A stretch of 64,000 bases of DNA. Source: Ilumatobacteraceae bacterium. GTDB taxonomy: Bacteria > Actinomycetota > Acidimicrobiia > Acidimicrobiales > Ilumatobacteraceae. The position numbers and the translations under genes were made by a program. This document shows positions 1-64,000 of the stretch, one piece after another. The stretch is from positions 1 to 64,000 of the forward strand of contig SHUT01000004.1 in the NCBI GenBank assembly GCA_009691255.1. The letters are read 5' to 3'. The notes below the pieces were generated by a model, which did not search any database, was not told the DNA's origin, and worked only from the letters and a program-made list of their open reading frames with translations. Position 1 is the stretch's first letter; every line of letters starts with the position of its first letter.

Positions 1-15
1 CTACACAGTCAATCG

Positions 16-87
16 AGGCGACGCTGGGAATCGAACCCAGATACAGGGCTTTGCAGGCCCTTGCCTAAACCATTCGGCCACGTCGCC
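16..87 (-). tRNA. tRNA-Cys (GCA)
   Basis: Read on the minus strand this folds as a full cloverleaf: 7-bp acceptor stem GGCGACG/CGTCGCC (81-87 with 17-23), a T arm with GGTTCGATTCC, and an anticodon loop with GCA, which reads Cys codons. The base after the acceptor stem is U, the discriminator expected for tRNA-Cys. The CCA end is not encoded. Confidence 0.95.
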
Positions 88-175
88 AACGCAATGAATT
101 ACTTCACCACGAACACATCAAACTAGCCCCAAATTCGCCAACATCCACAATGCTCCAAAACCTACTTACCTCGAC

Positions 176-2425
176 TCACGAAGGTACTCCGACATAAGTA
201 AGCGTTGGCGCCAAAGGATTGCCCGTGGCGATTGCCAAGGCAATTTGATGGGATCCCGCAGTCAAGTTTGATGATTCGAGCACACTGACAAAGGATATTT
301 TACTGCCCGCTTTTGCTGCTGAAACCTCTCCGATCATGCCTGAGACTCGACCATCTACCAACACCAGACCAACAGCATCATTGGGCATCGCCGAAGTGAG
401 TCGGATCGTACCATTAATCATCAATGGTATATCAGCAAAGCGCGTTGTTCGAATACTAGCAAACTTCTCGTCGCCCTCCAATGTCCATGCTGCTACACGT
501 TTTTCAACAGGTACAAAATTTGTAACAACTGCATTCATTAAACTTCCAAATGGAGCGACAGAAGAAACACTTCCATCAAATGGTACCCACGAACTATATT
601 TGTCGACTCGCGATTGCAGAGTTCCCAAATCAGAAACAAGTCCCGTACTAGCACCGGGCCAAGTAATTGAACGCGATTGACGTACTGGGCAACGCTGTAA
701 CAGACTTTCTCCATCAAATTTCCAACCGGCATCGATTCCCTTTACGGCCGCGATTGTTGGCAAAATGTCGACCGCCATGACAGGACAATCACTTATCTCA
801 GATGTTGTTTGATCGGGATATTTAATAAATAATGGAACCCTATACAAGTCTTCCATGGTGTCAAGGCGCTTGGGGTTTACATTGCGTTTGCTTTGGCCTA
901 GCTCAAAAGTTATTCCATGGTCGGCAGTTACCACAATCATTGTGCGGTCCCAATTCTTAGAAGCCTTCAGTTCGGTAACTAACTTTGTGATTATTGTGTC
1001 GGTGGCAACATACTGTTGAAGAAACCTTTGGTACTGGTCGCGACTGGAGTCCACGCTCTTGGGATTATCCGGAAGAAAATTTGACTTTGCTGAGGTGCGC
1101 AAATCTGTGGAGAGTCTCCATGGCCGATGTGGAAGGAGAACATGTGCAAAGTGCAATGTAGGAATAGTTTGCGAACTTGATCTTTTAATCAATGTCTCTA
1201 GCCTAAGAACTTGAGACACGGGACCACTCGACCTCCACTTCTTCTTTAAATCTTTTATTGACTCGGTTGACTCAAAATGAATAACTGGCTGCGTTGTTTG
1301 GGTCGCTGCATCGTCGGTGGTTTCATCACTTGATACAGCGCTTTGTTCTGCTAGCACGGTAATGTCGCCGAAGTTGCCCCATGCCTCATCGATTGATGGC
1401 AAATGACGGCGTAGGCCAGGCGGCAATAGTTTGTGACCAAGAACAATTGAAGAATCAAGAAGAAACCTTGAGAAGCTGCCCGACTCAACAGACTCTGAGT
1501 TTTTTATCTCCTCAGGCACTGTGTTGGCAGGAAGAATTCCTTCGTTACCCGAGGTGATTGCTACTTTTTCACAAAGCTTCTTAGGGCACAAACTAGTCAT
1601 TATTTCTTGCACATCCATTGCAACATTGCCGCCTAATAGCGTGAACAAGTTTTGGGGATAATTTGCCAGCAGTGGCTCACTATCGCCTTTGGGCAAAACT
1701 CCCGCCAAGATTGATGGAACAGATTCAACCGTCTCCTGCGAAGACGCAGTGTCATTTCGATACCAAGTGCTCAAATCGGCCAACGCAGCAAACCCTGGAA
1801 ACCGTAAAGCATTAATATTTCCGTCGGCATTAAGCAACGGAAACAATGGGGCTTCATCCAAGATCACAACAACAACGCTGATGTCTTCACGAGGCGTTGC
1901 GGTGCTGGCTACTTTGTCTTTATTAATCACAACGTCTGCTGCTCCAATATCGGGAACCCAGACCACATTTCGTGCCGAAATAGTAAAGGAAATGAAAACC
2001 ACCAAACCTAATGGCGACATGATGCGCACCCAAGAACCGATAACTGGCCAAGAAATGTATGCAATGAGCAACGCCAATGCGATACAGCCTGTTGCCAAAA
2101 GTGCAATTAACCACGCATAGAAAGAGAATGAACGCAGGAGAAGCAAGACAACGCTCCAAAGGGCAATGAAAACTAAACCTCTGTGAAAAATCTGCCTCCC
2201 TCGCACATAGGCCGCCGATGCGAGAGTCTCAAGCGCTATCAATATCAAGGGAGGAGCAGTGATAATAAGAAAAGCAAAACCAACGACCTGCCATCCACCT
2301 ATTTTAGAAATAGTGAAGACAGTGAGATTGTTCCCGTACAGTTGCAGAATCGGCTGGGCAACAGAAATTGTGGTCAGTGTTAAATAGGTGAGAAAATGTC
2401 CGAAGACGTTGTCGCGCAGTTTCAC
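176..2425 (-). CDS. Membrane sulfatase/LtaS-like phospho- or sulfo-transferase A
   Basis: Alkaline-phosphatase-superfamily enzyme anchored by about five N-terminal membrane helices (first ~170 residues), followed by an extracytoplasmic catalytic domain. Visible family marks are a metal-binding VVVVILDE strand, a likely Thr nucleophile in SQETVES, LLPHRPW and VTADHG. LtaS-type enzymes move glycerol phosphate or phosphoethanolamine onto envelope glycans, and sulfatases hydrolyse; the sequence does not decide which applies. It is a paralogue of the gene just upstream (2427-4541). I place the start at GTG 2425, 1 nt after that gene's stop, because the protein then lines up with the paralogue N-terminus; a TTG at 2464 would add 13 residues and overlap the neighbour. 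It is last in the four-gene leftward cassette. Specific substrate unknown. Confidence 0.8.
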   Translation of the reverse strand: MKLRDNVFGHFLTYLTLTTISVAQPILQLYGNNLTVFTISKIGGWQVVGFAFLIITAPPLILIALETLASAAYVRGRQIFHRGLVFIALWSVVLLLLRSFSFYAWLIALLATGCIALALLIAYISWPVIGSWVRIMSPLGLVVFISFTISARNVVWVPDIGAADVVINKDKVASTATPREDISVVVVILDEAPLFPLLNADGNINALRFPGFAALADLSTWYRNDTASSQETVESVPSILAGVLPKGDSEPLLANYPQNLFTLLGGNVAMDVQEIMTSLCPKKLCEKVAITSGNEGILPANTVPEEIKNSESVESGSFSRFLLDSSIVLGHKLLPPGLRRHLPSIDEAWGNFGDITVLAEQSAVSSDETTDDAATQTTQPVIHFESTESIKDLKKKWRSSGPVSQVLRLETLIKRSSSQTIPTLHFAHVLLPHRPWRLSTDLRTSAKSNFLPDNPKSVDSSRDQYQRFLQQYVATDTIITKLVTELKASKNWDRTMIVVTADHGITFELGQSKRNVNPKRLDTMEDLYRVPLFIKYPDQTTSEISDCPVMAVDILPTIAAVKGIDAGWKFDGESLLQRCPVRQSRSITWPGASTGLVSDLGTLQSRVDKYSSWVPFDGSVSSVAPFGSLMNAVVTNFVPVEKRVAAWTLEGDEKFASIRTTRFADIPLMINGTIRLTSAMPNDAVGLVLVDGRVSGMIGEVSAAKAGSKISFVSVLESSNLTAGSHQIALAIATGNPLAPTLTYVGVPS

Positions 2426-2426
2426 C

Positions 2427-4541
2427 TTATTTTTCCAATGGACCGACAAGTTCGTATACCCCAATACCGCCGCTCGTGCTGTACATCACCAATGAAACCT
2501 GATGTGGCCCCTTGGTCAAAAGCGTGTAGTCAAGTACCGCTAAGAAATCAAGTTTTCCAGCTTTTGCTCCCGCGAGTTCGTCAACGACGCCAGCCACTTT
2601 GCCGTCTACCAATACTAAACCCTTCGCGTCAGCGGCTAGATCTCTAGCAATATCAATGTCTCCGTAGATTACGGTCGGAGTAATTTGACCGATTCCGGGC
2701 TTTATATTCTCAAACGCTGTTGCCACTGACGAGTGCCATGCCGTCACGGCCGACGACTTCTTATTTGTTGTGACGAGTGTTCCTAACAGACCCTGCTCAT
2801 TAGCCAGTCCTGCAATTTTGTTCAAGGCACCCTCGCGTGACAACCATTTTGCATACCGATTGGAACGCTCCATAACTTGCTCGAACGAACTTGCAATTAA
2901 GCGCGCATCCTTTGTAGTTGTCATCGGCCGCTTGTCGCGCACTGGACACTGACTTCGCAGTGACACACCTTCTAGGTGGGCTTGCGTACGTACTCCGGAC
3001 ACATCCAAAATTGTCGGTAGCAAATCAAGGTTCGTCACAGCGCAGTCATCAACGGCTCCTGCTTCTTGATTTGGCATTTTAATAAACATCGGAATAGTGA
3101 AGAGGTCCGTTACCTGACCCGCATTTGAAAAATCTATTGAACGCTTCATAAGACCTGGTTCGAAAGAAATTCCATGATCAGCAGTTATCACTACGAGTGA
3201 TCTATCCCATAGACCGGCTTTTTGCATTCGTCTAATCAATGATGAGATCATCGAATCAACTGCTCCGAGTTGGTACAAGTACCGTTGCAGATCAACGCGG
3301 GTATCAGACCCTGTCGTCAAGTTGAGGTCACCCAAGAAAGGTGGTGCCGTACTTTTGCGCAGGTCAGGCAACATTAACCAAGGCCGATGTGGTGCAATCA
3401 AATGCAGAATCGTGGCGCTATTGGTTTTAGATTTTGCCAGACGATCGATGGCCTCGTTAAACATTCTGAGTTGAAAAAATGGCCCTCCAGCACGTGTCAG
3501 GTCGAACTTGTCATCTGCTCCGACGGCCTTATTCTTATTGGATTTATTTTCCGCCCCCGTATTTACAGAAAATCTCCCCCATGACTCACCAATGGCTGGC
3601 AACTTATTGCGCAATGATTTGGGCAAGATGCGATGACCAAACACCACTGATGCGTCTTTAAGAAATGTTTTAAGGCGAGGAGCATTAAGTCGCTCAAGAT
3701 CGGTGGGATTGGTTGAAGCACAAACCTGTATTGGGCATAGTGATGTCACGGACTCATAGCCATTGATGGGATACGTGGTTTGGAGCATCGTGAAAATATT
3801 GTCTGGATGAACAGAAAGAAACGGCTGGTCACCTCGTTTTGGAATATTAGAAGTAAAAATTGCGGGAACCGCCTGCGTAGTGTGCTGACTTACGGCAGTG
3901 GCATTTCGGTGCCATGTACTCAGTGAGGCAAGTTTTGCAAAACCCGGAAATCGCTCTGCGTTGATGTTGCCGCTGCTGTCAAGTAGCGCAAAGAGTGGCG
4001 ACTCATCAAAGACAATCAGGACAATCGGTGGCGCCGTAACAGCAGTCGTCGATGACAGAATTGGTTCACTTGATTTACCAAAGACCGGCTGAACTTGCAA
4101 TACAAAGACGCCCACGAGAAGTGGTGCCAGCACTGCGACATAAGAGACGAAGGTGCGTACCATCGCAACACGAAAAATCGCCGCCGTGATTGCTGCGCCG
4201 ATAAGAACGGAGACTCCCAAAGCCACTATGTCCTGAGAAAGGCCAAATTGCCTTGTAATCGCTAAACCAAAGATGCAACAAAGTAACGAAACAAAGCAAT
4301 AGTGAACGATGGTTGCGTACCGAACACTGATGAACCCCACCACCACTTGAACAACAAGGGCAATCACCGTAGGCACAAAGGCCACGATAAAGATGAACAG
4401 TGCCACTTCTAATTCACTTACCTTTGCTGTCGCAAAAATCGGAAGATTCTTGCCGTAGAGATCAAGTATTGGCTGCGAGATCGAAATCGTGGCCAGTGCC
4501 AGCAAAATGACACCATTTTTGACGATGCTTTTGGGTGTCAT
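2427..4541 (-). CDS. Membrane sulfatase/LtaS-like phospho- or sulfo-transferase B
   Basis: A 704-residue tandem paralogue of the downstream gene. It has the same plan: four to five hydrophobic helices in the first ~150 residues, then an alkaline-phosphatase-fold domain with IVFDESPLF (metal site), SQHTTQAVP (probable Thr nucleophile), IAPHRPW and ITADHG. The ATG start overlaps the stop of the methyltransferase gene (ATGA), so the two are probably translationally coupled. The two paralogues have clearly diverged outside the motifs, which suggests separate acceptors or donors rather than a recent copy. Likely role, by inference: modification of a surface polysaccharide or teichoic-acid-like polymer on the outer face of the membrane. 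Confidence 0.8.
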   Translation of the reverse strand: MTPKSIVKNGVILLALATISISQPILDLYGKNLPIFATAKVSELEVALFIFIVAFVPTVIALVVQVVVGFISVRYATIVHYCFVSLLCCIFGLAITRQFGLSQDIVALGVSVLIGAAITAAIFRVAMVRTFVSYVAVLAPLLVGVFVLQVQPVFGKSSEPILSSTTAVTAPPIVLIVFDESPLFALLDSSGNINAERFPGFAKLASLSTWHRNATAVSQHTTQAVPAIFTSNIPKRGDQPFLSVHPDNIFTMLQTTYPINGYESVTSLCPIQVCASTNPTDLERLNAPRLKTFLKDASVVFGHRILPKSLRNKLPAIGESWGRFSVNTGAENKSNKNKAVGADDKFDLTRAGGPFFQLRMFNEAIDRLAKSKTNSATILHLIAPHRPWLMLPDLRKSTAPPFLGDLNLTTGSDTRVDLQRYLYQLGAVDSMISSLIRRMQKAGLWDRSLVVITADHGISFEPGLMKRSIDFSNAGQVTDLFTIPMFIKMPNQEAGAVDDCAVTNLDLLPTILDVSGVRTQAHLEGVSLRSQCPVRDKRPMTTTKDARLIASSFEQVMERSNRYAKWLSREGALNKIAGLANEQGLLGTLVTTNKKSSAVTAWHSSVATAFENIKPGIGQITPTVIYGDIDIARDLAADAKGLVLVDGKVAGVVDELAGAKAGKLDFLAVLDYTLLTKGPHQVSLVMYSTSGGIGVYELVGPLEK

Positions 4542-5938
4542 GTCCGCCGTGCGACGTGGAAAATCGTTCGAGTTCCTCCGGCTAGGAGCATTTTAGTGCG
4601 CACGTCAAAACGCCCTGAGAGCAACTTCTCGAATGTTTCGAGATTGAAATCATCGTGAATGCCCTCCCTCTTGTTCCGCAATAATGTCTTAACCATCGGA
4701 TCATCTGCATGGGGCATTTCGATTACCAATTCAGAGCTGAGATCGCGGAGTAGATCAAGTTGATTCACGATTGGAACGTTGTACGTAAGCGCTAGATGAT
4801 GAATGACCGCAAGATAAAGCACTACGTCTGGTTTGCCACGTGTGAACAAACCTGTTCGTTCGGTGCCTCTCCAGCCAATGCCACCGCCCGTGTCGGCAAG
4901 ATCTACATACAGCGGAATAATCTTTTCGTTATTCTCTTTTCGTAAAGATTGATACAGACGATCAATGACAAGTGGATCGGCGTCCATTGCAACCACATAA
5001 TCCGAATGTGCAGACGCGATGCGACTAAACCGACCGTCGTTGCATCCGATGTCCCACACCTGAGAGCGATGTGACTGAGCAATAGCATCGCGCACGAAAC
5101 GGTCTTTTTCATCAAGGCTGCTTTCTACATAGTGAGCACGATCTGAATAATCAGACCACGTTGACTCTGAGTCCTTGAGAGACAGACTTTGTACAAGCTT
5201 GATGAGTTTTCGAAGTGTCGCGTCAAGAACTGATGCGTTCATTCCGGCGTTCGCAGCTTCTTTTTTTACTTCCACTTTTGTCGCTGAAAATCTGTCTTGC
5301 GCGATTGCGTGCAAGACAACGTGGGTCAATCGTCCGGTGCGGGGTTTCAACAATTTTCGAGGCAACAATTTGCGCATTGTGTCTGGGCTCACACCGTTGA
5401 CAGAACCCCGCAGGAAAGGCTGGTACTGAACCCCCAAATAAGACTGCAGCATGAGTGGATACAGAAACAGTTCACAGAATTGTCTATAGCCATACCAGGG
5501 ATCAGTTGGTTTGCGCAGTTCGAATGAACCTGCATCAATAAACTGTGGTCTAGATCCGATGAACTGAATGTTGTACGGAGTTGCATCTTTGACTCCGACT
5601 CCGTCGGCAAGCGCAGATCGAGTGAGTTCAAGTTGTAGCAGCGCCGCGTCTTTGAGCATCGAAAATGTCCACTCGTATGGATACGAAACCAAGGGTATTT
5701 TTGGGTGTTTCATTGCGGCCACCCATGGTTGACCTAAACCAGCCGAGGACGGTTCGACCATCTCGCATGAAATGAGTTGGCCTGACTTGAGGGCATCTTG
5801 GATTGATTTTTTAGACCAGACAGCATCAAGATCAGATTTTCCGAGCGCAGTGAAGCCACGAAATACGGCATCTCCCGATACAAAAACTCGACTTAATGGA
5901 TCTCTAAAAGACCCAGAGTCCTGAGTCACGTTAGCCAT
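4538..5938 (-). CDS. Two-domain class I SAM methyltransferase (NoeA-like)
   Basis: 466 residues. The C-terminal half holds a Rossmann methyltransferase core with motif I VWDIGCNDGRFS near residue 292, an acidic motif II around VVAMDADP, and VVLYLAVIHH. The N-terminal ~250 residues are a separate domain carrying DATPYNIQF and FIDAGSFE segments, a layout I recall from proteins annotated as NoeA-like nodulation methyltransferases. It is probably cytoplasmic. It sits 5 nt after the small YLDAGTGS gene and overlaps the next gene by ATGA, so it belongs to one operon with the membrane transferases. Methylation of an envelope glycan or its precursor is inference; the acceptor is unknown. Confidence 0.8.
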   Translation of the reverse strand: MANVTQDSGSFRDPLSRVFVSGDAVFRGFTALGKSDLDAVWSKKSIQDALKSGQLISCEMVEPSSAGLGQPWVAAMKHPKIPLVSYPYEWTFSMLKDAALLQLELTRSALADGVGVKDATPYNIQFIGSRPQFIDAGSFELRKPTDPWYGYRQFCELFLYPLMLQSYLGVQYQPFLRGSVNGVSPDTMRKLLPRKLLKPRTGRLTHVVLHAIAQDRFSATKVEVKKEAANAGMNASVLDATLRKLIKLVQSLSLKDSESTWSDYSDRAHYVESSLDEKDRFVRDAIAQSHRSQVWDIGCNDGRFSRIASAHSDYVVAMDADPLVIDRLYQSLRKENNEKIIPLYVDLADTGGGIGWRGTERTGLFTRGKPDVVLYLAVIHHLALTYNVPIVNQLDLLRDLSSELVIEMPHADDPMVKTLLRNKREGIHDDFNLETFEKLLSGRFDVRTKMLLAGGTRTIFHVARRT

Positions 5939-5943
5939 TGCGC

Positions 5944-6132
5944 CTAGTTCGTTGAAGACGAACTATCGCCATCGGCAGCATCTTCTGAGGCAGGGTCAGA
6001 ATTGCTCTTTGATGAGAACTTTGCCTTAAATCGAGACATACCCATTTTGATGGCCACTCCAATACCAGCGATTCCACCCGCGAGGGCAGTCACAATCATG
6101 CTTCCAGTTCCGGCGTCAAGATAGTTAAACAT
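5944..6132 (-). CDS. Small YLDAGTGS-motif membrane protein
   Basis: A 62-residue protein: a short head with YLDAGTGS, one hydrophobic Gly/Ala-rich helix (about residues 12-30), a basic stretch (KMGMSRFKAKF) and a Ser/Asp/Glu-rich tail. Small proteins with an LDxGTGS motif beside envelope methyltransferases and sulfatase-like enzymes are known to me only as hypothetical. I choose ATG 6132 over ATG 6144 because a TATGAT box lies 7 nt before it, matching the leaderless pattern of this genome; the longer start would add four residues. First gene of the cassette; perhaps a membrane adaptor, which is speculation. Confidence 0.75.
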   Translation of the reverse strand: MFNYLDAGTGSMIVTALAGGIAGIGVAIKMGMSRFKAKFSSKSNSDPASEDAADGDSSSSTN

Positions 6133-6139
6133 GTTAAAA

Positions 6140-6145
6140 ATCATA
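6140..6145 (-). promoter_or_regulatory. Leaderless -10 box (TATGAT) of the envelope cassette
   Basis: TATGAT on the minus strand ends 7 nt before ATG 6132. No -35 element is evident. Same spacing as at several other genes in the window. Confidence 0.45.
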
Positions 6146-6178
6146 CCTCAGCCCCTGCTGGTTATGAGGGATAAGACC

Positions 6179-6191
6179 GTGTTTAAAACAC
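6179..6191. promoter_or_regulatory. 13-bp palindrome in divergent intergenic region
   Basis: GTGTTTAAAACAC is a perfect 6-bp inverted repeat around one central base, placed between two divergent transcription units (envelope cassette and the trans-sulfuration gene). It could be an operator for a dimeric regulator. No regulator gene is adjacent. Confidence 0.3.
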
Positions 6192-6215
6192 TGCTCGCCC
6201 GTTAGTTGACGTGGC

Positions 6216-6221
6216 TAGCCT
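6216..6221 (+). promoter_or_regulatory. Leaderless -10 box (TAGCCT)
   Basis: TAGCCT ends 6 nt before the GTG start at 6228, and no Shine-Dalgarno sequence is present. Confidence 0.45.
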
Positions 6222-6227
6222 TACCCG

Positions 6228-7385
6228 GTGGCCCATGATCCAGATACCAGTGCCATTACGGCTGGGCGAGACGACTCGCAGTCGCTTGCAACTCCGCTGT
6301 GGGCCGCCACCGTGTGGGCTTCTGACGGCCTCGATGACACCGCGGATCGCGCCACATCACTAAGGGCATCTGCTTACTATGGCCGCTACGCCAATCCCAC
6401 CGTATCTCAATTTGAAAAGGCCATCGCTGAACTAGAAGGTGCTGAGTCTGCGATGGCCTTTGCGTCTGGTATGGGAGCGATTGCTTCTGTTGTCCTGGCG
6501 TTTTGTAATTCTGGCAGCCATATCGTGGCACAAAATACCCTGTACGGCGGAACACTTGCATTTTTAGAAGGACCGGGTCGTCGTCTTGGAATTGACGTCA
6601 CTTATGTTGACCCTTCCCAGTCTGGCGCGTTTAGCGCCGCTGTTCAACCTGGTCGCACAATGTTGATACTGGCCGAGACTCCGTCTAACCCGCGACTATC
6701 AATTAGCAACTTGGTTGAGCTCGGAGCAATCAAGGGTCCCTTCACCGTTGTTGATTCAACCTTGGCAACACCAATCACACAACGACCACTCGACTACGGA
6801 GTCGATCTTGTCTTGCATTCAGCGACAAAAGGTATCGGTGGCCACAACGATGCAATGCTGGGTGTAGTTGCTGGCGAAAAAGACTTGATTGATGCACTCT
6901 GGTTGTATGGCGTGCTGCATGGAGCGACAGCATCTCCATACGATGCACTCAATGGCCTACGCGGTATTCGCACTTTACCGGTGCGCCTTCGTCAACAATC
7001 CTCGTCGGCACTTAAAATCGCCAATGCATTGCAAGAACATCAAGAAGTTTCTTGCGTGATGTATCCGCATCTATCGTCACATCCGCAATATACTCTCGCC
7101 AAAGAACAGATGAGCAACGGTGGTTCACTCATTGCATGCGAAATTCGCGGCGGAGTCGAAGCCGTTCGACAAATGTTCACTCGACTTGAAATAATTAATT
7201 GCGCAACATCATTTGGTGGCACCGAAACTCTTGTTTGTCACCCACTGACTAGTACGCATGTTGGCTTACCTACTGAAATGCTTACGGCAATGGGTGTCAC
7301 CGATGGACTTATTCGCTTGTCGATTGGTCTTGAACATCCAGACGACATCATTGCTGAACTAACAGCAGCCCTCTCTCCTCGTTAG
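6228..7385 (+). CDS. PLP-dependent cystathionine gamma-synthase/lyase family enzyme
   Basis: 385 residues, normal length for the Cys/Met-metabolism PLP family. The PLP lysine is K201 in LHSATKGIGGHND; YGRYANPT near residue 51 and AETPSNP near 149 are the usual cofactor and substrate loops. Family members make cystathionine from O-acylhomoserine, cleave cystathionine, or act as methionine gamma-lyase. The loop residues I can read do not settle which, though metX (20.4 kb) in the same window makes a role in methionine synthesis reasonable. GTG start with a leaderless -10 box. Divergent from the envelope cassette and convergent with the DUF1295 gene. Confidence 0.88.
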   Translation: MAHDPDTSAITAGRDDSQSLATPLWAATVWASDGLDDTADRATSLRASAYYGRYANPTVSQFEKAIAELEGAESAMAFASGMGAIASVVLAFCNSGSHIVAQNTLYGGTLAFLEGPGRRLGIDVTYVDPSQSGAFSAAVQPGRTMLILAETPSNPRLSISNLVELGAIKGPFTVVDSTLATPITQRPLDYGVDLVLHSATKGIGGHNDAMLGVVAGEKDLIDALWLYGVLHGATASPYDALNGLRGIRTLPVRLRQQSSSALKIANALQEHQEVSCVMYPHLSSHPQYTLAKEQMSNGGSLIACEIRGGVEAVRQMFTRLEIINCATSFGGTETLVCHPLTSTHVGLPTEMLTAMGVTDGLIRLSIGLEHPDDIIAELTAALSPR

Positions 7386-7395
7386 TAAAGACCGT

Positions 7396-8175
7396 CTACT
7401 TCTTCTTTGGGGGGAGCGGAAAAAACGAGCTTGTCCGCTGCATGTATTGCGCATAGCCGGGCTTGCGCTTTGACATCGAACGCTCAAGCATTGGCACACC
7501 GCTAACTTTCATCAAGAAAAATGTCATTGCGATAGGACCGATAAGACCAATTGCACCAGACCCTGTTTCTGCCGCCACAACGGCGATACCCCACCACGCC
7601 AGCGAGTCACCAAAATAATTTGGATGTCTCGTCAGGCTCCATAAGCCAGTGTCGAGAACTTTGCTGGAGCTATCGGGATCAGCACGAAACCGCGCCAATT
7701 GACGGTCTCCGACGACTTCGAAGCTAATTCCGACGAACCACAAAATAATTCCAATCACCGCGATTGGTCCAATGCTGGGGGTTGCGTCAGCGTTTCCTAA
7801 TTGTACTGGCAACGAAACGATCCACATCAGTGTTCCTTGCAAACCAAATACCGTCACCAAACTATAAATCGGAAACTGTGCGCCCCGTTTTTTGCGCATC
7901 GCAACATAACGCCAGTCCTCGCCTTTACCGTGATTACGCCAGTACAAGTAGCCAGCCAGTCGCAAACCCCAGATAGTGACCATGGCAGTTAGTAACAACT
8001 GGCGCGGTGAATCACCATCGATTGTGATTTGCATGACCCACGCCACCACTACAAACCCAAGACCCCAGACGACGTCTACGATTGAGGCGTTTTTGAGCAA
8101 CACACTCAGCCCCCATGTCGCGAGCATCAATATGGTGATTGCTAGAGCGCTATAAAGCAACGCATTGCCTGCCAT
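7396..8175 (-). CDS. DUF1295 membrane protein (steroid 5-alpha-reductase-like)
   Basis: 259 residues with about six membrane helices. The C-terminal half has the family signature around LWSLTRHPNYFGDSLAWWG, and SFEVVGDRQLARFR just before it, typical of DUF1295/isoprenylcysteine-methyltransferase-like folds. Members are suspected NADPH-dependent reductases of sterol- or lipid-like substrates; the substrate is unknown. It lies 3 nt after the acyltransferase gene, so the pair is probably one transcript with a lipid-related role. Basic C-terminal tail. Confidence 0.85.
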   Translation of the reverse strand: MAGNALLYSALAITILMLATWGLSVLLKNASIVDVVWGLGFVVVAWVMQITIDGDSPRQLLLTAMVTIWGLRLAGYLYWRNHGKGEDWRYVAMRKKRGAQFPIYSLVTVFGLQGTLMWIVSLPVQLGNADATPSIGPIAVIGIILWFVGISFEVVGDRQLARFRADPDSSSKVLDTGLWSLTRHPNYFGDSLAWWGIAVVAAETGSGAIGLIGPIAMTFFLMKVSGVPMLERSMSKRKPGYAQYMQRTSSFFPLPPKKK

Positions 8176-8178
8176 TAG

Positions 8179-9165
8179 TTACCCCATTTTTCTTATTGCG
8201 ATGACTTCGTTTAGTTTTCTGTCCATTTCCAACCACTGCGCATCAAGCCACTCCGCAAAGGCGGCTCCGGAAGGGACGCTCGCGCGAGCATGACGAGTCA
8301 ATACCACTCGAGCTGCTGCTTCTTTGGTAGCTAGGCGCTTAAGCATTCCTCTAAAATTATCAAGACCGTCAAAGCCGACGTGCCATACGGTGATCACATC
8401 GGCAGCGGGCACCGCATCTATCAGTGCCGCAGAGCCAGCAGACTTCGGGGGCAATAAATACTTAAGACTGTTCAGTCGCCCAGCACGTTGAGGGTCTTTG
8501 ATGTGAATTTTCTCAAGTGCATGTTGAAGTTTCTTGGAACTTGTTCGAGTGCCTTCGGGAAATATGATAGCCACATCGCCGTCTGTCATGCCTCGCGCCA
8601 TCTCGGCAATACCAGCGAGTTCTGACTCAGTATTTACTGCTGAACGATCGACGAAATAATTCGGTATCCGACGACCAACGACATCCAGGCATGGGTCAAA
8701 TGACAATTCTTTTTTCAATACAAACCGCGGATTTCGTTGCGCACCCACCGACAACACCCAGCCAGCGGTCAATGCGTCAGCGATACTGGCGTGTCGACAC
8801 AGTGCCACCAATGGTTTAGTCCCCAGTGTGTCAAGCCCTTCGACCTCAACTCGCAAAGAACATGTCACTCGTACTGCTGCAAGTACACGCGCTGACCACC
8901 ACCTTTGGATTGCGTAATGCGCCGACCGACGACCCGACTGTCCTGCGATCCAAAGTGCACCCGCCATCGTGACGCCTGCAATTTCGAGCCAGCACCAACA
9001 AGTGCCAAAAGCCAATAAGCGCACGATCGGCAACCGGAACTTGGTACGCAACACATCAGCAAGAGCGCCCAGGATGAACCACACAGGAAACAACATCACG
9101 AGAAGCACGCCAACTACCAAGACACCGCCAATAGTGAGAAAACGACGAACAAAGGCACTCTTCAC
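8179..9165 (-). CDS. PlsC-family lysophospholipid acyltransferase
   Basis: 328 residues. N-terminal hydrophobic segments (about 10-35 and 50-75) anchor it in the membrane. The acyltransferase block has the catalytic HX4D motif as HASIAD and the substrate motif FPEGTRTS. The family transfers acyl groups to lysophosphatidic acid or related lysolipids. The C-terminal ~100 residues, after the acyltransferase core, are less typical. GTG start: a TAAAAT box ends 6 nt before it and no ribosome binding site is visible, so translation is probably leaderless. Operon with the DUF1295 gene. Confidence 0.85.
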   Translation of the reverse strand: MKSAFVRRFLTIGGVLVVGVLLVMLFPVWFILGALADVLRTKFRLPIVRLLAFGTCWCWLEIAGVTMAGALWIAGQSGRRSAHYAIQRWWSARVLAAVRVTCSLRVEVEGLDTLGTKPLVALCRHASIADALTAGWVLSVGAQRNPRFVLKKELSFDPCLDVVGRRIPNYFVDRSAVNTESELAGIAEMARGMTDGDVAIIFPEGTRTSSKKLQHALEKIHIKDPQRAGRLNSLKYLLPPKSAGSAALIDAVPAADVITVWHVGFDGLDNFRGMLKRLATKEAAARVVLTRHARASVPSGAAFAEWLDAQWLEMDRKLNEVIAIRKMG

Positions 9166-9171
9166 GATGAG

Positions 9172-9177
9172 ATTTTA
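9172..9177 (-). promoter_or_regulatory. Leaderless -10 box (TAAAAT)
   Basis: TAAAAT on the minus strand ends 6 nt before GTG 9165 of the acyltransferase gene. Confidence 0.45.
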
Positions 9178-9243
9178 GAACATTTATTGCCTCTAATACG
9201 ACTGAAGTCCACATTATAGTGGGTTTTAGGTTGACAAATAGTA

Positions 9244-9249
9244 TAAATT
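9244..9249 (+). promoter_or_regulatory. Leaderless -10 box (TAAATT)
   Basis: TAAATT ends 7 nt before ATG 9257. An overlapping TATAAA (9242-9247) is an alternative. A TTGACA lies at 9231-9236 but is too close to be the matching -35. Confidence 0.4.
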
Positions 9250-9256
9250 CAATGCT

Positions 9257-11857
9257 ATGACTGATACGGCCCATACATCACACGCGCCGGTGTCATTTGT
9301 GGTCAATGGATGCGAAGTCACGGTTGCTGGTGATCATCCTCATTTGTTGTCCGCTCTGCGGGAAGAACTCAATATCACTTCTGCCAAAGACGGATGCTCC
9401 CCCACTGGGCAATGCGGATGCTGCACGGTGATGATTGATGGCAAGGTTCAAGTGTCGTGCCAATATGCAGTGTCTAAAGTTGCTGGCAAAAATGTTGTCA
9501 CGCTCGAGGGCGTAGATGAATCTGAGCGCCAAAAGTACGCCGAGGCTTTTGCTTCATGCGGAGGTCTGCAGTGTGGGTTTTGTATTCCCGGAATAGTGAT
9601 GCGAGCAAAAGCTCAGGTGGATAAAAAAGGAGCCGACCTACAACGACAAGACATGGCGCGACATCTAGGCGCTCATCTTTGTCGTTGCACCGGATACGTA
9701 AAGATTCTTGACGCAATTGAGGCAGTTGCCCATGGCACCCCAGTTACCGTCGAAAAACCAGGTGGAATCGGATCCCGCGGCATGAAGTATGAAGCGCTCG
9801 AACTAGCACTAGGTGATCGCGATTATATAGACGACATGCGTGTTGCCGGAATGCTGCACGGGGCTGTTCATCTCACTGCCCATACAAGGGCCCAAATTAT
9901 CGCAATCGATACGACTCGTGCACTAGGTGCTCCAGGTGTTGTGGCGGTTTTTACGGCTGCAGACGTACCAGGAGACTTATATGTCGGCATTATTCATAAG
10001 GACTGGCCCGTTTTTATTCCAATTGGGGGACAAACTTCTTTTGGTGGAGATGTGCTGGCATTCGTAGTTGCCGAGACGCTGCGTCAGGCCCGTTTTGCAG
10101 CGACTCTCGTGGATATAACTTACAAAGAGATGCGACCAGTTGTCGATGCAATATCTGCTTTAGATGATTCTGAAATTGCTGTATGGAATACCGACACAAA
10201 TATTTTGTCGCGGAGCGAATACACCCGCGGCGATGTCGATGTAGCCCTAGCCGCAAGCGCACACGTCGTTACGGAGATTTTTCAGACCCAAAGAATTGAA
10301 CAAGCATTCCTTGAACCCGAAAGTACTTTGGCTGTGCCCGACACTGCATCTGGCACCATGCATGTTTTTTCTGGTGGTCAAGGTGTATGGGACGATCGTG
10401 ATCAAATCTGCGCCGTGCTTGCTCTTGATCCGGCACAAGTAACCGTTGAGTTGGTCTCAAATGGTGGCGCCTTTGGCGGCAAAGAAGACATGTCAAATCA
10501 AGCCCAAACATCACTGGCGGCTTGGATACTGCAACGACCCGTCAAGTGCACGTTTTCGCGCGAAGAAAGTTTGTTAGTGCATCCTAAACGTCACCCGATC
10601 CGCATGGAATACACGGTTGGCTGTGACAGCACTGGTCTACTGACCGCAGTTCGCGCCCGAATGGTGGGTGACTCTGGGGCATACGCGAGCGTTGGCATGA
10701 AAGTTCTTGAAAGAGCAGCGGGTCATGCAACAGGGCCGTATCACACGCCGACAGTCGATGTGTCGTCGGTTGCTGTGCGCACAAACAATCCCATCTGTGG
10801 TGCATTCCGTGGTTTTGGAGCTAACCAGGCGCAGTTTGCGATGGAAGGTTGTCTCGATCGTCTTGCTGCTGAATTGGGTATATCTGGCTGGGAGATTCGC
10901 AAACTCAATGTCATCCGCCCAGGGCAAGTGTGGGGACCAGGCCAAATCATGGATGACGGTTGCATTGGGGCAGAGCGCTGTCTTGACGAGATTAAGCCTC
11001 GCTACGACGCCGAGCGCGCCGCTGGTAAGGCAATCGGTCTAGGTTTGGGCCTCAAAAACTCTGGCCTCGGAAATGGATTCCGGGAAGTGACTCGCGCTGT
11101 CGTGAGGTTTTGTTCTGACGACACCGTTGAAGTGAGGCATGGCTGGACTGAGATGGGACAAGGTGTTCACACCGTCGCATTGCAAGTAGCTGTCGAAGAA
11201 CTTGGCATTGACGCCGACAGGATTCGTGTCATCGTTGACACGACTCGTCAACTTGGTTTTGGTCAAACAACAGGCAGTCGCGGCACTCTTATGGGCGCCG
11301 CAAGTGTTCAGCGTGCGTGTCATGCCGCAACAGCGGGTGGTCGTAAATTAGACACTGACTACATGGGTGAATACGTCATTGACTGGACCCAGCATCTGGG
11401 TGAACCCGGAGTAGAGAACCCTGTTATTCACTCGACATTTGGATACGCAGCACAAATGGTGATTATGGATCGCCAGACACAAAAAATTGAGCGAGTAATC
11501 GCAGTTCATGACGTCGGTCGTGCGGTTAATCCCCAACTATGTGAAGGGCAAGTCGAAGGTTCGGTTCACATGGGTCTTGGATATGCGCTAACCGAAGATT
11601 TCCCGTCGGATGAACGCGGCTATCCCACCAATATGACATTGCGTTCTCTTGGCATCTTACGCCCTAAAGATGTTCCACCAATCGAAGTCACGCTTGTTGA
11701 ATGTCCCCAGCCAAACAGCCCGTACGGAATCAAAGGCGTTGGTGAAATAGGTCTTGTGCCAACAGCTCCTGCAGTCGCGGCCGCGCTACATGATGCGGAT
11801 GGCGTGTGGCGACACTCTTTGCCCATGGCCACCAAGGACTCTGATTCAAGCGATTGA
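9257..11857 (+). CDS. Fused 2Fe-2S/molybdopterin hydroxylase (xanthine dehydrogenase family)
   Basis: 866 residues joining two subunits of the family. Residues 1-150 carry two 2Fe-2S clusters (C47, C53, C56, C68 and C106, C109, C142, C144). From ~180 to the end lies the molybdopterin-binding large subunit with GGAFGGKED, CGAFRGFGANQ and a C-terminal GVGEIGLVP holding the probable catalytic Glu. No FAD domain is present in the chain or next door. The fused layout resembles proteins annotated as selenium-dependent xanthine dehydrogenase, but no in-frame UGA or selenium gene is visible. It hydroxylates an aromatic heterocycle or aldehyde; substrate unknown. The luciferase-like gene follows by 23 nt, probably in one transcript. 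Confidence 0.85.
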   Translation: MTDTAHTSHAPVSFVVNGCEVTVAGDHPHLLSALREELNITSAKDGCSPTGQCGCCTVMIDGKVQVSCQYAVSKVAGKNVVTLEGVDESERQKYAEAFASCGGLQCGFCIPGIVMRAKAQVDKKGADLQRQDMARHLGAHLCRCTGYVKILDAIEAVAHGTPVTVEKPGGIGSRGMKYEALELALGDRDYIDDMRVAGMLHGAVHLTAHTRAQIIAIDTTRALGAPGVVAVFTAADVPGDLYVGIIHKDWPVFIPIGGQTSFGGDVLAFVVAETLRQARFAATLVDITYKEMRPVVDAISALDDSEIAVWNTDTNILSRSEYTRGDVDVALAASAHVVTEIFQTQRIEQAFLEPESTLAVPDTASGTMHVFSGGQGVWDDRDQICAVLALDPAQVTVELVSNGGAFGGKEDMSNQAQTSLAAWILQRPVKCTFSREESLLVHPKRHPIRMEYTVGCDSTGLLTAVRARMVGDSGAYASVGMKVLERAAGHATGPYHTPTVDVSSVAVRTNNPICGAFRGFGANQAQFAMEGCLDRLAAELGISGWEIRKLNVIRPGQVWGPGQIMDDGCIGAERCLDEIKPRYDAERAAGKAIGLGLGLKNSGLGNGFREVTRAVVRFCSDDTVEVRHGWTEMGQGVHTVALQVAVEELGIDADRIRVIVDTTRQLGFGQTTGSRGTLMGAASVQRACHAATAGGRKLDTDYMGEYVIDWTQHLGEPGVENPVIHSTFGYAAQMVIMDRQTQKIERVIAVHDVGRAVNPQLCEGQVEGSVHMGLGYALTEDFPSDERGYPTNMTLRSLGILRPKDVPPIEVTLVECPQPNSPYGIKGVGEIGLVPTAPAVAAALHDADGVWRHSLPMATKDSDSSD

Positions 11858-11880
11858 TTATTTTGTACTAAGGACGAGTG

Positions 11881-12882
11881 ATGCCAACACCAGTAGCAAT
11901 TTATCTACAAGACGCGCACCCGATTCGTGAGGGAATGGAGTATGTCACGTATGCCGAGTCGCATGGCTTTGATGCGGTTTGGCAAGCAGATAGCCGTCTT
12001 GTGCGTGATGCGATTGTTCCGATGGCGGCGTTTGCTGCAATATCAGACACGATAAAAATCGGTTCTGGAGTGGTGGATTGCTGGACTCGCAACCCTGCTC
12101 GTTTGGCAGCAACTTTTAGCACCCTTGATGACCTTGCGCCTGGGCGAGTGATTTTGGGGATCGGTGCGTGGTGGGACCCGTTGGCACAAAAAGTTGGCGT
12201 CAGCCGCGACAAACCATTGCGTGCGATGCGGGAAATCATCACGTCTGTTCGCGCTTTGTTGGCAAACGAGACAGTCACTTTTCAGGGCGAATTCGTTCAC
12301 CTTGACGGAGTTGAGTTGGACTACGTGTACCAAGATCGACGGCCAAAAGATGTGCCGATATATCTTGGTGCAACTGGCATGCAGATGATGGAGTTAGCTG
12401 GCGAGATAGCAGACGGAGTTGTGCTGAATTATCTTGTGTCACCTGACTACAACCGCCAGGCCATCGAACACCTTGCGATTGGTGCAGACAAGGCAGGCAG
12501 AAATTGGCAGAACATTGATCGCCCTCAACTAGTGGTCTGCTCTGTTCATGAAGACCGTGCCACGGCCATCGACATGGCGCGATTGATGGTGACACAGTAT
12601 TTAGGTCAACAACCCCACATCATGAAGGCATCTGGCGTTCCGCAATCACTGCTTGACAAAGTAGGAGAAGTGCTGACTTGGCCAGCCACCCACGACCAGG
12701 TTGTTGCTGCTTCAAAATTAGTGCCAGATGACATCGTGCACATGCTTACTGCGTCAGGTACACCAGATGACGCTCGCCAAAAAGTAAGCGAGTACATCTC
12801 AGACGGAGCCACCTGCCCTATTTTGTATCCGCTTGGAGACGTATACGCCACAATTGACGCTTTTACTAACTGGCAGGCATAG
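11881..12882 (+). CDS. Luciferase-like (LLM) F420-type oxidoreductase
   Basis: 333 residues, a TIM-barrel luciferase-like monooxygenase fold, with segments typical of methylenetetrahydromethanopterin-reductase-like actinobacterial enzymes: [11 protein letters not shown] near the N-terminus, [22 protein letters not shown] and IYLGATG. Cofactor is probably F420 or FMN (inference from the family). I choose ATG 11881 over GTG 11878 because AAGGA at 11870-11874 is then spaced 6 nt. It follows the molybdenum hydroxylase by 23 nt, so the two may act in one oxidative pathway. Confidence 0.85.
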
Positions 12883-12893
12883 CCACAGCAGTA

Positions 12894-14327
12894 TTACGCT
12901 GGCGCAACTGTTGACGTTGTTGACGTTGTTGACGTAGTTGACGTAGTTGTTGACGTAGTTGTTGGCGTAGTCGTGGTAGTCGTTGTAGTCGTAGTTGTCG
13001 TAGTTGTCGTCGTCGTCGTCGTTGTCGTCGTTGGCGGTGGAATATAAAACGGACCGCCCCAGCCCCAGCGAATATCCATTGGCGCACCTATTGGGGTGCC
13101 AACCGTAGATGCAGTTGCGTCAAGAGCTCGGCGCAACTGCATCCATCCATCCCATGCAGAAACACCAGTCGTCGGACATCCGCCTTTGGCTATCGTGCAG
13201 GCCGCAGTTTGAACCGTCAGAGCTCCAATGCGAAGCGTTTTGCCCATCTCAATTGAGCGTGCCGCCATGACCGCCCACTGCCGAGCCTGCGAACCGCTTT
13301 GCGTATGAATTTGTGGCATCGCCATAACATTTGGACCAGCGTGAGAAGACATCCACAGCACGTCGTCAATCGTCCAACCATTGTTGCAGGTCAGCGTTCC
13401 GACTTTTTGAGGACACCCATCTGCGGACCCAAAGTTCCAGAGGCGCGCCTTTGTTGTTGCCACGTAACCATCTACCCATGCACGCGCTTGTCCCGGTGGC
13501 CCCCAGCCCGGCTCTAGGTCCATCGAACCCGAGATCAAAACTCTTGGGTCAGCCAACTCCCGAGTGCGCGCCACAGCAACTGCCATTGCTACGCCACCTA
13601 GGTATCCGTTATAACGCGAAACACCACCTGCGTTGCTGGTACCGATAGAAACTTCCCACTGGCCAGTGCCGCATGAGGCCAAACCAGTAGCCCACGCTGA
13701 CGCCACTTTGGCGATATTTTCGTATGAGATACCCATTCCCCAACCAGAAGTACCCGTCGCAGTTTGAATTCCAAACGACAGCACCACGACACCTGTTATG
13801 ACCTTCTTTGCTTGTTCACACGCGACAGTCGTTGCAGCAGGCAACGTTTTTTCAAGAGGGAACACATCCTTGCCCCGCACATAGCTACCTATTGCCACGT
13901 TCCATTGGGGAGATGTCTTTTCTGGAACGCCCGTGACATAGATCAGTGGCACTTCGGGAGTCAATATTGGCGCAGGCAAAGTTGTTGTCGCAGCAACTGA
14001 TGCCGCCACGATCTTAAAGCGCATCGAAAAAGTATTTGTCTTTTTTCCTTTTGCCTTGATAGAGACCGTCACTCGACAAAAACCAGAACTATGTGTCGTC
14101 AGTCGTAGCGAGTTCTTGTCGCAGGCGCCGCCCACTCTCCATGTCTTTGTGCCGACCAAATTAGTGCGCAATAGCGAGGACAATGTAACCGTATTATTTG
14201 GCAGCATCGTCTGTGCTTGCCATGTTGTCTCAGAAGCAGACACGACTCGCGCCTGCGAAACACCCGGAGTAGCAGACATGACCAGCATGACGCAAAAAGC
14301 AATCGCATTCGTGCGGCGACTAAACAT
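12894..14327 (-). CDS. Secreted protein with Thr-rich C-terminal tail, unknown function
   Basis: 477 residues. A signal peptide is clear (basic MFSRR, hydrophobic core, cleavage probably after VSQA). Residues ~35-110 look like a beta-rich domain with a Cys pair; the middle ~250 residues, rich in Gly/Trp with several Cys, match nothing I recognise. The last ~55 residues are almost pure Thr with some Ser and Pro after IPPP, a likely O-mannosylated stalk or wall-spanning tail. AAGGAG 7 nt before the ATG confirms the start. It converges with the LLM gene, 11 nt between stops. Function unknown; an extracellular or surface protein. Confidence 0.75.
   Translation of the reverse strand: MFSRRTNAIAFCVMLVMSATPGVSQARVVSASETTWQAQTMLPNNTVTLSSLLRTNLVGTKTWRVGGACDKNSLRLTTHSSGFCRVTVSIKAKGKKTNTFSMRFKIVAASVAATTTLPAPILTPEVPLIYVTGVPEKTSPQWNVAIGSYVRGKDVFPLEKTLPAATTVACEQAKKVITGVVVLSFGIQTATGTSGWGMGISYENIAKVASAWATGLASCGTGQWEVSIGTSNAGGVSRYNGYLGGVAMAVAVARTRELADPRVLISGSMDLEPGWGPPGQARAWVDGYVATTKARLWNFGSADGCPQKVGTLTCNNGWTIDDVLWMSSHAGPNVMAMPQIHTQSGSQARQWAVMAARSIEMGKTLRIGALTVQTAACTIAKGGCPTTGVSAWDGWMQLRRALDATASTVGTPIGAPMDIRWGWGGPFYIPPPTTTTTTTTTTTTTTTTTTTTTTPTTTSTTTSTTSTTSTTSTVAPA
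12900..13032 (+). repeat. Degenerate GTT/GTC/GAC triplet repeat encoding a Thr tail
   Basis: On the plus strand the segment is a run of 3- and 9-base units (GTTGTTGAC, GTAGTTGAC, GTCGTC). On the minus strand it encodes the Thr/Ser stalk of the secreted protein. Mixed ACA/ACT/ACG Thr codons suggest selection for Thr content and not only recent slippage. Confidence 0.85.
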
Positions 14328-14392
14328 TGCAGAACTCCTTTTTGGCCCAGCATCGCGGGGGCAATACTTGACATCTAAAGATTACCCCTAGA

Positions 14393-15652
14393 TCAGGGTG
14401 ACGCCACCTGATACCGAATGGGTAAGCGTTTTAGCCCTCCAACAAAAATGGTCTTCATAAAGGCTGGCTCACCGGCGAGCTCGATGCTTTTTAATCGTGG
14501 TATCAATTCCGTGAGCATTGCCTTTATTTCCATCCGTGCCAGCATTGCCCCTAGACAAAAATGAACTCCGAATCCAAAAGCAAGTTGTTTATTTGGACTG
14601 CGACCCACGTCGAATTTAAATGGATCCCCGAACACATCTTCATCTCTGTTGGCCGATGGATATGACAACAATACGCTTTCACCTTTTTTGATCGTTGTGC
14701 CGCTCAACTCATAGTCCTCATTAGCCGTTCGCATAAAGTGTTTGACCGGCGTTGTCCAGCGAATGATCTCGTCTGCTGCTGAATTAATAAGTGTCGGGTC
14801 ATTGCGCAATCGCTCTAATTGGTCAGGATTTTGAATCAGAGCTAACAGCCCGCCAGCAATTGCAGATGACGTTGTATCGTGACCTGCAGTTGCAGTGATC
14901 ACATAATACGAAATGGTCTGCATCATCGAAAGAGGAACGCCATCAATCACTGCATTAGCCACGACTGAAGCTAAGTCATCACTCGGTTGGGCACGACGAT
15001 CTTCAGTTAGTTTTGTGAAATACGCAAAGAAATCAGCGATGACTTCTATTACGTTGAGCGGATCCGCTCCGCGCTGCATGTCTTCGTCCTGCGCACCAAA
15101 GAGCTGTTGTGTGAGCACAAGCATTTTTTCAAAGTCCTGTTCTGGTAATCCTAAAATGTCCAAAATGACCGTGAGAGGCATGAACATTGCAATGTCTCTC
15201 ACGAAGTCGCATTCACCTCCCATGTCTGCCATCTTGTCCACGTACCTCTTTGCCAATTCAGCAATACGACTTTCTAACTTGACGAGATTTTTTGGAAGAA
15301 ACCACTCAGAAGTCACGCCTCGCAGCTTGCGATGTTCGGGGTCATCAACATGAATCAGTGTGCGCAACAAGTCTCCGTCTCGCTTGCGTCGCTCATCATC
15401 GGCAACGCCACCAAGCACTGGCCTGGGTTCATTTAAAAATATCCCGTTATGCGCTTCGATCTCTAGAACATCGGCATGACGCGTAATGGCGTAGAAAGGG
15501 TTAAACAAACTCTCGAGTCCAACAGGGGCTTGCACCCAATGAATCGGGCTCTCGCGTCGCAACACTGTGCAAGCCCTATGAAAGCCTTCGTCGTCGGCAT
15601 AGGCCGCAGGATTGACGAATACAAATCCTGCTTCTTGTGGTGTGATTGACAT
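14393..15652 (-). CDS. Cytochrome P450
   Basis: 419 residues, full length for a soluble bacterial P450. Oxygen-binding I-helix AGHDTTSS (about residue 254), an ExxR motif in EIIRW (about 287), and heme loop FGFGVHFCLGA with the Cys ligand near residue 353. Typical of class I actinobacterial P450s that need separate ferredoxin and reductase; none is adjacent. Substrate unknown; sterol-, lipid- or terpene-like hydroxylation is common in relatives. ATG start with AAGGGGGG about 9 nt upstream. Divergent from the AlkB gene. Confidence 0.93.
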   Translation of the reverse strand: MSITPQEAGFVFVNPAAYADDEGFHRACTVLRRESPIHWVQAPVGLESLFNPFYAITRHADVLEIEAHNGIFLNEPRPVLGGVADDERRKRDGDLLRTLIHVDDPEHRKLRGVTSEWFLPKNLVKLESRIAELAKRYVDKMADMGGECDFVRDIAMFMPLTVILDILGLPEQDFEKMLVLTQQLFGAQDEDMQRGADPLNVIEVIADFFAYFTKLTEDRRAQPSDDLASVVANAVIDGVPLSMMQTISYYVITATAGHDTTSSAIAGGLLALIQNPDQLERLRNDPTLINSAADEIIRWTTPVKHFMRTANEDYELSGTTIKKGESVLLSYPSANRDEDVFGDPFKFDVGRSPNKQLAFGFGVHFCLGAMLARMEIKAMLTELIPRLKSIELAGEPAFMKTIFVGGLKRLPIRYQVASP

Positions 15653-15741
15653 TTAGTTACGCCCCCCTTGACACCGTCTATACTGCTATATCTACTGAGC
15701 ACCCAGCAACCCAAGATGGGCCTAGAGATAGCCTGCTGGAT

Positions 15742-16347
15742 ATGCATCGCGCTGAACAAGACGCAGTGGAATTGCTCCCTCGTGATGGAAGCGCCAAACT
15801 GTTCCACAATTTTTTGAGTGCCGGCACTGCTGACTATTACTTTTCGCAACTTTTGCAGCACAATCCGTGGGAACAACGCGCCATCACAATGTTTGGCAAG
15901 CAAGTCAATGAACCACGGCTCTCTACATGGCACAGTGTTGACAATCTTTCTTATTTGTATTCTGGATTGTTGCGCACGCCTGCATCTTGGACGCCGATGC
16001 TGTCTGAATTGCTCCTACTTTGCCAGTTAGCAGCGTCGGCAAATTTCAACTCTGTGCTAATCAATTTGTATCGCGATGGAAATGACAGCATGGGATGGCA
16101 TGCAGATAATGAAAAATCAAATGGCTCCGAACCGATGATCGCTTCCATCAGTTTGGGCGAGAGCCGCAGATTCGACCTTCGGCACCGCGAGTCCAAAGAA
16201 ACCATCCGCACTGACTTAACTCATGGCTCGTTGTTGCTGATGTCTGGAAAAAGCCAGGATGCGTGGCTTCATCAAGTACCAAAATCAAAACCTATTTTAG
16301 AACCCAGAATAAACCTAACTTTTCGTTGGGTGTACTCGACCCTCTAG
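15742..16347 (+). CDS. alkB: AlkB-type 2-oxoglutarate/Fe(II) dioxygenase (alkylation repair)
   Basis: About 201 residues. AlkB-type enzymes remove methyl groups from N1-methyladenine and N3-methylcytosine in DNA or RNA. Iron ligands are in GWHADNE (HxD) and the distal His in WLHQVPK; RINLTFR is the R-x5-R 2-oxoglutarate site; NLYRDGNDSMGWH is the usual lead-in. I take ATG 15742 as the start because the family normally begins near the LLPRDGSAKLF segment; an in-frame TTG at 15646 would overlap the P450 start codon and has no support. Its TAG overlaps the stop of the convergent hydrolase gene. Confidence 0.88.
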   Translation: MHRAEQDAVELLPRDGSAKLFHNFLSAGTADYYFSQLLQHNPWEQRAITMFGKQVNEPRLSTWHSVDNLSYLYSGLLRTPASWTPMLSELLLLCQLAASANFNSVLINLYRDGNDSMGWHADNEKSNGSEPMIASISLGESRRFDLRHRESKETIRTDLTHGSLLLMSGKSQDAWLHQVPKSKPILEPRINLTFRWVYSTL

Positions 16348-17117
16348 AGTGAGCCCAAAAAACGACTTATTGCCGCATTTGTCTCGGTCGGATGCGTGAG
16401 GTTTGATGCGTGCGGCGCACCGTCAACAGCAACAAGTTCTGTTGCGCCTCCCAATTGGTCTCGCAAATTTTCAGCTTTAACCAAGGGTATTGAGGCATCA
16501 AGTGTTCCGTGAAGTATCAGGGTCGGTGCTGTTATCTCAGCTAGTCGAGACGTGACATCATCTCGATGCATCAAGCAGTGAAACGCACGACTGAACTGTG
16601 GTCGGTCTAGTGCAGCCCACTTATGCATCCACTCTGGCCATGCACCTGGTCCGAGAATAAGTCCGGCAACTACTTCTTGCACAGGGGCTGGTCCGTGCTC
16701 AATCCACGCATCGTGTAGGCTGGTATAGCCCTCTACTAGGGCTGGATCTTCGGTTCCGGATTGAGTATCAATCAGGATCAACGCACGCACCCGATCGGGT
16801 GCGAGTAGAGCAACTCGCAGGCTAATGAACCCGCCCTGGGACATTCCGCCGATCACCGCTTTGTCAATGCCGAGATGATCAAGCAATCCGATGACATCTT
16901 TGGCTGAATCCCAATACGTAAAGTCGGTCAAAGCCTGAGTAACCCCAAAGCCACGCTCGTCCCAAGTGATGACTCGATACTTTTCTTGCAGCGCCGCCAC
17001 CTGTAGATCAAACATCGAGTGATCCATTAAAAAACCATGACTCAATAGAACTACTGGACCACTGCCACCAGAATCTTGAAAACCAATCGATATGCCGTTA
17101 ATCAGTGCCTTTTGCAT
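16344..17117 (-). CDS. Alpha/beta hydrolase
   Basis: 257 residues with a classic alpha/beta-hydrolase layout: LSHGF oxyanion loop near the N-terminus, WDERGFG, nucleophile Ser in GGMSQGG, Asp region LILHGTLDASIP, and catalytic His in DGAPHASNLTHP. Substrate not predictable; carboxylesterase, lactonase or C-C hydrolase are all possible. I prefer ATG 17117 over ATG 17135 because TACGAT lies exactly 6 nt before it, in line with the other leaderless starts. The stop shares the 4-bp sequence CTAG with the AlkB stop on the other strand. Confidence 0.85.
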   Translation of the reverse strand: MQKALINGISIGFQDSGGSGPVVLLSHGFLMDHSMFDLQVAALQEKYRVITWDERGFGVTQALTDFTYWDSAKDVIGLLDHLGIDKAVIGGMSQGGFISLRVALLAPDRVRALILIDTQSGTEDPALVEGYTSLHDAWIEHGPAPVQEVVAGLILGPGAWPEWMHKWAALDRPQFSRAFHCLMHRDDVTSRLAEITAPTLILHGTLDASIPLVKAENLRDQLGGATELVAVDGAPHASNLTHPTETNAAISRFLGSL

Positions 17118-17123
17118 ACCCTT

Positions 17124-17129
17124 ATCGTA
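17124..17129 (-). promoter_or_regulatory. Leaderless -10 box (TACGAT)
   Basis: TACGAT on the minus strand ends 6 nt before ATG 17117 of the hydrolase gene. Confidence 0.45.
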
Positions 17130-17179
17130 CAGCATCTACTCTTGAGTCATTAACGTTCACTCCCGAGATGATGTCTGGG

Positions 17180-17185
17180 TAATCT
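17180..17185 (+). promoter_or_regulatory. Leaderless -10 box (TAATCT)
   Basis: TAATCT ends 7 nt before ATG 17193 of the SDR gene; no ribosome binding site lies between them. Confidence 0.5.
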
Positions 17186-17192
17186 CATACCA

Positions 17193-18200
17193 ATGCTGAC
17201 CGATGAAAAAATTCTCATCACAGGGCCCGCTGGACAAATTGGATACCCTCTTGTCCAATTTCTGGCACCGCACAACGAAGTGTGGGGAGTTGCACGGTTT
17301 TCTGAACCTGGATCACGCGAAAAAGTTGAGTCGCAAGGCATCACTACTAGGGTTGTTGACTTATCAGCGGGTGACTACTCAGAACTGCCGGATGATTTTA
17401 CCTATGTCATTCATCTTGCAGCGTTTAAAACAAGTGGTCTTGATTATGACGGAGCGGTAACTGTCAATGCAGAGGGAACTGGACTGCTACTACAACATTG
17501 TCACAAAGCAAAAGCCGCTCTCGTTATGTCAACTCAGTCTGTTTACAAACCTGTTGAAGACCCATTTCATGCATTTGTGGAAACCGACCCTCTCGGTGAT
17601 GCCAACTACATCATGTCTCCAACGTATTCTGTTTCCAAGATCAGCCAAGAGGCAGTGGCCCGATACTGTGCCCGTTCTCTGCAACTCCCAGTCACGATTG
17701 CTCGAATGAATGCATCGTACGGACCTAACGGTGGCCTACCTGCGTATCACATGGATTGGATAGTCGCAGATCAACCTGTTGTCACTCGCTGGGATCCGTG
17801 TCCTTACAGTCTGATCCATCAAGATGACATCAACAACCAGTTAGAAGCATTGCTCGATGCGGGAAGTGTCCCGGCCACAATTGTCAATTGGAGTGGTGAC
17901 GAAGCAGTGACAGTACAGCAATGGTGCACGTACATGGGAGATCTTTCTGGTCACATACCAGATGTACGCGTGACTGAAGTACCAGGAAGTCTGAGGGGTT
18001 CGGTGTCAGACATAACCAAACGATTCTCCATCACCGGACCATGCGATGTTTCGTGGCAAGACGGGATTCGACGAACATACGAGCAACGACATATTGCTAG
18101 TGGTGCTCAACAGCCCATTGCTACAGGTCAATCGAACGCCCTATTTAACGCATATACGACGCTTGCAAAAACGATTAAGCCCCAAAATTGGAGCGGATGA
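17193..18200 (+). CDS. Extended SDR NAD-dependent epimerase/dehydratase family protein
   Basis: 335 residues. N-terminal NAD(P)-binding ITGPAGQIG (GxxGxxG), HLAAFKTS, a Ser-bearing MSTQSVYKP strand and the catalytic YSVSK (YxxxK). The extended-SDR family covers sugar-nucleotide epimerases, dehydratases and reductases; the substrate loop does not match a subgroup I can name. Leaderless start. The stop codon lies inside the 3' end of the tRNA-Gly gene on the other strand (9-bp overlap), so the last three codons double as acceptor-stem sequence. Confidence 0.88.
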   Translation: MLTDEKILITGPAGQIGYPLVQFLAPHNEVWGVARFSEPGSREKVESQGITTRVVDLSAGDYSELPDDFTYVIHLAAFKTSGLDYDGAVTVNAEGTGLLLQHCHKAKAALVMSTQSVYKPVEDPFHAFVETDPLGDANYIMSPTYSVSKISQEAVARYCARSLQLPVTIARMNASYGPNGGLPAYHMDWIVADQPVVTRWDPCPYSLIHQDDINNQLEALLDAGSVPATIVNWSGDEAVTVQQWCTYMGDLSGHIPDVRVTEVPGSLRGSVSDITKRFSITGPCDVSWQDGIRRTYEQRHIASGAQQPIATGQSNALFNAYTTLAKTIKPQNWSG

Positions 18201-18263
18201 CGAGATTCGAACTCGCGACCCTCACCTTGGCAAGGTGATGCTCTACCACTGAGCCACATCCGC
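18192..18263 (-). tRNA. tRNA-Gly (GCC)
   Basis: Minus-strand cloverleaf with acceptor stem GCGGATG/CATCCGC, D arm GCTCAGTGGTAGAGC, anticodon stem CACCT/AGGTG around GCC, and T arm GAGTTCGAATCTC. The discriminator is U, as in bacterial tRNA-Gly. CCA is not encoded. The 3' end overlaps the last 9 bases of the convergent SDR gene. Confidence 0.95.
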
Positions 18264-18416
18264 GTGGAAACCACAGGCTAGCAAGGAAAAGACCATGAGG
18301 GGCTTGACCTTTGCGTTCTAATGGTCAAGATTATTCCCTGTTCAAGGCGGTCAGCCTAGGGACAAGAACCCCTCTGGCTGACTGCGGCCCAATCAGTCGA
18401 ATCAGGGCTCAATCCC

Positions 18417-19367
18417 CTACGAGAGCAATGGATCAACCGATGGCGTTATGGCGTCTTGTTCTAAGACAATGGAACCCCGATAACTACGTAGTAAAGCCGC
18501 TAAAGCCCCAAGGACGATGCCCGCACCGACTATCTGTAGCGGACGAAGTATTTGATCAAAAATAATCCAAGCGCCGATTGTTGAAATCACTGGACTCGCC
18601 AGACCAAGCAGCGAGGCGAGCGTGACGTCGATGTGTTTTTGGGCCCATGTCATGAGACCGTGTCCAAGTATTCCGGGAATAAGAGACATCAACGAAACGA
18701 GAACCCAATCTTTTGTATTCATTGCGCCTAGGTCACTATGCGACAACAACGCCCACGGGACCACCACCACTGATCCCCAAGAAAACACACATGCCAAAAG
18801 AGTCCATGAATGAATACCTGAGTTTCGCAAATGCTTGGCCATCAAAAAATACGTCGTCCAGATCACGACATTGACGCCTGCTAAAAGATCGCCCTTTGAG
18901 CTCGCTCCACTCGTTGAGGCTGCAGCCAGAACAACAATAGATACTCCCCCAAACGCAACCGTCGCCAGAGATAATCGAATAGCACGCCACTGCTCGCCAA
19001 ATAGACGTGGAGCAACAAGCAATACCAATGCTGGCTGCAAGGTAGTAATCAAGGTGGCATTAGCGATGCTCGTCAGTTTGACTGAGGCGAATCCAGTAAG
19101 CATTGACAGCCCAAATAGAATCCCCGGAAAAGATGTTTTCTTTATCAGAGCAACTGAAAATTTTCCGCCTGTTTTGTGAGCGATAAGTAGCATCAGTGGA
19201 ACACCAATGGCAAGTCGATAGAAGACCAAAGTCGGTGTCGGAACAGACACGGCGCGAGCCATCAAAGGACCAGCCCCCCATGCAAGAACAGCAATAACTG
19301 CCGCCAGGACAGGTAAATCATCCCCACCAGATCCTGCTGTGCGCGCACGCACCAACACTGATGTCAT
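18417..19367 (-). CDS. EamA/DMT-family permease
   Basis: 316 residues with ten hydrophobic helices in two repeated halves, the drug/metabolite transporter (EamA) plan. Features seen are ADPV-like AVIAVLAWGAGP at the start, FGLSMLTGFASVKLT at the end of the first half, and GHGLMTWAQKHIDVTLAS in the second. Such permeases export amino acids or other small metabolites; the substrate is unknown. The ATG overlaps the stop of the small gene upstream (ATGA), so it is the last of a three-gene unit with two small unknown proteins. Confidence 0.88.
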   Translation of the reverse strand: MTSVLVRARTAGSGGDDLPVLAAVIAVLAWGAGPLMARAVSVPTPTLVFYRLAIGVPLMLLIAHKTGGKFSVALIKKTSFPGILFGLSMLTGFASVKLTSIANATLITTLQPALVLLVAPRLFGEQWRAIRLSLATVAFGGVSIVVLAAASTSGASSKGDLLAGVNVVIWTTYFLMAKHLRNSGIHSWTLLACVFSWGSVVVVPWALLSHSDLGAMNTKDWVLVSLMSLIPGILGHGLMTWAQKHIDVTLASLLGLASPVISTIGAWIIFDQILRPLQIVGAGIVLGALAALLRSYRGSIVLEQDAITPSVDPLLS

Positions 19368-19585
19368 GTACTTTGTAATTGCATGTCAATTCGCAATACG
19401 AGCACGCCGTCTTCAATCGTCGCAATCGAGTCAGCAATGATTGCAAAGTCTTGGAAGTCAGCCTCGGCCTGGGCGATGAAATGTTGCCGTTCTTCTCCTG
19501 CTACTGGCGGCAATGGTCTTTTGCGCACTGCTGCTGCTCTCTCTTTATAACGAGCAATCATGTCGTCGGGATTAAATGCTGTCAT
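19364..19585 (-). CDS. Small conserved-looking protein, unknown function
   Basis: 73 residues, soluble, mixed charge: a basic RYKERAAAVRKRPLP segment, then an acidic helix (RQHFIAQAEADFQDFA) and a beta-like VLVLRID end. I do not recognise the family. Start chosen at ATG 19585, with GGAGG 8 nt upstream and the stop of the preceding gene between; upstream ATGs at 19606 and 19600 would overlap the preceding gene. Coupled to the EamA permease by an ATGA overlap. Good ribosome binding site and tight packing argue that it is real. Confidence 0.65.
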   Translation of the reverse strand: MTAFNPDDMIARYKERAAAVRKRPLPPVAGEERQHFIAQAEADFQDFAIIADSIATIEDGVLVLRIDMQLQST

Positions 19586-19586
19586 G

Positions 19587-19997
19587 TTAGTGGCCTCCAT
19601 TTTCATGTTGGTAGTGAATTAGTGGGTCAATCAAATCTGGCACCACATTTGGGTTCTCAATGATGTCAAACGCATCGTCATCGTGTGAAAAAGAATCCAA
19701 AACTTCTTTTTCGGGCTCAGAGTCGGGCTCGCGACTCAAGACAGACGGAGCAGTCATGTTCTCGATGGGCTCAGCGCCAGCGGGGCGGAATTTATTGAGC
19801 AGTTCGATCCTCATTTGCGAATCGGCCCGATTGAACTTTCTATCCTGCATAACTTCAAGCGGAGCGAGCGCTTCTGGATCAATACGGGCCGCTCGCCAAA
19901 ACGACAGCGTGACAATCACCAAGGCGACACCGAAAAGCACAAGTCCCATGCCAATGAAGTTCACTACGAATTGAGAACCGAGCAAGACAGCGAGCAT
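19587..19997 (-). CDS. Single-helix membrane protein with acidic tail, unknown function
   Basis: 136 residues: an N-terminal membrane helix (about residues 5-32), then a long hydrophilic region with many Asp/Glu and Pro, ending DPLIHYQHENGGH. It resembles small actinobacterial membrane proteins of unknown role. First gene of the unit that continues into the 73-residue protein and the EamA permease. Divergent from the DUF2550-like gene, with only 32 nt between starts. Confidence 0.65.
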   Translation of the reverse strand: MLAVLLGSQFVVNFIGMGLVLFGVALVIVTLSFWRAARIDPEALAPLEVMQDRKFNRADSQMRIELLNKFRPAGAEPIENMTAPSVLSREPDSEPEKEVLDSFSHDDDAFDIIENPNVVPDLIDPLIHYQHENGGH

Positions 19998-20029
19998 TCA
20001 TATAGTCTCGCACGACATTGCTTCGAATC

Positions 20030-20446
20030 ATGGAACAAGGCGTGAGAGACTATCTACCTGTGGAAAACTTTCTATCGGCCTTTGGTTTCTTGGGTGCGCT
20101 TGGCGTGTTGGCTTGGTATCTACATGCGCACGAAGCACACTGGTGTTCAAAGGATGGTTCTCGTTTTACTTGCCGAGTTCATGTCATTAATGAGCAGGGT
20201 ACTACGCAGGGTAGATGGAGAGAGGCCAGAGCGATTATTACTTCAAATGGCATGGTGAGCCTTCGCCTGCGTGGCCTCAGCAAGCGCGAGATTCAGGGTG
20301 TCTGGACCGTGACGGGTGCAGCACCAGACCCTCCAAAAGGCAAAAATTTATTCCTCCTGCGCCAATCAAATCTGGTCGTGCTGAGAGTGCCCAGTACCAG
20401 TAGATGCATTGCCCCACTAGATGCGTTATTTAAGTCAGCTAGCTAG
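20030..20446 (+). CDS. DUF2550-like single-pass membrane protein
   Basis: 138 residues from ATG 20030. One N-terminal helix (FLSAFGFLGALGVLAWYL), then a small domain with two Cys (HWCSKDGSRFTC), GRWREARAIIT and a C-terminal RCIAPLDALF. The order (membrane helix, Cys-bearing strand, GRW...AR segment) resembles the actinobacterial DUF2550 family, which is often encoded near ATP synthase genes; here it is not. Function unknown. A TTG at 20018 in frame is less likely. The gene converges with metX and their 3' ends overlap by 8 bp. Confidence 0.6.
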   Translation: MEQGVRDYLPVENFLSAFGFLGALGVLAWYLHAHEAHWCSKDGSRFTCRVHVINEQGTTQGRWREARAIITSNGMVSLRLRGLSKREIQGVWTVTGAAPDPPKGKNLFLLRQSNLVVLRVPSTSRCIAPLDALFKSAS

Positions 20447-21638
20447 AAGCCTCTTCGAGAGCAAACAAGAAGTTGGATATCTCAGTACTAATTTTTGCTG
20501 TCTCAATCAAGAATCCATCGTGACCTTCGGGACTTGATATTTGCACATATCGGGTAAGTGGATGATTCTGTCGAACGCTTTCATGTAGCAACTCTTGTTG
20601 ATACGCCGGGTACAAGATGTCGCTGTCGATGCCGATAGTAAGAGTGGGCACCGTAATGCGACTCATTGCGCGGGAAACTCCTCCACGCCCTCGTCCGACA
20701 TCATGTAGGTCCATCGCTTTGCCAATATACAAATAACTATTCGCATCAAAACGGCGAATGAGTTTGTCGCCGTGATAGTCAAGATAATTCTCTACTTCAA
20801 ATCGGTCAAAGAGATCCACTCCATCACTGTGAAAGTTTGTGTCACATAATTCGCGACCAAATTTCTCGTTGAAACGGTTGTCAGTTCGAAATGTCACTTG
20901 CGCAATCATTCGCGCAATTGCCAGACCATGCCACGGGCCCTGATCTGGTGCGGCAGAGTAGTAATCACCGTTGTTCCATAATGGATCCATCAACAATGCA
21001 CGGCGTCCAATGGCACCCCAGGCGATTTGTTGGGCACTTGACTCTATGCACGTAGCAATAGGCACAATCGACTTCACTCTTAGCGGGTATGTGATTGCCC
21101 ATTCCAGTACCTGCATGCCGCCCATTGATCCACCGATGACGCTGTGCCATGTATTGATTCCAAGAGAATCTGCCAACCACGCCTGGGCGCGAACCATGTC
21201 ACGTATCGTGACGGCCGGAAAACGCAACGCATACGGTGCGCCATCGTCGGGATGAGGTGACGTGGGGCCAGTCGAACCTTGGCAACCACCCAAAACATTG
21301 CTGCACACGACGAAATATTTATTTGTATCAACTGCCTGCCCAGGCCCTACGACACCCTCCCACCAACCAGGCGTGGGATGTCCTTGTTCGGCTTCACCTG
21401 CGACGTGACTATCACCTGTCCATGCATGACAAATGAGAATTGCGTTTGATTGATCTTCATTCAGCGTGCCCCACGTTTCGTATACCAATGTCACATCTCG
21501 AAGCGATGCACCACTATCTAAAGTGAAAGGTCTCTGTATTGCAAATGTAAAAAAAGATCGATGACCAACTTCATGACCTTGCAACCATGCACCCGTCGCT
21601 GCATAAGGGGTGCCCGTGTGCTGATTGGTGTTGCGCAT
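20439..21638 (-). CDS. metX: Homoserine O-acyltransferase MetX (probably acetyl)
   Basis: 399 residues, alpha/beta-hydrolase fold of the MetX family. It acylates L-homoserine with acetyl-CoA (some MetX proteins use succinyl-CoA), the first committed step to methionine. Nucleophile Ser171 in GGSMGG, Asp in IGIDSDILYP, His in PEGHDGFL; LICHAWTGDSHV and NVLGGCQGSTGP form the substrate channel. Strong start: AAGGGAG a few bases before ATG. A SAM riboswitch precedes it (21689-21797), so SAM is expected to repress it. Product would feed a trans-sulfuration enzyme such as the one at 6.2 kb. Confidence 0.93.
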   Translation of the reverse strand: MRNTNQHTGTPYAATGAWLQGHEVGHRSFFTFAIQRPFTLDSGASLRDVTLVYETWGTLNEDQSNAILICHAWTGDSHVAGEAEQGHPTPGWWEGVVGPGQAVDTNKYFVVCSNVLGGCQGSTGPTSPHPDDGAPYALRFPAVTIRDMVRAQAWLADSLGINTWHSVIGGSMGGMQVLEWAITYPLRVKSIVPIATCIESSAQQIAWGAIGRRALLMDPLWNNGDYYSAAPDQGPWHGLAIARMIAQVTFRTDNRFNEKFGRELCDTNFHSDGVDLFDRFEVENYLDYHGDKLIRRFDANSYLYIGKAMDLHDVGRGRGGVSRAMSRITVPTLTIGIDSDILYPAYQQELLHESVRQNHPLTRYVQISSPEGHDGFLIETAKISTEISNFLFALEEASS

Positions 21639-21688
21639 GAAAACTCCCTTGGCGAATAATAAAAACTGCTCGTATCAGGAAAGTTTTA

Positions 21689-21797
21689 CAGCCCGTTGCT
21701 CCGCCGAGGCGGAACCACATCCCCATCGTGAAATGGGCTGGCACCGTACGGTTTGCACCCCGGTTGCCGGACCTGTCGGTCTCTCTTAATGCGACTC
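21689..21797 (-). ncRNA. SAM riboswitch (SAM-I/SAM-IV clan) upstream of metX
   Basis: Read on the minus strand the segment has GTCGCATTAAGAGAG, then hairpin GACC-GACA-GGTC, the core CGGCAACC, a hairpin with a GCAA loop (ACCG..CGGT), GGTGCCA, hairpin CCCAT..ATGGG, hairpin TCCGCC..GGCGGA and a final GGGCTG able to pair back to CAGCCC as a pseudoknot. The TTAAGAG, GGCAACC and GGTGCCA boxes are the SAM-I-clan core. The pseudoknot layout suggests SAM-IV or the SAM-I/IV variant; the exact class needs a covariance model. It lies 50 nt before the metX start. Confidence 0.8.
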
Positions 21798-21804
21798 CCC
21801 TAGT

Positions 21805-22671
21805 TTAGCGGTAGTCGGCTTCATTGGCGAGGTGTTTATCAAGTCCAACGACCGTCGTGAACTCATCAAAAGGCAACAGTCGGTCAAGATGAGCGCGCAA
21901 AGTGCCTTCTGTGGCAAGAATTTGCAGACTTTGCGAGATTGCGGATGCCATCGAGAAAAGGCTCGTCAAGGGAGACACGATGAGATGAAATCCAATGCTT
22001 GCTAGTTCTGCAGGGGTAAGTAGCGGAGTTTTTCCGGTCTCAACCATGTTTGCTACCAAAGTGATGTCAGGTAGCGCAGCCGCAATCGCCTCTAACTCGG
22101 CGACTGACTGAGGGGCTTCCACAAATAAAGCATCAACGCCGGTGTCGCGTGCCATCTTTGCCCGCTCAATCGCTGCGTCAAGACCCTCTACTCCGCGAGC
22201 ATCGGTGCGCGCCGTGATGTGTAGTGAATCGCGATGATCTACTGCTGCGCGTAACTTAGCAAGCCATTCTTGACGAGGCACTACTTGTTTGCCATCCATG
22301 TGGCCACATTTTTTTGGCCACACCTGGTCTTCTAAGAACATCCCTGCTGCACCTGCTTGTTGCCAAAGTTCTACCGTGCGAATGACATTGCTGGGGTTGC
22401 CGTACCCGGTGTCCGCATCGACGACAACATTGACATCTGGAATCGCTGCACATACTCGGCGTGCAACCTCGGCCATTTCTGCTTGAGTGACTAATCCGAT
22501 GTCAGGCTCGCCAAGCAATGTTGCTGAGACACAAAACCCTGACATAAACACAGTATTAAACCCCGCGTCGCGAGTGAGCAACGCCGATAATGGATCCCAA
22601 ACACCAGGCATCAGCACCGATTCGCCGTTGCGCAACCGGTCGCGCAAGTTATCGGCGCGATTAACACTCAT
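21805..22671 (-). CDS. Isocitrate lyase/PEP mutase superfamily protein
   Basis: 288 residues, phosphoenolpyruvate-binding TIM barrel. WPKKCGHMDGK carries the KKCGH catalytic loop of the isocitrate lyase/methylisocitrate lyase family; VVVDADTGYGN gives the metal-binding Asp pair, and ITARTDAR is the other signature. It most likely cleaves a 2-methylisocitrate- or dimethylmalate-like C-C bond, or decarboxylates oxaloacetate. The ATG overlaps the stop of the acyl-CoA synthetase gene (ATGA), so the pair is coupled and may handle an acyl-CoA-derived organic acid. The SAM riboswitch begins 8 nt after its stop. Confidence 0.87.
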   Translation of the reverse strand: MSVNRADNLRDRLRNGESVLMPGVWDPLSALLTRDAGFNTVFMSGFCVSATLLGEPDIGLVTQAEMAEVARRVCAAIPDVNVVVDADTGYGNPSNVIRTVELWQQAGAAGMFLEDQVWPKKCGHMDGKQVVPRQEWLAKLRAAVDHRDSLHITARTDARGVEGLDAAIERAKMARDTGVDALFVEAPQSVAELEAIAAALPDITLVANMVETGKTPLLTPAELASIGFHLIVSPLTSLFSMASAISQSLQILATEGTLRAHLDRLLPFDEFTTVVGLDKHLANEADYR

Positions 22672-24290
22672 GATGGACCAATAGATGACGCGGCTAGTTC
22701 TTTAAGGCGCTTGTAGTCAACCTTGCCATTTGCCGCTCGGCCGATTGTGCTCACTACCACCATGTTTCGCGGTGCCTTATAGGCGGCGAGTGATTTCTTG
22801 ACGTGGGCATTAAGTTCTTCAAACGACACAGACTGTTGGGACTCAAACTCAACGACTCCGCAAATGGTTTCTCCAAAGCGCTTGTCCGCTAGACCAACTG
22901 CTACAGCGTCTCGAACTGCAGGATGCGTCTTCATTGCTTCTTCTACTTCTTCTGGAAAAACTTTCTCTCCGCCCGTATTTATACACACAGAACCGCGGCC
23001 CAGTAAATGCACCGATCCATCCGCGTTGACTTCGGCCCAATCGCCCGGGACACTCCAGCGACGCCCCTCAAAAATTCGAAATGTCTGTGCGCTCTTTGCT
23101 TCGTCTTTGTAGTACCCGAGAGGAATTGGACCACCGACAGCAACAACTCCAGTTTGGCTGCTACCAGGTTGTACTCGTTCACCGTTTTCAGCAAACACGA
23201 CGCAGTTAGGACCAAGCGAAAATTGTGCTGTTTTTTGGGCGGCACCTTTGACGCTCGTTGACCCGCCAAGACCAACCGCCTCAGACGAACCAAGGCTGTC
23301 AAACATTATTGTGGTTGGCATGTGCACGAGTAAGCCTTCTTTGTTCTCGTGTTGCCACATCACTCCAGACGATGCGATCATGACGACACTGCTGAGATTA
23401 TATTTTCCGGGATGCGCATCAAGTTCTTCGAGCATCGGACCAGCGAAAGCTTGTCCGACGATAACTATGATATTTGCGGCGCTATCTTGCACTGTCTGCC
23501 ACAACGCTGGCACATCAAAACTGCGATTCGAAAGCGTGACGAGACATCCACCGCCGGCAAGAGTATTTAGGGCCATGAATTGACCAGTTCCGTGCATCAG
23601 AGGACACGCAACCAGCGTGCGTAGTCCAGCAACTTCAGGATTAAGTCTCTCGAGAAGTTGATCAAGATTATCTACAGGCGCGATACCGGCAGGCGCGTTA
23701 CCGCCAGACCCCAAGACATTGTATAAATCGTCCTGACGCCACATCACGCCTTTGGGCATGCCAGTGGTTCCGCCTGTGTAGAGCAACAAGAGATCATCTC
23801 CCGAAAGTGGCGTCTTGGGCTCAACGTCAGGCACGGCTCGCGATGCAATGTCTGCATAACTCAACGCCCACGACGGAACAGTTGTCACTGAATCAGCGAC
23901 CATGTACCATCTTTTGACTTTTGGAAGACGAGCACGAATGCTGTCGATCATCTCGGCAAAAACACCGTGGAAGACAACAGCTTCGGCATCTGCATTATCA
24001 AATAGATAAACGATTTCTTCGGCGCCGTAGCGATAATTGGTGTTGATTGGTGCACATCCGGCCAGAAAAGCTGCATACATCGTCTCTAGATATTCTGGCG
24101 AGTTATACAAATAGCACGAAACTTTTGATTGATGACCAAGACCAGCTGCCAGTATGTCTGCTGCCAAAGCATTGGAGCGTTGATGCAGCACGCCCCATGT
24201 TTGGGTGACTCCAGTATGAATCTGGGCTGGACGATTGGGCGCTTTCTTGGCGTTGGCTTTGAATATGAGCCCGAAGTTCCAGTCGGTCAT
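22668..24290 (-). CDS. FadD-type acyl-CoA synthetase
   Basis: 540 residues, ANL adenylate-forming family. P-loop LLYTGGTTGMPKGV (about residue 168), MFDSLGSSEA (A5), GDWAEVN (A7), LLGRGSVCINTGGEKVFPEEVEE (A8, partly) and C-terminal Lys in ANGKVDYK (A10) are all present. It activates a carboxylic acid to its CoA thioester through an acyl-AMP. The GGTTGMPKGVMWRQDD form is typical of mycobacterial FadD19-like enzymes that act on branched or steroid-side-chain acids, which is only a hint here. AAGGGGA 6 nt before the ATG. Translationally coupled to the KKCGH-type lyase. Confidence 0.9.
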   Translation of the reverse strand: MTDWNFGLIFKANAKKAPNRPAQIHTGVTQTWGVLHQRSNALAADILAAGLGHQSKVSCYLYNSPEYLETMYAAFLAGCAPINTNYRYGAEEIVYLFDNADAEAVVFHGVFAEMIDSIRARLPKVKRWYMVADSVTTVPSWALSYADIASRAVPDVEPKTPLSGDDLLLLYTGGTTGMPKGVMWRQDDLYNVLGSGGNAPAGIAPVDNLDQLLERLNPEVAGLRTLVACPLMHGTGQFMALNTLAGGGCLVTLSNRSFDVPALWQTVQDSAANIIVIVGQAFAGPMLEELDAHPGKYNLSSVVMIASSGVMWQHENKEGLLVHMPTTIMFDSLGSSEAVGLGGSTSVKGAAQKTAQFSLGPNCVVFAENGERVQPGSSQTGVVAVGGPIPLGYYKDEAKSAQTFRIFEGRRWSVPGDWAEVNADGSVHLLGRGSVCINTGGEKVFPEEVEEAMKTHPAVRDAVAVGLADKRFGETICGVVEFESQQSVSFEELNAHVKKSLAAYKAPRNMVVVSTIGRAANGKVDYKRLKELAASSIGPS

Positions 24291-24434
24291 GATGTCCCCT
24301 TTTTCAGTGTTACTCGCCCTGCAACCGTAGCAAGACCGGTGGTTATTTGTATCTATAGATTCATCGGTGGGATGGCGTCATTGCGGCGATACCGTATTGG
24401 CATCCTCAGCGGGCGGAGTTGAGGTTGGCTCGCC

Positions 24435-25187
24435 ATGGCGTACCTGTGTCATTTACTCACTCCTTGTGCTATTGCACGGCTGCATGACAGCAATAAACTC
24501 GGGGTCTTTGCTATCGATCCCATTCGGGCTGGAACATTGATCGCTGTTTTTGGTGGATCGATTTGTTCATCTGATGCCATTAAGCCATTGCCATCAGTAG
24601 TCCTTTCGGATTGTCTACAAATTGAGCAGGATCTCTTTTTACAGAGGCAGACACATCCCGAGCCAGCACATCTCGTCAATCACTCTTGTGACCCCAACTG
24701 CGGTTTCCGTAACGCCGTACAGATTGTGGCAATGCGAGATATCCCTGCAGGGCAGGAAATTACGTATGACGCTGCAATGGCCACCGCATCTGGACAGAAA
24801 GGATTTATCTGCAGTTGTGGTTCAATTTATTGTCGCCGCGAAATAACTGACAATGATTGGCGTACTAGGGATTTGCAAGATCGCTACCGAGAATACTTTT
24901 CCCCATTTATTGCCCGGCGGATAATAGCGAGTCGGCTAGTTCGACGGCTGAAAAAAATTGAAGCCAAAACTCTTCTGCGCAACTATGACGCAGATCCTGT
25001 TTTGGCAATGACTCTCGCACTGCGCGTGGTCTTGGGGATGCCCTTTTGCGGATGGAGCGATTTGATACTTGCGTTGCCCATTGATGTCAGTCGACAACAC
25101 CAGCTCTTAACAAAAGACCCTCGTCATCTTGATCAACTCGTTCAAGAACTCAATGAACTTCGTGGGTCAAACTTCATAGTGCACTAA
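24435..25187 (+). CDS. SET-domain protein (putative protein lysine methyltransferase)
   Basis: 250 residues. Residues 1-115 are a SET domain: LGVFAIDPIRAGTLIAVFGG, the SAM/knot motif LVNHSCDPNCG (82-85) and EITYDAA with the catalytic Tyr near 111. A post-SET Cys cluster follows (C126, C128, C133). The C-terminal ~110 residues are a basic helical domain that I do not recognise. SET enzymes methylate protein lysines; bacterial targets are mostly unknown. ATG with GAGG at 24421, slightly far. It stands alone, convergent with the DCC gene (shared stop bases). Possible horizontal acquisition from a eukaryote-like source is only a guess. Confidence 0.83.
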   Translation: MAYLCHLLTPCAIARLHDSNKLGVFAIDPIRAGTLIAVFGGSICSSDAIKPLPSVVLSDCLQIEQDLFLQRQTHPEPAHLVNHSCDPNCGFRNAVQIVAMRDIPAGQEITYDAAMATASGQKGFICSCGSIYCRREITDNDWRTRDLQDRYREYFSPFIARRIIASRLVRRLKKIEAKTLLRNYDADPVLAMTLALRVVLGMPFCGWSDLILALPIDVSRQHQLLTKDPRHLDQLVQELNELRGSNFIVH

Positions 25188-25552
25188 CTACACTCTGGTA
25201 TCGGGTCTCCACGAAATCGATACCTATTATTTGCCACCCAACGGTAGGCGCGTTGCATTATTGCGCGAAGCCCTGGCGCAAACATGATTCGACCAACAAT
25301 GCTCCACGGCAAACCGGCCACGATTAACACCCTGGCTGCAGCATCTGATCCAGATGCAATTACTCCGGTTGGTCCGATCCACTGTACGGCTGCCATGCAC
25401 TGCTCTGCCGTTAGTCCTAGTTCCAAAAGATCGGTTTGCTGCCAAGCAACTGAGTCGGGATGTCGTTTGAAACGATTCATGTATCGAATCCAGCGACGAC
25501 AAAAACCACATTGTCCATCAAAAACAATGAGCCCTCGCGAATCAGCCTTCAT
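25184..25552 (-). CDS. DCC-family thiol-disulfide oxidoreductase-like protein (DUF393)
   Basis: 122 residues with the family mark near the N-terminus, FDGQCGFCRRW (DxxCxxC), and the later ARVLIVAGLPW region and GLRAIMQRAYRWVANNRYRF end usual for DUF393. Thought to be a small thioredoxin-like redox protein; its substrate is unknown. The ATG overlaps the stop of the GH38 gene (ATGA), so it is the third gene of that operon, an odd partner for a glycosidase. Convergent with the SET gene, sharing stop bases. Confidence 0.87.
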   Translation of the reverse strand: MKADSRGLIVFDGQCGFCRRWIRYMNRFKRHPDSVAWQQTDLLELGLTAEQCMAAVQWIGPTGVIASGSDAAARVLIVAGLPWSIVGRIMFAPGLRAIMQRAYRWVANNRYRFRGDPIPECS

Positions 25553-28500
25553 CCCTTGAATCGTAGAGTCCGAATCTCAAACGGACGCATCGTGAGCACA
25601 ATTGATCCGTCATTGACAGATATTGGTGCCAGTGTGTCCTCCAAAATATTTGATTCGTGCGCTGTCATCGCGTTGGTCTTGCCACCTGTAGCCATAGGTG
25701 TCTGCAACTTGCCTGAAACGCGATCACCCGAGGATTCCCATATCCTGACAATGATGTCGCCAGAGCCATCGTGGGCGTATTTAACCGCCTCTACAACGAC
25801 TCCACGCAAATCATGCTCGATGCATGCACCGACACGAGTTTCTCCCTGCAGCGTGTAAACAGGATCGGTAAGTCGGTGCGCCTGCGCCTCAAGGCCAGCA
25901 GCAAAAGCTTCTGCCGCATTAATCCAGATCGCCCATCCAAGAGTTTGCTCACCCCGATCGGCAACAGGGTCAGGAAAACGTGGCGACCTCAACAGTGACA
26001 TGCAAAGCGAGTCACTGCGCACATCAAAGCCATGCGCGCCAGCACTCATGAGAGCTACACCAAAGCGAGGTTCGCCGACGTGGACATACCGATGTGCACA
26101 TACTTCAAATTTTGCAGCATCCCAGGATGTGTTGGTATGGCGTGGACGCTCAATGTGGCCAAACTGTGTGCCACATGTTGCCACTGACGCATGGATATCG
26201 AGCGGAACTTGTACTTGCAATCGTGTCTCGTCATGGTTCCAAAGAACATGCAATTCGTTGTTCACTATTGCCTCACCGGCACACACCATGATGTCATGTA
26301 AAAAGTGTGACGGACCCACCGCACATGATCGACGCAATATCGTCACCAACGAGCCATCGTCAATAAGTTCAACAGACCAACCCTCAATCGCGTTGCCACT
26401 ACCTCTCGTATCTGGCTCATCGATGTCCCACGCATCGTATTCGCCTGGTTGATCAGATCGCAGCACCAAGCGGTTTATCTCTGCATTGGTTGGCACGATC
26501 TCTCTGTGTGTTGATATCTCGATAAGAGAATCGATGTCCCCTGTTGGCGTGACATGCATTGCTATGCGATCGTTGGACACCAATATTCCGCTTGCATCTT
26601 GGGCTGATACCACCGCGTTCTCTGGCGCCACAGCGACTCCCTCGGAGATGCGAACAGGAACCGTGCTTAGTGCGGGCACACTGCACATGAATGCAATTCG
26701 GCCAGAGGACAAACGTTGAACCATTGATGTTTGGTCGTCATGATGGACCACCAGACTGACTGTTGCATTGAGCCCAATCAGACCAGCAGGCAGATCTGAA
26801 ATGACAACTCCGCAGTGGTCAAATGAAGAAGCATTGACGACCGTTAGACAGAATTGTTCGGCTGTGGTGCTTATGGCTGTTGCCGATATCGCACGAGCAT
26901 CCGAAATGACTTCGCCCAATATTCGCTCAGCGTCTTGATGCACCCATGTAATCGACGATCCAGGCAAGATGTCATGAAACTGTTGAGTTAAATGATTCTG
27001 CCACTGCTCTGCCAAGTCTGGAGTACTGGCACCAGTTGAAACACTCCACAGTTCGGCTTCTCGAAGCGCTCTTTCGGCGGCATGACTGGCTTGCTTTGTC
27101 TTGACCTGTGAAGTCAAAGTGCCACGATGTTTTTCGAGATACATCTCACCGACCCAAATCGGAGCGATATCTCCGGACTCATGACTTACTTGCGCGAAAA
27201 ACTCAGATGGTGAACCAAAGCGAACTCTTGGGATACCACTCACATCGGCGAGGAGCTGTGTTCGTTGCACCATCTCATCTGTTGGACCACCACCTCCGTC
27301 GCCATGGCCAAAACATGACAATGATGTTTCAGAGATTGCGTGATCAAGATAGTTCTTGGCAGCAAAACGCAACTGCGATGGGGAGTTTGTAGCGTTGTAA
27401 GTGTCAATTGGACTGAAGTGTGTCAGTACTCTTGAGCCGTCTAGACCTTGCCACCAGAACAAGTGATGCGGAAAGACATTCGTTTCGTTCCACGAAAGTT
27501 TTTGAGTGAAGAAATACGAACATCCGGACTCAGACACAATTTGAGGCAATGCCGCTGGATAGCCGAAATCATCTGGTAAGAATGCAACATCCGAACGAGC
27601 ACCAAACCACTTCTCAAAGAAACTTTGTCCGTATAAAAACTGACGGCACAGGCTTTCACCGCCGCTTAAATTGAGGTCGGCTTCTACCCACATTCCACCT
27701 ACTGGTGACCACTGTGCATCAGCAACAAGGCGTTGAATCTGTACGAACAAATCGGGATGGTCTACTCGCACCCATTCATAGTGCTGGGCTTGAGAAGCAC
27801 TAAAAACGTGCTGGGGATGGCGGCGCGCCATGCCTATTGCGTTAACAAATGTGCGAGCTGCTTTGCGCCGTGTCTCTCGCAACGGCCACAACCATGCAGT
27901 ATCTAGATGTGCGTGTCCAGTTGCCACGATTTGATGGCTCACATCGCCATTTTGTAACGAAAGTACACCGTTCAAGATCTCTGTTGCCTTCTGTGCGCTC
28001 GGCGATATGTGGGCGATGTCGATATTCGCAATCGAATCCTCAAGTGCCCGAATGGTTGTCGCATACATCGGGTCGTTGATAGATAGGTCAGTAGCAAGAT
28101 CTAAAACAGTGTCAAACACCAACGCAAAATGTTCCATCGAGATAAGGCGACGTTCTAATCGAGCAATGTTCAAGCGATACAGAGGTGTTGTCGGAGTTGT
28201 TGCAGGATCGGCATACTGAGTGATCGTTGGTCCGCTCGCTTCTTTGCTGACCACGAGGTTGGACACCATTGGCGTGGCGGCGATTTCTAGATAGAACTCA
28301 AGGTCTTCTCCCGGCGTGGCAACCTCAAGGACATATCGGCGTCGGTCCGGTTGAATCGCCTGCACAGCACAACCATCGCGATACAGCATCGCCTCAACTT
28401 GAAAGCCATCATAATTGCCAATAAAACCAAGATCTAGATGTACTGCAACCTTGGTTGTAGACGTGTCTATATCCCAATTCTTTGGAATATGGCCACGCAA

Positions 28501-28716
28501 AATAAACCATCGAGTGTGCCAGGCCGGCGCAACCGAGGAGCCCATCACAAATGGTTGATACACAAAACCTTTGGCTTGAACAAAACTCACGGGTTCAAAA
28601 TGTGCGGTTGCGGCCCACACTTGGAGGTCAGCAGTATTAGTAGTCACTTGTGGGCGAATCCGCTCATTGAGGATTCGCCGACAGCGAAGCAAAGCCGGGT
28701 TGAGTTTGGGACTCAT
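25549..28716 (-). CDS. GH38 family alpha-mannosidase
   Basis: 1055 residues, normal for bacterial GH38. It removes alpha-linked mannose from glycans. The catalytic domain begins with zinc motif GHAHLDTAWLWP (H268, H270, D272); the nucleophile is probably D382 in LPDDFGYPAALPQ; WVEADLNLSGGES and GHGDGGGGPT are further signatures. The C-terminal half is the beta-sandwich region. No signal peptide, so it is probably cytoplasmic and would act on imported or recycled mannosides. Start ATG overlaps the stop of the kinase-like gene by one base. Middle gene of a three-gene operon. Confidence 0.92.
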   Translation of the reverse strand: MSPKLNPALLRCRRILNERIRPQVTTNTADLQVWAATAHFEPVSFVQAKGFVYQPFVMGSSVAPAWHTRWFILRGHIPKNWDIDTSTTKVAVHLDLGFIGNYDGFQVEAMLYRDGCAVQAIQPDRRRYVLEVATPGEDLEFYLEIAATPMVSNLVVSKEASGPTITQYADPATTPTTPLYRLNIARLERRLISMEHFALVFDTVLDLATDLSINDPMYATTIRALEDSIANIDIAHISPSAQKATEILNGVLSLQNGDVSHQIVATGHAHLDTAWLWPLRETRRKAARTFVNAIGMARRHPQHVFSASQAQHYEWVRVDHPDLFVQIQRLVADAQWSPVGGMWVEADLNLSGGESLCRQFLYGQSFFEKWFGARSDVAFLPDDFGYPAALPQIVSESGCSYFFTQKLSWNETNVFPHHLFWWQGLDGSRVLTHFSPIDTYNATNSPSQLRFAAKNYLDHAISETSLSCFGHGDGGGGPTDEMVQRTQLLADVSGIPRVRFGSPSEFFAQVSHESGDIAPIWVGEMYLEKHRGTLTSQVKTKQASHAAERALREAELWSVSTGASTPDLAEQWQNHLTQQFHDILPGSSITWVHQDAERILGEVISDARAISATAISTTAEQFCLTVVNASSFDHCGVVISDLPAGLIGLNATVSLVVHHDDQTSMVQRLSSGRIAFMCSVPALSTVPVRISEGVAVAPENAVVSAQDASGILVSNDRIAMHVTPTGDIDSLIEISTHREIVPTNAEINRLVLRSDQPGEYDAWDIDEPDTRGSGNAIEGWSVELIDDGSLVTILRRSCAVGPSHFLHDIMVCAGEAIVNNELHVLWNHDETRLQVQVPLDIHASVATCGTQFGHIERPRHTNTSWDAAKFEVCAHRYVHVGEPRFGVALMSAGAHGFDVRSDSLCMSLLRSPRFPDPVADRGEQTLGWAIWINAAEAFAAGLEAQAHRLTDPVYTLQGETRVGACIEHDLRGVVVEAVKYAHDGSGDIIVRIWESSGDRVSGKLQTPMATGGKTNAMTAHESNILEDTLAPISVNDGSIVLTMRPFEIRTLRFKG

Positions 28717-29777
28717 CAGATCAGCGACAGTGTTTCACTATCTAGTGCGTGCTGAATATGTCGAGTCGCCATTGCCGTAAACATCTGATCGCCGCGATTG
28801 GTGCGCTGCACAATCTGAGACGCGACAACGCTCATCAATACTCCGGCTGCTGCTTCTCGTCGATAGAGCCGATGAACCCAGGTCGCGTCAACATCTACAC
28901 CCCGTGATTTCAGCCCCGTAATATAACGATCAACGAGCTGTTGCTCATAGGCGCGGCGATCTTGTAGTACGAGACCTGCCCCGATGAAGTACGCCAGATC
29001 TGCAATTCCGTTTCCGTGTCCGGGTGTCTGCCAATCGACAACTACACATCGTGCGCCACCTTGGGCTGAAGCAAACAACATGTTGTCTAAACGAAAGTCT
29101 CCGTGGATTACCGTAAAGGGCTCTTCTCTCTCGCAAACATAGGGAGTAAGAATTTTCTCAAGTTGGTGCACAAAATCTATTCCAGAATCACCACATGTAG
29201 TCAAGATTGCATCGCCATAGGTTGACAAAAAAGCAGACTTAACCCCGCTGTACATCATCTGTAATATCGTGGCATCCTCTGCAGTTGCGCGACGCTGCAA
29301 AAAATCAACTTCCCATAGCGACGGATCATTCCATCGTGGTGCATGAAGTGCTACCAATTCATCAATTGCCGCTTCGGCATGATTAAGACCGCAGCCAGTG
29401 ATTTGGTTTCCTTGTTCGGCAGGCATCATGTCTTCAAGCACAATCACAAAATCGCCACCTGTTTCGTGCCACTCGGCAAAAAAACAACGCGGGGCTCTAA
29501 TGTCGACTGTTGACGCAAGACCATTGTAAAATTTCACCTCACGTTCGTAGTTGCGCAAAGTTATTCCAGTGAACCGACTTGTAGGATCATTTGAGGCCAA
29601 CTTAACGACAACCGATGATGGAACTTCTGGGGAGTCTGAAATCAACGGCACGCGTAAGTTCATGCCTACTAGACCATCACCTATGGCAACCGAAGTTCCG
29701 GCCTTGACCGATTGGCCAAATATGTCGGACCACCACTCGTCAGTCAGATTCTCTTGGGTGTATTCCTTGATTGTCAC
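28716..29777 (-). CDS. APH-family phosphotransferase/kinase-like protein
   Basis: 353 residues from GTG 29777. Aminoglycoside-phosphotransferase (APH/choline kinase) fold: Lys-bearing VVVKLAS strand, VLEDM hinge, catalytic loop VIHGDFRLDNMLF and metal site VVDWQTPGHG. Relatives phosphorylate small hydroxyl compounds or sugars; resistance is not implied. I chose GTG 29777 because TACCGT lies exactly 6 nt upstream and because the MTIKEYTQENLTDEWW start is family-like; the open frame continues to 29942, but that would overlap the SURF1 gene. Operon with GH38 and DCC genes, so it may phosphorylate a sugar released by the mannosidase (inference). Confidence 0.8.
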   Translation of the reverse strand: MTIKEYTQENLTDEWWSDIFGQSVKAGTSVAIGDGLVGMNLRVPLISDSPEVPSSVVVKLASNDPTSRFTGITLRNYEREVKFYNGLASTVDIRAPRCFFAEWHETGGDFVIVLEDMMPAEQGNQITGCGLNHAEAAIDELVALHAPRWNDPSLWEVDFLQRRATAEDATILQMMYSGVKSAFLSTYGDAILTTCGDSGIDFVHQLEKILTPYVCEREEPFTVIHGDFRLDNMLFASAQGGARCVVVDWQTPGHGNGIADLAYFIGAGLVLQDRRAYEQQLVDRYITGLKSRGVDVDATWVHRLYRREAAAGVLMSVVASQIVQRTNRGDQMFTAMATRHIQHALDSETLSLI

Positions 29778-29783
29778 ACCATG

Positions 29784-29789
29784 ACGGTA
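29784..29789 (-). promoter_or_regulatory. Leaderless -10 box (TACCGT)
   Basis: TACCGT on the minus strand ends 6 nt before GTG 29777. It helps decide the start of the kinase-like gene. Confidence 0.45.
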
Positions 29790-29825
29790 GTCCGAAGCAC
29801 TCGCCGCACTACCTTTGGATAAAGC

Positions 29826-30572
29826 ATGTATCGATTTCTTGTTCGTCCTCGTTGGCTGCTGCTGCATCTTCTTGCGGGTGGCGCGGTTATTTTGATGATA
29901 AATCTGGCGTTTTGGCAACTTCATCGCCTCGATCAACGCCAAGCCTTCAACTCTCTAGTGCGGTCAAATAGCTCCACAGCCGTCAGTTCTTTTGAATCAG
30001 TCGTGACTACCGCCACCGACCCGTACTCAGTTGAATGGCGACCCGTCATAATCACGGGTTCTTACCTACTTGGTGATGCCATCACCGTAGTTAACAAATC
30101 CCAAAATGGAACATCTGGTGTCGACTCTGTGGTGCCGCTACGAACCGCATCAGGCATCACCGTATTGATTAACCGGGGATTCATCCCGCTGGCTCAATCC
30201 GTACCTGCACCTACAACCTCAACCGTGAGCGTGACTGGGTTTCTTAGGCGGTCTCAGACCAGATCATTTGGAGGTGCGATCGACGCATCAGGTGGCGTTG
30301 TTGTGGAGTGGCAACGTATTGACATTCCGCGCATTGATGCACAGTTTGATGGCGACCTCGCGCCGATGTACATTCAGCGATTTGATTCGACACCACCCGA
30401 GGGTGATTGGCCTGCGCGAGTGATTAACCCTACTCTTGACAACGGACCACATCTTTCGTACGCAGGTCAGTGGTTCTTTTTTAGCGCTAGCGTAATTGGT
30501 GGCTGGATATTTGTCATCCGCCGAAAAATCCAGAGCGACAAAAATCCAAAACAAAACCAGCAATTCGGGTAG
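29826..30572 (+). CDS. SURF1-family cytochrome oxidase assembly protein
   Basis: 248 residues with the SURF1 plan: N-terminal membrane helix (about 11-30) with FWQLHRLDQR just after it, a periplasmic domain containing RPVIITGSY and VLINRGFIP, then GPHLSYAGQWFFF leading into a C-terminal helix. SURF1 helps insert heme a in cytochrome c oxidase. No oxidase gene is near. The 3' end runs 59 bp into the convergent GMC oxidoreductase gene; the overlap encodes a hydrophilic Lys/Gln-rich tail. Confidence 0.88.
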   Translation: MYRFLVRPRWLLLHLLAGGAVILMINLAFWQLHRLDQRQAFNSLVRSNSSTAVSSFESVVTTATDPYSVEWRPVIITGSYLLGDAITVVNKSQNGTSGVDSVVPLRTASGITVLINRGFIPLAQSVPAPTTSTVSVTGFLRRSQTRSFGGAIDASGGVVVEWQRIDIPRIDAQFDGDLAPMYIQRFDSTPPEGDWPARVINPTLDNGPHLSYAGQWFFFSASVIGGWIFVIRRKIQSDKNPKQNQQFG

Positions 30573-31884
30573 CCACCATTGTTACTGGCAAATTTGTGTT
30601 GGCTCTAGGGATCTTTGGAAATACTGATGCGTCAGCCACCCACAGTGAAGACACGCCGTGCACTTGTCCGTGTGGCGACACCACTGTTTGGGAGTCCTTA
30701 AAATCCCCCATTCGGCACGTTCCCACCGCATGGGATTGATGTCCTAGATGCGACATTAACCACGAATCGAGTTGATCGTCTGACATATCAAGCAGCACAG
30801 CACAAGGTGTTGCTTGATCATCGCATATCCAGCCAACACCAATGTTGTTTAAGGCTCCGGTTGTTACAAGCGTGGCTGCCATACGAACAAGCGCACGCAT
30901 TGCCTGTCTGTCGCGACTATCGCTCAACATTTTGAACTCAACTTTTACATCAGGACCGTCGGCACTAACGTCACCACGCGACCATACATGAGTAAGAGCC
31001 ACACCAAGTCCACCTATTGTGCGCGCGTCATCTCCAAGGTGGTTATAGGCGGTGATCTGTCCGGCATCAGCGACACCGTCGATTTCAATAAATCCGTGTG
31101 CTGTGACAACAAATCCATCTGTCGCAGGTGCATCAAGCACGGTACTGAACATGACCGCTGGATGATCTTGAAGGCCGCGACCAATTGCTGGGTTTTCACA
31201 CCCACTCGCCCACAAAATTTGTGGAGTTGCTAACGCACCGCTACAAAGCACCACTAGGTCAGCACGAATCACTTCGCCATCGCTTAGTTCTACGCCGATC
31301 GCGTTTGTATCTTCAATAACGACACGCGATACTGCTGACTTAATTCGAACATTTAACGAGCTCGGCCGTAACTCTTGGTTTAAAAACTCCATCGCTGACT
31401 GACGGCCATCGTCCCATGCAAGTGTGGACCGTTGTGCTTGTGGCATGCCTTCAAGCAATGCCTCGCCCATTACGCCTAGTTCATTGTTATTTGGCTGATG
31501 CAGAGTCAGGGGCAATGCATCGAACACTTGAGCAACGTCCGACCACGCCCACTCGGCGCATCCCAAACCTTGCGCCCAATTGTCGTAGTCATCGGCATGA
31601 CCAGGCAGAGACACCATGGCGTTAATCGCGCCGCCGCCACCGAGTCCGTGTGCCTGTAAGTAATTAGCAGTCGAAGTGGTCTTAGTCAGCGATGCCCCAA
31701 AATGAGACACCGATTCATCTTGATTTTTCAATACGCGAAAGAAATCTCGTTCGTCACTGTCGCCGATAATTGCACCAGCCTCCAGCAAAATCACGGAAAG
31801 ACGTTTGTCAGTTGCCAATAAACCAGCCACCGTGCAACCAGCAGTGCCTCCGCCCACCACAACAACTGTGCGCTTGGAAGTCAT
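30514..31884 (-). CDS. GMC-family FAD oxidoreductase
   Basis: 456 residues, slightly short for the GMC (choline dehydrogenase-like) family. FAD-binding VVVVGGGTAGCTVAG at the N-terminus, AHGLGGGGAINAMV, GALATPQIL, the catalytic HQSHAVGTCRMG and C-terminal ADASVFPKIPRANTNLPV are present. It oxidises an alcohol to an aldehyde or acid; substrate unknown. It starts 5 nt after the histidine phosphatase, at the end of the MoxR/VWA/phosphatase run. The C-terminus overlaps the SURF1 gene on the other strand. Confidence 0.88.
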   Translation of the reverse strand: MTSKRTVVVVGGGTAGCTVAGLLATDKRLSVILLEAGAIIGDSDERDFFRVLKNQDESVSHFGASLTKTTSTANYLQAHGLGGGGAINAMVSLPGHADDYDNWAQGLGCAEWAWSDVAQVFDALPLTLHQPNNNELGVMGEALLEGMPQAQRSTLAWDDGRQSAMEFLNQELRPSSLNVRIKSAVSRVVIEDTNAIGVELSDGEVIRADLVVLCSGALATPQILWASGCENPAIGRGLQDHPAVMFSTVLDAPATDGFVVTAHGFIEIDGVADAGQITAYNHLGDDARTIGGLGVALTHVWSRGDVSADGPDVKVEFKMLSDSRDRQAMRALVRMAATLVTTGALNNIGVGWICDDQATPCAVLLDMSDDQLDSWLMSHLGHQSHAVGTCRMGDFKDSQTVVSPHGQVHGVSSLWVADASVFPKIPRANTNLPVTMVATRIAGFVLDFCRSGFFGG

Positions 31885-31889
31885 GGTGA

Positions 31890-32561
31890 TTATTTCCCGG
31901 AGGGCTCGCTATGAATTAGTGTCGATGGCGGTAGTCCAGCGAGGTGCGCAGAGTCGTTGTACCGATGCAACTGCCATTTATTTGTTCCGGTGTGAACGAT
32001 TTCCGTAACGGATGTATTCAGGGTAAAAATATCGAATCCGCCTACAACTGGCACATTTAGAGCGCACCGCAAACTTGCATCAATGACTCCGCCATGACAA
32101 AAGACGACGACTGTCTTGCCCTCATATTTGTTAATCGTAGTAAAGATAGCGCCACGTACTCGGTGACTAAATTGCGCAACAGTTTCTCCGCCACGAAAAG
32201 TCACACCATAAGGATCACCGGACCAATCGACATGCCCAAAGCGCTTAACAAAATCTTCGTATTTCATTCCATCGCACTCTGGACCTGGGTCATGTTCTCC
32301 CCATGCGGTGTCGACCTGTACTGGCAAACTGCCAAGTCCTGGCGAAACGATGTTGGCTGTTTCAAGTGCCCGTGGGTATCCGCTCGAGATAATGACATCA
32401 GCCTGTATCTCGCCACTCGACAAAAACCGATCTCTCAGATGCTGGGCTTGTCTGCGTCCCAAGGGCGACAATCCGGTGCAAGACCTAGGCCCACCAAGGA
32501 TTCGCCTGACGGCTACCTGAGACTCGCCATGACGAATGAAGACTAATCGTGTATTGCTCAT
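31890..32561 (-). CDS. Histidine phosphatase superfamily protein
   Basis: 223 residues. Phosphohistidine-forming RHGES at residues 10-14, SSGYPRALETA, and VVFCHGGVID with the second catalytic His, as in phosphoglycerate-mutase-like phosphatases. Substrate unknown. Start set at ATG 32561 because GGAGA lies 7 nt upstream and ATGA overlaps the VWA gene stop; an in-frame codon at 32606 lies inside the VWA gene. Third gene of the run MoxR-VWA-phosphatase-GMC. Confidence 0.87.
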   Translation of the reverse strand: MSNTRLVFIRHGESQVAVRRILGGPRSCTGLSPLGRRQAQHLRDRFLSSGEIQADVIISSGYPRALETANIVSPGLGSLPVQVDTAWGEHDPGPECDGMKYEDFVKRFGHVDWSGDPYGVTFRGGETVAQFSHRVRGAIFTTINKYEGKTVVVFCHGGVIDASLRCALNVPVVGGFDIFTLNTSVTEIVHTGTNKWQLHRYNDSAHLAGLPPSTLIHSEPSGK

Positions 32562-33982
32562 GCCAGTTTCTCCACGAATGCCTCGAGTTGTCGCATATTT
32601 CGACATTCATATACGCCGTCCGTGAAGGTGCCGTATTCGCTAACTATCGAGTCACCAGTGTTCCAGTACGACTTCGGTTCAGGGTTAAGCCAATACACAT
32701 GTCGCGCCTTTTGACGCATCTCTTTAATTACCCACGATCCAGACGCATGGTAATTATTGCGCGCATCACCCAGGAGCAAAACGGTTGTCTTGGGTCCGAT
32801 TTCTTTTCCGAACTTGTTCCAGAACACTTCAAAAGCATGGCCGTAATCGCTGTGTCCGTCCACCCAGATGACGTCCGCCTCTGTGTTGACACGATGAATC
32901 GCCACGCCGATGTCTTCGGTGTTTCGGAAATACTCCGTGACTTCGTCAAGACCATCGATAAACACAAACGAACGCACTTTAGAGAACTGTCCCTGAATTG
33001 CGTACACCAACATCAAAGTAAATCGCGCAAATGCAGCCACACTCCCAGAGATATCAGCCACCACCATCAACTCTGGTTTTGCTGGACGCGGATACTTGAA
33101 TTGCGGGTCTGCTGGCACTCCGCCGTAGCTCAAACTATGTCTTACCGTGCTGCGAAAGTCCAATGGTCCTTTGCGACCATGTCGACGCTTGCGGGCTAGT
33201 CGTGCTGCTAGTTTTCGGGTCAGCGGCTGAAGTGCTTTTTTGAGGTTTTGCATTTCATCGCGACTGGCGTGCATGAACTCAACGTCTTCTGGTAGAGGCT
33301 TGCGCAAAGTCTTGGCCATCGCTTCGACGCCTCTGTCTGCAACTAACCTGCGCCGAATTTCAGACTCGATTTCTTGCTTAAACTTTTCGATTTGATCTTT
33401 GTGTTCGTCTCTTTCTAGGCGTTCTTCGAGCGCGGTCAGATTACCGCCCACCTCTTGGCGACTGATTTCCATCAACTTCTCAAGCATCGCCTCAAGGTCT
33501 AGATTGCGCAGCGTTCTGTATAAGTAATAGGTTCCACCCACGGGGCGACCTGGTTCCATGCCCGCAAAACGCTGCACCGCCTGACGAGCAAGAGCCCTCA
33601 TCATTGCTTGATCTCCACCCATCAGGGCTTTCATCAAGATACTCATTAGTTCTTCGGCGGAGAGCCCCTCCATGCCTCCGGAGCCGCCGTTGCCTTGGCG
33701 TTGTTGTTCTTGCATCTCACGCCAGAATTCGTCCGCGTCTTTATCACCGTCAATTGCATACTCTGGTCCGCGCAAACTGAAATACACCTCAAACACTGTC
33801 TCAAAAGATCTCCAGTGCGCGTTATTTTTTACGAGAGTCGCCCCGAGTGCATATTTAAATGCATCGCGGTCTTCCATTGGGATGTGCTTGATTGCCTCCA
33901 TGGCATCAAGATTTTCGGTGAGGCTCACCGGTAGACCCGCGTTGCGCAGTTCTGTGATGAAGCCCGAAAGAAGATCGAGCAT
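32558..33982 (-). CDS. CoxE-like VWA domain protein
   Basis: 474 residues. The N-terminal half is helical and charged (FITELRNAGLPVSL, then a Gln/Gly-rich stretch). The C-terminal half is a von Willebrand A domain with the MIDAS motif ADISGSVAAF and a later VDGHSDYG. CoxE-type VWA proteins work with MoxR AAA ATPases as metal-dependent chaperones that mature enzymes, for example CO dehydrogenase. AGGGAGG just upstream of ATG 33982 sets the start; a longer frame to 34033 overlaps the ATPase gene. It follows the ATPase gene by 13 nt. Confidence 0.88.
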   Translation of the reverse strand: MLDLLSGFITELRNAGLPVSLTENLDAMEAIKHIPMEDRDAFKYALGATLVKNNAHWRSFETVFEVYFSLRGPEYAIDGDKDADEFWREMQEQQRQGNGGSGGMEGLSAEELMSILMKALMGGDQAMMRALARQAVQRFAGMEPGRPVGGTYYLYRTLRNLDLEAMLEKLMEISRQEVGGNLTALEERLERDEHKDQIEKFKQEIESEIRRRLVADRGVEAMAKTLRKPLPEDVEFMHASRDEMQNLKKALQPLTRKLAARLARKRRHGRKGPLDFRSTVRHSLSYGGVPADPQFKYPRPAKPELMVVADISGSVAAFARFTLMLVYAIQGQFSKVRSFVFIDGLDEVTEYFRNTEDIGVAIHRVNTEADVIWVDGHSDYGHAFEVFWNKFGKEIGPKTTVLLLGDARNNYHASGSWVIKEMRQKARHVYWLNPEPKSYWNTGDSIVSEYGTFTDGVYECRNMRQLEAFVEKLA

Positions 33983-33995
33983 GGGCCTCCCTAGT

Positions 33996-34862
33996 TCACT
34001 TGTCGATCGAAAGTTCTTTGGCGGCCTTGGCAATATCGGTTTGGTACTTCAGCAGAATATGAAGAGTCTCTTTGGCCTGTTCTGCCTCAATGTGTTCGAT
34101 TCCGAGCAACACAAGCGTGCGAGCCCAGTCAATAGTCTCGCTCACCGATGGCGCTTTTTTAAGGTCTAACTGGCGAATACTTCGAACAATGCGCGCAATC
34201 TGATCTGCGAGGTTTTCAGTGATGCCTTCAACTCGAGTAAGAACGATCTCTTTTTCGCGCTCCATATCCGGATAGTCCACGTGCAAGAAAAGGCAACGTC
34301 GCTTCAGGGCTTCTGACAATTCGCGAGTGTTGTTAGAAGTTAAAAACACAAGCGGAATTTGTTTAGCCTGGATAGTGCCAAGTTCTGGAATTGATACCTG
34401 ATACTCAGACAAAATCTCAAGCAACAATGCTTCAGTCTCGACTTCGACTCGGTCGACTTCGTCAATCAGCAGAACTACAGGGTCTTCACTAGTGATGGCT
34501 TCAAGTAGTGGCCGAGTCAACAGAAAGTCTTCCCCGAAAATATCATCATGAACGTCTTCCCATGAATCAGATTTTCGGTCAGCCTGAATGCGCAACAATT
34601 GCTTTTTATAGTTCCATTCATAGAGTGCTTTAGATTCATCGAGGCCTTCGTAGCATTGCAGACGGATCAGCCTGGCACCAGTAAAATCAGCGACGCTTTT
34701 GGCCAACTGAGTCTTGCCGGTACCTGCAGGACCCTCGACAAGCACTGGTTTTCCAAGACGGTCTGCCAAGAAAACCACGCCAGCAATGCCGTCGTCAGCC
34801 AAGTAATGCACATCCTTGAGGCCTTCGCGGACAGTCTGTACTGAATCAAAGCGGTGGGTCAT
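33996..34862 (-). CDS. MoxR-family AAA+ ATPase
   Basis: 288 residues. Walker A GPAGTGKTQ (44-52), Walker B VVLLIDEVDR (about residue 130), sensor 1 FLTSNNTRELSEALKRRC and a C-terminal helical lid. MoxR ATPases remodel client proteins with a VWA partner, here the next gene. The AAA core fills nearly the whole protein, as is usual for MoxR. A TACGAT box lies 9 nt before the ATG. First gene of a four-gene run; the client is not obvious from context (the molybdenum hydroxylase at 9.3 kb is one guess). Confidence 0.9.
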   Translation of the reverse strand: MTHRFDSVQTVREGLKDVHYLADDGIAGVVFLADRLGKPVLVEGPAGTGKTQLAKSVADFTGARLIRLQCYEGLDESKALYEWNYKKQLLRIQADRKSDSWEDVHDDIFGEDFLLTRPLLEAITSEDPVVLLIDEVDRVEVETEALLLEILSEYQVSIPELGTIQAKQIPLVFLTSNNTRELSEALKRRCLFLHVDYPDMEREKEIVLTRVEGITENLADQIARIVRSIRQLDLKKAPSVSETIDWARTLVLLGIEHIEAEQAKETLHILLKYQTDIAKAAKELSIDK

Positions 34863-34924
34863 AAGTACTCAATCGTACTAGGGGTGGCAGAACTGGCATC
34901 AGTCGGGCGAACCCTTTATGCCTC

Positions 34925-34930
34925 TACGCT
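34925..34930 (+). promoter_or_regulatory. Leaderless -10 box (TACGCT)
   Basis: TACGCT ends 6 nt before ATG 34937 of murJ; no ribosome binding site between. Confidence 0.5.
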
Positions 34931-34936
34931 CGTACT

Positions 34937-36553
34937 ATGTTTCGGGACACAGTAATCGTTGCCATTGGAACCGCCGTCTCACGCATAACTGGACTCTTGC
35001 GCATCATTGTGTTTGGGGTGATCATTGGTCAAACTGCATTGGCTGACGCATTTGATGGGGCTAACAACTCCCCTAACTCAATTTATGAACTACTCGTCGG
35101 CGGAGTTCTCGCCGCCGGTCTTGTGCCGCTATTCACACAACTTGCGACCCAAGAAAAAGATTCCGGTGACGACGAAGGCACCCAGTCAGTCGTCACCGTG
35201 TCGCTAATTGCTCTCGTCTTAGCAACCATCGTGTCAATCGCAGCAGCACCACTGATTTTCAGAATGTTCTCGCTGCATCCGAGTGGTTCTGTCAGCGCAT
35301 CTCAGTTTCGACATGTCGGAACCGTCATGACTCGTATTTTTCTGATTCAAATATTTTTCTATGGCTTGACCGCTATAGCAACTGCAATCCTCAACGTTCA
35401 CCGTCGCTTTATGGCTGCAGCATGGGCGCCAGTGCTTTCTAACCTTGTCATTATTTCATCTCTACTCGTAATACCTTTCACCCGCGACGGAACGCCAACT
35501 CTTGACGATGTTCTCAACGACAAAACGTTCTTTTTACTATTAACGCTCGGATCAACTGCCGGCATCGCCGCGATGGCAATTGTGCTCGTGCCTGCGCTCA
35601 GTGCGGCAGGATTCAAGTGGCGTTTTACACCAAACTTTAAGCACCCAGCGGTTCGTTCACTTGCCCGCTTGTCGGCATGGTCAATTGGTTATGTCGTGAC
35701 AAATCAGATCGCTCTAATTGTTATTAAAAATTTGGCCAGACCGGGAAGCGGCAACCAAGATGCATACAGCAAAGCTTTCACTTTCTTTATGTTGCCCCAT
35801 GGTCTGCTGGCTATTTCAATCGCTACGACATTTGTGCCAGAGCTTGCCCGCCGTGCCCACGACTCTGACAAAGATGGTTTTGCAACATGGATGACAAGCG
35901 GGTTGCGCTGGATTGCTTTGCTGACTCTGCCGGCCTCAGTTGGCATACTGATTTTGTCGCACCCCATCGTGAGTGCCTTACTTGAACACGGACACTTTAA
36001 CTCAGCTGCTGCTACCAACACAGCGCGCGCTCTTAGTGGTTTTGCCGTAGGGCTAGTAGGGTTCTCAATTTATATTTTCGCGCTACGTGGTTTTTATGCC
36101 CACCATGACACTCGCACGCCGTTCTTTATTAATATATGCGAGAATGCCGTTAATATCATTCTGGCAATTTTCCTTGTTGATCGACATGGCGTATTGGGTC
36201 TTGGATTGGCTTTTGGCATTGCGTATTCCATCTCGGCTGTAGCATCTCTGTTCATCTTGCATCACCGCTATGCAGCAATAAAGTGGCCATTTTTCCGAAC
36301 GCTCACCTGGCGAGCAGTACTCGCCACTGGCGCCATGGGCGCAGTGCTACAACTAATGCAGGTCAGCCTTGAGTCAATCTCGACGCTCGCCCGCTTTGGT
36401 GAAGTCTTCTTGTGTATTACCGCTGGACTAATTATTTATATCGGTGGTCTTTATGCTCTTCGAGTTTCGGAAATACGCGATCTCCACCGACTCTTTATGG
36501 CGCGCTTAATGGTCACGCAACCACCTGATATCACCAATGACCAAAACCTATAG
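34937..36553 (+). CDS. murJ: Lipid II flippase MurJ
   Basis: 538 residues, about fourteen membrane helices, MATE-like MurJ/MviN family. The N-terminus AIGTAVSRITGLLR followed by ADAFDGANNSPN is the conserved first-helix region; FFLLPHG-type FFMLPHGLLAISIATTFVPELAR and a late FYAHHDTRTPF are also typical. It moves lipid-linked peptidoglycan precursor across the membrane. No long cytoplasmic kinase-like tail as found in mycobacterial MviN. It sits beside the elongation genes (mre, rodA, mrdA) only a few kb away. Leaderless start. Confidence 0.93.
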   Translation: MFRDTVIVAIGTAVSRITGLLRIIVFGVIIGQTALADAFDGANNSPNSIYELLVGGVLAAGLVPLFTQLATQEKDSGDDEGTQSVVTVSLIALVLATIVSIAAAPLIFRMFSLHPSGSVSASQFRHVGTVMTRIFLIQIFFYGLTAIATAILNVHRRFMAAAWAPVLSNLVIISSLLVIPFTRDGTPTLDDVLNDKTFFLLLTLGSTAGIAAMAIVLVPALSAAGFKWRFTPNFKHPAVRSLARLSAWSIGYVVTNQIALIVIKNLARPGSGNQDAYSKAFTFFMLPHGLLAISIATTFVPELARRAHDSDKDGFATWMTSGLRWIALLTLPASVGILILSHPIVSALLEHGHFNSAAATNTARALSGFAVGLVGFSIYIFALRGFYAHHDTRTPFFINICENAVNIILAIFLVDRHGVLGLGLAFGIAYSISAVASLFILHHRYAAIKWPFFRTLTWRAVLATGAMGAVLQLMQVSLESISTLARFGEVFLCITAGLIIYIGGLYALRVSEIRDLHRLFMARLMVTQPPDITNDQNL

Positions 36554-36555
36554 CG

Positions 36556-37641
36556 CTATAAAATAACCAGATCGTCGCGATGCACAACTTCTGTCGAGCC
36601 AAAACTATCGACGTCTGAACTACGTTTGCCCTGACTTTGCTGCACTTGTGTAATAGACATTGCTGCCATGCCACGGGCAATAACAAGACCAGATTGATCG
36701 CGAATTTCAATCGTTGAGCCAGCCATAAAATCTCCCGAAACACCAACCACTCCAGCAGGCAACAGAGACGTACCACGTGAAATCAATGCTTCGCGAGCAC
36801 CTGCATCGACAACAACTGATCCCTCTACTTCTGAGGCAAATGCGATCCAGAGTTTGCGAGCCGATAGTCGACGGTCATGAGGTAAAAACCGCGTACCGAC
36901 TTGGTCGTCACCATTGATGACGCGCGCAATCACATCAGGTGTCTCTGCAGACGCAATGACTGCAACGACACCTGACCACGAGGCAATACGCGCAGCTGCA
37001 ATTTTGGATGCCATGCCACCACTGCCGCGGTCGGTTCCGGATTCCTGGGCGTCAACTTGTAATAGTGGATCCTCGGCGGTGACCACGGAGATTATTTTCG
37101 CCATTGGGTCGGTGTGCGGATTAGCCGTATATAGGCCATCTGTGTCTGTCAACAAAAGCAATACATCTGCCGAAACAAGATGAGAGACCAAAGCAGACAG
37201 ATGATCGTTGTCTCCGTACCTGATTTCGTTGTTTGCAATTGCATCATTTTCATTTACGACAGGGACGCAACCTAACTCTAGAAGCTTGAGCATTGTGTTG
37301 CGCGCATGCAGGTATTGAGTGCGATCTACAAAGTCGTGCGGCACAAGCAAGACTTGGGCCGTTACATGGCCGTGTCGTTTGAACTCTGCTGCATACGCTG
37401 CCATTAACTGTGGTTGCCCAACCGCAGATAAAGCCTGCAGCGAGAGCACATCAGTTGGTCGGCGGTCAAGACTGAGTACAGCGATTCCGAGCGCAACTGC
37501 TCCGGATGTAACCAGGATTATTTCGTGCCCAGCTGTCTTGACTTGTGAAATCTGTTGTGCCATTGCCGCCACGACATCGTGACGCAACACACCAGCGTTA
37601 TTGGTGAGCGACGAGGTTCCAATTTTGACAACAATCTTCAT
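36556..37641 (-). CDS. proB: Glutamate 5-kinase with PUA domain
   Basis: 361 residues. The first step of proline synthesis, phosphorylating glutamate with ATP. N-terminal kinase with KIVVKIGTSSLT, VTSGAVALG and NENDAI; GTDRGSGGMASKI is the later nucleotide/substrate region; the last ~80 residues are a PUA domain. I start at ATG 37641, since the family begins exactly at MKIVVKIGTSS; the open frame reaches 37764 but only inside obg. It is 10 nt after the obg stop, the usual obg-proB order. Regulated by proline feedback in relatives. Stop is 2 nt from the murJ stop. Confidence 0.95.
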   Translation of the reverse strand: MKIVVKIGTSSLTNNAGVLRHDVVAAMAQQISQVKTAGHEIILVTSGAVALGIAVLSLDRRPTDVLSLQALSAVGQPQLMAAYAAEFKRHGHVTAQVLLVPHDFVDRTQYLHARNTMLKLLELGCVPVVNENDAIANNEIRYGDNDHLSALVSHLVSADVLLLLTDTDGLYTANPHTDPMAKIISVVTAEDPLLQVDAQESGTDRGSGGMASKIAAARIASWSGVVAVIASAETPDVIARVINGDDQVGTRFLPHDRRLSARKLWIAFASEVEGSVVVDAGAREALISRGTSLLPAGVVGVSGDFMAGSTIEIRDQSGLVIARGMAAMSITQVQQSQGKRSSDVDSFGSTEVVHRDDLVIL

Positions 37642-37651
37642 CTCTACAGAC

Positions 37652-38902
37652 TCACATATCCGGGATGTATTCGAAACTGAATTCCGCAATCCACACCACA
37701 TCCCCAGCTTTGGCGCCAGCACGAGCAAGGAGTTTGGGCACGCCAAGTTTGGTAAGGCGGTCATCTATGTAGTTGAGCGACTCAGGGCTAGAGACATCGT
37801 TGAGGGCTACTGCGCGTAAAGCCGTTCGGCCAAAAACGCGGAACTCAGCATCGCCAATGCGTTCTACCCAACTACCGTCTGGCTCTGGGCGCATGATGAC
37901 GGTGGCTTCGAAAACTGGTTCTTGGCTACGAGCCTGTTGCACCAAAGTTGCAAGTTTGCCCACAATCACCTGCACGTTGGCACGAGTGATGGCTGACATG
38001 TGTTCGTGGGTCCACTCAGCGATTACATCGGCGCTGACGCTGTCGTCTTTAGTGCCCACGACCAGAGATGGTCTGTCAAGCAGTTCTGGTCGATATTGCC
38101 CAATCTCGTGACGCAAAGTATCGAGTTGTTCTTGAGGAGAAATGGCCTCCATCGAATCAAGATCAATCAGGTAGCACAGCACTCGAGCACGCTCGACATG
38201 ACGCAAAAACTGATGACCCAAGCCGCGGCCTTCGCTTGCACCCTCAATGAGCCCAGGGATGTCTGCCATCACAAATTCAGTTGCACTATCCAAACGCACA
38301 ACACCAAGATGAGGTTCAAGCGTTGTGAAGGGATAATTAGCGATCTTTGGTTTTGCAGCAGATACAACACTAATAAATGTGCTCTTGCCGGCATTAGGAA
38401 ATCCGACGAGCGCAACGTCAGCCATGAGTTTGAGTTCTAGTCTCATCCACCGCTCGGCGCCGTGTTCTCCTTGTTCGGCAAAACTTGGTGCACGTCGGCG
38501 GTTGGTCATGAAACGTGCATTGCCACGTCCGCCACGTCCGCCAGATGCAGCGAGCCATTTGTCTCCATGATTCACTAGATCAGCAAGGATTTCTCCCGTG
38601 TATAGATCTCGAGCAATGGTTCCTTCCGGAACAGCAACTATTAAATCCGCTCCGCGTTTTCCGTGTAAATCTTTTCCTTTTCCGTGCACACCATCTGTAC
38701 CACTGCGGTGCGGATGATCACGAAATGCCAACAGCGATGCTGCGTTGCGATCTGCAACCAGCCAAACGCCTCCGCCTTTGCCACCATCTCCGCCATTTGG
38801 CCCTCCAAAGGCCTCGGGGCCTTCGCGCCGAAAACTCACGCAGCCAGCACCACCGTCTCCGCCTTTTGCATTTAATTGCGCCTCATCGACGAACACACTC
38901 AT
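37652..38902 (-). CDS. obg: GTPase Obg/CgtA with OCT domain
   Basis: 416 residues. N-terminal Gly-rich Obg fold (AKGGDGGAGCVSFRREG), central G domain with GFPNAGKST and DIPGLIEGA, and a C-terminal ~70-residue OCT domain, as in Gram-positive Obg. Essential GTPase in large-subunit ribosome assembly and stress signalling. Start fixed at ATG 38902 by the family N-terminus MSVFVDEAQ and a TAGCCT box 7 nt upstream; the frame open to 39154 is an antisense shadow of dgt. Downstream of rplU-rpmA in function, though dgt is inserted between them on the other strand. Confidence 0.96.
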   Translation of the reverse strand: MSVFVDEAQLNAKGGDGGAGCVSFRREGPEAFGGPNGGDGGKGGGVWLVADRNAASLLAFRDHPHRSGTDGVHGKGKDLHGKRGADLIVAVPEGTIARDLYTGEILADLVNHGDKWLAASGGRGGRGNARFMTNRRRAPSFAEQGEHGAERWMRLELKLMADVALVGFPNAGKSTFISVVSAAKPKIANYPFTTLEPHLGVVRLDSATEFVMADIPGLIEGASEGRGLGHQFLRHVERARVLCYLIDLDSMEAISPQEQLDTLRHEIGQYRPELLDRPSLVVGTKDDSVSADVIAEWTHEHMSAITRANVQVIVGKLATLVQQARSQEPVFEATVIMRPEPDGSWVERIGDAEFRVFGRTALRAVALNDVSSPESLNYIDDRLTKLGVPKLLARAGAKAGDVVWIAEFSFEYIPDM

Positions 38903-38909
38903 ATTTGTC

Positions 38910-38915
38910 AGGCTA
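38910..38915 (-). promoter_or_regulatory. Leaderless -10 box (TAGCCT) of obg
   Basis: TAGCCT on the minus strand ends 7 nt before ATG 38902. It faces the dgt promoter in a 65-bp divergent region. Confidence 0.5.
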
Positions 38916-38955
38916 TCGGTGGCACGGTCTCCGCATCCGTGGTCCAGCCGTGACC

Positions 38956-38961
38956 TATCGT
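38956..38961 (+). promoter_or_regulatory. Leaderless -10 box (TATCGT) of dgt
   Basis: TATCGT ends 6 nt before ATG 38968, with no ribosome binding site. Confidence 0.5.
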
Positions 38962-38967
38962 GCTGAT

Positions 38968-40119
38968 ATGGCAGATAGCGATATTGCTCCCACTGATCAG
39001 ACACAGCGCTCGCGCGATTGGGCAGCCACGATGGCCGGTCACAAGACTCCCGATATTCGCTTGGCGCATGCCGATTCTTGGGCAGGACCTGGCAGCACAG
39101 ACATCGCCGATCGTTTCGCCCGCGAACACTCTGATGCAGGCATCCTCGCCCCACACGCCACTAAGGCCACTGCTTCTGGAACACGAGCGATTGCAGAAGA
39201 GCCAGACCAATACCGCACCTGTTTCGAACGCGACCGCGACCGCATTTTGCATGCGTCTGCGTTTCGTCGCCTCTCGGGCAAAACTCAAGTGTTCGTCTTC
39301 CCGCATGACCATCAACGCACTCGCCTCACGCATGCACTTGAAGTCGCTCAAGTAGCCGTATCAGTAGCTCGTGCTTTGCGACTTAATGTGGCTCTCACCG
39401 AGGCAATTGCGCTAGGTCATGACTGTGGGCACGGCCCCGGAGGACATGCCAGCGAAGACGCCCTCTCGCCCTACATTGACGGCGGTTACGACCATGCCGT
39501 CTGGGGCTCAGACGTTGTGCTGCAGCCACTCAATTTATGTGCGCAAACATTGGATGGCATCCGCAATCACAGTTGGTCGCGTCCAGCTCCAAGTACGCCT
39601 GAAGGAGAAGTCGTCAGTTGGGCAGATCGCATTGCCTATGTCTGTCATGACTTTGAAGACTCCGTTGCTGCCGGACTCGTCACCCCCCAACAGCTTCCCG
39701 ACATCGTGCGTACGCGTTGTGGTGTCAGTCGCAGTCGACAACTGCACACTTTCATTAATTCTATGATCGAGGTTACTGCTGCTACTGGTCGCATCGGTAT
39801 GGTCCCAGACACAGCCGACGCGCTTGGTGCATTTCGACAATTCAATTACGACCAGGTCTATTTGCGCCCAGATTCGCTGGTGCAGGCACAGGCAGTTATT
39901 GACTTATTGCGCTCTTTGGTTGACCATTTCGCATCTCACCCGCGTGACCTGCCAGATGCAGCCGACTTTTCACCTGCAGACCCCAACAGTGTTCTGGCTG
40001 TGCGCAATGCGGTCACTTACGTTGGCGGAATGACCGATCGTTTCGCGTGTCGACAAGCAATAACTTTCCTTAACTATGACACTTCCAAATTGCCTCAGGG
40101 CATCGATACAACGATGTAG
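38968..40119 (+). CDS. dgt: HD-domain dGTP triphosphohydrolase-like protein
   Basis: 383 residues, Dgt/YfbR-like HD phosphohydrolase. HD motif residues in RLTHALEVAQ and GHDCGHGPGGH, with VVSWADRIAYVCHD carrying the distal Asp; RFRRLSGKTQVF-like AFRRLSGKTQVFVF is the dGTPase N-terminal signature. It hydrolyses dNTPs to deoxynucleoside and triphosphate, controlling the nucleotide pool. Start at ATG 38968 fits the leaderless box; the frame open to 38515 is the antisense shadow of obg. It interrupts the usual rpmA-obg adjacency, which is noteworthy. Confidence 0.9.
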   Translation: MADSDIAPTDQTQRSRDWAATMAGHKTPDIRLAHADSWAGPGSTDIADRFAREHSDAGILAPHATKATASGTRAIAEEPDQYRTCFERDRDRILHASAFRRLSGKTQVFVFPHDHQRTRLTHALEVAQVAVSVARALRLNVALTEAIALGHDCGHGPGGHASEDALSPYIDGGYDHAVWGSDVVLQPLNLCAQTLDGIRNHSWSRPAPSTPEGEVVSWADRIAYVCHDFEDSVAAGLVTPQQLPDIVRTRCGVSRSRQLHTFINSMIEVTAATGRIGMVPDTADALGAFRQFNYDQVYLRPDSLVQAQAVIDLLRSLVDHFASHPRDLPDAADFSPADPNSVLAVRNAVTYVGGMTDRFACRQAITFLNYDTSKLPQGIDTTM

Positions 40120-40171
40120 CTAATGCCTGACTTGCCACCGGTCTAAGCCAACTGATATCTAGTGGAACTAG

Positions 40172-40426
40172 TTAGACAAATGGGAGTACGTCGACAACTT
40201 TACGACCACGACGCTCGCCCCATTTAACGTTGCCCGCAACAAGTGCAAACAATGTGTCGTCTTTGCCTTTGCCCACGTTTTTTCCGGGATGCACTGTTGT
40301 TCCACGCTGACGAACAAGAATTGTTCCGGCATTGATGCTGGTTCCGTCAAAAACCTTCACTCCCAAACGCTGTGCATTTGAGTCACGGCCGTTTCGCGTA
40401 GAGCCGCCGCCTTTAGTCTTGGACAT
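40172..40426 (-). CDS. rpmA: 50S ribosomal protein L27
   Basis: 84 residues, N-terminal [20 protein letters not shown] and central [16 protein letters not shown], a textbook L27. It lies in the large subunit near the peptidyl-transferase centre. No long pre-sequence before the Gly cluster, so no Prp-type cleavage is needed. It is 6 nt after rplU, the standard pair. Confidence 0.97.
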
Positions 40427-40432
40427 CTGGTG

Positions 40433-40744
40433 TCAGCCTTTCAGGATCGAAGTAATTTCGACGACAGAATATTGTTGACGATGTCCGTAGCGACGATGAT
40501 GGTTGGTGCGGCGCTTGTATGTGAAACCGTCAATTTTAGGACCCTTGGCAGTGCCGACAACACGACCGGTGACTGACGCACCTTTGAGCTGTTCTGGTGT
40601 TGCAAGGATGGCATCGCCGTCAACGAGCATGATTGGTCGAAGCGATACTTCGGTGCCATCTTCAACGTGCAACAGTTCAACCTGAACTTGTTGCCCTTGG
40701 GCTACTTTTTCTTGCTTGCCACCTGAGGCGATTACTGCGTACAT
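40433..40744 (-). CDS. rplU: 50S ribosomal protein L21
   Basis: 103 residues; MYAVIASGGKQEKV at the start and the C-terminal RRTNHHRRYGHRQQYSVVEI (KRR..RRxGHRQ family signature) identify L21, which binds 23S rRNA. Upstream are 92 nt to the rng stop, without a Shine-Dalgarno near the ATG; a TAAAAT box ends only 4 nt before the start. Operon with rpmA. Confidence 0.97.
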   Translation of the reverse strand: MYAVIASGGKQEKVAQGQQVQVELLHVEDGTEVSLRPIMLVDGDAILATPEQLKGASVTGRVVGTAKGPKIDGFTYKRRTNHHRRYGHRQQYSVVEITSILKG

Positions 40745-40836
40745 AACGATTTTAAACTCTATCTCTCTAATTGATGAAATGACAATCGCCAGTTCACTGG
40801 ATTTGGGTATTTTCTTGGCATTTCCGGAGCGTGATT

Positions 40837-42630
40837 CTAGTTCAGAAGCTCAAAATCCACCTTGACACCGCGTCCTTCGCAGTCGGGGCAAGGTTCGGTG
40901 AACGAATTCAGCAAGCCCTCTCCGATGCGTTTGCGGGTCATTTCTACGAGGCCGAGTTCAGAGATATCAAAGACTTGAGTACGGGTTTTGTCCCTGCTTA
41001 GTGCCGCCTTAAATGACTCCAGCACCTTTTTACGATTGTCCTTGATCTCCATGTCAATGAAGTCAATAACAATGATTCCGCCAATATCTCGGAGGCGCAA
41101 TTGGTGCGCGACTTCTTCTGCTGCTTCTAGGTTGTTGCGAAAGACAGTTTCTTCAAGATTGGTTGTGCCGACATTTTTACCAGTGTTGACGTCAATCACA
41201 GTTAAAGCCTCAGTGTGTTCAATAATTAGCGAACCGCCAGATGGCAACCACACTTTTCGGTCAAGAGCCTTGTGTAGTTGTTCGTGTACATGGTGCGTCT
41301 CAAACAGCGACAGTGTTTCAGCATCGGCATCGTAGTACTCGATGCGGTCGGCAAGTTCTGGGTTAAATGCCCCGACATAACCCTTGACGTCTTCGTATAG
41401 TCGACGATCGTCGATGATGACTCCTCGATGTTCTGCGGTGAACTCCTCGCGTATCACCCGCACCGCAAGTTCTGGCTCACGATAGAGCAACGTAGGACCC
41501 TTGGCATTCTTGGCTTTGTCTTCAATGATGTTCCATTGCTCAACAAGACGCGTCATGTCGGCGGTCAATTCTTGCTCCGTTGCATGCTCTGCTGCGGTAC
41601 GCAAAATAACACCGTGTTCTTCGGGCTTGACACGATCAAGAATGGACCGCAATCGACGACGTTCAGATTCTGGCAGTCTCTTGGAAATGCCAAATGCCTT
41701 GCTGTTGGGAATTAGCACAACAAACCGACCAGGCAAAGATACTTCTTGAGTCAATCTTGCGCCTTTTGCAGCAATCGGATTTTTTGTGACCTGACACAGA
41801 ATCAACTGGCTTGACCGCAGGATTTGTTCGATTCTGGCTTCGGGGGCTCCTTCGACGTCCTCATGCTCAAACTGCACGTCCCCGCGATATAACACTGCAT
41901 TCTTGGGGGTTGCAATATCGACAAATGCCGCTTCCATTCCCGGCAAAACATTTTGCACACGCCCGAGATAAATATTGCCGTGAATCTGAGCCACGTCATC
42001 TGCTGGCCTACTGACGTAGTGCTCAATCAAACTGCGTCCTTCAAGGACTGCAACTTGAGTGATGCCACCGCGCACTTGTACGCACATGAAATAGCGGCCC
42101 ACAGGACGACCATTTCGCTCGCGACCGCGACGTCTTTCAATGATGCTGGCATCGGTCTCGATGGTGGTCTTCTTGGGCGCTGAGATAGAACCAGTTCGGT
42201 TGCGATTGCGTCCGCCCCTGCGATTTCGTTTCTTTGCTGAACTTACTGGAGAATCATCAGTGGTAGTGGCTGGGTTGCCCTGTGGGTTGGAACCGCGAGA
42301 CTGCCCAGGCTGGGTAACCGCTGCACGCGGCGCTGGCCGGGTGTCTCCAATTTGGGGACGACGAACAAGGGCCTGTTGGGCAACTTCTGGGTCTTGCACG
42401 CGACCTTCATGAGGGGGGTCTGGCAACTCGCTGGGATTGATGGTTTCTTGTGGGGAATCATCTGATTCATCGAAGAATTCATCTTCGTTTAAAGAAACGC
42501 CATCAACAACTAGTCTCTTTGTGCGATTTTTACCGCCTCGCGATCCGCGACGACGCTTTTGTGCTGGTGTAGCACCGCTTCCGGTGTCCATTCGTAATCC
42601 CTTCCCACGTCGCACCAACCGGCGCGCCAT
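40837..42630 (-). CDS. rng: Ribonuclease E/G family endoribonuclease
   Basis: 597 residues. The first ~170 are basic, low-complexity and probably disordered (KRRRGSRGGKNRTKR, RRGGRNRNR), typical of actinobacterial RNase E/G. Then an S1 domain (GNIYLGRVQNVLPGMEAAFVDI), the DNase-I-like catalytic part with VIDVNTGK and DFIDMEIKDNR (metal Asp residues), and a Zn-link CPDCEGRG near the end. There is almost no C-terminal tail, so degradosome contacts must come from the N-terminal extension. It cleaves single-stranded RNA in mRNA decay and rRNA maturation. Between rodA and rplU as in other actinobacteria. Confidence 0.94.
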   Translation of the reverse strand: MARRLVRRGKGLRMDTGSGATPAQKRRRGSRGGKNRTKRLVVDGVSLNEDEFFDESDDSPQETINPSELPDPPHEGRVQDPEVAQQALVRRPQIGDTRPAPRAAVTQPGQSRGSNPQGNPATTTDDSPVSSAKKRNRRGGRNRNRTGSISAPKKTTIETDASIIERRRGRERNGRPVGRYFMCVQVRGGITQVAVLEGRSLIEHYVSRPADDVAQIHGNIYLGRVQNVLPGMEAAFVDIATPKNAVLYRGDVQFEHEDVEGAPEARIEQILRSSQLILCQVTKNPIAAKGARLTQEVSLPGRFVVLIPNSKAFGISKRLPESERRRLRSILDRVKPEEHGVILRTAAEHATEQELTADMTRLVEQWNIIEDKAKNAKGPTLLYREPELAVRVIREEFTAEHRGVIIDDRRLYEDVKGYVGAFNPELADRIEYYDADAETLSLFETHHVHEQLHKALDRKVWLPSGGSLIIEHTEALTVIDVNTGKNVGTTNLEETVFRNNLEAAEEVAHQLRLRDIGGIIVIDFIDMEIKDNRKKVLESFKAALSRDKTRTQVFDISELGLVEMTRKRIGEGLLNSFTEPCPDCEGRGVKVDFELLN

Positions 42631-42716
42631 GCTGGGTGGGTGGCAGCCAAAGCGGCGCCACTACCCAAACGATCGATAGGACCTTGTTGTCCTTAGCGAA
42701 GAGTTTACTGACGCCG

Positions 42717-43892
42717 TTAGCGAAAACGGCGCATATGCACGTTCTGGACGATCCCCACCATGATCGCAAATGCCACCGTGTGGGAGCCGCCGTAACTGAC
42801 AAAAGGCAGTGGAACCCCAGTAACTGGCATTAATCCCATCGTCATCCCTATATTTTGAAAAGCCTGCCACAGAATCATCGTAAAAACGCCTGCACACAAG
42901 AAACGCCCGAAGCGATCCTTGGCCATCTGGGCGATACGTAAAACTCGCCACAAAATGACTCCCAAAATTGCCAGGACGACGAGGCATCCAAGGAGGCCGA
43001 ACTGCTCTCCAATTGCCGAGAAAACAAAATCAGTGGACTGCACCGGGATGAACGCTCCATTGGTCAGGGGACCCTTGAGGTATCCCTTGCCAAAAACTCC
43101 CCCATTAGCAACGGCTCGTTTGGCAAAACGCACTTGATACACAATCGTTTGCAATCGACTCTCGTCAGAGTTCTGATTAAAGAAAGCCGTGATTCGGCGG
43201 AGTTGATAGTTGCTCACCACGCCAGCCGCAACGGCACCAGATATAGATACAACAGCAAGGCTCGTAACAAAAATAATATTGCGCATTCTGGCTCCGGCTA
43301 CCAACATCACCCCCATCGCACACGCGACCAACACAGACGCTGAGCCCAGATCGGGTTCAACCGTAATGAGTGCTGCAGGAATTCCGACCAACATTAATCC
43401 CTGAATAAATCGCTCGTACGAGACAGAATCTGAGTCGTCGTCGGCTAAAAATCCAGCCAACATCAGCAGCGTTGCCACCTTGGCAAATTCCGACGGCTGC
43501 AATGAAACTGGACCAAAATTAAATGCGAGTCGGGCTCCACCAGTCGCAGCCCCCGCAACAAGAACCAGAACAAGTAAAATCATTATCCCGACATAAAACA
43601 AACTCGCATTGCCACGTATTTGACCCCCGTAATCAAGTGACATCACAAAGGTTAAAATCGCTGCCGCAAAGATGACAAAGATGATCTGTCGTTGGAGGAA
43701 ATAAAATGGGTCAGCACCTCTGTTCAGCAACCGTGGACGAGTAGCTGAATACACAATGACTGCACCGATCGTGGTTTGAGCAATAACCGCCACCATCAAC
43801 ACCCAGTCAATGTTGCGACTAGGATCACCGTAACTTCGGCGGACATTGCCAAGGCCCGAGTCTGCTGATCGTTCAAAAAGTGCAAAAGCCAT
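42717..43892 (-). CDS. rodA: RodA peptidoglycan glycosyltransferase (SEDS)
   Basis: 391 residues, about ten helices, SEDS family. It polymerises lipid II glycan strands for cell elongation together with PBP2. Seen: IDWVLMVAVIAQ at the first helix, SLQPSEFAKVATLLM, TVEPDLGSASVL, and C-terminal GVPLPFVSYGGSH. The start ATG overlaps the mrdA stop (TAATG), so synthesis is coupled one-to-one with its transpeptidase partner. Shorter than Mycobacterium RodA. Confidence 0.95.
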   Translation of the reverse strand: MAFALFERSADSGLGNVRRSYGDPSRNIDWVLMVAVIAQTTIGAVIVYSATRPRLLNRGADPFYFLQRQIIFVIFAAAILTFVMSLDYGGQIRGNASLFYVGIMILLVLVLVAGAATGGARLAFNFGPVSLQPSEFAKVATLLMLAGFLADDDSDSVSYERFIQGLMLVGIPAALITVEPDLGSASVLVACAMGVMLVAGARMRNIIFVTSLAVVSISGAVAAGVVSNYQLRRITAFFNQNSDESRLQTIVYQVRFAKRAVANGGVFGKGYLKGPLTNGAFIPVQSTDFVFSAIGEQFGLLGCLVVLAILGVILWRVLRIAQMAKDRFGRFLCAGVFTMILWQAFQNIGMTMGLMPVTGVPLPFVSYGGSHTVAFAIMVGIVQNVHMRRFR

Positions 43893-46057
43893 TAGTCGCG
43901 CACCGTTGAGCCGCTGCCGACAAGACAGAGTGGATTTGTTAGTGACTGAGAGGTTGCGGGCGCAACACTGCTGCGATCGAGTGGATCTGCAGGCATAGCA
44001 GGGTCAACGCGGGTGCGTCCCGCAAGTGCCGTGAAAATACATTTCACTACAGGTGCAGCAGCCCGCGACCCAAAACCACTTTTTTCCAAATATGCATATA
44101 CAGAATACGGCTTGTCAGGATTCTTGCTGAATGCGCCAAAGGCAGACGAGTCATTCCAGGGAAGATTTCCAAAGCCCTGCGCCGTGCCCGTCTTGCCAGC
44201 CAATGGAATCACAGCCTTGGGATAACTTCTAAACAACTTTTCTCCTGTTGTTGCGTGATAAATATCCGAACTGACTCCTGGGCCGTTTATTACTCGAGTC
44301 AAACCTTCCACGATGGGCTCTCTAATTTCTGCCGACATGTTCATGTCTCGGATGACAACTGGGTCAGACAAATCAGTGATGACTACTCCATCGTCAAAAC
44401 TGAGTCGTCCAGACTTTGTCAGTTGAGTTCCGGAGGCCCAAATGGCTCGCACTACCTTTGGTCGCATAACTAAGCCACCATTAGCGAGCGCACTGTAGGC
44501 AACAGCCATTTGCAAAGGTGTTGCCGACATTAAGCCCTGCCCAATCGCAAATTGAACGTTGTCGCCAACGTAATAACTACGTCCTTCGTCGGCTGTTATC
44601 GCACCCGCGGCAGCTAATCGCTTTTTCAGATCTTTACTTGGCACTGTTCCGACAAATTCGTAAGGAAGATCTATTTCAGTTGGTAAACCAAACCCAAATT
44701 GTCGTACTTCTTCTTCTAGTACTGGACGGTTTCCGCGCTCGGAAAAAATTTCTTCTCCAATTTTATAAAAGAACACGTCTGAGGAAACGGCAAGGGCATC
44801 CACCACGTTGACACGCCCATAGCGACATGGGGCACCATTGCCACAAGTGGCATTTTTGAAGAGACATTTGACGTTCAGTTGGCAACGCTCTTTGGGGATG
44901 CTCGTCAACTGGTAGTAACCATCGTCCTTTAGATGGTATTTAGTGCCGCCTACTAACTGTCCAGAGTGCAACGCAGCATAAGCAACAAACGGTTTGAATG
45001 ATGACCCCAAGTTATATCGCCCCGAGATTGCACGATTGACCAAAATCGATCGGTCGGGGTCATCTGTCACCGGAAAAATCTGTCCGAATTTTTCTCCAGT
45101 GATACCAGCGTTGAACCAGCGATTATCAAAATTGGGATAGCTCGCCATTGCTAGTACTTCTCCTGTGTCATGATTCAGCACAACTGCAGATCCAGCAGGA
45201 GCTTTGTAGTACGTGATCGCTGGATACTTTGGGTCAGGCACACCCTCCAGCATTACCGTGGCTGCCTCAGTGCGACGGCGGACCAACAATTCAGTTTGCA
45301 ACGCCTGTTCGGTAAATTGTTGAATGTCAAGATCTATTGAGAGTTGCACATCGTTGCCCGGAACTGGTTCTTTGCGATCCAGTTCTTGCAAGACATTGCC
45401 AAGTGAATCAACTTCGTACTTGGCAAAGCCAGGAACACCACGCAGTTGCCTCTCATAAGTCTGCTCAACTCCGAACTGACCTACCCGTGCATTCGGGTCG
45501 TACCCCATATTTTTATACATAGAGATTTCATTTTCCTTTATTGCTCCTAGAAAACCAACTATGTGACTCGCCATCGGTGCGTACGGATATTCCCGACGCC
45601 AGTCTTCACGAACATCAACACCTGGATAATCTTCAGAGCGTTCGCGCAAAAAGATCCCCACGTCTTCTGCCACGTCTTCTTTAAGCGTTACAGGCTGAAG
45701 TGGGTCATACCGCTTGCTCTGAAAATGTTCTTCGAGATTTTGGACAGTCATGTTCAAAACACCTGACAATCTGTCCCACATCTGTTGTCGTGGCAAGTCT
45801 CGTGCTATCACCAATCGATTAATGGTGATAGTCAAGATACGTTGATTATCCGCCAAGATTCGGCCATGCAGGTCGGCAATACGGCCTCGCTCGGGGGTTA
45901 ACTTCACTGTGCGGGTGCGAACTTCTCGCACTCGATCTTGCAATCCCTGAGCGTCAACAGTCTGTAAAAACCACAGCCGAACCGTTAGGAGCCCAATTAA
46001 AATCAGCGACACAGATCCGAGCACAGCCAGCCGCGATCGCCTCGGTCTGTCGGTCAT
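43892..46057 (-). CDS. mrdA: Penicillin-binding protein 2 (elongation transpeptidase)
   Basis: 721 residues: a single N-terminal helix (about 10-30), dimerisation domain with RGRIADLHGRILADN, and a transpeptidase domain with the nucleophile in NLGSSFKPF (SxxK), SSD (SxN-type) in AVSSDVFF, and KTGTAQ. It cross-links peptidoglycan in the elongasome with RodA. A short Cys-containing insert (CQLNVKC, CGNGAPC) lies between SxxK and SxN, perhaps a disulfide loop. Overlaps mreD upstream (ATGA) and rodA downstream. Confidence 0.94.
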   Translation of the reverse strand: MTDRPRRSRLAVLGSVSLILIGLLTVRLWFLQTVDAQGLQDRVREVRTRTVKLTPERGRIADLHGRILADNQRILTITINRLVIARDLPRQQMWDRLSGVLNMTVQNLEEHFQSKRYDPLQPVTLKEDVAEDVGIFLRERSEDYPGVDVREDWRREYPYAPMASHIVGFLGAIKENEISMYKNMGYDPNARVGQFGVEQTYERQLRGVPGFAKYEVDSLGNVLQELDRKEPVPGNDVQLSIDLDIQQFTEQALQTELLVRRRTEAATVMLEGVPDPKYPAITYYKAPAGSAVVLNHDTGEVLAMASYPNFDNRWFNAGITGEKFGQIFPVTDDPDRSILVNRAISGRYNLGSSFKPFVAYAALHSGQLVGGTKYHLKDDGYYQLTSIPKERCQLNVKCLFKNATCGNGAPCRYGRVNVVDALAVSSDVFFYKIGEEIFSERGNRPVLEEEVRQFGFGLPTEIDLPYEFVGTVPSKDLKKRLAAAGAITADEGRSYYVGDNVQFAIGQGLMSATPLQMAVAYSALANGGLVMRPKVVRAIWASGTQLTKSGRLSFDDGVVITDLSDPVVIRDMNMSAEIREPIVEGLTRVINGPGVSSDIYHATTGEKLFRSYPKAVIPLAGKTGTAQGFGNLPWNDSSAFGAFSKNPDKPYSVYAYLEKSGFGSRAAAPVVKCIFTALAGRTRVDPAMPADPLDRSSVAPATSQSLTNPLCLVGSGSTVRD

Positions 46058-46575
46058 ATTCCGGCCTTGCTGGATTCAGACAGCACCCACCGACACAGGC
46101 GCTCTGCGGGGACGGCTGCTGCTGCGTTTGTTACGCCCACCACAACGACCACAACAAAAATATGTCCACTCATCACACCTTCACGACCCACGATGGTAAG
46201 CGCCACCGGCATGAACAACATTCCTAAGCCAGACGCAACACCAGCCAACAACATTCGAGTCCACCATGTGGGTTCATGAACAAATGCGTTGGTGGAGCCG
46301 GCAATATAACCAACAAGCGCAAAGACAACCGCCCCCAGCCCGAGTGGGGTGCTAAGTACTAGGTCATACATCATCCCCACGGCAAATCCAGCAATTGCCC
46401 CAACTTCTGATCCGCGCGCCAACCCACTGCTTGTTGCAAGTAACAGCATGACCTGTAGACATACGCCGAACGGGCGCATCGTATTAAAAATAGTTGTCTG
46501 AAACGACAGCACGATTAGAGATACAAGAAACAACCGAGTTGCTGGCTTTTGCGCGATAGAGAGAATCCTGTTCAA
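46054..46575 (-). CDS. mreD: Rod shape-determining protein MreD
   Basis: 173 residues, five to six hydrophobic helices, no soluble domain, in the fixed position between mreC and mrdA. MreD sequences are poorly conserved, so the call rests on position, size and topology. Start is TTG at 46575, overlapping the mreC stop as TTGA, an uncommon start codon but supported by the reading-frame limits. Membrane scaffold of the elongasome. Confidence 0.88.
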   Translation of the reverse strand: MNRILSIAQKPATRLFLVSLIVLSFQTTIFNTMRPFGVCLQVMLLLATSSGLARGSEVGAIAGFAVGMMYDLVLSTPLGLGAVVFALVGYIAGSTNAFVHEPTWWTRMLLAGVASGLGMLFMPVALTIVGREGVMSGHIFVVVVVVGVTNAAAAVPAERLCRWVLSESSKAGI

Positions 46576-47672
46576 GGTGCACCTGGCCTCTCAGTCGTTG
46601 GCTGATACAGCAACACACGCACAAAGTTTAGTGATTCAAGATTCGCCGCCACTCTCACTTCGAGTAGTGGACCAAGTGTTCCGGAGCGCGAAATTATTCT
46701 AGATACAGTTCCGACGACAATGTCTGGAGGAGCAAGAGATGTGGCACCGCCCGAAGACACGATGGGCGAACCAATATAAACAGCCCCAAAACGAGGTTGG
46801 TTCTCGATAAAGCGCACGATTGGTGTTCGCGATAACCCGCGACCTTCAAGTGCCCCAGTTTCGCGTAGCGGCAAGTTTGCTCCCGGCGGGACGGTTATTT
46901 GGGAGGCATTGCCTTGTCCTGGTCGAATATCTCCAACGAACGTGTCGTCTGGAGATGAATCTATTTGTGAAGTATTCGGAACTGTTGCAACAGTAACTCC
47001 AGGGGTGAATCCCGAAATCGTATTTTTTGGAGCAATAGTTGTGGTTGTTGTTGTGGTCGTTGTTGTTGTCGTGTCCGTCGTACCAGACACCGTGACTGGA
47101 ACCGTCACTACAGGCGGCGGTTTATTGACAATTTTGACAGACAAAGAATATGCAGGATCGGTGATGAGCATGACAACGGCGCGGTCATCAAGTGATTCAG
47201 TGACCTTGCCAATGAGTCCTGCTGCATTCAGCACGGGCATGCCCACGCGGATTCCACACCGCCGGCCACGATTGATTTCTACAGTTTGTGAAAAGTTAGA
47301 TGGAGATTGTCCAACGACCTGACCAGTGCACGAATCAATTCCGGCAAGAGTTGGCAGGCCATTGAGTGCTAGCAATTCTTGCGCCTCACGCACGCCTGCA
47401 ATATTGGCGATTGTTGCTCCCTCTTGACGGGCAATCAAATCTTTTAGTCGTTTATTTTCTTGCGACACATCGCCATAATCCGTCACTCCGTGCCAAATGT
47501 TATTTATTGGCGTCGTCAGGACGCGGGTCGCTCCTTCAACGGGACTAAAAACTGCCCCGAAGAGGCGCCTGATTCCAGACACCGAAGAACTGTGGTGTAG
47601 ATCCATCGTGATCAGCAGTATCGATGTCAGGGCAAGTATTGCAATGACTCGTCTTCGCGTTAATCCACCCAT
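46572..47672 (-). CDS. mreC: Rod shape-determining protein MreC with poly-Thr insert
   Basis: 366 residues: N-terminal membrane helix (9-26), a coiled-coil (ENKRLKDLIARQE) and the two beta domains of MreC (GQSPSNFSQTVEINRGR, GIRVGMPVLNAAGLIGKV, ITDPAYSLSV). Between the beta regions, at about residues 190-245, is an insert with an unbroken run of Thr (after TVSGTTD) that ordinary MreC lacks; it is probably a flexible, perhaps glycosylated, linker. MreC sits outside the membrane and bridges MreB with PBP2/RodA. Overlaps mreD; 14 nt after mreB. Confidence 0.93.
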   Translation of the reverse strand: MGGLTRRRVIAILALTSILLITMDLHHSSSVSGIRRLFGAVFSPVEGATRVLTTPINNIWHGVTDYGDVSQENKRLKDLIARQEGATIANIAGVREAQELLALNGLPTLAGIDSCTGQVVGQSPSNFSQTVEINRGRRCGIRVGMPVLNAAGLIGKVTESLDDRAVVMLITDPAYSLSVKIVNKPPPVVTVPVTVSGTTDTTTTTTTTTTTTIAPKNTISGFTPGVTVATVPNTSQIDSSPDDTFVGDIRPGQGNASQITVPPGANLPLRETGALEGRGLSRTPIVRFIENQPRFGAVYIGSPIVSSGGATSLAPPDIVVGTVSRIISRSGTLGPLLEVRVAANLESLNFVRVLLYQPTTERPGAP

Positions 47673-47686
47673 CAGAATGGTCGTCC

Positions 47687-48724
47687 TTAATACTCAAGGT
47701 TTGACGATATCGTCGCGCTACTCATTGCCTCGATGTTTTCGAGTGCTCGCCCAGAACCAATAACAACGACAAAGAGAGGATCGGGGGCTACATAACATGG
47801 CATCCCTGTCTCGGCTGTAATTCGATCAGTGAGCCCTGCGAGCAATGCCCCACCACCTGACAAAAATATTCCACGATCCATGATGTCGGCAGAAAGTTCT
47901 GGTGGCGTGCGGTCAAGGGTTGCTTTTATAACATCTACAATGGCTGACACTTGCTCGGTAATTGCTTCGCGCACATTTTCTGAACTCATTTCAATTGTTT
48001 GAGGTAATCCAGTAACAGTATTTCTGCCCCCAATATCGGCAGTAACTTCTTGCGGTAAAATAGTTGCTGAACCCATTTGCTTCTTTATTTCTTCGGCTGT
48101 GTTCTCGCCAATGTCGAGCGAAAACTCCCGACGCACATAGGAAACGATCGCTGCATCAATCTCGTCACCGGCAACACGAACGCTTTGGGATACCACAATT
48201 CCGCCAAGCGATACGACGGCAACCTCTGTGGTTCCTCCGCCGATGTCCACAATCATGTTGCCGCTGGGTTCGTGCACCGGCAAATCAGCTCCGATAGCTG
48301 CTGCCATTGGCTCTTCAATGATGTAAACGGGTTTGCGGGCTCCCGCGTACTCAGCCGCGTCTTGCACCGCTCTCTGCTCAACGCCTGTGATACCAGACGG
48401 AACACAAATGATCATTCGCGGTTTGCTCCAGCGACTACTTGACACTTGCTGAATGAAATACCGCAACATTTTCTCACATACGTCAAAATCTGAAATCACA
48501 CCATCTTTTAGTGGCCTTACCACTTTGATATTGGCCGGGGTTCTCCCCAGCATCCGTTTTGCCTCAGAGCCGACCGCGACGGGTCTGCCATCACGGATGT
48601 CAATAGCCACGACTGAAGGTTCGTTGAGCACAATTCCCTGTCCGCGCACATACACCAAGGTATTAGCAGTTCCGAGATCGATGGCGATATCTCGACCAAT
48701 GGATAGGGGATTTTTGCGGGTCAT
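47687..48724 (-). CDS. mreB: Rod shape-determining actin homologue MreB
   Basis: 345 residues, actin fold: phosphate 1 loop IAIDLGTANTLVYV, MIVDIGGGTTEVAVVSLGG (phosphate 2), GGGALLAG (adenosine motif). Polymerises on the inner face of the membrane and steers wall synthesis. First of mreBCD-mrdA-rodA. Full length with no insertion. Confidence 0.97.
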   Translation of the reverse strand: MTRKNPLSIGRDIAIDLGTANTLVYVRGQGIVLNEPSVVAIDIRDGRPVAVGSEAKRMLGRTPANIKVVRPLKDGVISDFDVCEKMLRYFIQQVSSSRWSKPRMIICVPSGITGVEQRAVQDAAEYAGARKPVYIIEEPMAAAIGADLPVHEPSGNMIVDIGGGTTEVAVVSLGGIVVSQSVRVAGDEIDAAIVSYVRREFSLDIGENTAEEIKKQMGSATILPQEVTADIGGRNTVTGLPQTIEMSSENVREAITEQVSAIVDVIKATLDRTPPELSADIMDRGIFLSGGGALLAGLTDRITAETGMPCYVAPDPLFVVVIGSGRALENIEAMSSATISSNLEY

Positions 48725-48793
48725 AAGGTGTGGTCTTGGGCCTGCAAGATTGTCTGCCCTCCCAAGATAGTTCTTAGTGTAGTGATGAACCTG

Positions 48794-49204
48794 CTACAGG
48801 TGAGGGAAGAAGATTCCCAGTTCGCGAGCTGCTGAGTCGGCCGAATCGCTCCCGTGCACAAGGTTTTCCGTGAATTCCGTGCCCAAATCGCCACGGATTG
48901 TGCCAGGTGCTGCTGCACGAGGGTTGGTAGCCCCCATCATTGATCGAACTATCTCCCATGTGTCAACGGGACCCTGAACAACCATCGCCACAACTGGACC
49001 CCTGGACATGAATGCTACGAGATCGGCATAAAAACCTTTTCCTTGATGTTCTTCGTAGAGGCGACCCAATATTTCTGTGTCAAGCATCCGCAACTCCATG
49101 GCCACAATAAGCAGACCTTTTTCTTCAAAGCGCGAAAGGATGTCCCCGATGAGACCACGCTCGACAGCGTCGGGTTTGAGCAGGACAAGAGTGCGATTAG
49201 ACAT
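48794..49204 (-). CDS. ndk: Nucleoside diphosphate kinase
   Basis: 136 residues with LVLLKPDAVERGL and the phospho-His motif NLVHGSDS near residue 117. It balances NTP pools by transferring gamma-phosphate. TAGCCT 6 nt before the ATG predicts a leaderless transcript, so ndk probably has its own promoter although it lies between folC and mreB. Confidence 0.97.
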   Translation of the reverse strand: MSNRTLVLLKPDAVERGLIGDILSRFEEKGLLIVAMELRMLDTEILGRLYEEHQGKGFYADLVAFMSRGPVVAMVVQGPVDTWEIVRSMMGATNPRAAAPGTIRGDLGTEFTENLVHGSDSADSAARELGIFFPHL

Positions 49205-49210
49205 GGTGTC

Positions 49211-49216
49211 AGGCTA
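49211..49216 (-). promoter_or_regulatory. Leaderless -10 box (TAGCCT) of ndk
   Basis: TAGCCT on the minus strand ends 6 nt before ATG 49204. Confidence 0.5.
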
Positions 49217-49243
49217 TTGGAAAATGTCGTATTTTTGACAGCC

Positions 49244-50539
49244 TCAGGGCATGATTCGTCGCAAATGCGGCCTCGCTGCACCCACCACATACAGCGAACC
49301 AGCGATCAAAATGGCATCATCGGACGACGCATCTTGCACCGCGCGATCGCACGCTTCTTGCACCGAACGAAGAACCACCACGTCGCTACACCCAAGTCTC
49401 TGCGCTGCTGAAGCAATTTCCTGGCCATTGCGAGCTCTGGGTGACGGGGCTGTGCAACAAATTACAAGATCGAATTCATCAGCTCGGAGGGCAGACAACG
49501 TGTCGTATATGTCTCTGCCTTGCAGTGCTCCAACTATCAGGATTCGCCTTCCGGGTGGATCAAAATCCTCAAAAAAAACTTGCGCACAAACATCAGCTCC
49601 TGCTGGATTATGGGCACCATCAAGAATGATCAGCGGCTGATAACTGACAATTTCAAAACGGCCAGGCATGCTCACATTGGCGAAGGCTTCTTCAACAGTT
49701 TCAAAATGAAGTGGAGCCCGAAAAAACTCTTCCACCGACATCAACGCAACTGCTGCATTTTCACCCTGATGTGCTCCGTGCAAAGGCAAATACAATTCAG
49801 CGAAGTCGCCACGCGGGGTTCGGATATGCAGAAGTCGTCCGCCTAAAGCAAGCTGATTATCAATAACACTGAAGTCTTCGTCCTTGACAACAATTTGATC
49901 ACTTGTTTCAGCACGAAAAATATCAACAAGGGTTGGACGTGTCTCACCGACAACAACAGACGAAGCTGGTTTGATAATGCCAGCTTTTTCGCGCGCGATA
50001 TCAGATAGTTCAGGGCCAGCAAACTCTGTGTGATCAAGGGCGATGTTGGTAATTACCGCTACATCAGCATTAACCACGTTGGTGGCGTCCCACCTGCCCA
50101 GCATGCCAACTTCAATCACTCCGACATCAACTGAATTATCTGCAAACCAACGAAAAGCTGCCGCAGTGACAATCTCAAAATAACTTGGACGCACGCCCGC
50201 CAATACTTCTGCATCAGCCACTGAAGAAATTGCATTTCCGAATTCTTCGTCAGATATGGCTTCGCCATCAATCGATAAGCGTTCATTGATTTTTTCTAGA
50301 TGAGGGCTGGAGTATGTGCCCACACGCAGACCATGGGCCATCAGTAACTGAGTAATTATCTGACTCGTTGATCCCTTGCCATTTGTTCCGGTGACATGAA
50401 CAATTCTAAAAAGAGTATGTGGATCATCTAATATAGACAATAAGCGAAGCGTTTTGTCAAGAGATGGAGATTCAATTCGACCCGTCTTGTCGTACGATGC
50501 ATGCTCATCGAGATAATGCAGGGCGTCAGCAAAAAGCAC
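49244..50539 (-). CDS. folC: Folylpolyglutamate synthase/dihydrofolate synthase
   Basis: 431 residues, Mur-ligase-like. ATP loop VTGTNGKGSTS, YSSPHLEKINERLSI, NIALDHTEFAG and LDGAHNPAGA are the FolC marks. It joins glutamate to dihydropteroate and to folates. GTG start only 2 nt after the clpX stop. In many actinobacteria valS separates clpX from folC; here it is absent. Confidence 0.94.
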   Translation of the reverse strand: MLFADALHYLDEHASYDKTGRIESPSLDKTLRLLSILDDPHTLFRIVHVTGTNGKGSTSQIITQLLMAHGLRVGTYSSPHLEKINERLSIDGEAISDEEFGNAISSVADAEVLAGVRPSYFEIVTAAAFRWFADNSVDVGVIEVGMLGRWDATNVVNADVAVITNIALDHTEFAGPELSDIAREKAGIIKPASSVVVGETRPTLVDIFRAETSDQIVVKDEDFSVIDNQLALGGRLLHIRTPRGDFAELYLPLHGAHQGENAAVALMSVEEFFRAPLHFETVEEAFANVSMPGRFEIVSYQPLIILDGAHNPAGADVCAQVFFEDFDPPGRRILIVGALQGRDIYDTLSALRADEFDLVICCTAPSPRARNGQEIASAAQRLGCSDVVVLRSVQEACDRAVQDASSDDAILIAGSLYVVGAARPHLRRIMP

Positions 50540-50541
50540 GG

Positions 50542-51825
50542 TTACGAAGCGGCACGCCGCGGACGTGCAACACGGCTTGGTACGCGTGGCACTAACTCTG
50601 GCTTGGTTTTTTCGATCACGTTTTCGATGTCCATGATGACTTTGGCAATGTCTGTGCGACTTGGCAGTTCGTACATGGTGTCAAGCAGTATTTCTTCCAG
50701 AATCGAACGTAGACCTCGGGCTCCGGTACCGCGCTTCAGCGCCAAGTCCGCAATCGCTCCGAGCGCGGCCGTCGTAAACTCAAGCTCGACATCTTCAAAT
50801 TCAAAGAGCTTTTGATACTGCTTGACAAGAGAGTTCTTTGGTTCGGTAAGAATTTGGATCAAAGATGCACGGTCTAGCGCATTAACTGCTCCGACCATTG
50901 GCAATCGACCGACGAATTCGGGAATCATTCCGTATTTTAGGAGATCTTCAGGAAGAACTTGAGCGAATAGATCGCCTGGGTCTTTTTCTGCCTTGGACTT
51001 CACAGTGCCGTGGAATCCGACGCCTTTATAGCCAATGCGCTGCTCAATAATTTGTTCGAGACCAGCGAACGCCCCACCACAAATAAATAGCACGTTTGTG
51101 GTGTCAATTTGAATGAACTCTTGATGCGGATGCTTGCGTCCACCCTGGGGCGGCACTGACGCAACGGTTCCTTCTAAAATCTTGAGCAGTGCTTGCTGCA
51201 CACCTTCGCCAGACACATCACGTGTGATGCTTGGGTTTTCAGATTTACGAGCAACTTTATCGATTTCGTCGATGTAGACGATTCCGGCTTCCGCTTTTTT
51301 TACATCAAAATCGGCCGCTTGCAACAACTTGAGCAAAATATTCTCGACGTCTTCACCGACGTAGCCAGCTTCTGTGAGCGCAGTTGCATCCGCGATAGCA
51401 AATGGCACATTCAGCAAACGCGCCAACGTCTGAGCCATGTGCGTTTTCCCGCAGCCTGTTGGACCAAGCAGTAAAATATTACTTTTTGCTAGTTCGACAT
51501 CGTCGCGACGGACTCCGGTATTTTGCTGCTGGTATTGCAATCGACGATAGTGATGAAAGACAGCAACAGCTAAAACTTTTTTTGCTCGATCTTGACCGAC
51601 GACATATTCATCTAGAAACTCTCTTGTCTCTTGCGGGGTCGGCAGTACTTCAAACCGAACGTCTCCCTTTTCGGCGAATTCTTCCTCAATGATTTCGTTG
51701 CAAAGGTCAACGCACTCATCGCAGATGTAGACACCTGGTCCAGCGATAAGTTTCTTGACTTGCTTCTGCGATTTTCCGCAGAACGAGCACTTCAGAATCT
51801 CTCCTGAGTCTCCAAATTTTGCCAC
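50542..51825 (-). CDS. clpX: ATP-dependent Clp protease ATP-binding subunit ClpX
   Basis: 427 residues. N-terminal C4 zinc-binding domain (CSFCGK then CDECVDLC), Walker [10 protein letters not shown], pore-loop GYVGEDVE, Walker B VYIDEIDK and sensor region GGAFAGLE. Unfolds tagged proteins and feeds them to ClpP. GTG start with a GAGAGG element upstream. Located 20 nt after clpP. Confidence 0.97.
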
Positions 51826-51845
51826 GAGGCGCCTCTCGGTTGTGG

Positions 51846-52468
51846 TCAGCGAATAGGGCCGGAGCGGTCCGTTAACTGACGCGATGTAATCACATCATCG
51901 ATAATGCCATACGCGAGGGCCTCATTTGCTTCCATTACGAAATCTCGGTCCGTATCAGCATGAACCCGTTCTGTGGTCTGGCCTGTGTGGAAGGACAAAA
52001 CCTCTTCTAGAAGGTCCCTCATGCGCATGATTTCGCGGGCAGCGATCTCTAAATCGGTGACTTGGCCGTATCCGACCTGACCGTATGGCTGATGCAACAT
52101 CACCCGGCTGTGTGGCAGAGCGAGGCGCTTGCCCTTGGTTCCGGCCGCTAGCAATACTGCCGCAGCCGAGGCTGCCTGGCCCAGACAAATCGTTGCGATG
52201 TCATTTTTAATGAACTGCATGGTGTCGTAGATAGCAAAGAGCGCCGTGATGTCTCCGCCCGGGCTGTTGATGTAGATGTTGATATCGCGATCTGGGTTTT
52301 CACTCTCAAGATGAATTAGTTGCGCACACATCAAGTTGGCGATGGTGTCATCGATTGGTGTTCCCAAAAAAATAATGTTTTCTTTAAGTAACTTGCTGTA
52401 CAGGTCGTACACGCGCTCGCCACGACTTGTCTGTTCGGTCACGCTTGGTACGTAATAGTTCTGGAAAT

Positions 52469-52472
<4 letters not shown>
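51846..52472 (-). CDS. clpP: ATP-dependent Clp protease proteolytic subunit ClpP
   Basis: 208 residues. Catalytic Ser102 in LGQAASAAA, His127 in VMLHQP and an Asp in the DTDRD segment; INSPGGD precedes. Forms the tetradecameric protease chamber used by ClpX. GTG start overlapping the tig stop (GTGA). Actinobacteria usually carry a clpP1-clpP2 pair at this place; only one clpP is present here. Confidence 0.96.
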
Positions 52473-53857
<1,385 letters not shown>

Positions 53858-53928
53858 AGGCTGTGAAGTGTATCGGCGCAGCGCACAGGGTGCTTACTTG
53901 ATCGATTGCTTCGCTCTTTTAGGTGGCT

Positions 53929-54216
53929 ATGAGCAAGAATAGGCATATGCCACTTTGGAAGCCCCACGCACTCGCCCATCCCCACGAAGGACAAATTGAT
54001 CTCAAAATCGGAGACACCGTGGTGTCCACCGTTGAACTAGACGGTGTTGAATTGGGTACCCACGGAAAGGTGGTGCTGGCGAATGGCTTTAATTGGCAGC
54101 GCTATCGCGTGCTGTTTGTAACAGGTCACGAACACGGCGACCTTGATCACCGTCATCTCGCCCCTATCGGAAAAACACAACGTCGTCTTGCTCGCGAAGC
54201 AAAGCGAGCACTTTAA
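53929..54216 (+). CDS. Small conserved-looking protein, unknown function
   Basis: 95 residues, basic, His-rich (ALAHPHEG, GHEHGDLDHRHL), with a small beta-like core IDLKIGDTVVSTVELDGV and GTHGKVVLANGFNWQRYRVLF, ending in a basic helix QRRLAREAKRAL. The GDTV...G..GKV pattern suggests an SH3/KOW-like barrel, but I do not recognise a named family. ATG 53929 has AGGTGG just upstream; ATG 53947 is an alternative. It lies between tig and tRNA-Pro. Confidence 0.65.
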   Translation: MSKNRHMPLWKPHALAHPHEGQIDLKIGDTVVSTVELDGVELGTHGKVVLANGFNWQRYRVLFVTGHEHGDLDHRHLAPIGKTQRRLAREAKRAL

Positions 54217-54235
54217 ACGGTAGGTTCTTTGATAC

Positions 54236-54309
54236 CGGGGAGTGGCGCAGCTTGGTAGCGCGCCTGGTTTGGGACCAGGAGGCCGGGGGTTCGAGTCCCC
54301 CCTCCCCGA
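54236..54309 (+). tRNA. tRNA-Pro (UGG)
   Basis: Full cloverleaf: acceptor CGGGGAG/CTCCCCG, D arm GCGCAGCTTGGTAGCGC, anticodon stem CCTGG/CCAGG with TGG in the loop, T arm GGGTTCGAGTCCC, discriminator A. CCA is not encoded. Confidence 0.96.
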
Positions 54310-54372
54310 CGTGATTAATGAAATTGATACGGCTTCACAACGGGGGCATCCTCATACAAAATAAAATGAATT

Positions 54373-54618
54373 GTGCGCAACCCCAACATCACAGTTACGG
54401 TGTGCGACCGTAGCGGCAAGATCGGAGCCGATGCGGCTACTTATCATGGCACAGCCTGTGTCCTGGATAGCGCTTTGTCTGCCCAAGTTGCTCGCGCAAT
54501 CCAATCCAAGTATTTCGTGTTAGGGCGCCTACTGCAGATATATGGCGCTGTCACCGAGGTGATGAGACCATCCAAACGAGTCAGTGAGACAGCAATAAAA
54601 TTTGTTCTACAGAATTAA
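54373..54618 (+). pseudogene. C-terminal remnant of a PPOX-class F420-dependent oxidoreductase
   Basis: 81 codons from a GTG, encoding RNPNITVTVCDRSGKIG, a TACVLD strand and a C-terminal YFVLGRLLQIYG helix followed by a final beta strand. This order matches the second half of small F420-dependent PPOX/pyridoxamine-oxidase-like proteins (the NPxVTVxxCD...G segment and the KYGxxGRL helix). The first ~50 residues of that fold are missing; a TGA stands just before the GTG and no matching N-terminal half is seen in the 63 nt back to tRNA-Pro. Probably a truncated gene; a short functional product cannot be ruled out. Confidence 0.55.
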
Positions 54619-54666
54619 TATCCTCGTTCTTGAGTTTTTTGGAGAATGAACCGTTAGTGTGCTATT

Positions 54667-54678
54667 GCACTTCGGTGC
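54667..54678 (+). promoter_or_regulatory. UUCG hairpin in the helicase leader
   Basis: GCAC-TTCG-GTGC forms a small stable hairpin with a UUCG loop about 55 nt before the helicase start. It may stabilise the leader or act in cold-shock control, as is known for some DEAD-box helicase mRNAs. No T run follows, so it is not a terminator. Confidence 0.3.
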
Positions 54679-54732
54679 GCCCATTGGTACACACCGGTAT
54701 CTGTGGCTTTATCCCCCAAAATGGAGAATATT

Positions 54733-56184
54733 ATGGTGGACGAACGTCCCCTCACTTTTGCAGACCTCGGTTTGCCTGCGCCGCTAGTCGCCGTTCTTGA
54801 CGAACAGGGCATTACTGCACCCTTCCCAATCCAGATCGCGGCAATTCCTGACGCGCTTGCTGGTCGCGACACTTTGGGTCGCGGACGAACAGGATCAGGC
54901 AAGACACTCTCTTTCGTGTTGCCAATGCTTGCGCGCCTTGATGAATCAAATTTTGAGCGTCGCCCCAACTCACCGCGCGCGGTGATCTTGGTGCCAACGC
55001 GTGAATTGGCCAACCAAGTGCGTGACGTACTTGCACCGTTTGCTCGTGCATTGCACATGCGATTCACCACCGTGTACGGCGGCGTTGCTTACAACGGTCA
55101 AATTCAAGCGATGCGTGATGGCGTTGACGTCGTCGTCGCTTGCCCTGGTCGACTAGTTGACCTAATGGAATCAGGACACGTTCGCATGGATGACGCAGAA
55201 GTAACTGTGCTCGACGAAGCCGACCACATGGCCGATCTTGGATTCCTGCAACACGTCAAGCAAATTCTTGATGACACTCCAAAAGATTGTCAGCGACTCT
55301 TATTTTCTGCCACTCTTGATCGCGGAATCGCCGGACTTGTCAAGACGTACCTCAATAATCCTGTGACCCATGAGGTTGACTCAGTTCAATACCAGATTGA
55401 CGAAATGGAACATCATGTGTTGCATGTCAATACAGATACTCGTGTTGCTGTCATTGCAGATTTGTGTGCAGCACCAGGAAAATCACTCGTGTTCACTCGC
55501 ACCAAGCACGGCGCCAAGCGTCTGACAGAACAACTCATTAAAGCGGGCGTTCCTACCCTTGAACTGCACGGCAACTTGTCACAGGCAGTGCGTGCCAAAA
55601 ACCTTGCGGCTTATTCCGCCGGAAAAGTTGAGACACTTGTTGCTACAGACATCGCCGCACGCGGAATCCATGTTGACGACATCGCCATCGTTATTCATGC
55701 AGATCCACCAGAAGAACACAAGGCTTTCTTGCATCGTTCTGGGCGAACTGCGCGTGCTGGAGCGTCAGGAACCGTCATCACCATGATGACCGATCAGCAA
55801 CGTCGCTCTGTCAAAAAACTCACCCAAGAAGCCGGCATTACTGCTACTACAACCAAGGTGGCGCCAGACGATACGTTCTTGCAGACACTTGCTCCTGGTG
55901 AGCGAGTGTTCCGCGAAATGCCAATCGTCGAAGACCCACGGGGACCTCGTCGCGAAGGCGGCGGTCGCTCGGGTGGTGGTCGCGGCGGTCCACGTCGTGA
56001 AGGTGGTGGCGGTCGTCGCGAAGGCGGTGGCGGATACGGTGGCGGTCGCGGCGGTCCACGTCGTGAAGGTGGTGGCGGTCGTCGCGAAGGCGGCGGCGGA
56101 TACGGTGGCGGTCGCGGCGGTCCACGTCGTGAAGGTGGTGGCGGAGAACGATCTTCGTCTCCGCGCCCAGCTCGCGCTCAATAG
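54733..56184 (+). CDS. DEAD-box RNA helicase with RGG-type tail
   Basis: 483 residues from ATG 54733 (GGAG 6 nt upstream; ATG 54721 and GTG 54703 are in frame but lack this). Motifs in order: GRTGSGKT (I), PTRELA (Ia), VLDEADHM (II), FSAT (III), VATDIAARGIHV (V) and HRSGRTAR (VI). It unwinds RNA duplexes in ribosome assembly or mRNA decay. After residue ~405 the tail is made of Gly/Arg repeats of a 22-residue unit, a likely RNA-binding disordered region. The next gene begins 8 nt downstream. Confidence 0.93.
   Translation: MVDERPLTFADLGLPAPLVAVLDEQGITAPFPIQIAAIPDALAGRDTLGRGRTGSGKTLSFVLPMLARLDESNFERRPNSPRAVILVPTRELANQVRDVLAPFARALHMRFTTVYGGVAYNGQIQAMRDGVDVVVACPGRLVDLMESGHVRMDDAEVTVLDEADHMADLGFLQHVKQILDDTPKDCQRLLFSATLDRGIAGLVKTYLNNPVTHEVDSVQYQIDEMEHHVLHVNTDTRVAVIADLCAAPGKSLVFTRTKHGAKRLTEQLIKAGVPTLELHGNLSQAVRAKNLAAYSAGKVETLVATDIAARGIHVDDIAIVIHADPPEEHKAFLHRSGRTARAGASGTVITMMTDQQRRSVKKLTQEAGITATTTKVAPDDTFLQTLAPGERVFREMPIVEDPRGPRREGGGRSGGGRGGPRREGGGGRREGGGGYGGGRGGPRREGGGGRREGGGGYGGGRGGPRREGGGGERSSSPRPARAQ
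55978..56144 (+). repeat. 66-bp tandem repeat (RGG tail of the helicase)
   Basis: Units start at 55978, 56044 and 56110 (two full, one partial). The full copies differ visibly at a single base. Each unit encodes 22 residues with GRGGPRREGGGG. Confidence 0.9.
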
Positions 56185-56192
56185 GTAAATCC

Positions 56193-57215
56193 ATGCGCGT
56201 CATCGCGGGCATGAGCGATCGAATTGCCCTTGGCGATACAGCAGAATATGCACAACGAGTCCAGGCCCTTGGCTATGACGTTCTACATGTTCCAGAAACT
56301 ATTCATGACTCAATGGCTGTGGCGTTGCTGGCGCTTGAGCACACCACAACATTGCGCGTACAAACAAGTCTGACGCTCGCCTTTCCGCGCAGTCCGATGT
56401 TGTTGGCTTTACAAGCGTGGGATTTGTCGCTGATGAGTGGTGGACGGTTTGATCTCGGCCTTGCCACCCAAATCAGACAAAACATAGAGGGTCGCTTTGG
56501 AGTGCCGTGGACATCCCCTATTGAGCGCATGTCTGACTATGTGACCGTCGTACGTGCTTGTTGGAACTCATTTAGTACTGGTGAAGCACTCGATGTACAT
56601 ACCGACAACTACACACTCACTCGCCTGCAACCATTTTTTAACCCTGGTCCACTTCCCCACGATCCTCCTGATATTTGGTTAGGTGGTGTCAATGAAAAAG
56701 CCTGCGAACTAGGCGGTGCAGTTGCTGATGGTTTCGTGACGCACCCGACAAACTCGCACCCTCGGTATCTTCGTGAGCGATGCCTGCCTGCCTTACTCAG
56801 GGGCCAGCAGTCCGTAGGTCGCGTCACCGGAACCGTGCCACTCGTTGGCGCGATTCCCATCGCTCTTGGCCGAACGAATGATGACCTCAATGCCAGTCGT
56901 CAACATCAACGTGCCGTGCTCGCTTTTTTATATTCAACTCCCGCATACCGACGAACGCTCGAACTGTTTGGCTGGCAAGAACTTGGAGTAAAACTGCAGC
57001 ACATGACTCGTTCTAATGATTGGGCCAAACTGGGCGAACTTATTACCGACGATATTTTCGATGCATTGGTTCCCCAAGCAACATGGGCTGATCTGCCAGA
57101 AATTCTTTCTTCATGGTTCTCTGGTTTGCTCGACGGAGTCCTAGTTCAACCACCGTCAGACCCAGCCGATGATTACGAGTTTGCCTCAGTTATCTCAGCG
57201 ATTGGTGCCATCTAA
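56193..57215 (+). CDS. Luciferase-like (LLM) F420-type oxidoreductase
   Basis: 340 residues, TIM-barrel LLM family. AQRVQALGYDVLHVPE, VQTSLTLAFPRSPM, RFDLGLATQ and IWLGGVNEKACELGG match actinobacterial F420-dependent family members (the TIGR03617-like group, as I recall). Substrate and cofactor unproven. Not closely similar to the LLM protein at 11.9 kb. It is 8 nt after the helicase. Confidence 0.85.
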   Translation: MRVIAGMSDRIALGDTAEYAQRVQALGYDVLHVPETIHDSMAVALLALEHTTTLRVQTSLTLAFPRSPMLLALQAWDLSLMSGGRFDLGLATQIRQNIEGRFGVPWTSPIERMSDYVTVVRACWNSFSTGEALDVHTDNYTLTRLQPFFNPGPLPHDPPDIWLGGVNEKACELGGAVADGFVTHPTNSHPRYLRERCLPALLRGQQSVGRVTGTVPLVGAIPIALGRTNDDLNASRQHQRAVLAFLYSTPAYRRTLELFGWQELGVKLQHMTRSNDWAKLGELITDDIFDALVPQATWADLPEILSSWFSGLLDGVLVQPPSDPADDYEFASVISAIGAI

Positions 57216-57236
57216 AGAATTAAAAGAACAATACGA

Positions 57237-57242
57237 TAGTTT
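57237..57242 (+). promoter_or_regulatory. Leaderless -10 box (TAGTTT)
   Basis: TAGTTT ends 6 nt before GTG 57249. TACGAT at 57232-57237 is an overlapping alternative. Confidence 0.4.
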
Positions 57243-57248
57243 CTTGTT

Positions 57249-58466
57249 GTGGGGATTTTTCGTAATTTACAAAGCGTTGTTCGATTCAGAAAACCTCAAT
57301 TCTCGCGCACTCGACGCAGATTCGAACGGGCGGCCAATATCGACGATTTGAGAGCCATCGCTAAACGGCGGCTACCAGGCGGAATATTTGATTACATCGA
57401 CGGCGGCGCCGAAGATGAATGGTCTGCGCGCAACAACGTCGCAGCATATTCGCGCATCGAACTTCGTCCTCGAATCTTGCGCGACGTGAGCGCTATCGAC
57501 ACCAGCACGACGCTTCTTGGGCAGAAAACATCACTTCCTTTTATTCTTGCTCCCACAGGATTCTCGCGTATCGCTCAGTCACAGGGAGAACTAGCCGTCG
57601 CTAGAGTCGCTGACAAATTGGGGCTGGTGTATTGCCATTCCACTCTGGCAACTAGATCGATAGAAGAAGTATCTGCGGTATCAAACGGCCAACAATGGTT
57701 CCAGGTCTATATGTGGCGAGATCGTGCGATGCTGCGCGACATCTTGCAACGTCTTCGTGACAGTGGATATACCGCGCTCGCACTCACCGTTGACACCGCG
57801 GTGCTCGGGCGTCGCGAGCGCGACGTTCGTCGGGGATTCACGTTGCCGCCCAAAATTGGACTCGACACCATTGTGGACGGCATTCTTCATCCATCTTGGA
57901 CATGGGATTTCATTCGCAACGAACCCATCACATTTGCCAATGTTGCAACTGACTCACGCGGCGCAGGCGGAACTGCTGTGTCTCTATCTGCATACATCAA
58001 CGAGCAGTTCGACCCCTCCATCACATGGGATGCAGTTGAGTGGTTACAAGCCGAGTGGAACGGGCCACTCTTTATCAAAGGCATTCAATGCACTGAGGAC
58101 GCCGTCATCGCTTCCAAAATTGGTGTTGCCGGAATCATGGTGTCAAATCACGGCGGACGACAACTAGACGGCTCTCCTGCCCCAATTGATCTCATTGAAC
58201 CAATCGCACAGCTCGTGCAAGGTCAACTTACAATTATTTGCGAAGGCGGTATTCGTCGCGGCTCTGACATTTTAAAGGCAATTGCACTTGGCGCTGACAT
58301 TTGTGCGGTCGGTCGAGCACACTTTTACGGACTCGGCGCGGCAGGCGAACTAGGAGTTATGCGTGCAATCGAGATGCTTAAGGACGAACTGACTCGCGCT
58401 ATGGCATTAAGTGGAGTCAGAAAAATCTCTGAGATCACTCGTGATTTGGTGAAGATTAGGCAATAA
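57249..58466 (+). CDS. lldD: FMN-dependent alpha-hydroxy-acid dehydrogenase (LldD2-like L-lactate dehydrogenase)
   Basis: 405 residues. FMN-binding barrel with FILAPTGFSRIAQSQGE, FQVYMWRD, FIKGIQCTEDA and the catalytic SNHGGRQLDG. The N-terminal PQFSRTRRRF and FDYIDGGAEDEWS segments and overall length match what I know of the mycobacterial LldD2 (Rv1872c) type, a respiratory L-lactate dehydrogenase. Other 2-hydroxy acids are possible. It passes electrons to quinone or another carrier at the membrane. GTG start, leaderless. It converges with the next hydrolase. Confidence 0.85.
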   Translation: MGIFRNLQSVVRFRKPQFSRTRRRFERAANIDDLRAIAKRRLPGGIFDYIDGGAEDEWSARNNVAAYSRIELRPRILRDVSAIDTSTTLLGQKTSLPFILAPTGFSRIAQSQGELAVARVADKLGLVYCHSTLATRSIEEVSAVSNGQQWFQVYMWRDRAMLRDILQRLRDSGYTALALTVDTAVLGRRERDVRRGFTLPPKIGLDTIVDGILHPSWTWDFIRNEPITFANVATDSRGAGGTAVSLSAYINEQFDPSITWDAVEWLQAEWNGPLFIKGIQCTEDAVIASKIGVAGIMVSNHGGRQLDGSPAPIDLIEPIAQLVQGQLTIICEGGIRRGSDILKAIALGADICAVGRAHFYGLGAAGELGVMRAIEMLKDELTRAMALSGVRKISEITRDLVKIRQ

Positions 58467-58473
58467 AGACGAT

Positions 58474-59223
58474 TCAACTCTGCCAATGCTCAGTAAGCAC
58501 GTCAACTGCTCCAACTGGGTCTGCAATCATCCACCAGTGCCCTTGACCAACTAGTTCGACCGCGCGTGCACCACAAGCCGCAGCGGTGTGAGCAGCCATT
58601 TGTGTAGTTCCTGGGAAGTGATCTTCTGTCGGAATAATCACGAGGCCACGAGGTTGTTGCGTCTCCCCGAGTTGGGTTCCAAGGACACTCATTGCCGGCT
58701 GAGCAGCAGAACGATAAAGAGCCAAAATACAACGAGCCATGTCTTGCGTCAATGCTGACGCAACATCTTGGGCAATCTCGTTAGTCATGCCCAAACTCAT
58801 CAGCACGGCAACCTTGTCTGTTGCTGCCATATTAATAAAACCGCCGACGGCTTCTTCACCTGCTCCCTGGGTTTGCCACACACGAGCATTGTCGTGCCAG
58901 ACATAATCCGGATGAAGCAATCCCCCGCAATCTGTAGCCCATGAACGCACAAGTTCGCCACGTGACGCGATTACTCCGTATACATGTCCGGCTCCCCAAT
59001 CATGACCGACAAGATCAATCGAACCACCAATTTTTTCAAGTTCTCCAACAAGCCACGCACAATAACTAGCTTGCGTCGCATCCCACCCGTCTGGAGTTGG
59101 AGCCCCAAATCCTGGTGGCGAAAGCAAGATCACATCACTAATGCCTCGATTTGCCAATTCAGCAACCACGAGACTCCAGATTGCACTTGTCTCTGGGTTG
59201 CCATGAACGAAAACTTTTGTCAT
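58474..59223 (-). CDS. Alpha/beta hydrolase with Asp nucleophile (epoxide hydrolase/dehalogenase-like)
   Basis: 249 residues. HGNPETSAIW oxyanion loop, nucleophile segment GHDWGAGHVYG with Asp in place of Ser, a late PTEDHFPG acid region and catalytic His in GQGHWWMI. Asp at the nucleophile position is typical of epoxide hydrolases and haloalkane dehalogenases. The HGNPE start is a good fit to ATG 59223; the frame open to 59310 runs back into the ABC transporter gene. It follows that gene by 16 nt, so it may be co-transcribed. Confidence 0.83.
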   Translation of the reverse strand: MTKVFVHGNPETSAIWSLVVAELANRGISDVILLSPPGFGAPTPDGWDATQASYCAWLVGELEKIGGSIDLVGHDWGAGHVYGVIASRGELVRSWATDCGGLLHPDYVWHDNARVWQTQGAGEEAVGGFINMAATDKVAVLMSLGMTNEIAQDVASALTQDMARCILALYRSAAQPAMSVLGTQLGETQQPRGLVIIPTEDHFPGTTQMAAHTAAACGARAVELVGQGHWWMIADPVGAVDVLTEHWQS

Positions 59224-59239
59224 TACGGTTCTCTTTTCC

Positions 59240-61138
59240 TTAGATGATCTCTTGGGCCGGAGCCGCGAACTGTGACTGATGAAGACCGTAGTACGCACCA
59301 TGGGCGGCAAGTAACTCCTCGTGCGAACCTTGTTCGACGATGCGACCTTTTTCCATCATCAAAATAACATCTGCATCGCGGATTGTCGAAAGACGGTGGG
59401 CAATTACAAAACTTGTTCGCTGAGATCGCAGCGCGGTCATCGCTCGCTGTATTAAAACCTCAGTACGGGTATCGACCGAACTTGTTGCTTCATCGAGAAT
59501 CAAAATAGTTGGATTTGCCAGAAATGCACGTGCAATCGTTAGTAATTGCTTTTCTCCTGCACTTACACTTCCACCTTCATCGTTTAAAATTGTTTCATAA
59601 CCTTCTGGTAGCGAATGCACGAATCGGTCAACGAAGGTTGCCCTTGCAACGTCCATAATCTCTGCTTCTGTGGCAAACGGATTACCGTAGGCGATATTCT
59701 CCCGAATTGTTCCGCCAAAGAGCCATGTGTCTTGCAATACCATTCCAATATTTGATCGCAAATCATTCCTCGGCATTTTTGAAATATCGTGTCCATCCAG
59801 AGTTATTGAGCCCTTGTCTAACTCATAGAACCGCATCAAGAGATTGACCAGGGTTGTCTTGCCGGCTCCGGTTGGCCCAACAATTGCCACAGTCGTGCCA
59901 GGTTCAGCGATTAGACACAGGCTCTGGATGAGTGGCATCTCTTTGTTATAGGAAAATCCAACGTCAATAAATTCGACTCTTCCTTTCACTGAAGTTTCAT
60001 CGACTCGAGAATCAGCATCTGGTGACTGCTCTTGGGCATCAAGCAATTCAAAAACTCTTTCCGCTGACGCGATACCCGATTGCAATACGTTCATCATCGA
60101 AGCAGTTTGCGTTAAGGGCGCTGTAAACAGGCGTGAATACTGAATAAATGCTTGGATATCGCCAAGCCCCATAGTGCCTGACGCGACACGAACTCCTCCG
60201 ACTACAGCGATTGCTACGTAGTTGAGGTTTCCGATGAACATCATCGCCGGCTGAATCGCGCCTGATACGAACTGTGCTCCAAAACTGGCATCGTGCAATT
60301 CATCATTAATAATGGCAAAGCGATTTTCAACTTCTTGTTGACGACCAAAAGCCTTCACGATTGCGTGGCCTGTAAAAGCCTCTTCTACTAAACCATTTAA
60401 CTTCCCCGTCTGTGTCCACTGCGCGATAAACCGAGTTTTTGAACGAGCAGCGATTTGTTTCATTGTGATCAACGAACTTGGCACCATCAGCATCGCTATC
60501 AATGCCAGTACGGGGGAAATAATAAACATCATCACTATGACGCCGACAATTGTCAGCAACGATGTCAACAAGCCACTTAATGACTGCTGCATACTTTGCG
60601 CAATATTGTCAATGTCATTTGTCACGCGACTCAGCAGATCTCCGCGTGAATTAGCGTCTACATAACTGAGGGGTAGACGATGCAACTTGGCTTCAACATC
60701 TTGTCGTAGCTGATACATGGTGCGCTGCACAACCCCAGACATAATGTATGACTGCGCGTATGCAAGGGCAAAAGAAATCACGTATAAAAGCAATGCCAAC
60801 CACAAAATGCCGTGTAGTTTGCCAAAAGAAATTCCTTCTTGTCCATTGCGGCGCAAAAGTCCATCGAATACCACGTCAGTTGCGTGACCCAAAATACGCG
60901 GGCCGATAACCACGAGGGTCACACTGCACAGCGCCAGTAACAGCACTAGCACTACAAGTGCGTTTTCTTGAGACATGCGGCGCATGAGACGGCGCGATGT
61001 GGTGCCAAAGTCTTTGGAACGCTCCATCGGCACGCCGACATTGGTCATTCTGCCAGTGCCTGGGCCACCTCGTATCTCAGAAGCCGGAGGCCGATGCAAA
61101 TCTTCTTGTGCTTGGGCTGATTCAGTTGAGTCCTTCAT
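59240..61138 (-). CDS. ABC exporter half-transporter (consensus ATPase site subunit)
   Basis: 632 residues: a ~60-residue charged N-terminal extension, six membrane helices, then the ATPase domain with Walker A GPTGAGKTT, signature VSAGEKQ, and Walker B ILILDEATSSVD holding the catalytic Glu; H-loop IAHRLSTI. Together with the next gene upstream it forms a heterodimeric multidrug/lipid-type exporter. The ATG overlaps the partner's stop (ATGA), the usual coupling for such pairs. Substrate unknown. Confidence 0.92.
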   Translation of the reverse strand: MKDSTESAQAQEDLHRPPASEIRGGPGTGRMTNVGVPMERSKDFGTTSRRLMRRMSQENALVVLVLLLALCSVTLVVIGPRILGHATDVVFDGLLRRNGQEGISFGKLHGILWLALLLYVISFALAYAQSYIMSGVVQRTMYQLRQDVEAKLHRLPLSYVDANSRGDLLSRVTNDIDNIAQSMQQSLSGLLTSLLTIVGVIVMMFIISPVLALIAMLMVPSSLITMKQIAARSKTRFIAQWTQTGKLNGLVEEAFTGHAIVKAFGRQQEVENRFAIINDELHDASFGAQFVSGAIQPAMMFIGNLNYVAIAVVGGVRVASGTMGLGDIQAFIQYSRLFTAPLTQTASMMNVLQSGIASAERVFELLDAQEQSPDADSRVDETSVKGRVEFIDVGFSYNKEMPLIQSLCLIAEPGTTVAIVGPTGAGKTTLVNLLMRFYELDKGSITLDGHDISKMPRNDLRSNIGMVLQDTWLFGGTIRENIAYGNPFATEAEIMDVARATFVDRFVHSLPEGYETILNDEGGSVSAGEKQLLTIARAFLANPTILILDEATSSVDTRTEVLIQRAMTALRSQRTSFVIAHRLSTIRDADVILMMEKGRIVEQGSHEELLAAHGAYYGLHQSQFAAPAQEII

Positions 61139-62871
61139 GCCGCACCCTCATTGATGCTCATCTGAGACGAAACGATCTCTTGATAGGTCTGACATGTGGC
61201 GAGCAGCTCGTCATGTGTGCCTAACCCCATCACTAGGCCGTCTTCGAGAACCATGATTTGCTCGGCATAGCGGATAGTAGACACACGCTGTGCCACCACC
61301 ACGACTACCGACTGAGAAATATGTGGAATCATCGCTGATCTCAGGCGAGCATCGGTCGCTAGATCAAGAGCCGAAAACGAATCATCAAATAAATAGATTT
61401 CAGGACGATGAACAAGCGCGCGAGCGATCGCCAACCGTTGCCTTTGGCCACCCGAAACATTTGCTCCGCCTTGCGAAATAGTCGCCTGCAGTGCTCCTGG
61501 CATTTGCTCTACAAACTCTGCAGCCTGAGCAATCTGCAATGCCTCCCACATTTCTTCATCTGTCGCTTCGGGTTTGCCATAACGAAGATTGGAAGCAACT
61601 GTTCCAGAAAATAGATACGGTTTTTGAGGCACAACTCCCACGCGCGACCACAGCACATTTGGAGCAAGTAAGCGAACATCGACACCGTTCACCAATACGG
61701 TGCCCGTCGTGGCGTCTGACAAGCGTGGGATTAGGTTCATTAAAGTTGTTTTGCCCGAGCCAGTGCTGCCAATAATTGCCAAAATCTCGCCTGCTCGGCA
61801 TGTGACATTGACATCATGTAACACTGGCTGGGCAGCGCCAGGGTAACTAAACCCCACATGTTTTAGTTCAAGCGAGACAGTGAGTGACACCTCAGTGATT
61901 GGTTCTTTGGACAGCACAACCGATAGCGGTGTATTGAGAACTTCTTGAATTCGCTCTGCACTCACAGCTGCCCGTGGCAATAATGCAGCCATAAAAGTTG
62001 CCATCATGACCGCCATCAAAATCTGTATGAGATAGGTCAAAAATGCAATCATCGAGCCGACTGTCATAGAGCCGTCGGCGATTCGATTCGCCCCTATCCA
62101 TAACACCGCAACACTTGAAATATTGACGCCAACATTGACAATCGGAAACATCAACGCCATTAATCGTCCAGATCGGAGCGCCGTGTCCGTCAGTAACTCG
62201 TTTACGGTCGCAAAACGTGCCGACTCCTGAGGCTCGCGAACAAACGCGCGCACGACGCGCACGCCAGTTAGTTGTTCGCGCAACATCTGATTCATGCGAT
62301 CAACGCGTTCTTGCATCAATCGAAACTGAGGAATCATTCGTGACAAAACAATTCCCAAAACGACAGCAAGCAGAGGTATTGCTATAACTAAAATCCACGA
62401 CAGGCCCACATCCTGGTTGAGGGCAAGAACAAAACCACCAACCGCCGTAATCGGTGCAGCCACCAACATTGTACAAGTCGTCAACACAAGCATTTGTACT
62501 TGCGCAACGTCATTTGTGATGCGAGTTATCAATGACGGTGCTCCAAAATGTGCAACCTCTTGTGCCGAGAAGTCATTAACTTGATGAAACAGACCAGCGC
62601 GCACATCGCGTCCGAATCCCATTGAAGCCCGTGCCCCAAAATAGATAGCGGCTACGGCGAACAACACTTGCACGCATGTGACCCCTAGCATCACTGCTCC
62701 CATGCGCCAGATATAACCAGTGTCTCCGCGCGCCACGCCGCGGTTGATGATGTCGGCGTTGAGTGTGGGAAGTAGAAGTGCCCCAAAAGTCTGCACGGTC
62801 TGAAACACCAGCACCCACGAGAGCAGTGGCCAATAACGACCAAGATATGCCCGCAGAAGTATTCGCAGCAT
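61135..62871 (-). CDS. ABC exporter half-transporter (degenerate ATPase site subunit)
   Basis: 578 residues, six membrane helices followed by an ATPase domain: Walker A GSTGSGKTT, signature VSGGQRQ, Walker B IYLFDDSFSALD in which the catalytic Glu is replaced by Asp, and H-loop changed to AQRVSTI (Gln instead of His). These are the marks of the degenerate site in heterodimeric exporters. Pair partner of the downstream gene. It starts 10 nt after the monooxygenase gene. Confidence 0.92.
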   Translation of the reverse strand: MLRILLRAYLGRYWPLLSWVLVFQTVQTFGALLLPTLNADIINRGVARGDTGYIWRMGAVMLGVTCVQVLFAVAAIYFGARASMGFGRDVRAGLFHQVNDFSAQEVAHFGAPSLITRITNDVAQVQMLVLTTCTMLVAAPITAVGGFVLALNQDVGLSWILVIAIPLLAVVLGIVLSRMIPQFRLMQERVDRMNQMLREQLTGVRVVRAFVREPQESARFATVNELLTDTALRSGRLMALMFPIVNVGVNISSVAVLWIGANRIADGSMTVGSMIAFLTYLIQILMAVMMATFMAALLPRAAVSAERIQEVLNTPLSVVLSKEPITEVSLTVSLELKHVGFSYPGAAQPVLHDVNVTCRAGEILAIIGSTGSGKTTLMNLIPRLSDATTGTVLVNGVDVRLLAPNVLWSRVGVVPQKPYLFSGTVASNLRYGKPEATDEEMWEALQIAQAAEFVEQMPGALQATISQGGANVSGGQRQRLAIARALVHRPEIYLFDDSFSALDLATDARLRSAMIPHISQSVVVVVAQRVSTIRYAEQIMVLEDGLVMGLGTHDELLATCQTYQEIVSSQMSINEGAA

Positions 62872-62881
62872 CCAGGTCTAA

Positions 62882-64000
62882 CTATTCCGTCATCGCTAAT
62901 GCGCGCGTAAATTGCATAACACCGTCTTCTAATGGATCTTTGCGAAACATTTTCTTATCTGCACTATAATTTTGGGGATTAACCCAGGGGGCATGATCGC
63001 CTTGCTTGGGCAGTAGATGCATAGTTCGCTCCATATAGCCAGACGAAAAACCATCAATCCACGATCTTGGAGTCATCCCCAGGTCTTCTTGACGTAATTG
63101 CGGCGTGCACTGCATGGTATGGGTCTGTTTCATGTGATTTAACAACCGACAGACATACTCACATGTCAGATCAGCGCGCAGTGTCCATGACGCATTGATA
63201 TAACCAAACGATGACGCCATGTTTGGAACTCCTGAATACGCACAACCCTTGTATGTCCATGTCTTTGCAAAATCAATCGCTTCGCCGTCGACGACAAAAT
63301 CCATTTCGCCCAGTGTCACCATCTGTAAGCCAGTTGCCATCACAATAATGTCAGCATCAAGGTGTTGTCCTGACGCAAGTTCGATTCCGGTCTGAGTAAT
63401 TCTTACAATCTGATCTGTCACTACCGTGGTCTTGCCCTGGCGGATGGATTCAAACAAATCGCTATTGGGGACTAAACAAAGACGTTGATCCCAGGGGTTG
63501 TAACTAGGCGTAAAGTGCTTGTCGACATCATAATCAGGACCCAATTCTGCCCGAACTAATCCCAACAGTTGTGCTTTGACTTTTTCGGGCTCAGTACGAG
63601 TTTTCTTGTAGACAATTTGTTGCATCGTGGTGTTTTTTAATCGAGTCAATTGATACGCCAACTTTGCTGGCAGTATTTTACGGAGCTTGTCTGCAACGGG
63701 ATCATGGTCGGGACGCGACACAACGTAAGTTGGAGAACGCTGCAGCATCGTGACGTGACCAGCAATTTGTGTCATCGCTGGTACTAACGTCATTGCTGTA
63801 GCCCCAGACCCGATCACTACAACTTTTTTGCCTGCATAGTCTAAATTCTCAGGCCACTTCTGCGGATGCACGACAGTTCCTCGAAAATCTTCAAGACCGG
63901 CAAACTCTGGCGTGTAACCATTTTTGTAGCTGTAATACCCCGAGCACATAAAAAGGTAATTGCACGTGAAAACAAAATCTTGCCCAGCATCTGTGTCTTG
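62882..64000 (-). CDS. EthA-like flavin monooxygenase (Baeyer-Villiger type), 5' end beyond the window
   Basis: Partial: the open frame continues past 64000. The visible ~370 residues cover the NADPH-binding Rossmann part (VVVIGSGATAMTLVPA), the preceding LFMCSGYY segment, PTYVVSRP, PWDQRLCLVPN and ADIIVMATGL, and the C-terminal LPKQGDHAPWVNPQNY. Family members such as mycobacterial EthA oxidise ketones and thioamides with FAD and NADPH. The N-terminal FAD motif GxGxxG must lie beyond the edge. Probably the first visible gene of a unit leading into the ABC exporter. Confidence 0.88.
   Translation of the reverse strand, partial: QDTDAGQDFVFTCNYLFMCSGYYSYKNGYTPEFAGLEDFRGTVVHPQKWPENLDYAGKKVVVIGSGATAMTLVPAMTQIAGHVTMLQRSPTYVVSRPDHDPVADKLRKILPAKLAYQLTRLKNTTMQQIVYKKTRTEPEKVKAQLLGLVRAELGPDYDVDKHFTPSYNPWDQRLCLVPNSDLFESIRQGKTTVVTDQIVRITQTGIELASGQHLDADIIVMATGLQMVTLGEMDFVVDGEAIDFAKTWTYKGCAYSGVPNMASSFGYINASWTLRADLTCEYVCRLLNHMKQTHTMQCTPQLRQEDLGMTPRSWIDGFSSGYMERTMHLLPKQGDHAPWVNPQNYSADKKMFRKDPLEDGVMQFTRALAMTE

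What the first reader, a model, noticed from the sequence alone, without database searches (positions are those of the whole stretch)
176..6132. Four-gene envelope cassette: YLDAGTGS mini-protein, two-domain methyltransferase, two tandem membrane transferases
The genes are packed with 5-nt spacing, two ATGA-type junctions and one 1-nt junction. A 62-residue membrane protein, a methyltransferase with an unassigned N-terminal domain, and two diverged LtaS/sulfatase-like enzymes look like a machine that methylates and then decorates an envelope polymer. None of the parts has a confident substrate. This is my best candidate for an undescribed system.
Basis: partly seen in the sequence, partly recalled or inferred. 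Interest (0 to 1): 0.62.

Follow-up and report, generated by a model that had tools for sequence, protein, structure and literature searches.

The report
Widespread kinase-methyltransferase envelope cassette
A small membrane protein, a kinase-methyltransferase and two membrane-bound phosphate-ester enzymes form a gene set that recurs in distant bacteria and also sits, with its smallest gene unnamed, in the noe nodulation operon of a root-nodule bacterium, which suggests a shared way of decorating cell surfaces with a methylated phosphate.

Summary
In detail: four tight minus-strand genes (62-aa membrane mini-protein, 466-aa two-domain enzyme, two tandem alkaline-phosphatase-fold membrane enzymes). 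The cassette is real and widespread, but not wholly undescribed. The two-domain enzyme is a full-length homolog of Sinorhizobium NoeA; its "unassigned" N-terminal domain is predicted to fold as a protein kinase with invariant D118, N123 and D135, and the best PDB sequence match of its methyltransferase half is WbdD, which phosphorylates and then methylates a glycan end. A 2022 paper already describes this family and its conserved neighbours, including NoeB-type proteins. New here: (1) the YLDxGtGS mini-protein is a near-obligate partner (40 of 43 NoeA-type genomes versus 0 of 353 others in one phylum draw; 27 of 30 versus 0 of 129 in a second); (2) it is encoded between nodL and noeA on pSymA; (3) the AP-fold partners carry threonine where sulfatases carry the formylglycine residue, so they look phosphotransferase-like; (4) mini-proteins also accompany CDP-glycerol-type transferases, once inside a phosphonate cluster. 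Best model: a cytosolic kinase-methyltransferase makes a methyl-phosphate group at the membrane; the mini-protein couples it to an outer enzyme that transfers or trims it. Substrate and chemistry are inferred.

The parts
5944..6132 (-). Mini-protein, 62 aa: N-terminal YLDAGTGS motif, one TM helix, basic stretch after it (proposed N-out/C-in)
   Evidence: ORF; motif alignment of 40 minis, Y3 and D5 invariant; net positive charge just after the hydrophobic stretch in 75 of 75 minis; dN/dS about 0.08; no credible Pfam/NCBIfam family
4538..5938 (-). NoeA-type kinase-methyltransferase, 466 aa; residues ~5-250 kinase fold, ~257-466 class I methyltransferase
   Evidence: NoeA homology 98% coverage, 32.3% id, E 4e-61; full model pLDDT 83.9; kinase-domain model pLDDT 90.8 matches protein kinases; MTase half matches WbdD by sequence and class I methyltransferases by fold
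5189..5926 (-). Kinase domain (residues 5-250 of the above) with R27, D118, N123, D135
   Evidence: All four invariant in 97 of 97 aligned proteins
2427..4541 (-). NoeB/LtaS-type alkaline-phosphatase-superfamily membrane enzyme 2, 704 aa; D179, T221, H380, H385, D455, H456
   Evidence: Pfam Sulfatase 1.6e-16; conserved columns; hydrophobic segments
176..2425 (-). NoeB/LtaS-type AP-superfamily membrane enzyme 1, 749 aa from GTG; D203, T245, H441, H446, D515, H516 (numbered from the TTG ORF start at 2464)
   Evidence: Pfam Sulfatase 1.2e-16; 33% identical to enzyme 2; conserved columns

Best explanation
The cassette is a noe-type surface-decoration module. A soluble cytosolic enzyme (NoeA type) phosphorylates a membrane-bound acceptor (most likely a lipid-linked sugar or glycan) with its N-terminal kinase domain and methylates that phosphate with its C-terminal domain, giving a methyl phosphodiester. 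The one-helix mini-protein, with YLDxGtGS outside and a basic tail inside, couples this enzyme to the AP-fold membrane enzyme(s) whose active site lies outside the membrane. Those enzymes, which have the threonine nucleophile of LtaS/EptA-type transferases, act on the phosphodiester: most likely they transfer the methyl-phosphate group to an envelope polymer, less likely they trim it. Shown: gene order, predicted folds, conserved catalytic-site residues, near-obligate co-occurrence. Inferred: phosphate as methyl acceptor, order of steps, coupling role and topology of the mini, polymer as final acceptor. In this genome the AP enzyme is duplicated.
For: Co-occurrence of mini and NoeA-type enzyme in two phylum draws: 40 of 43 versus 0 of 353 and 27 of 30 versus 0 of 129. 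Adjacency in three partly overlapping locus sets: 77 of 79, 10 of 12 and 34 of 35 with enough flank; 2 mini hits elsewhere in the 1,775,264 bases of those loci (128 loci, 122 distinct). Of the 35 phylum loci, 32 were not used to train the mini profile; 31 of these 32 have the mini. AP enzyme within 5 kb in 64 of 71, 8 of 11 and 29 of 32. Of the 16 named loci without one nearby I tested 11 genomes: ten hold a strong AP-family match elsewhere (321-673 bits), the 11th only a weak one (79 bits), while 30 genomes without a NoeA-type enzyme reach at most 73 bits over the C-terminal part. Kinase fold. WbdD is the best PDB sequence match (E 2.4e-4), and the same profile lines D118 up with WbdD's D-x4-N loop, though at 0.3 bits; D351E/A kills WbdD (PMC3482155 passages; that D351 is the aligned Asp is my inference from the spacing to W355). 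Nucleophile column. Mini beside CDP-glycerol-type transferases, one in a phosphonate cluster.
Against: No biochemical data. The WbdD kinase-loop alignment is not significant alone. Arg, not Lys, sits at what I take for the ATP-lysine position (R27 here; the 2022 paper says R38 of its protein; that the two correspond is my inference). The best-scoring PDB sequence match of the AP enzymes is a phosphonate monoester hydrolase. The parts are separable: G113 has two minis and AP enzymes but no NoeA-type match; G108, G225 and G317 have an AP match without the enzyme; relatives L031 and L036 have no AP gene within 8 kb; G181, G287, G583, G664 and G689 have the enzyme without a detected mini. O-antigen-type ABC permease homologs lie near the enzyme in 3 of 128 loci, which suits the capping rival. 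Nod factors, the assumed noe substrate, are secreted signals.
Confidence: 0.5

Rival explanations
1. WbdD-like capping: the enzyme caps the end of a lipid-linked glycan with methyl phosphate to stop polymerisation or mark it for export; the AP enzyme later removes the cap outside.
For: Same two activities predicted and WbdD the best PDB sequence match; WbdD phosphorylates the terminal mannose, then methylates the phosphate (PMC3482155, start of abstract and passages). In L017 the enzyme lies in a run with a family 2 glycosyltransferase, an ABC-2 permease and an ATPase with a Wzt C-terminal domain; permease homologs also near it in L038 and L078.
Against: Domain order is swapped and the chain ends after the methyltransferase, with no coiled coil behind it. 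Such a permease lies near the enzyme in only 3 of 128 loci. WbdD clusters with a mini or AP partner are not known to me (recalled).
Confidence: 0.2
2. Secreted-signal modification: the module modifies secreted lipo-oligosaccharides (as proposed for Nod factors), and the envelope is not the target.
For: NoeA and NoeB are encoded behind nodL; they are hypothesised to modify the Nod factor (PMC9048898 passage); a strain with truncated noeA formed no nodules on 17 of 27 M. truncatula genotypes (PMC4053727 passage).
Against: The 80 named loci include many Micromonospora, Acidimicrobiia, Planctomycetota and others (titles), groups not known to make Nod factors (recalled).
Confidence: 0.15
3. Pseudokinase scaffold: the N-terminal domain only binds nucleotide or substrate, and the methyltransferase acts on a sugar hydroxyl or carboxyl; the AP enzymes act independently.
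For: No ATP lysine at the expected place (R27 here) and, in PMC9758233 section 8, Arg in place of the lysine and no identifiable ion-pair glutamate.
Against: R27, D118, N123 and D135 invariant in 97 of 97, which argues for catalysis; PMC9758233 also calls the active site conserved.
Confidence: 0.12
4. The co-occurrence only reflects co-inheritance of neighbouring envelope genes without a shared reaction.
For: Related genomes inflate counts; the mini profile was built from NoeA-linked minis.
Against: The pattern repeats in two phylum draws with a patchy distribution (43 of 396 and 30 of 159 genomes), and several genomes keep mini and enzyme though they are not adjacent: G356, G011 and G024, G562, G628 and G637 (the mini hits of the last three are among the weakest).
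Confidence: 0.03

Closest known systems
nodL-noeA-noeB operon of Sinorhizobium meliloti pSymA
   Same: Mini, NoeA, NoeB order; NoeA full-length homolog (98% coverage, 32.3%); a 71-aa 'hypothetical protein' with AYLDPGTGS overlaps the noeA start
   Different: One AP enzyme, not two; NoeB only about 16% identical to the window enzymes in the alignment; nodL next to it; symbiosis role
Lani_1194 kinase-methyltransferase family (PMC9758233)
   Same: Kinase plus class I methyltransferase, conserved neighbours incl. AP-fold NoeB-like protein (section 8)
   Different: That text treats it as a putative secreted effector or envelope enzyme; it does not say what its more frequent neighbour (65% of 816) is; no YLDxGtGS protein in the passages read
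WbdD (E. coli O9a)
   Same: Kinase and phosphate methyltransferase in one chain; best PDB sequence match of the profile
   Different: Methyltransferase first, then kinase, then coiled coil (start of abstract and passages); no mini or AP partner known to me
LtaS / EptA type phosphotransferases
   Same: N-terminal hydrophobic segments, AP superfamily, Thr nucleophile, Asp/His ligands (their features recalled)
   Different: Similarity to LtaS is in the C-terminal AP core (E 5.5e-13); donor and acceptor unknown

Membership tests
NoeA family | Full-length two-domain homology to S. meliloti NoeA | tested here: met
   tblastn 98% coverage, 32.3% id, E 4e-61
NoeA family | Protein-kinase-like N-terminal domain with D-x4-N and metal Asp | tested here: met
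   Model pLDDT 90.8; the 50 listed Foldseek matches are protein kinases, AceK included; Z up to 10.7, rmsd 3.7, 193 residues; D118/N123/D135 in 97 of 97
NoeA family | AP-fold NoeB-type neighbour | tested here: met
   Two in the window; 29 of 32 phylum loci
WbdD | Order methyltransferase-kinase-coiled coil | tested here: not met
   Order is kinase-methyltransferase; the chain ends after the methyltransferase
WbdD | Methylates a phosphate it has just made on a glycan end | not testable with these tools
   Needs biochemistry
Sulfatase (formylglycine) | Cys/Ser of C/S-x-P-x-R that becomes formylglycine | tested here: not met
   Both window copies have Thr there, without the P-x-R; column over 113 rows: Thr 98, Ser 13, Pro 1, Gly 1, no Cys. 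Thr aligns to the Cys of a phosphonate monoester hydrolase (that this Cys is the formylglycine site is recalled)
LtaS/EptA-type phosphotransferase | Thr nucleophile, Asp/His metal ligands, N-terminal membrane segments | tested here: met
   which residues define the family is recalled
LtaS/EptA-type phosphotransferase | Transferase activity with a lipid donor | not testable with these tools
   Needs biochemistry; hydrolase relatives score better in sequence

The most novel reading that the evidence does not exclude
A hitherto unrecognised three-part transmembrane machine installs methyl phosphate (or another small phospho group) on bacterial surface glycans: a cytosolic kinase-methyltransferase builds it on a lipid carrier, a one-helix YLDxGtGS subunit couples inside to outside, and an AP-fold transferase moves it to the polymer. 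The same mini-protein serves other headgroup makers (CDP-glycerol-type and phosphonate enzymes), so it marks a general class of two-sided phospho-decoration systems, and the noe host-range genes are one of them.
Probability: 0.3. Interest if true: 0.82.

Novelty: new variant of a known kind. Interest (0 to 1): 0.62.

Why it matters
noeA and noeB have been called host-range nodulation genes since 1995 (title seen in reference lists; paper not held), and the passages I read give their action only as a hypothesis. Showing that they belong, with an unnamed third small protein, to a module found in distant phyla gives a concrete, testable reaction (phosphorylation, phosphate methylation, then AP-type transfer), a handle for annotating genes now called 'SAM-dependent methyltransferase' and 'LTA synthase family protein' (so named in L110), and a role for a widespread small membrane protein family that has no credible Pfam or NCBIfam model.

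Tried and rejected
Plain sulfatases: rejected on the nucleophile column. Methyltransferase with an unknown N-terminus: rejected by the kinase-domain model. Full-length Foldseek/VIA searches listed methyltransferases and did not test the N-terminus, so I folded that domain alone. WbdD is not in the 50 rows listed for either model by fold; this is no evidence against. A family name for the mini: the window mini had none; of 40 members one or two hit unrelated-looking models, the best blaBIC beta-lactamase (E 2.2e-4, 2 of 40), further C-terminal sorting-signal models (VPDSG, PVV, GVDTG; E 0.013-0.034, one member each). I take both for signal-peptide or motif-TM-basic look-alikes. Literature for the motif: 0 papers with five motif spellings. 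The 1995 noe paper is not held. A promoter/terminator scan gave nothing above shuffles. PMC2247475 matched only 'noeana', a plant name. A search on methyl phosphate plus AP superfamily listed 12 papers, none of which, by title and start of abstract, describes the module; a search for the family names gave only PMC9758233 and the WbdD paper.

Rows dropped: loci with too little flank leave the denominators (mini: under 400 bp upstream; AP: under 3 kb on either side and no hit). L028 counts there as without a mini, though searches find a weak one (E 5.8e-6). The three locus sets overlap (6 pairs identical). In some searches I fetched 34 of the 42 non-own NoeA-type loci of the phylum draw (not G181, G287, G322, G452, G477, G483, G498, G505). 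In one search I fetched 13 of 14 non-own order matches (not the 123-base end piece in G013:C110). One search took 11 of the 16 named loci without a nearby AP hit. The AP alignment has 113 rows from 121 ORFs plus NoeB (duplicates and ORFs over 1100 aa dropped); A4 used 21 of the 54 diverse ones. The kinase fold used 64 of 67 rows (three plasmid rows left out). A3 used 40 of the 42 minis. The mini pattern found 75 of 97; the profile found more. G032's mini hit (E 0.003) I take for chance.
Full report
What is there. The four ORFs stand at the stated place on the minus strand of a 1.76 Mb genome (84.6% complete; contig C8), between a divergent Cys/Met-metabolism PLP enzyme gene and a tRNA-Cys. Close relatives are titled Actinomycetota, among them an acIV genome and Ilumatobacteraceae (92% and 88% identical enzyme in L029 and L030). 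Junctions are tight: 5 nt, ATGA, and 1 nt. The mini is under purifying selection (dN/dS about 0.08 in two comparisons).

What the parts are. Pfam gives Sulfatase (AP superfamily) for both large proteins, only weak methyltransferase hits for the two-domain enzyme, nothing for the mini. The two-domain enzyme aligns along 98% of its length with NoeA of S. meliloti (32.3%, E 4e-61). Its profile finds WbdD first among all PDB sequences, through the methyltransferase half (E 2.4e-4). Folded alone with 64 rows, residues 5-250 give a model with pLDDT 90.8; the 50 listed Foldseek matches are protein kinases (CK2, TYK2/JAK2, PknG, AceK and others; best E 4.2e-5, TM-score 0.49), and VIA-align reaches Z 10.7 over 193 residues. 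R27, D118, N123 and D135 are invariant in 97 of 97. PMC9758233 (section 8 read in full) reports the same kind of active site for the family, with Arg in place of the ATP lysine. In the profile alignment to WbdD, D118-x4-N123 and D135 fall on a D-x4-N and an IDFGS stretch of its kinase half, but with 0.3 bits. The order of the two domains is the reverse of WbdD's.

The AP enzymes. Both copies keep the conserved Asp/His set and a threonine at the nucleophile place. Among 113 rows that column is Thr in 98, Ser in 13, Pro and Gly in one each, never Cys, and it aligns with the Cys of a phosphonate monoester hydrolase. So formylglycine sulfatase is excluded as a membership for the window copies; LtaS/EptA-like is the better functional analogy, though the best-scoring PDB sequence is a hydrolase (4upk, E 1.2e-25, mostly the C-terminal stretch). 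Five and six hydrophobic segments lie in their first 200 residues.

The mini. Forty diverse minis share YLDxGtGS, then one hydrophobic helix, then basic residues; Y and D are invariant. Net charge just after the helix is positive in all 75 examined, which predicts motif outside, tail inside. Fourteen of 75, by a crude test, carry a signal-peptide-like stretch ending in AxA right before the motif, S. meliloti among them, so there the mature protein would begin with YLD.

Neighbourhoods. Among 80 titled loci (actinobacterial, planctomycete, proteobacterial, acidobacterial, Leptospiraceae, Ignavibacteria, Elusimicrobia and other titles) a mini lies directly upstream of the enzyme in 77 of 79 with enough flank and an AP gene within 5 kb in 64 of 71; for 13 order-draw loci 10 of 12 and 8 of 11; for 35 phylum-draw loci (window included) 34 of 35 and 29 of 32. 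The sets share six loci. The 80 loci are the best of at least 586, so they lean to near relatives. The mini profile was built from enzyme-linked minis; of the 35 phylum loci 32 were not used for it, and 31 of these have the mini. L016, from another family of the order, has all four genes in the same order and orientation. Mini plus enzyme plus at least one AP gene occur together in 63 of 80, 7 of 13 and 29 of 35 loci, contig ends included.

Genome-level profiles. Own phylum, 396 genomes: NoeA-type enzyme in 43 (E<=1e-20), mini in 40 (E<=1e-4), all 40 within the 43; 0 of the other 353. The pair is adjacent in 39 of 40; in G356 it lies on two contigs. The three without a mini are G181 (distant enzyme), G322 (enzyme cut by the contig end) and G287. 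Order draw, 148 genomes: mini (E<=0.01) in 14 of 14 enzyme genomes and in 2 of 134 others, G113 and the marginal G032. A second phylum (that of G531, the genome of a Vicinamibacterales MAG), 159 genomes: enzyme 30, mini 27, all 27 within the 30, 0 of 129 others; 23 adjacent upstream, 1 downstream, 3 unlinked. The AP family of the window type (A4, E<=1e-40) is in 13 of 14 enzyme genomes and 2 of 134 others of the order, but only in 18 of 43 (and 2 of 353 others) in the phylum, where many partners are more distant, NoeB-like AP proteins that wider queries find. Fisher values run from 1e-15 to 1e-51 but ignore relatedness.

When the AP gene is not next door. Relatives L031 and L036 carry mini and enzyme with no AP gene within 8 kb. 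Of 16 titled loci without a nearby AP hit I tested 11 genomes; all have an A4 match at E<=1e-15, ten of them at 321-673 bits, one (G533) only 79 bits. Of 30 genomes without the enzyme, 14 have a match at that threshold, none above 73 bits, and only over the C-terminal AP core. So the partner is usually kept even when it is elsewhere.

The nodulation link. On S. meliloti pSymA the order is nodL, a 71-aa 'hypothetical protein', noeA, noeB; the 71-aa protein holds AHAYLDPGTGSMLVQ and overlaps noeA. It is present in 61 plasmid records (57 Sinorhizobium, 3 Rhizobium, 1 Ensifer), the same counts for these genera as NoeA matches. In the passages I read, papers name the operon or its genes as nodL, noeA, noeB only; I have not seen the 1995 paper. 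What protein the other conserved neighbour in PMC9758233 is, the text does not say.

Minis elsewhere. In G113 one mini lies tail to tail with a CDP-glycerol glycerophosphotransferase-type gene (PF04464) and another is divergent from an AP enzyme; no NoeA-type enzyme was matched in that genome. In G316:C12 a mini sits between a PF04464 gene and an AP enzyme in a run with PEP mutase/cytidylyltransferase, a TPP enzyme and an iron alcohol dehydrogenase, which I read as phosphonate synthesis. This points to a common theme: headgroup made inside, mini in the membrane, AP enzyme outside. O-antigen-type exporter genes are rare company: a permease homolog in 3 of 128 loci, one with a Wzt C-terminal domain ATPase (L017).

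Reading. The most economical explanation is a two-sided phospho-decoration module. Kinase plus phosphate methyltransferase would turn a phosphomonoester into a methyl phosphodiester, the kind of bond that AP-fold transferases use (LtaS and EptA with lipid donors; recalled). I hold this at 0.5, with the general three-part machine as the bolder case at 0.3.

Known versus new. Known: NoeA/NoeB, the kinase-methyltransferase family and that its neighbours are conserved. New as far as searches show: the mini as near-obligate part, its place in the noe operon, the profiles in two phyla, the nucleophile argument, the wider company of the mini, and the duplicated AP enzyme in this lineage (window and L030; a tandem pair also in L016).

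Noticed in passing
L175 8523-15044 (G316:C12): Phosphonate-type cluster: PEP mutase/cytidylyltransferase, TPP enzyme, iron ADH, PF04464 transferase, mini-protein, AP enzyme; further AP-like ORFs nearby.
   Followed up: partly
L138 8104-9650 and L139 7296-10291 (G113): Mini-proteins in a genome without a NoeA-type match: one beside a CDP-glycerol-type transferase, one divergent from an AP enzyme.
   Followed up: partly
G000:C1:22-144 (L134) and G444:C9:30382-30483 (L170): A second mini-like protein in this genus, next to an HTH_67 gene in L170; no envelope gene recognised beside it.
   Followed up: partly
G000:C3:19735-21231 (L135 7181-9304): A third AP-family homolog in the window's genome, on another contig.
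   Followed up: partly
L031 and L036 versus window 176-4541: Relatives keep mini and kinase-methyltransferase beside the same neighbours but lack the tandem AP genes there.
   Followed up: partly
window 6228-9165: PLP enzyme, DUF1295 protein and acyltransferase flank the cassette; L031 keeps the same three families in the same order.
   Followed up: partly
L017 8946-16618: Enzyme without adjacent mini or AP gene, in a run with a glycosyltransferase and a Wzm/Wzt-like ABC exporter.
   Followed up: partly
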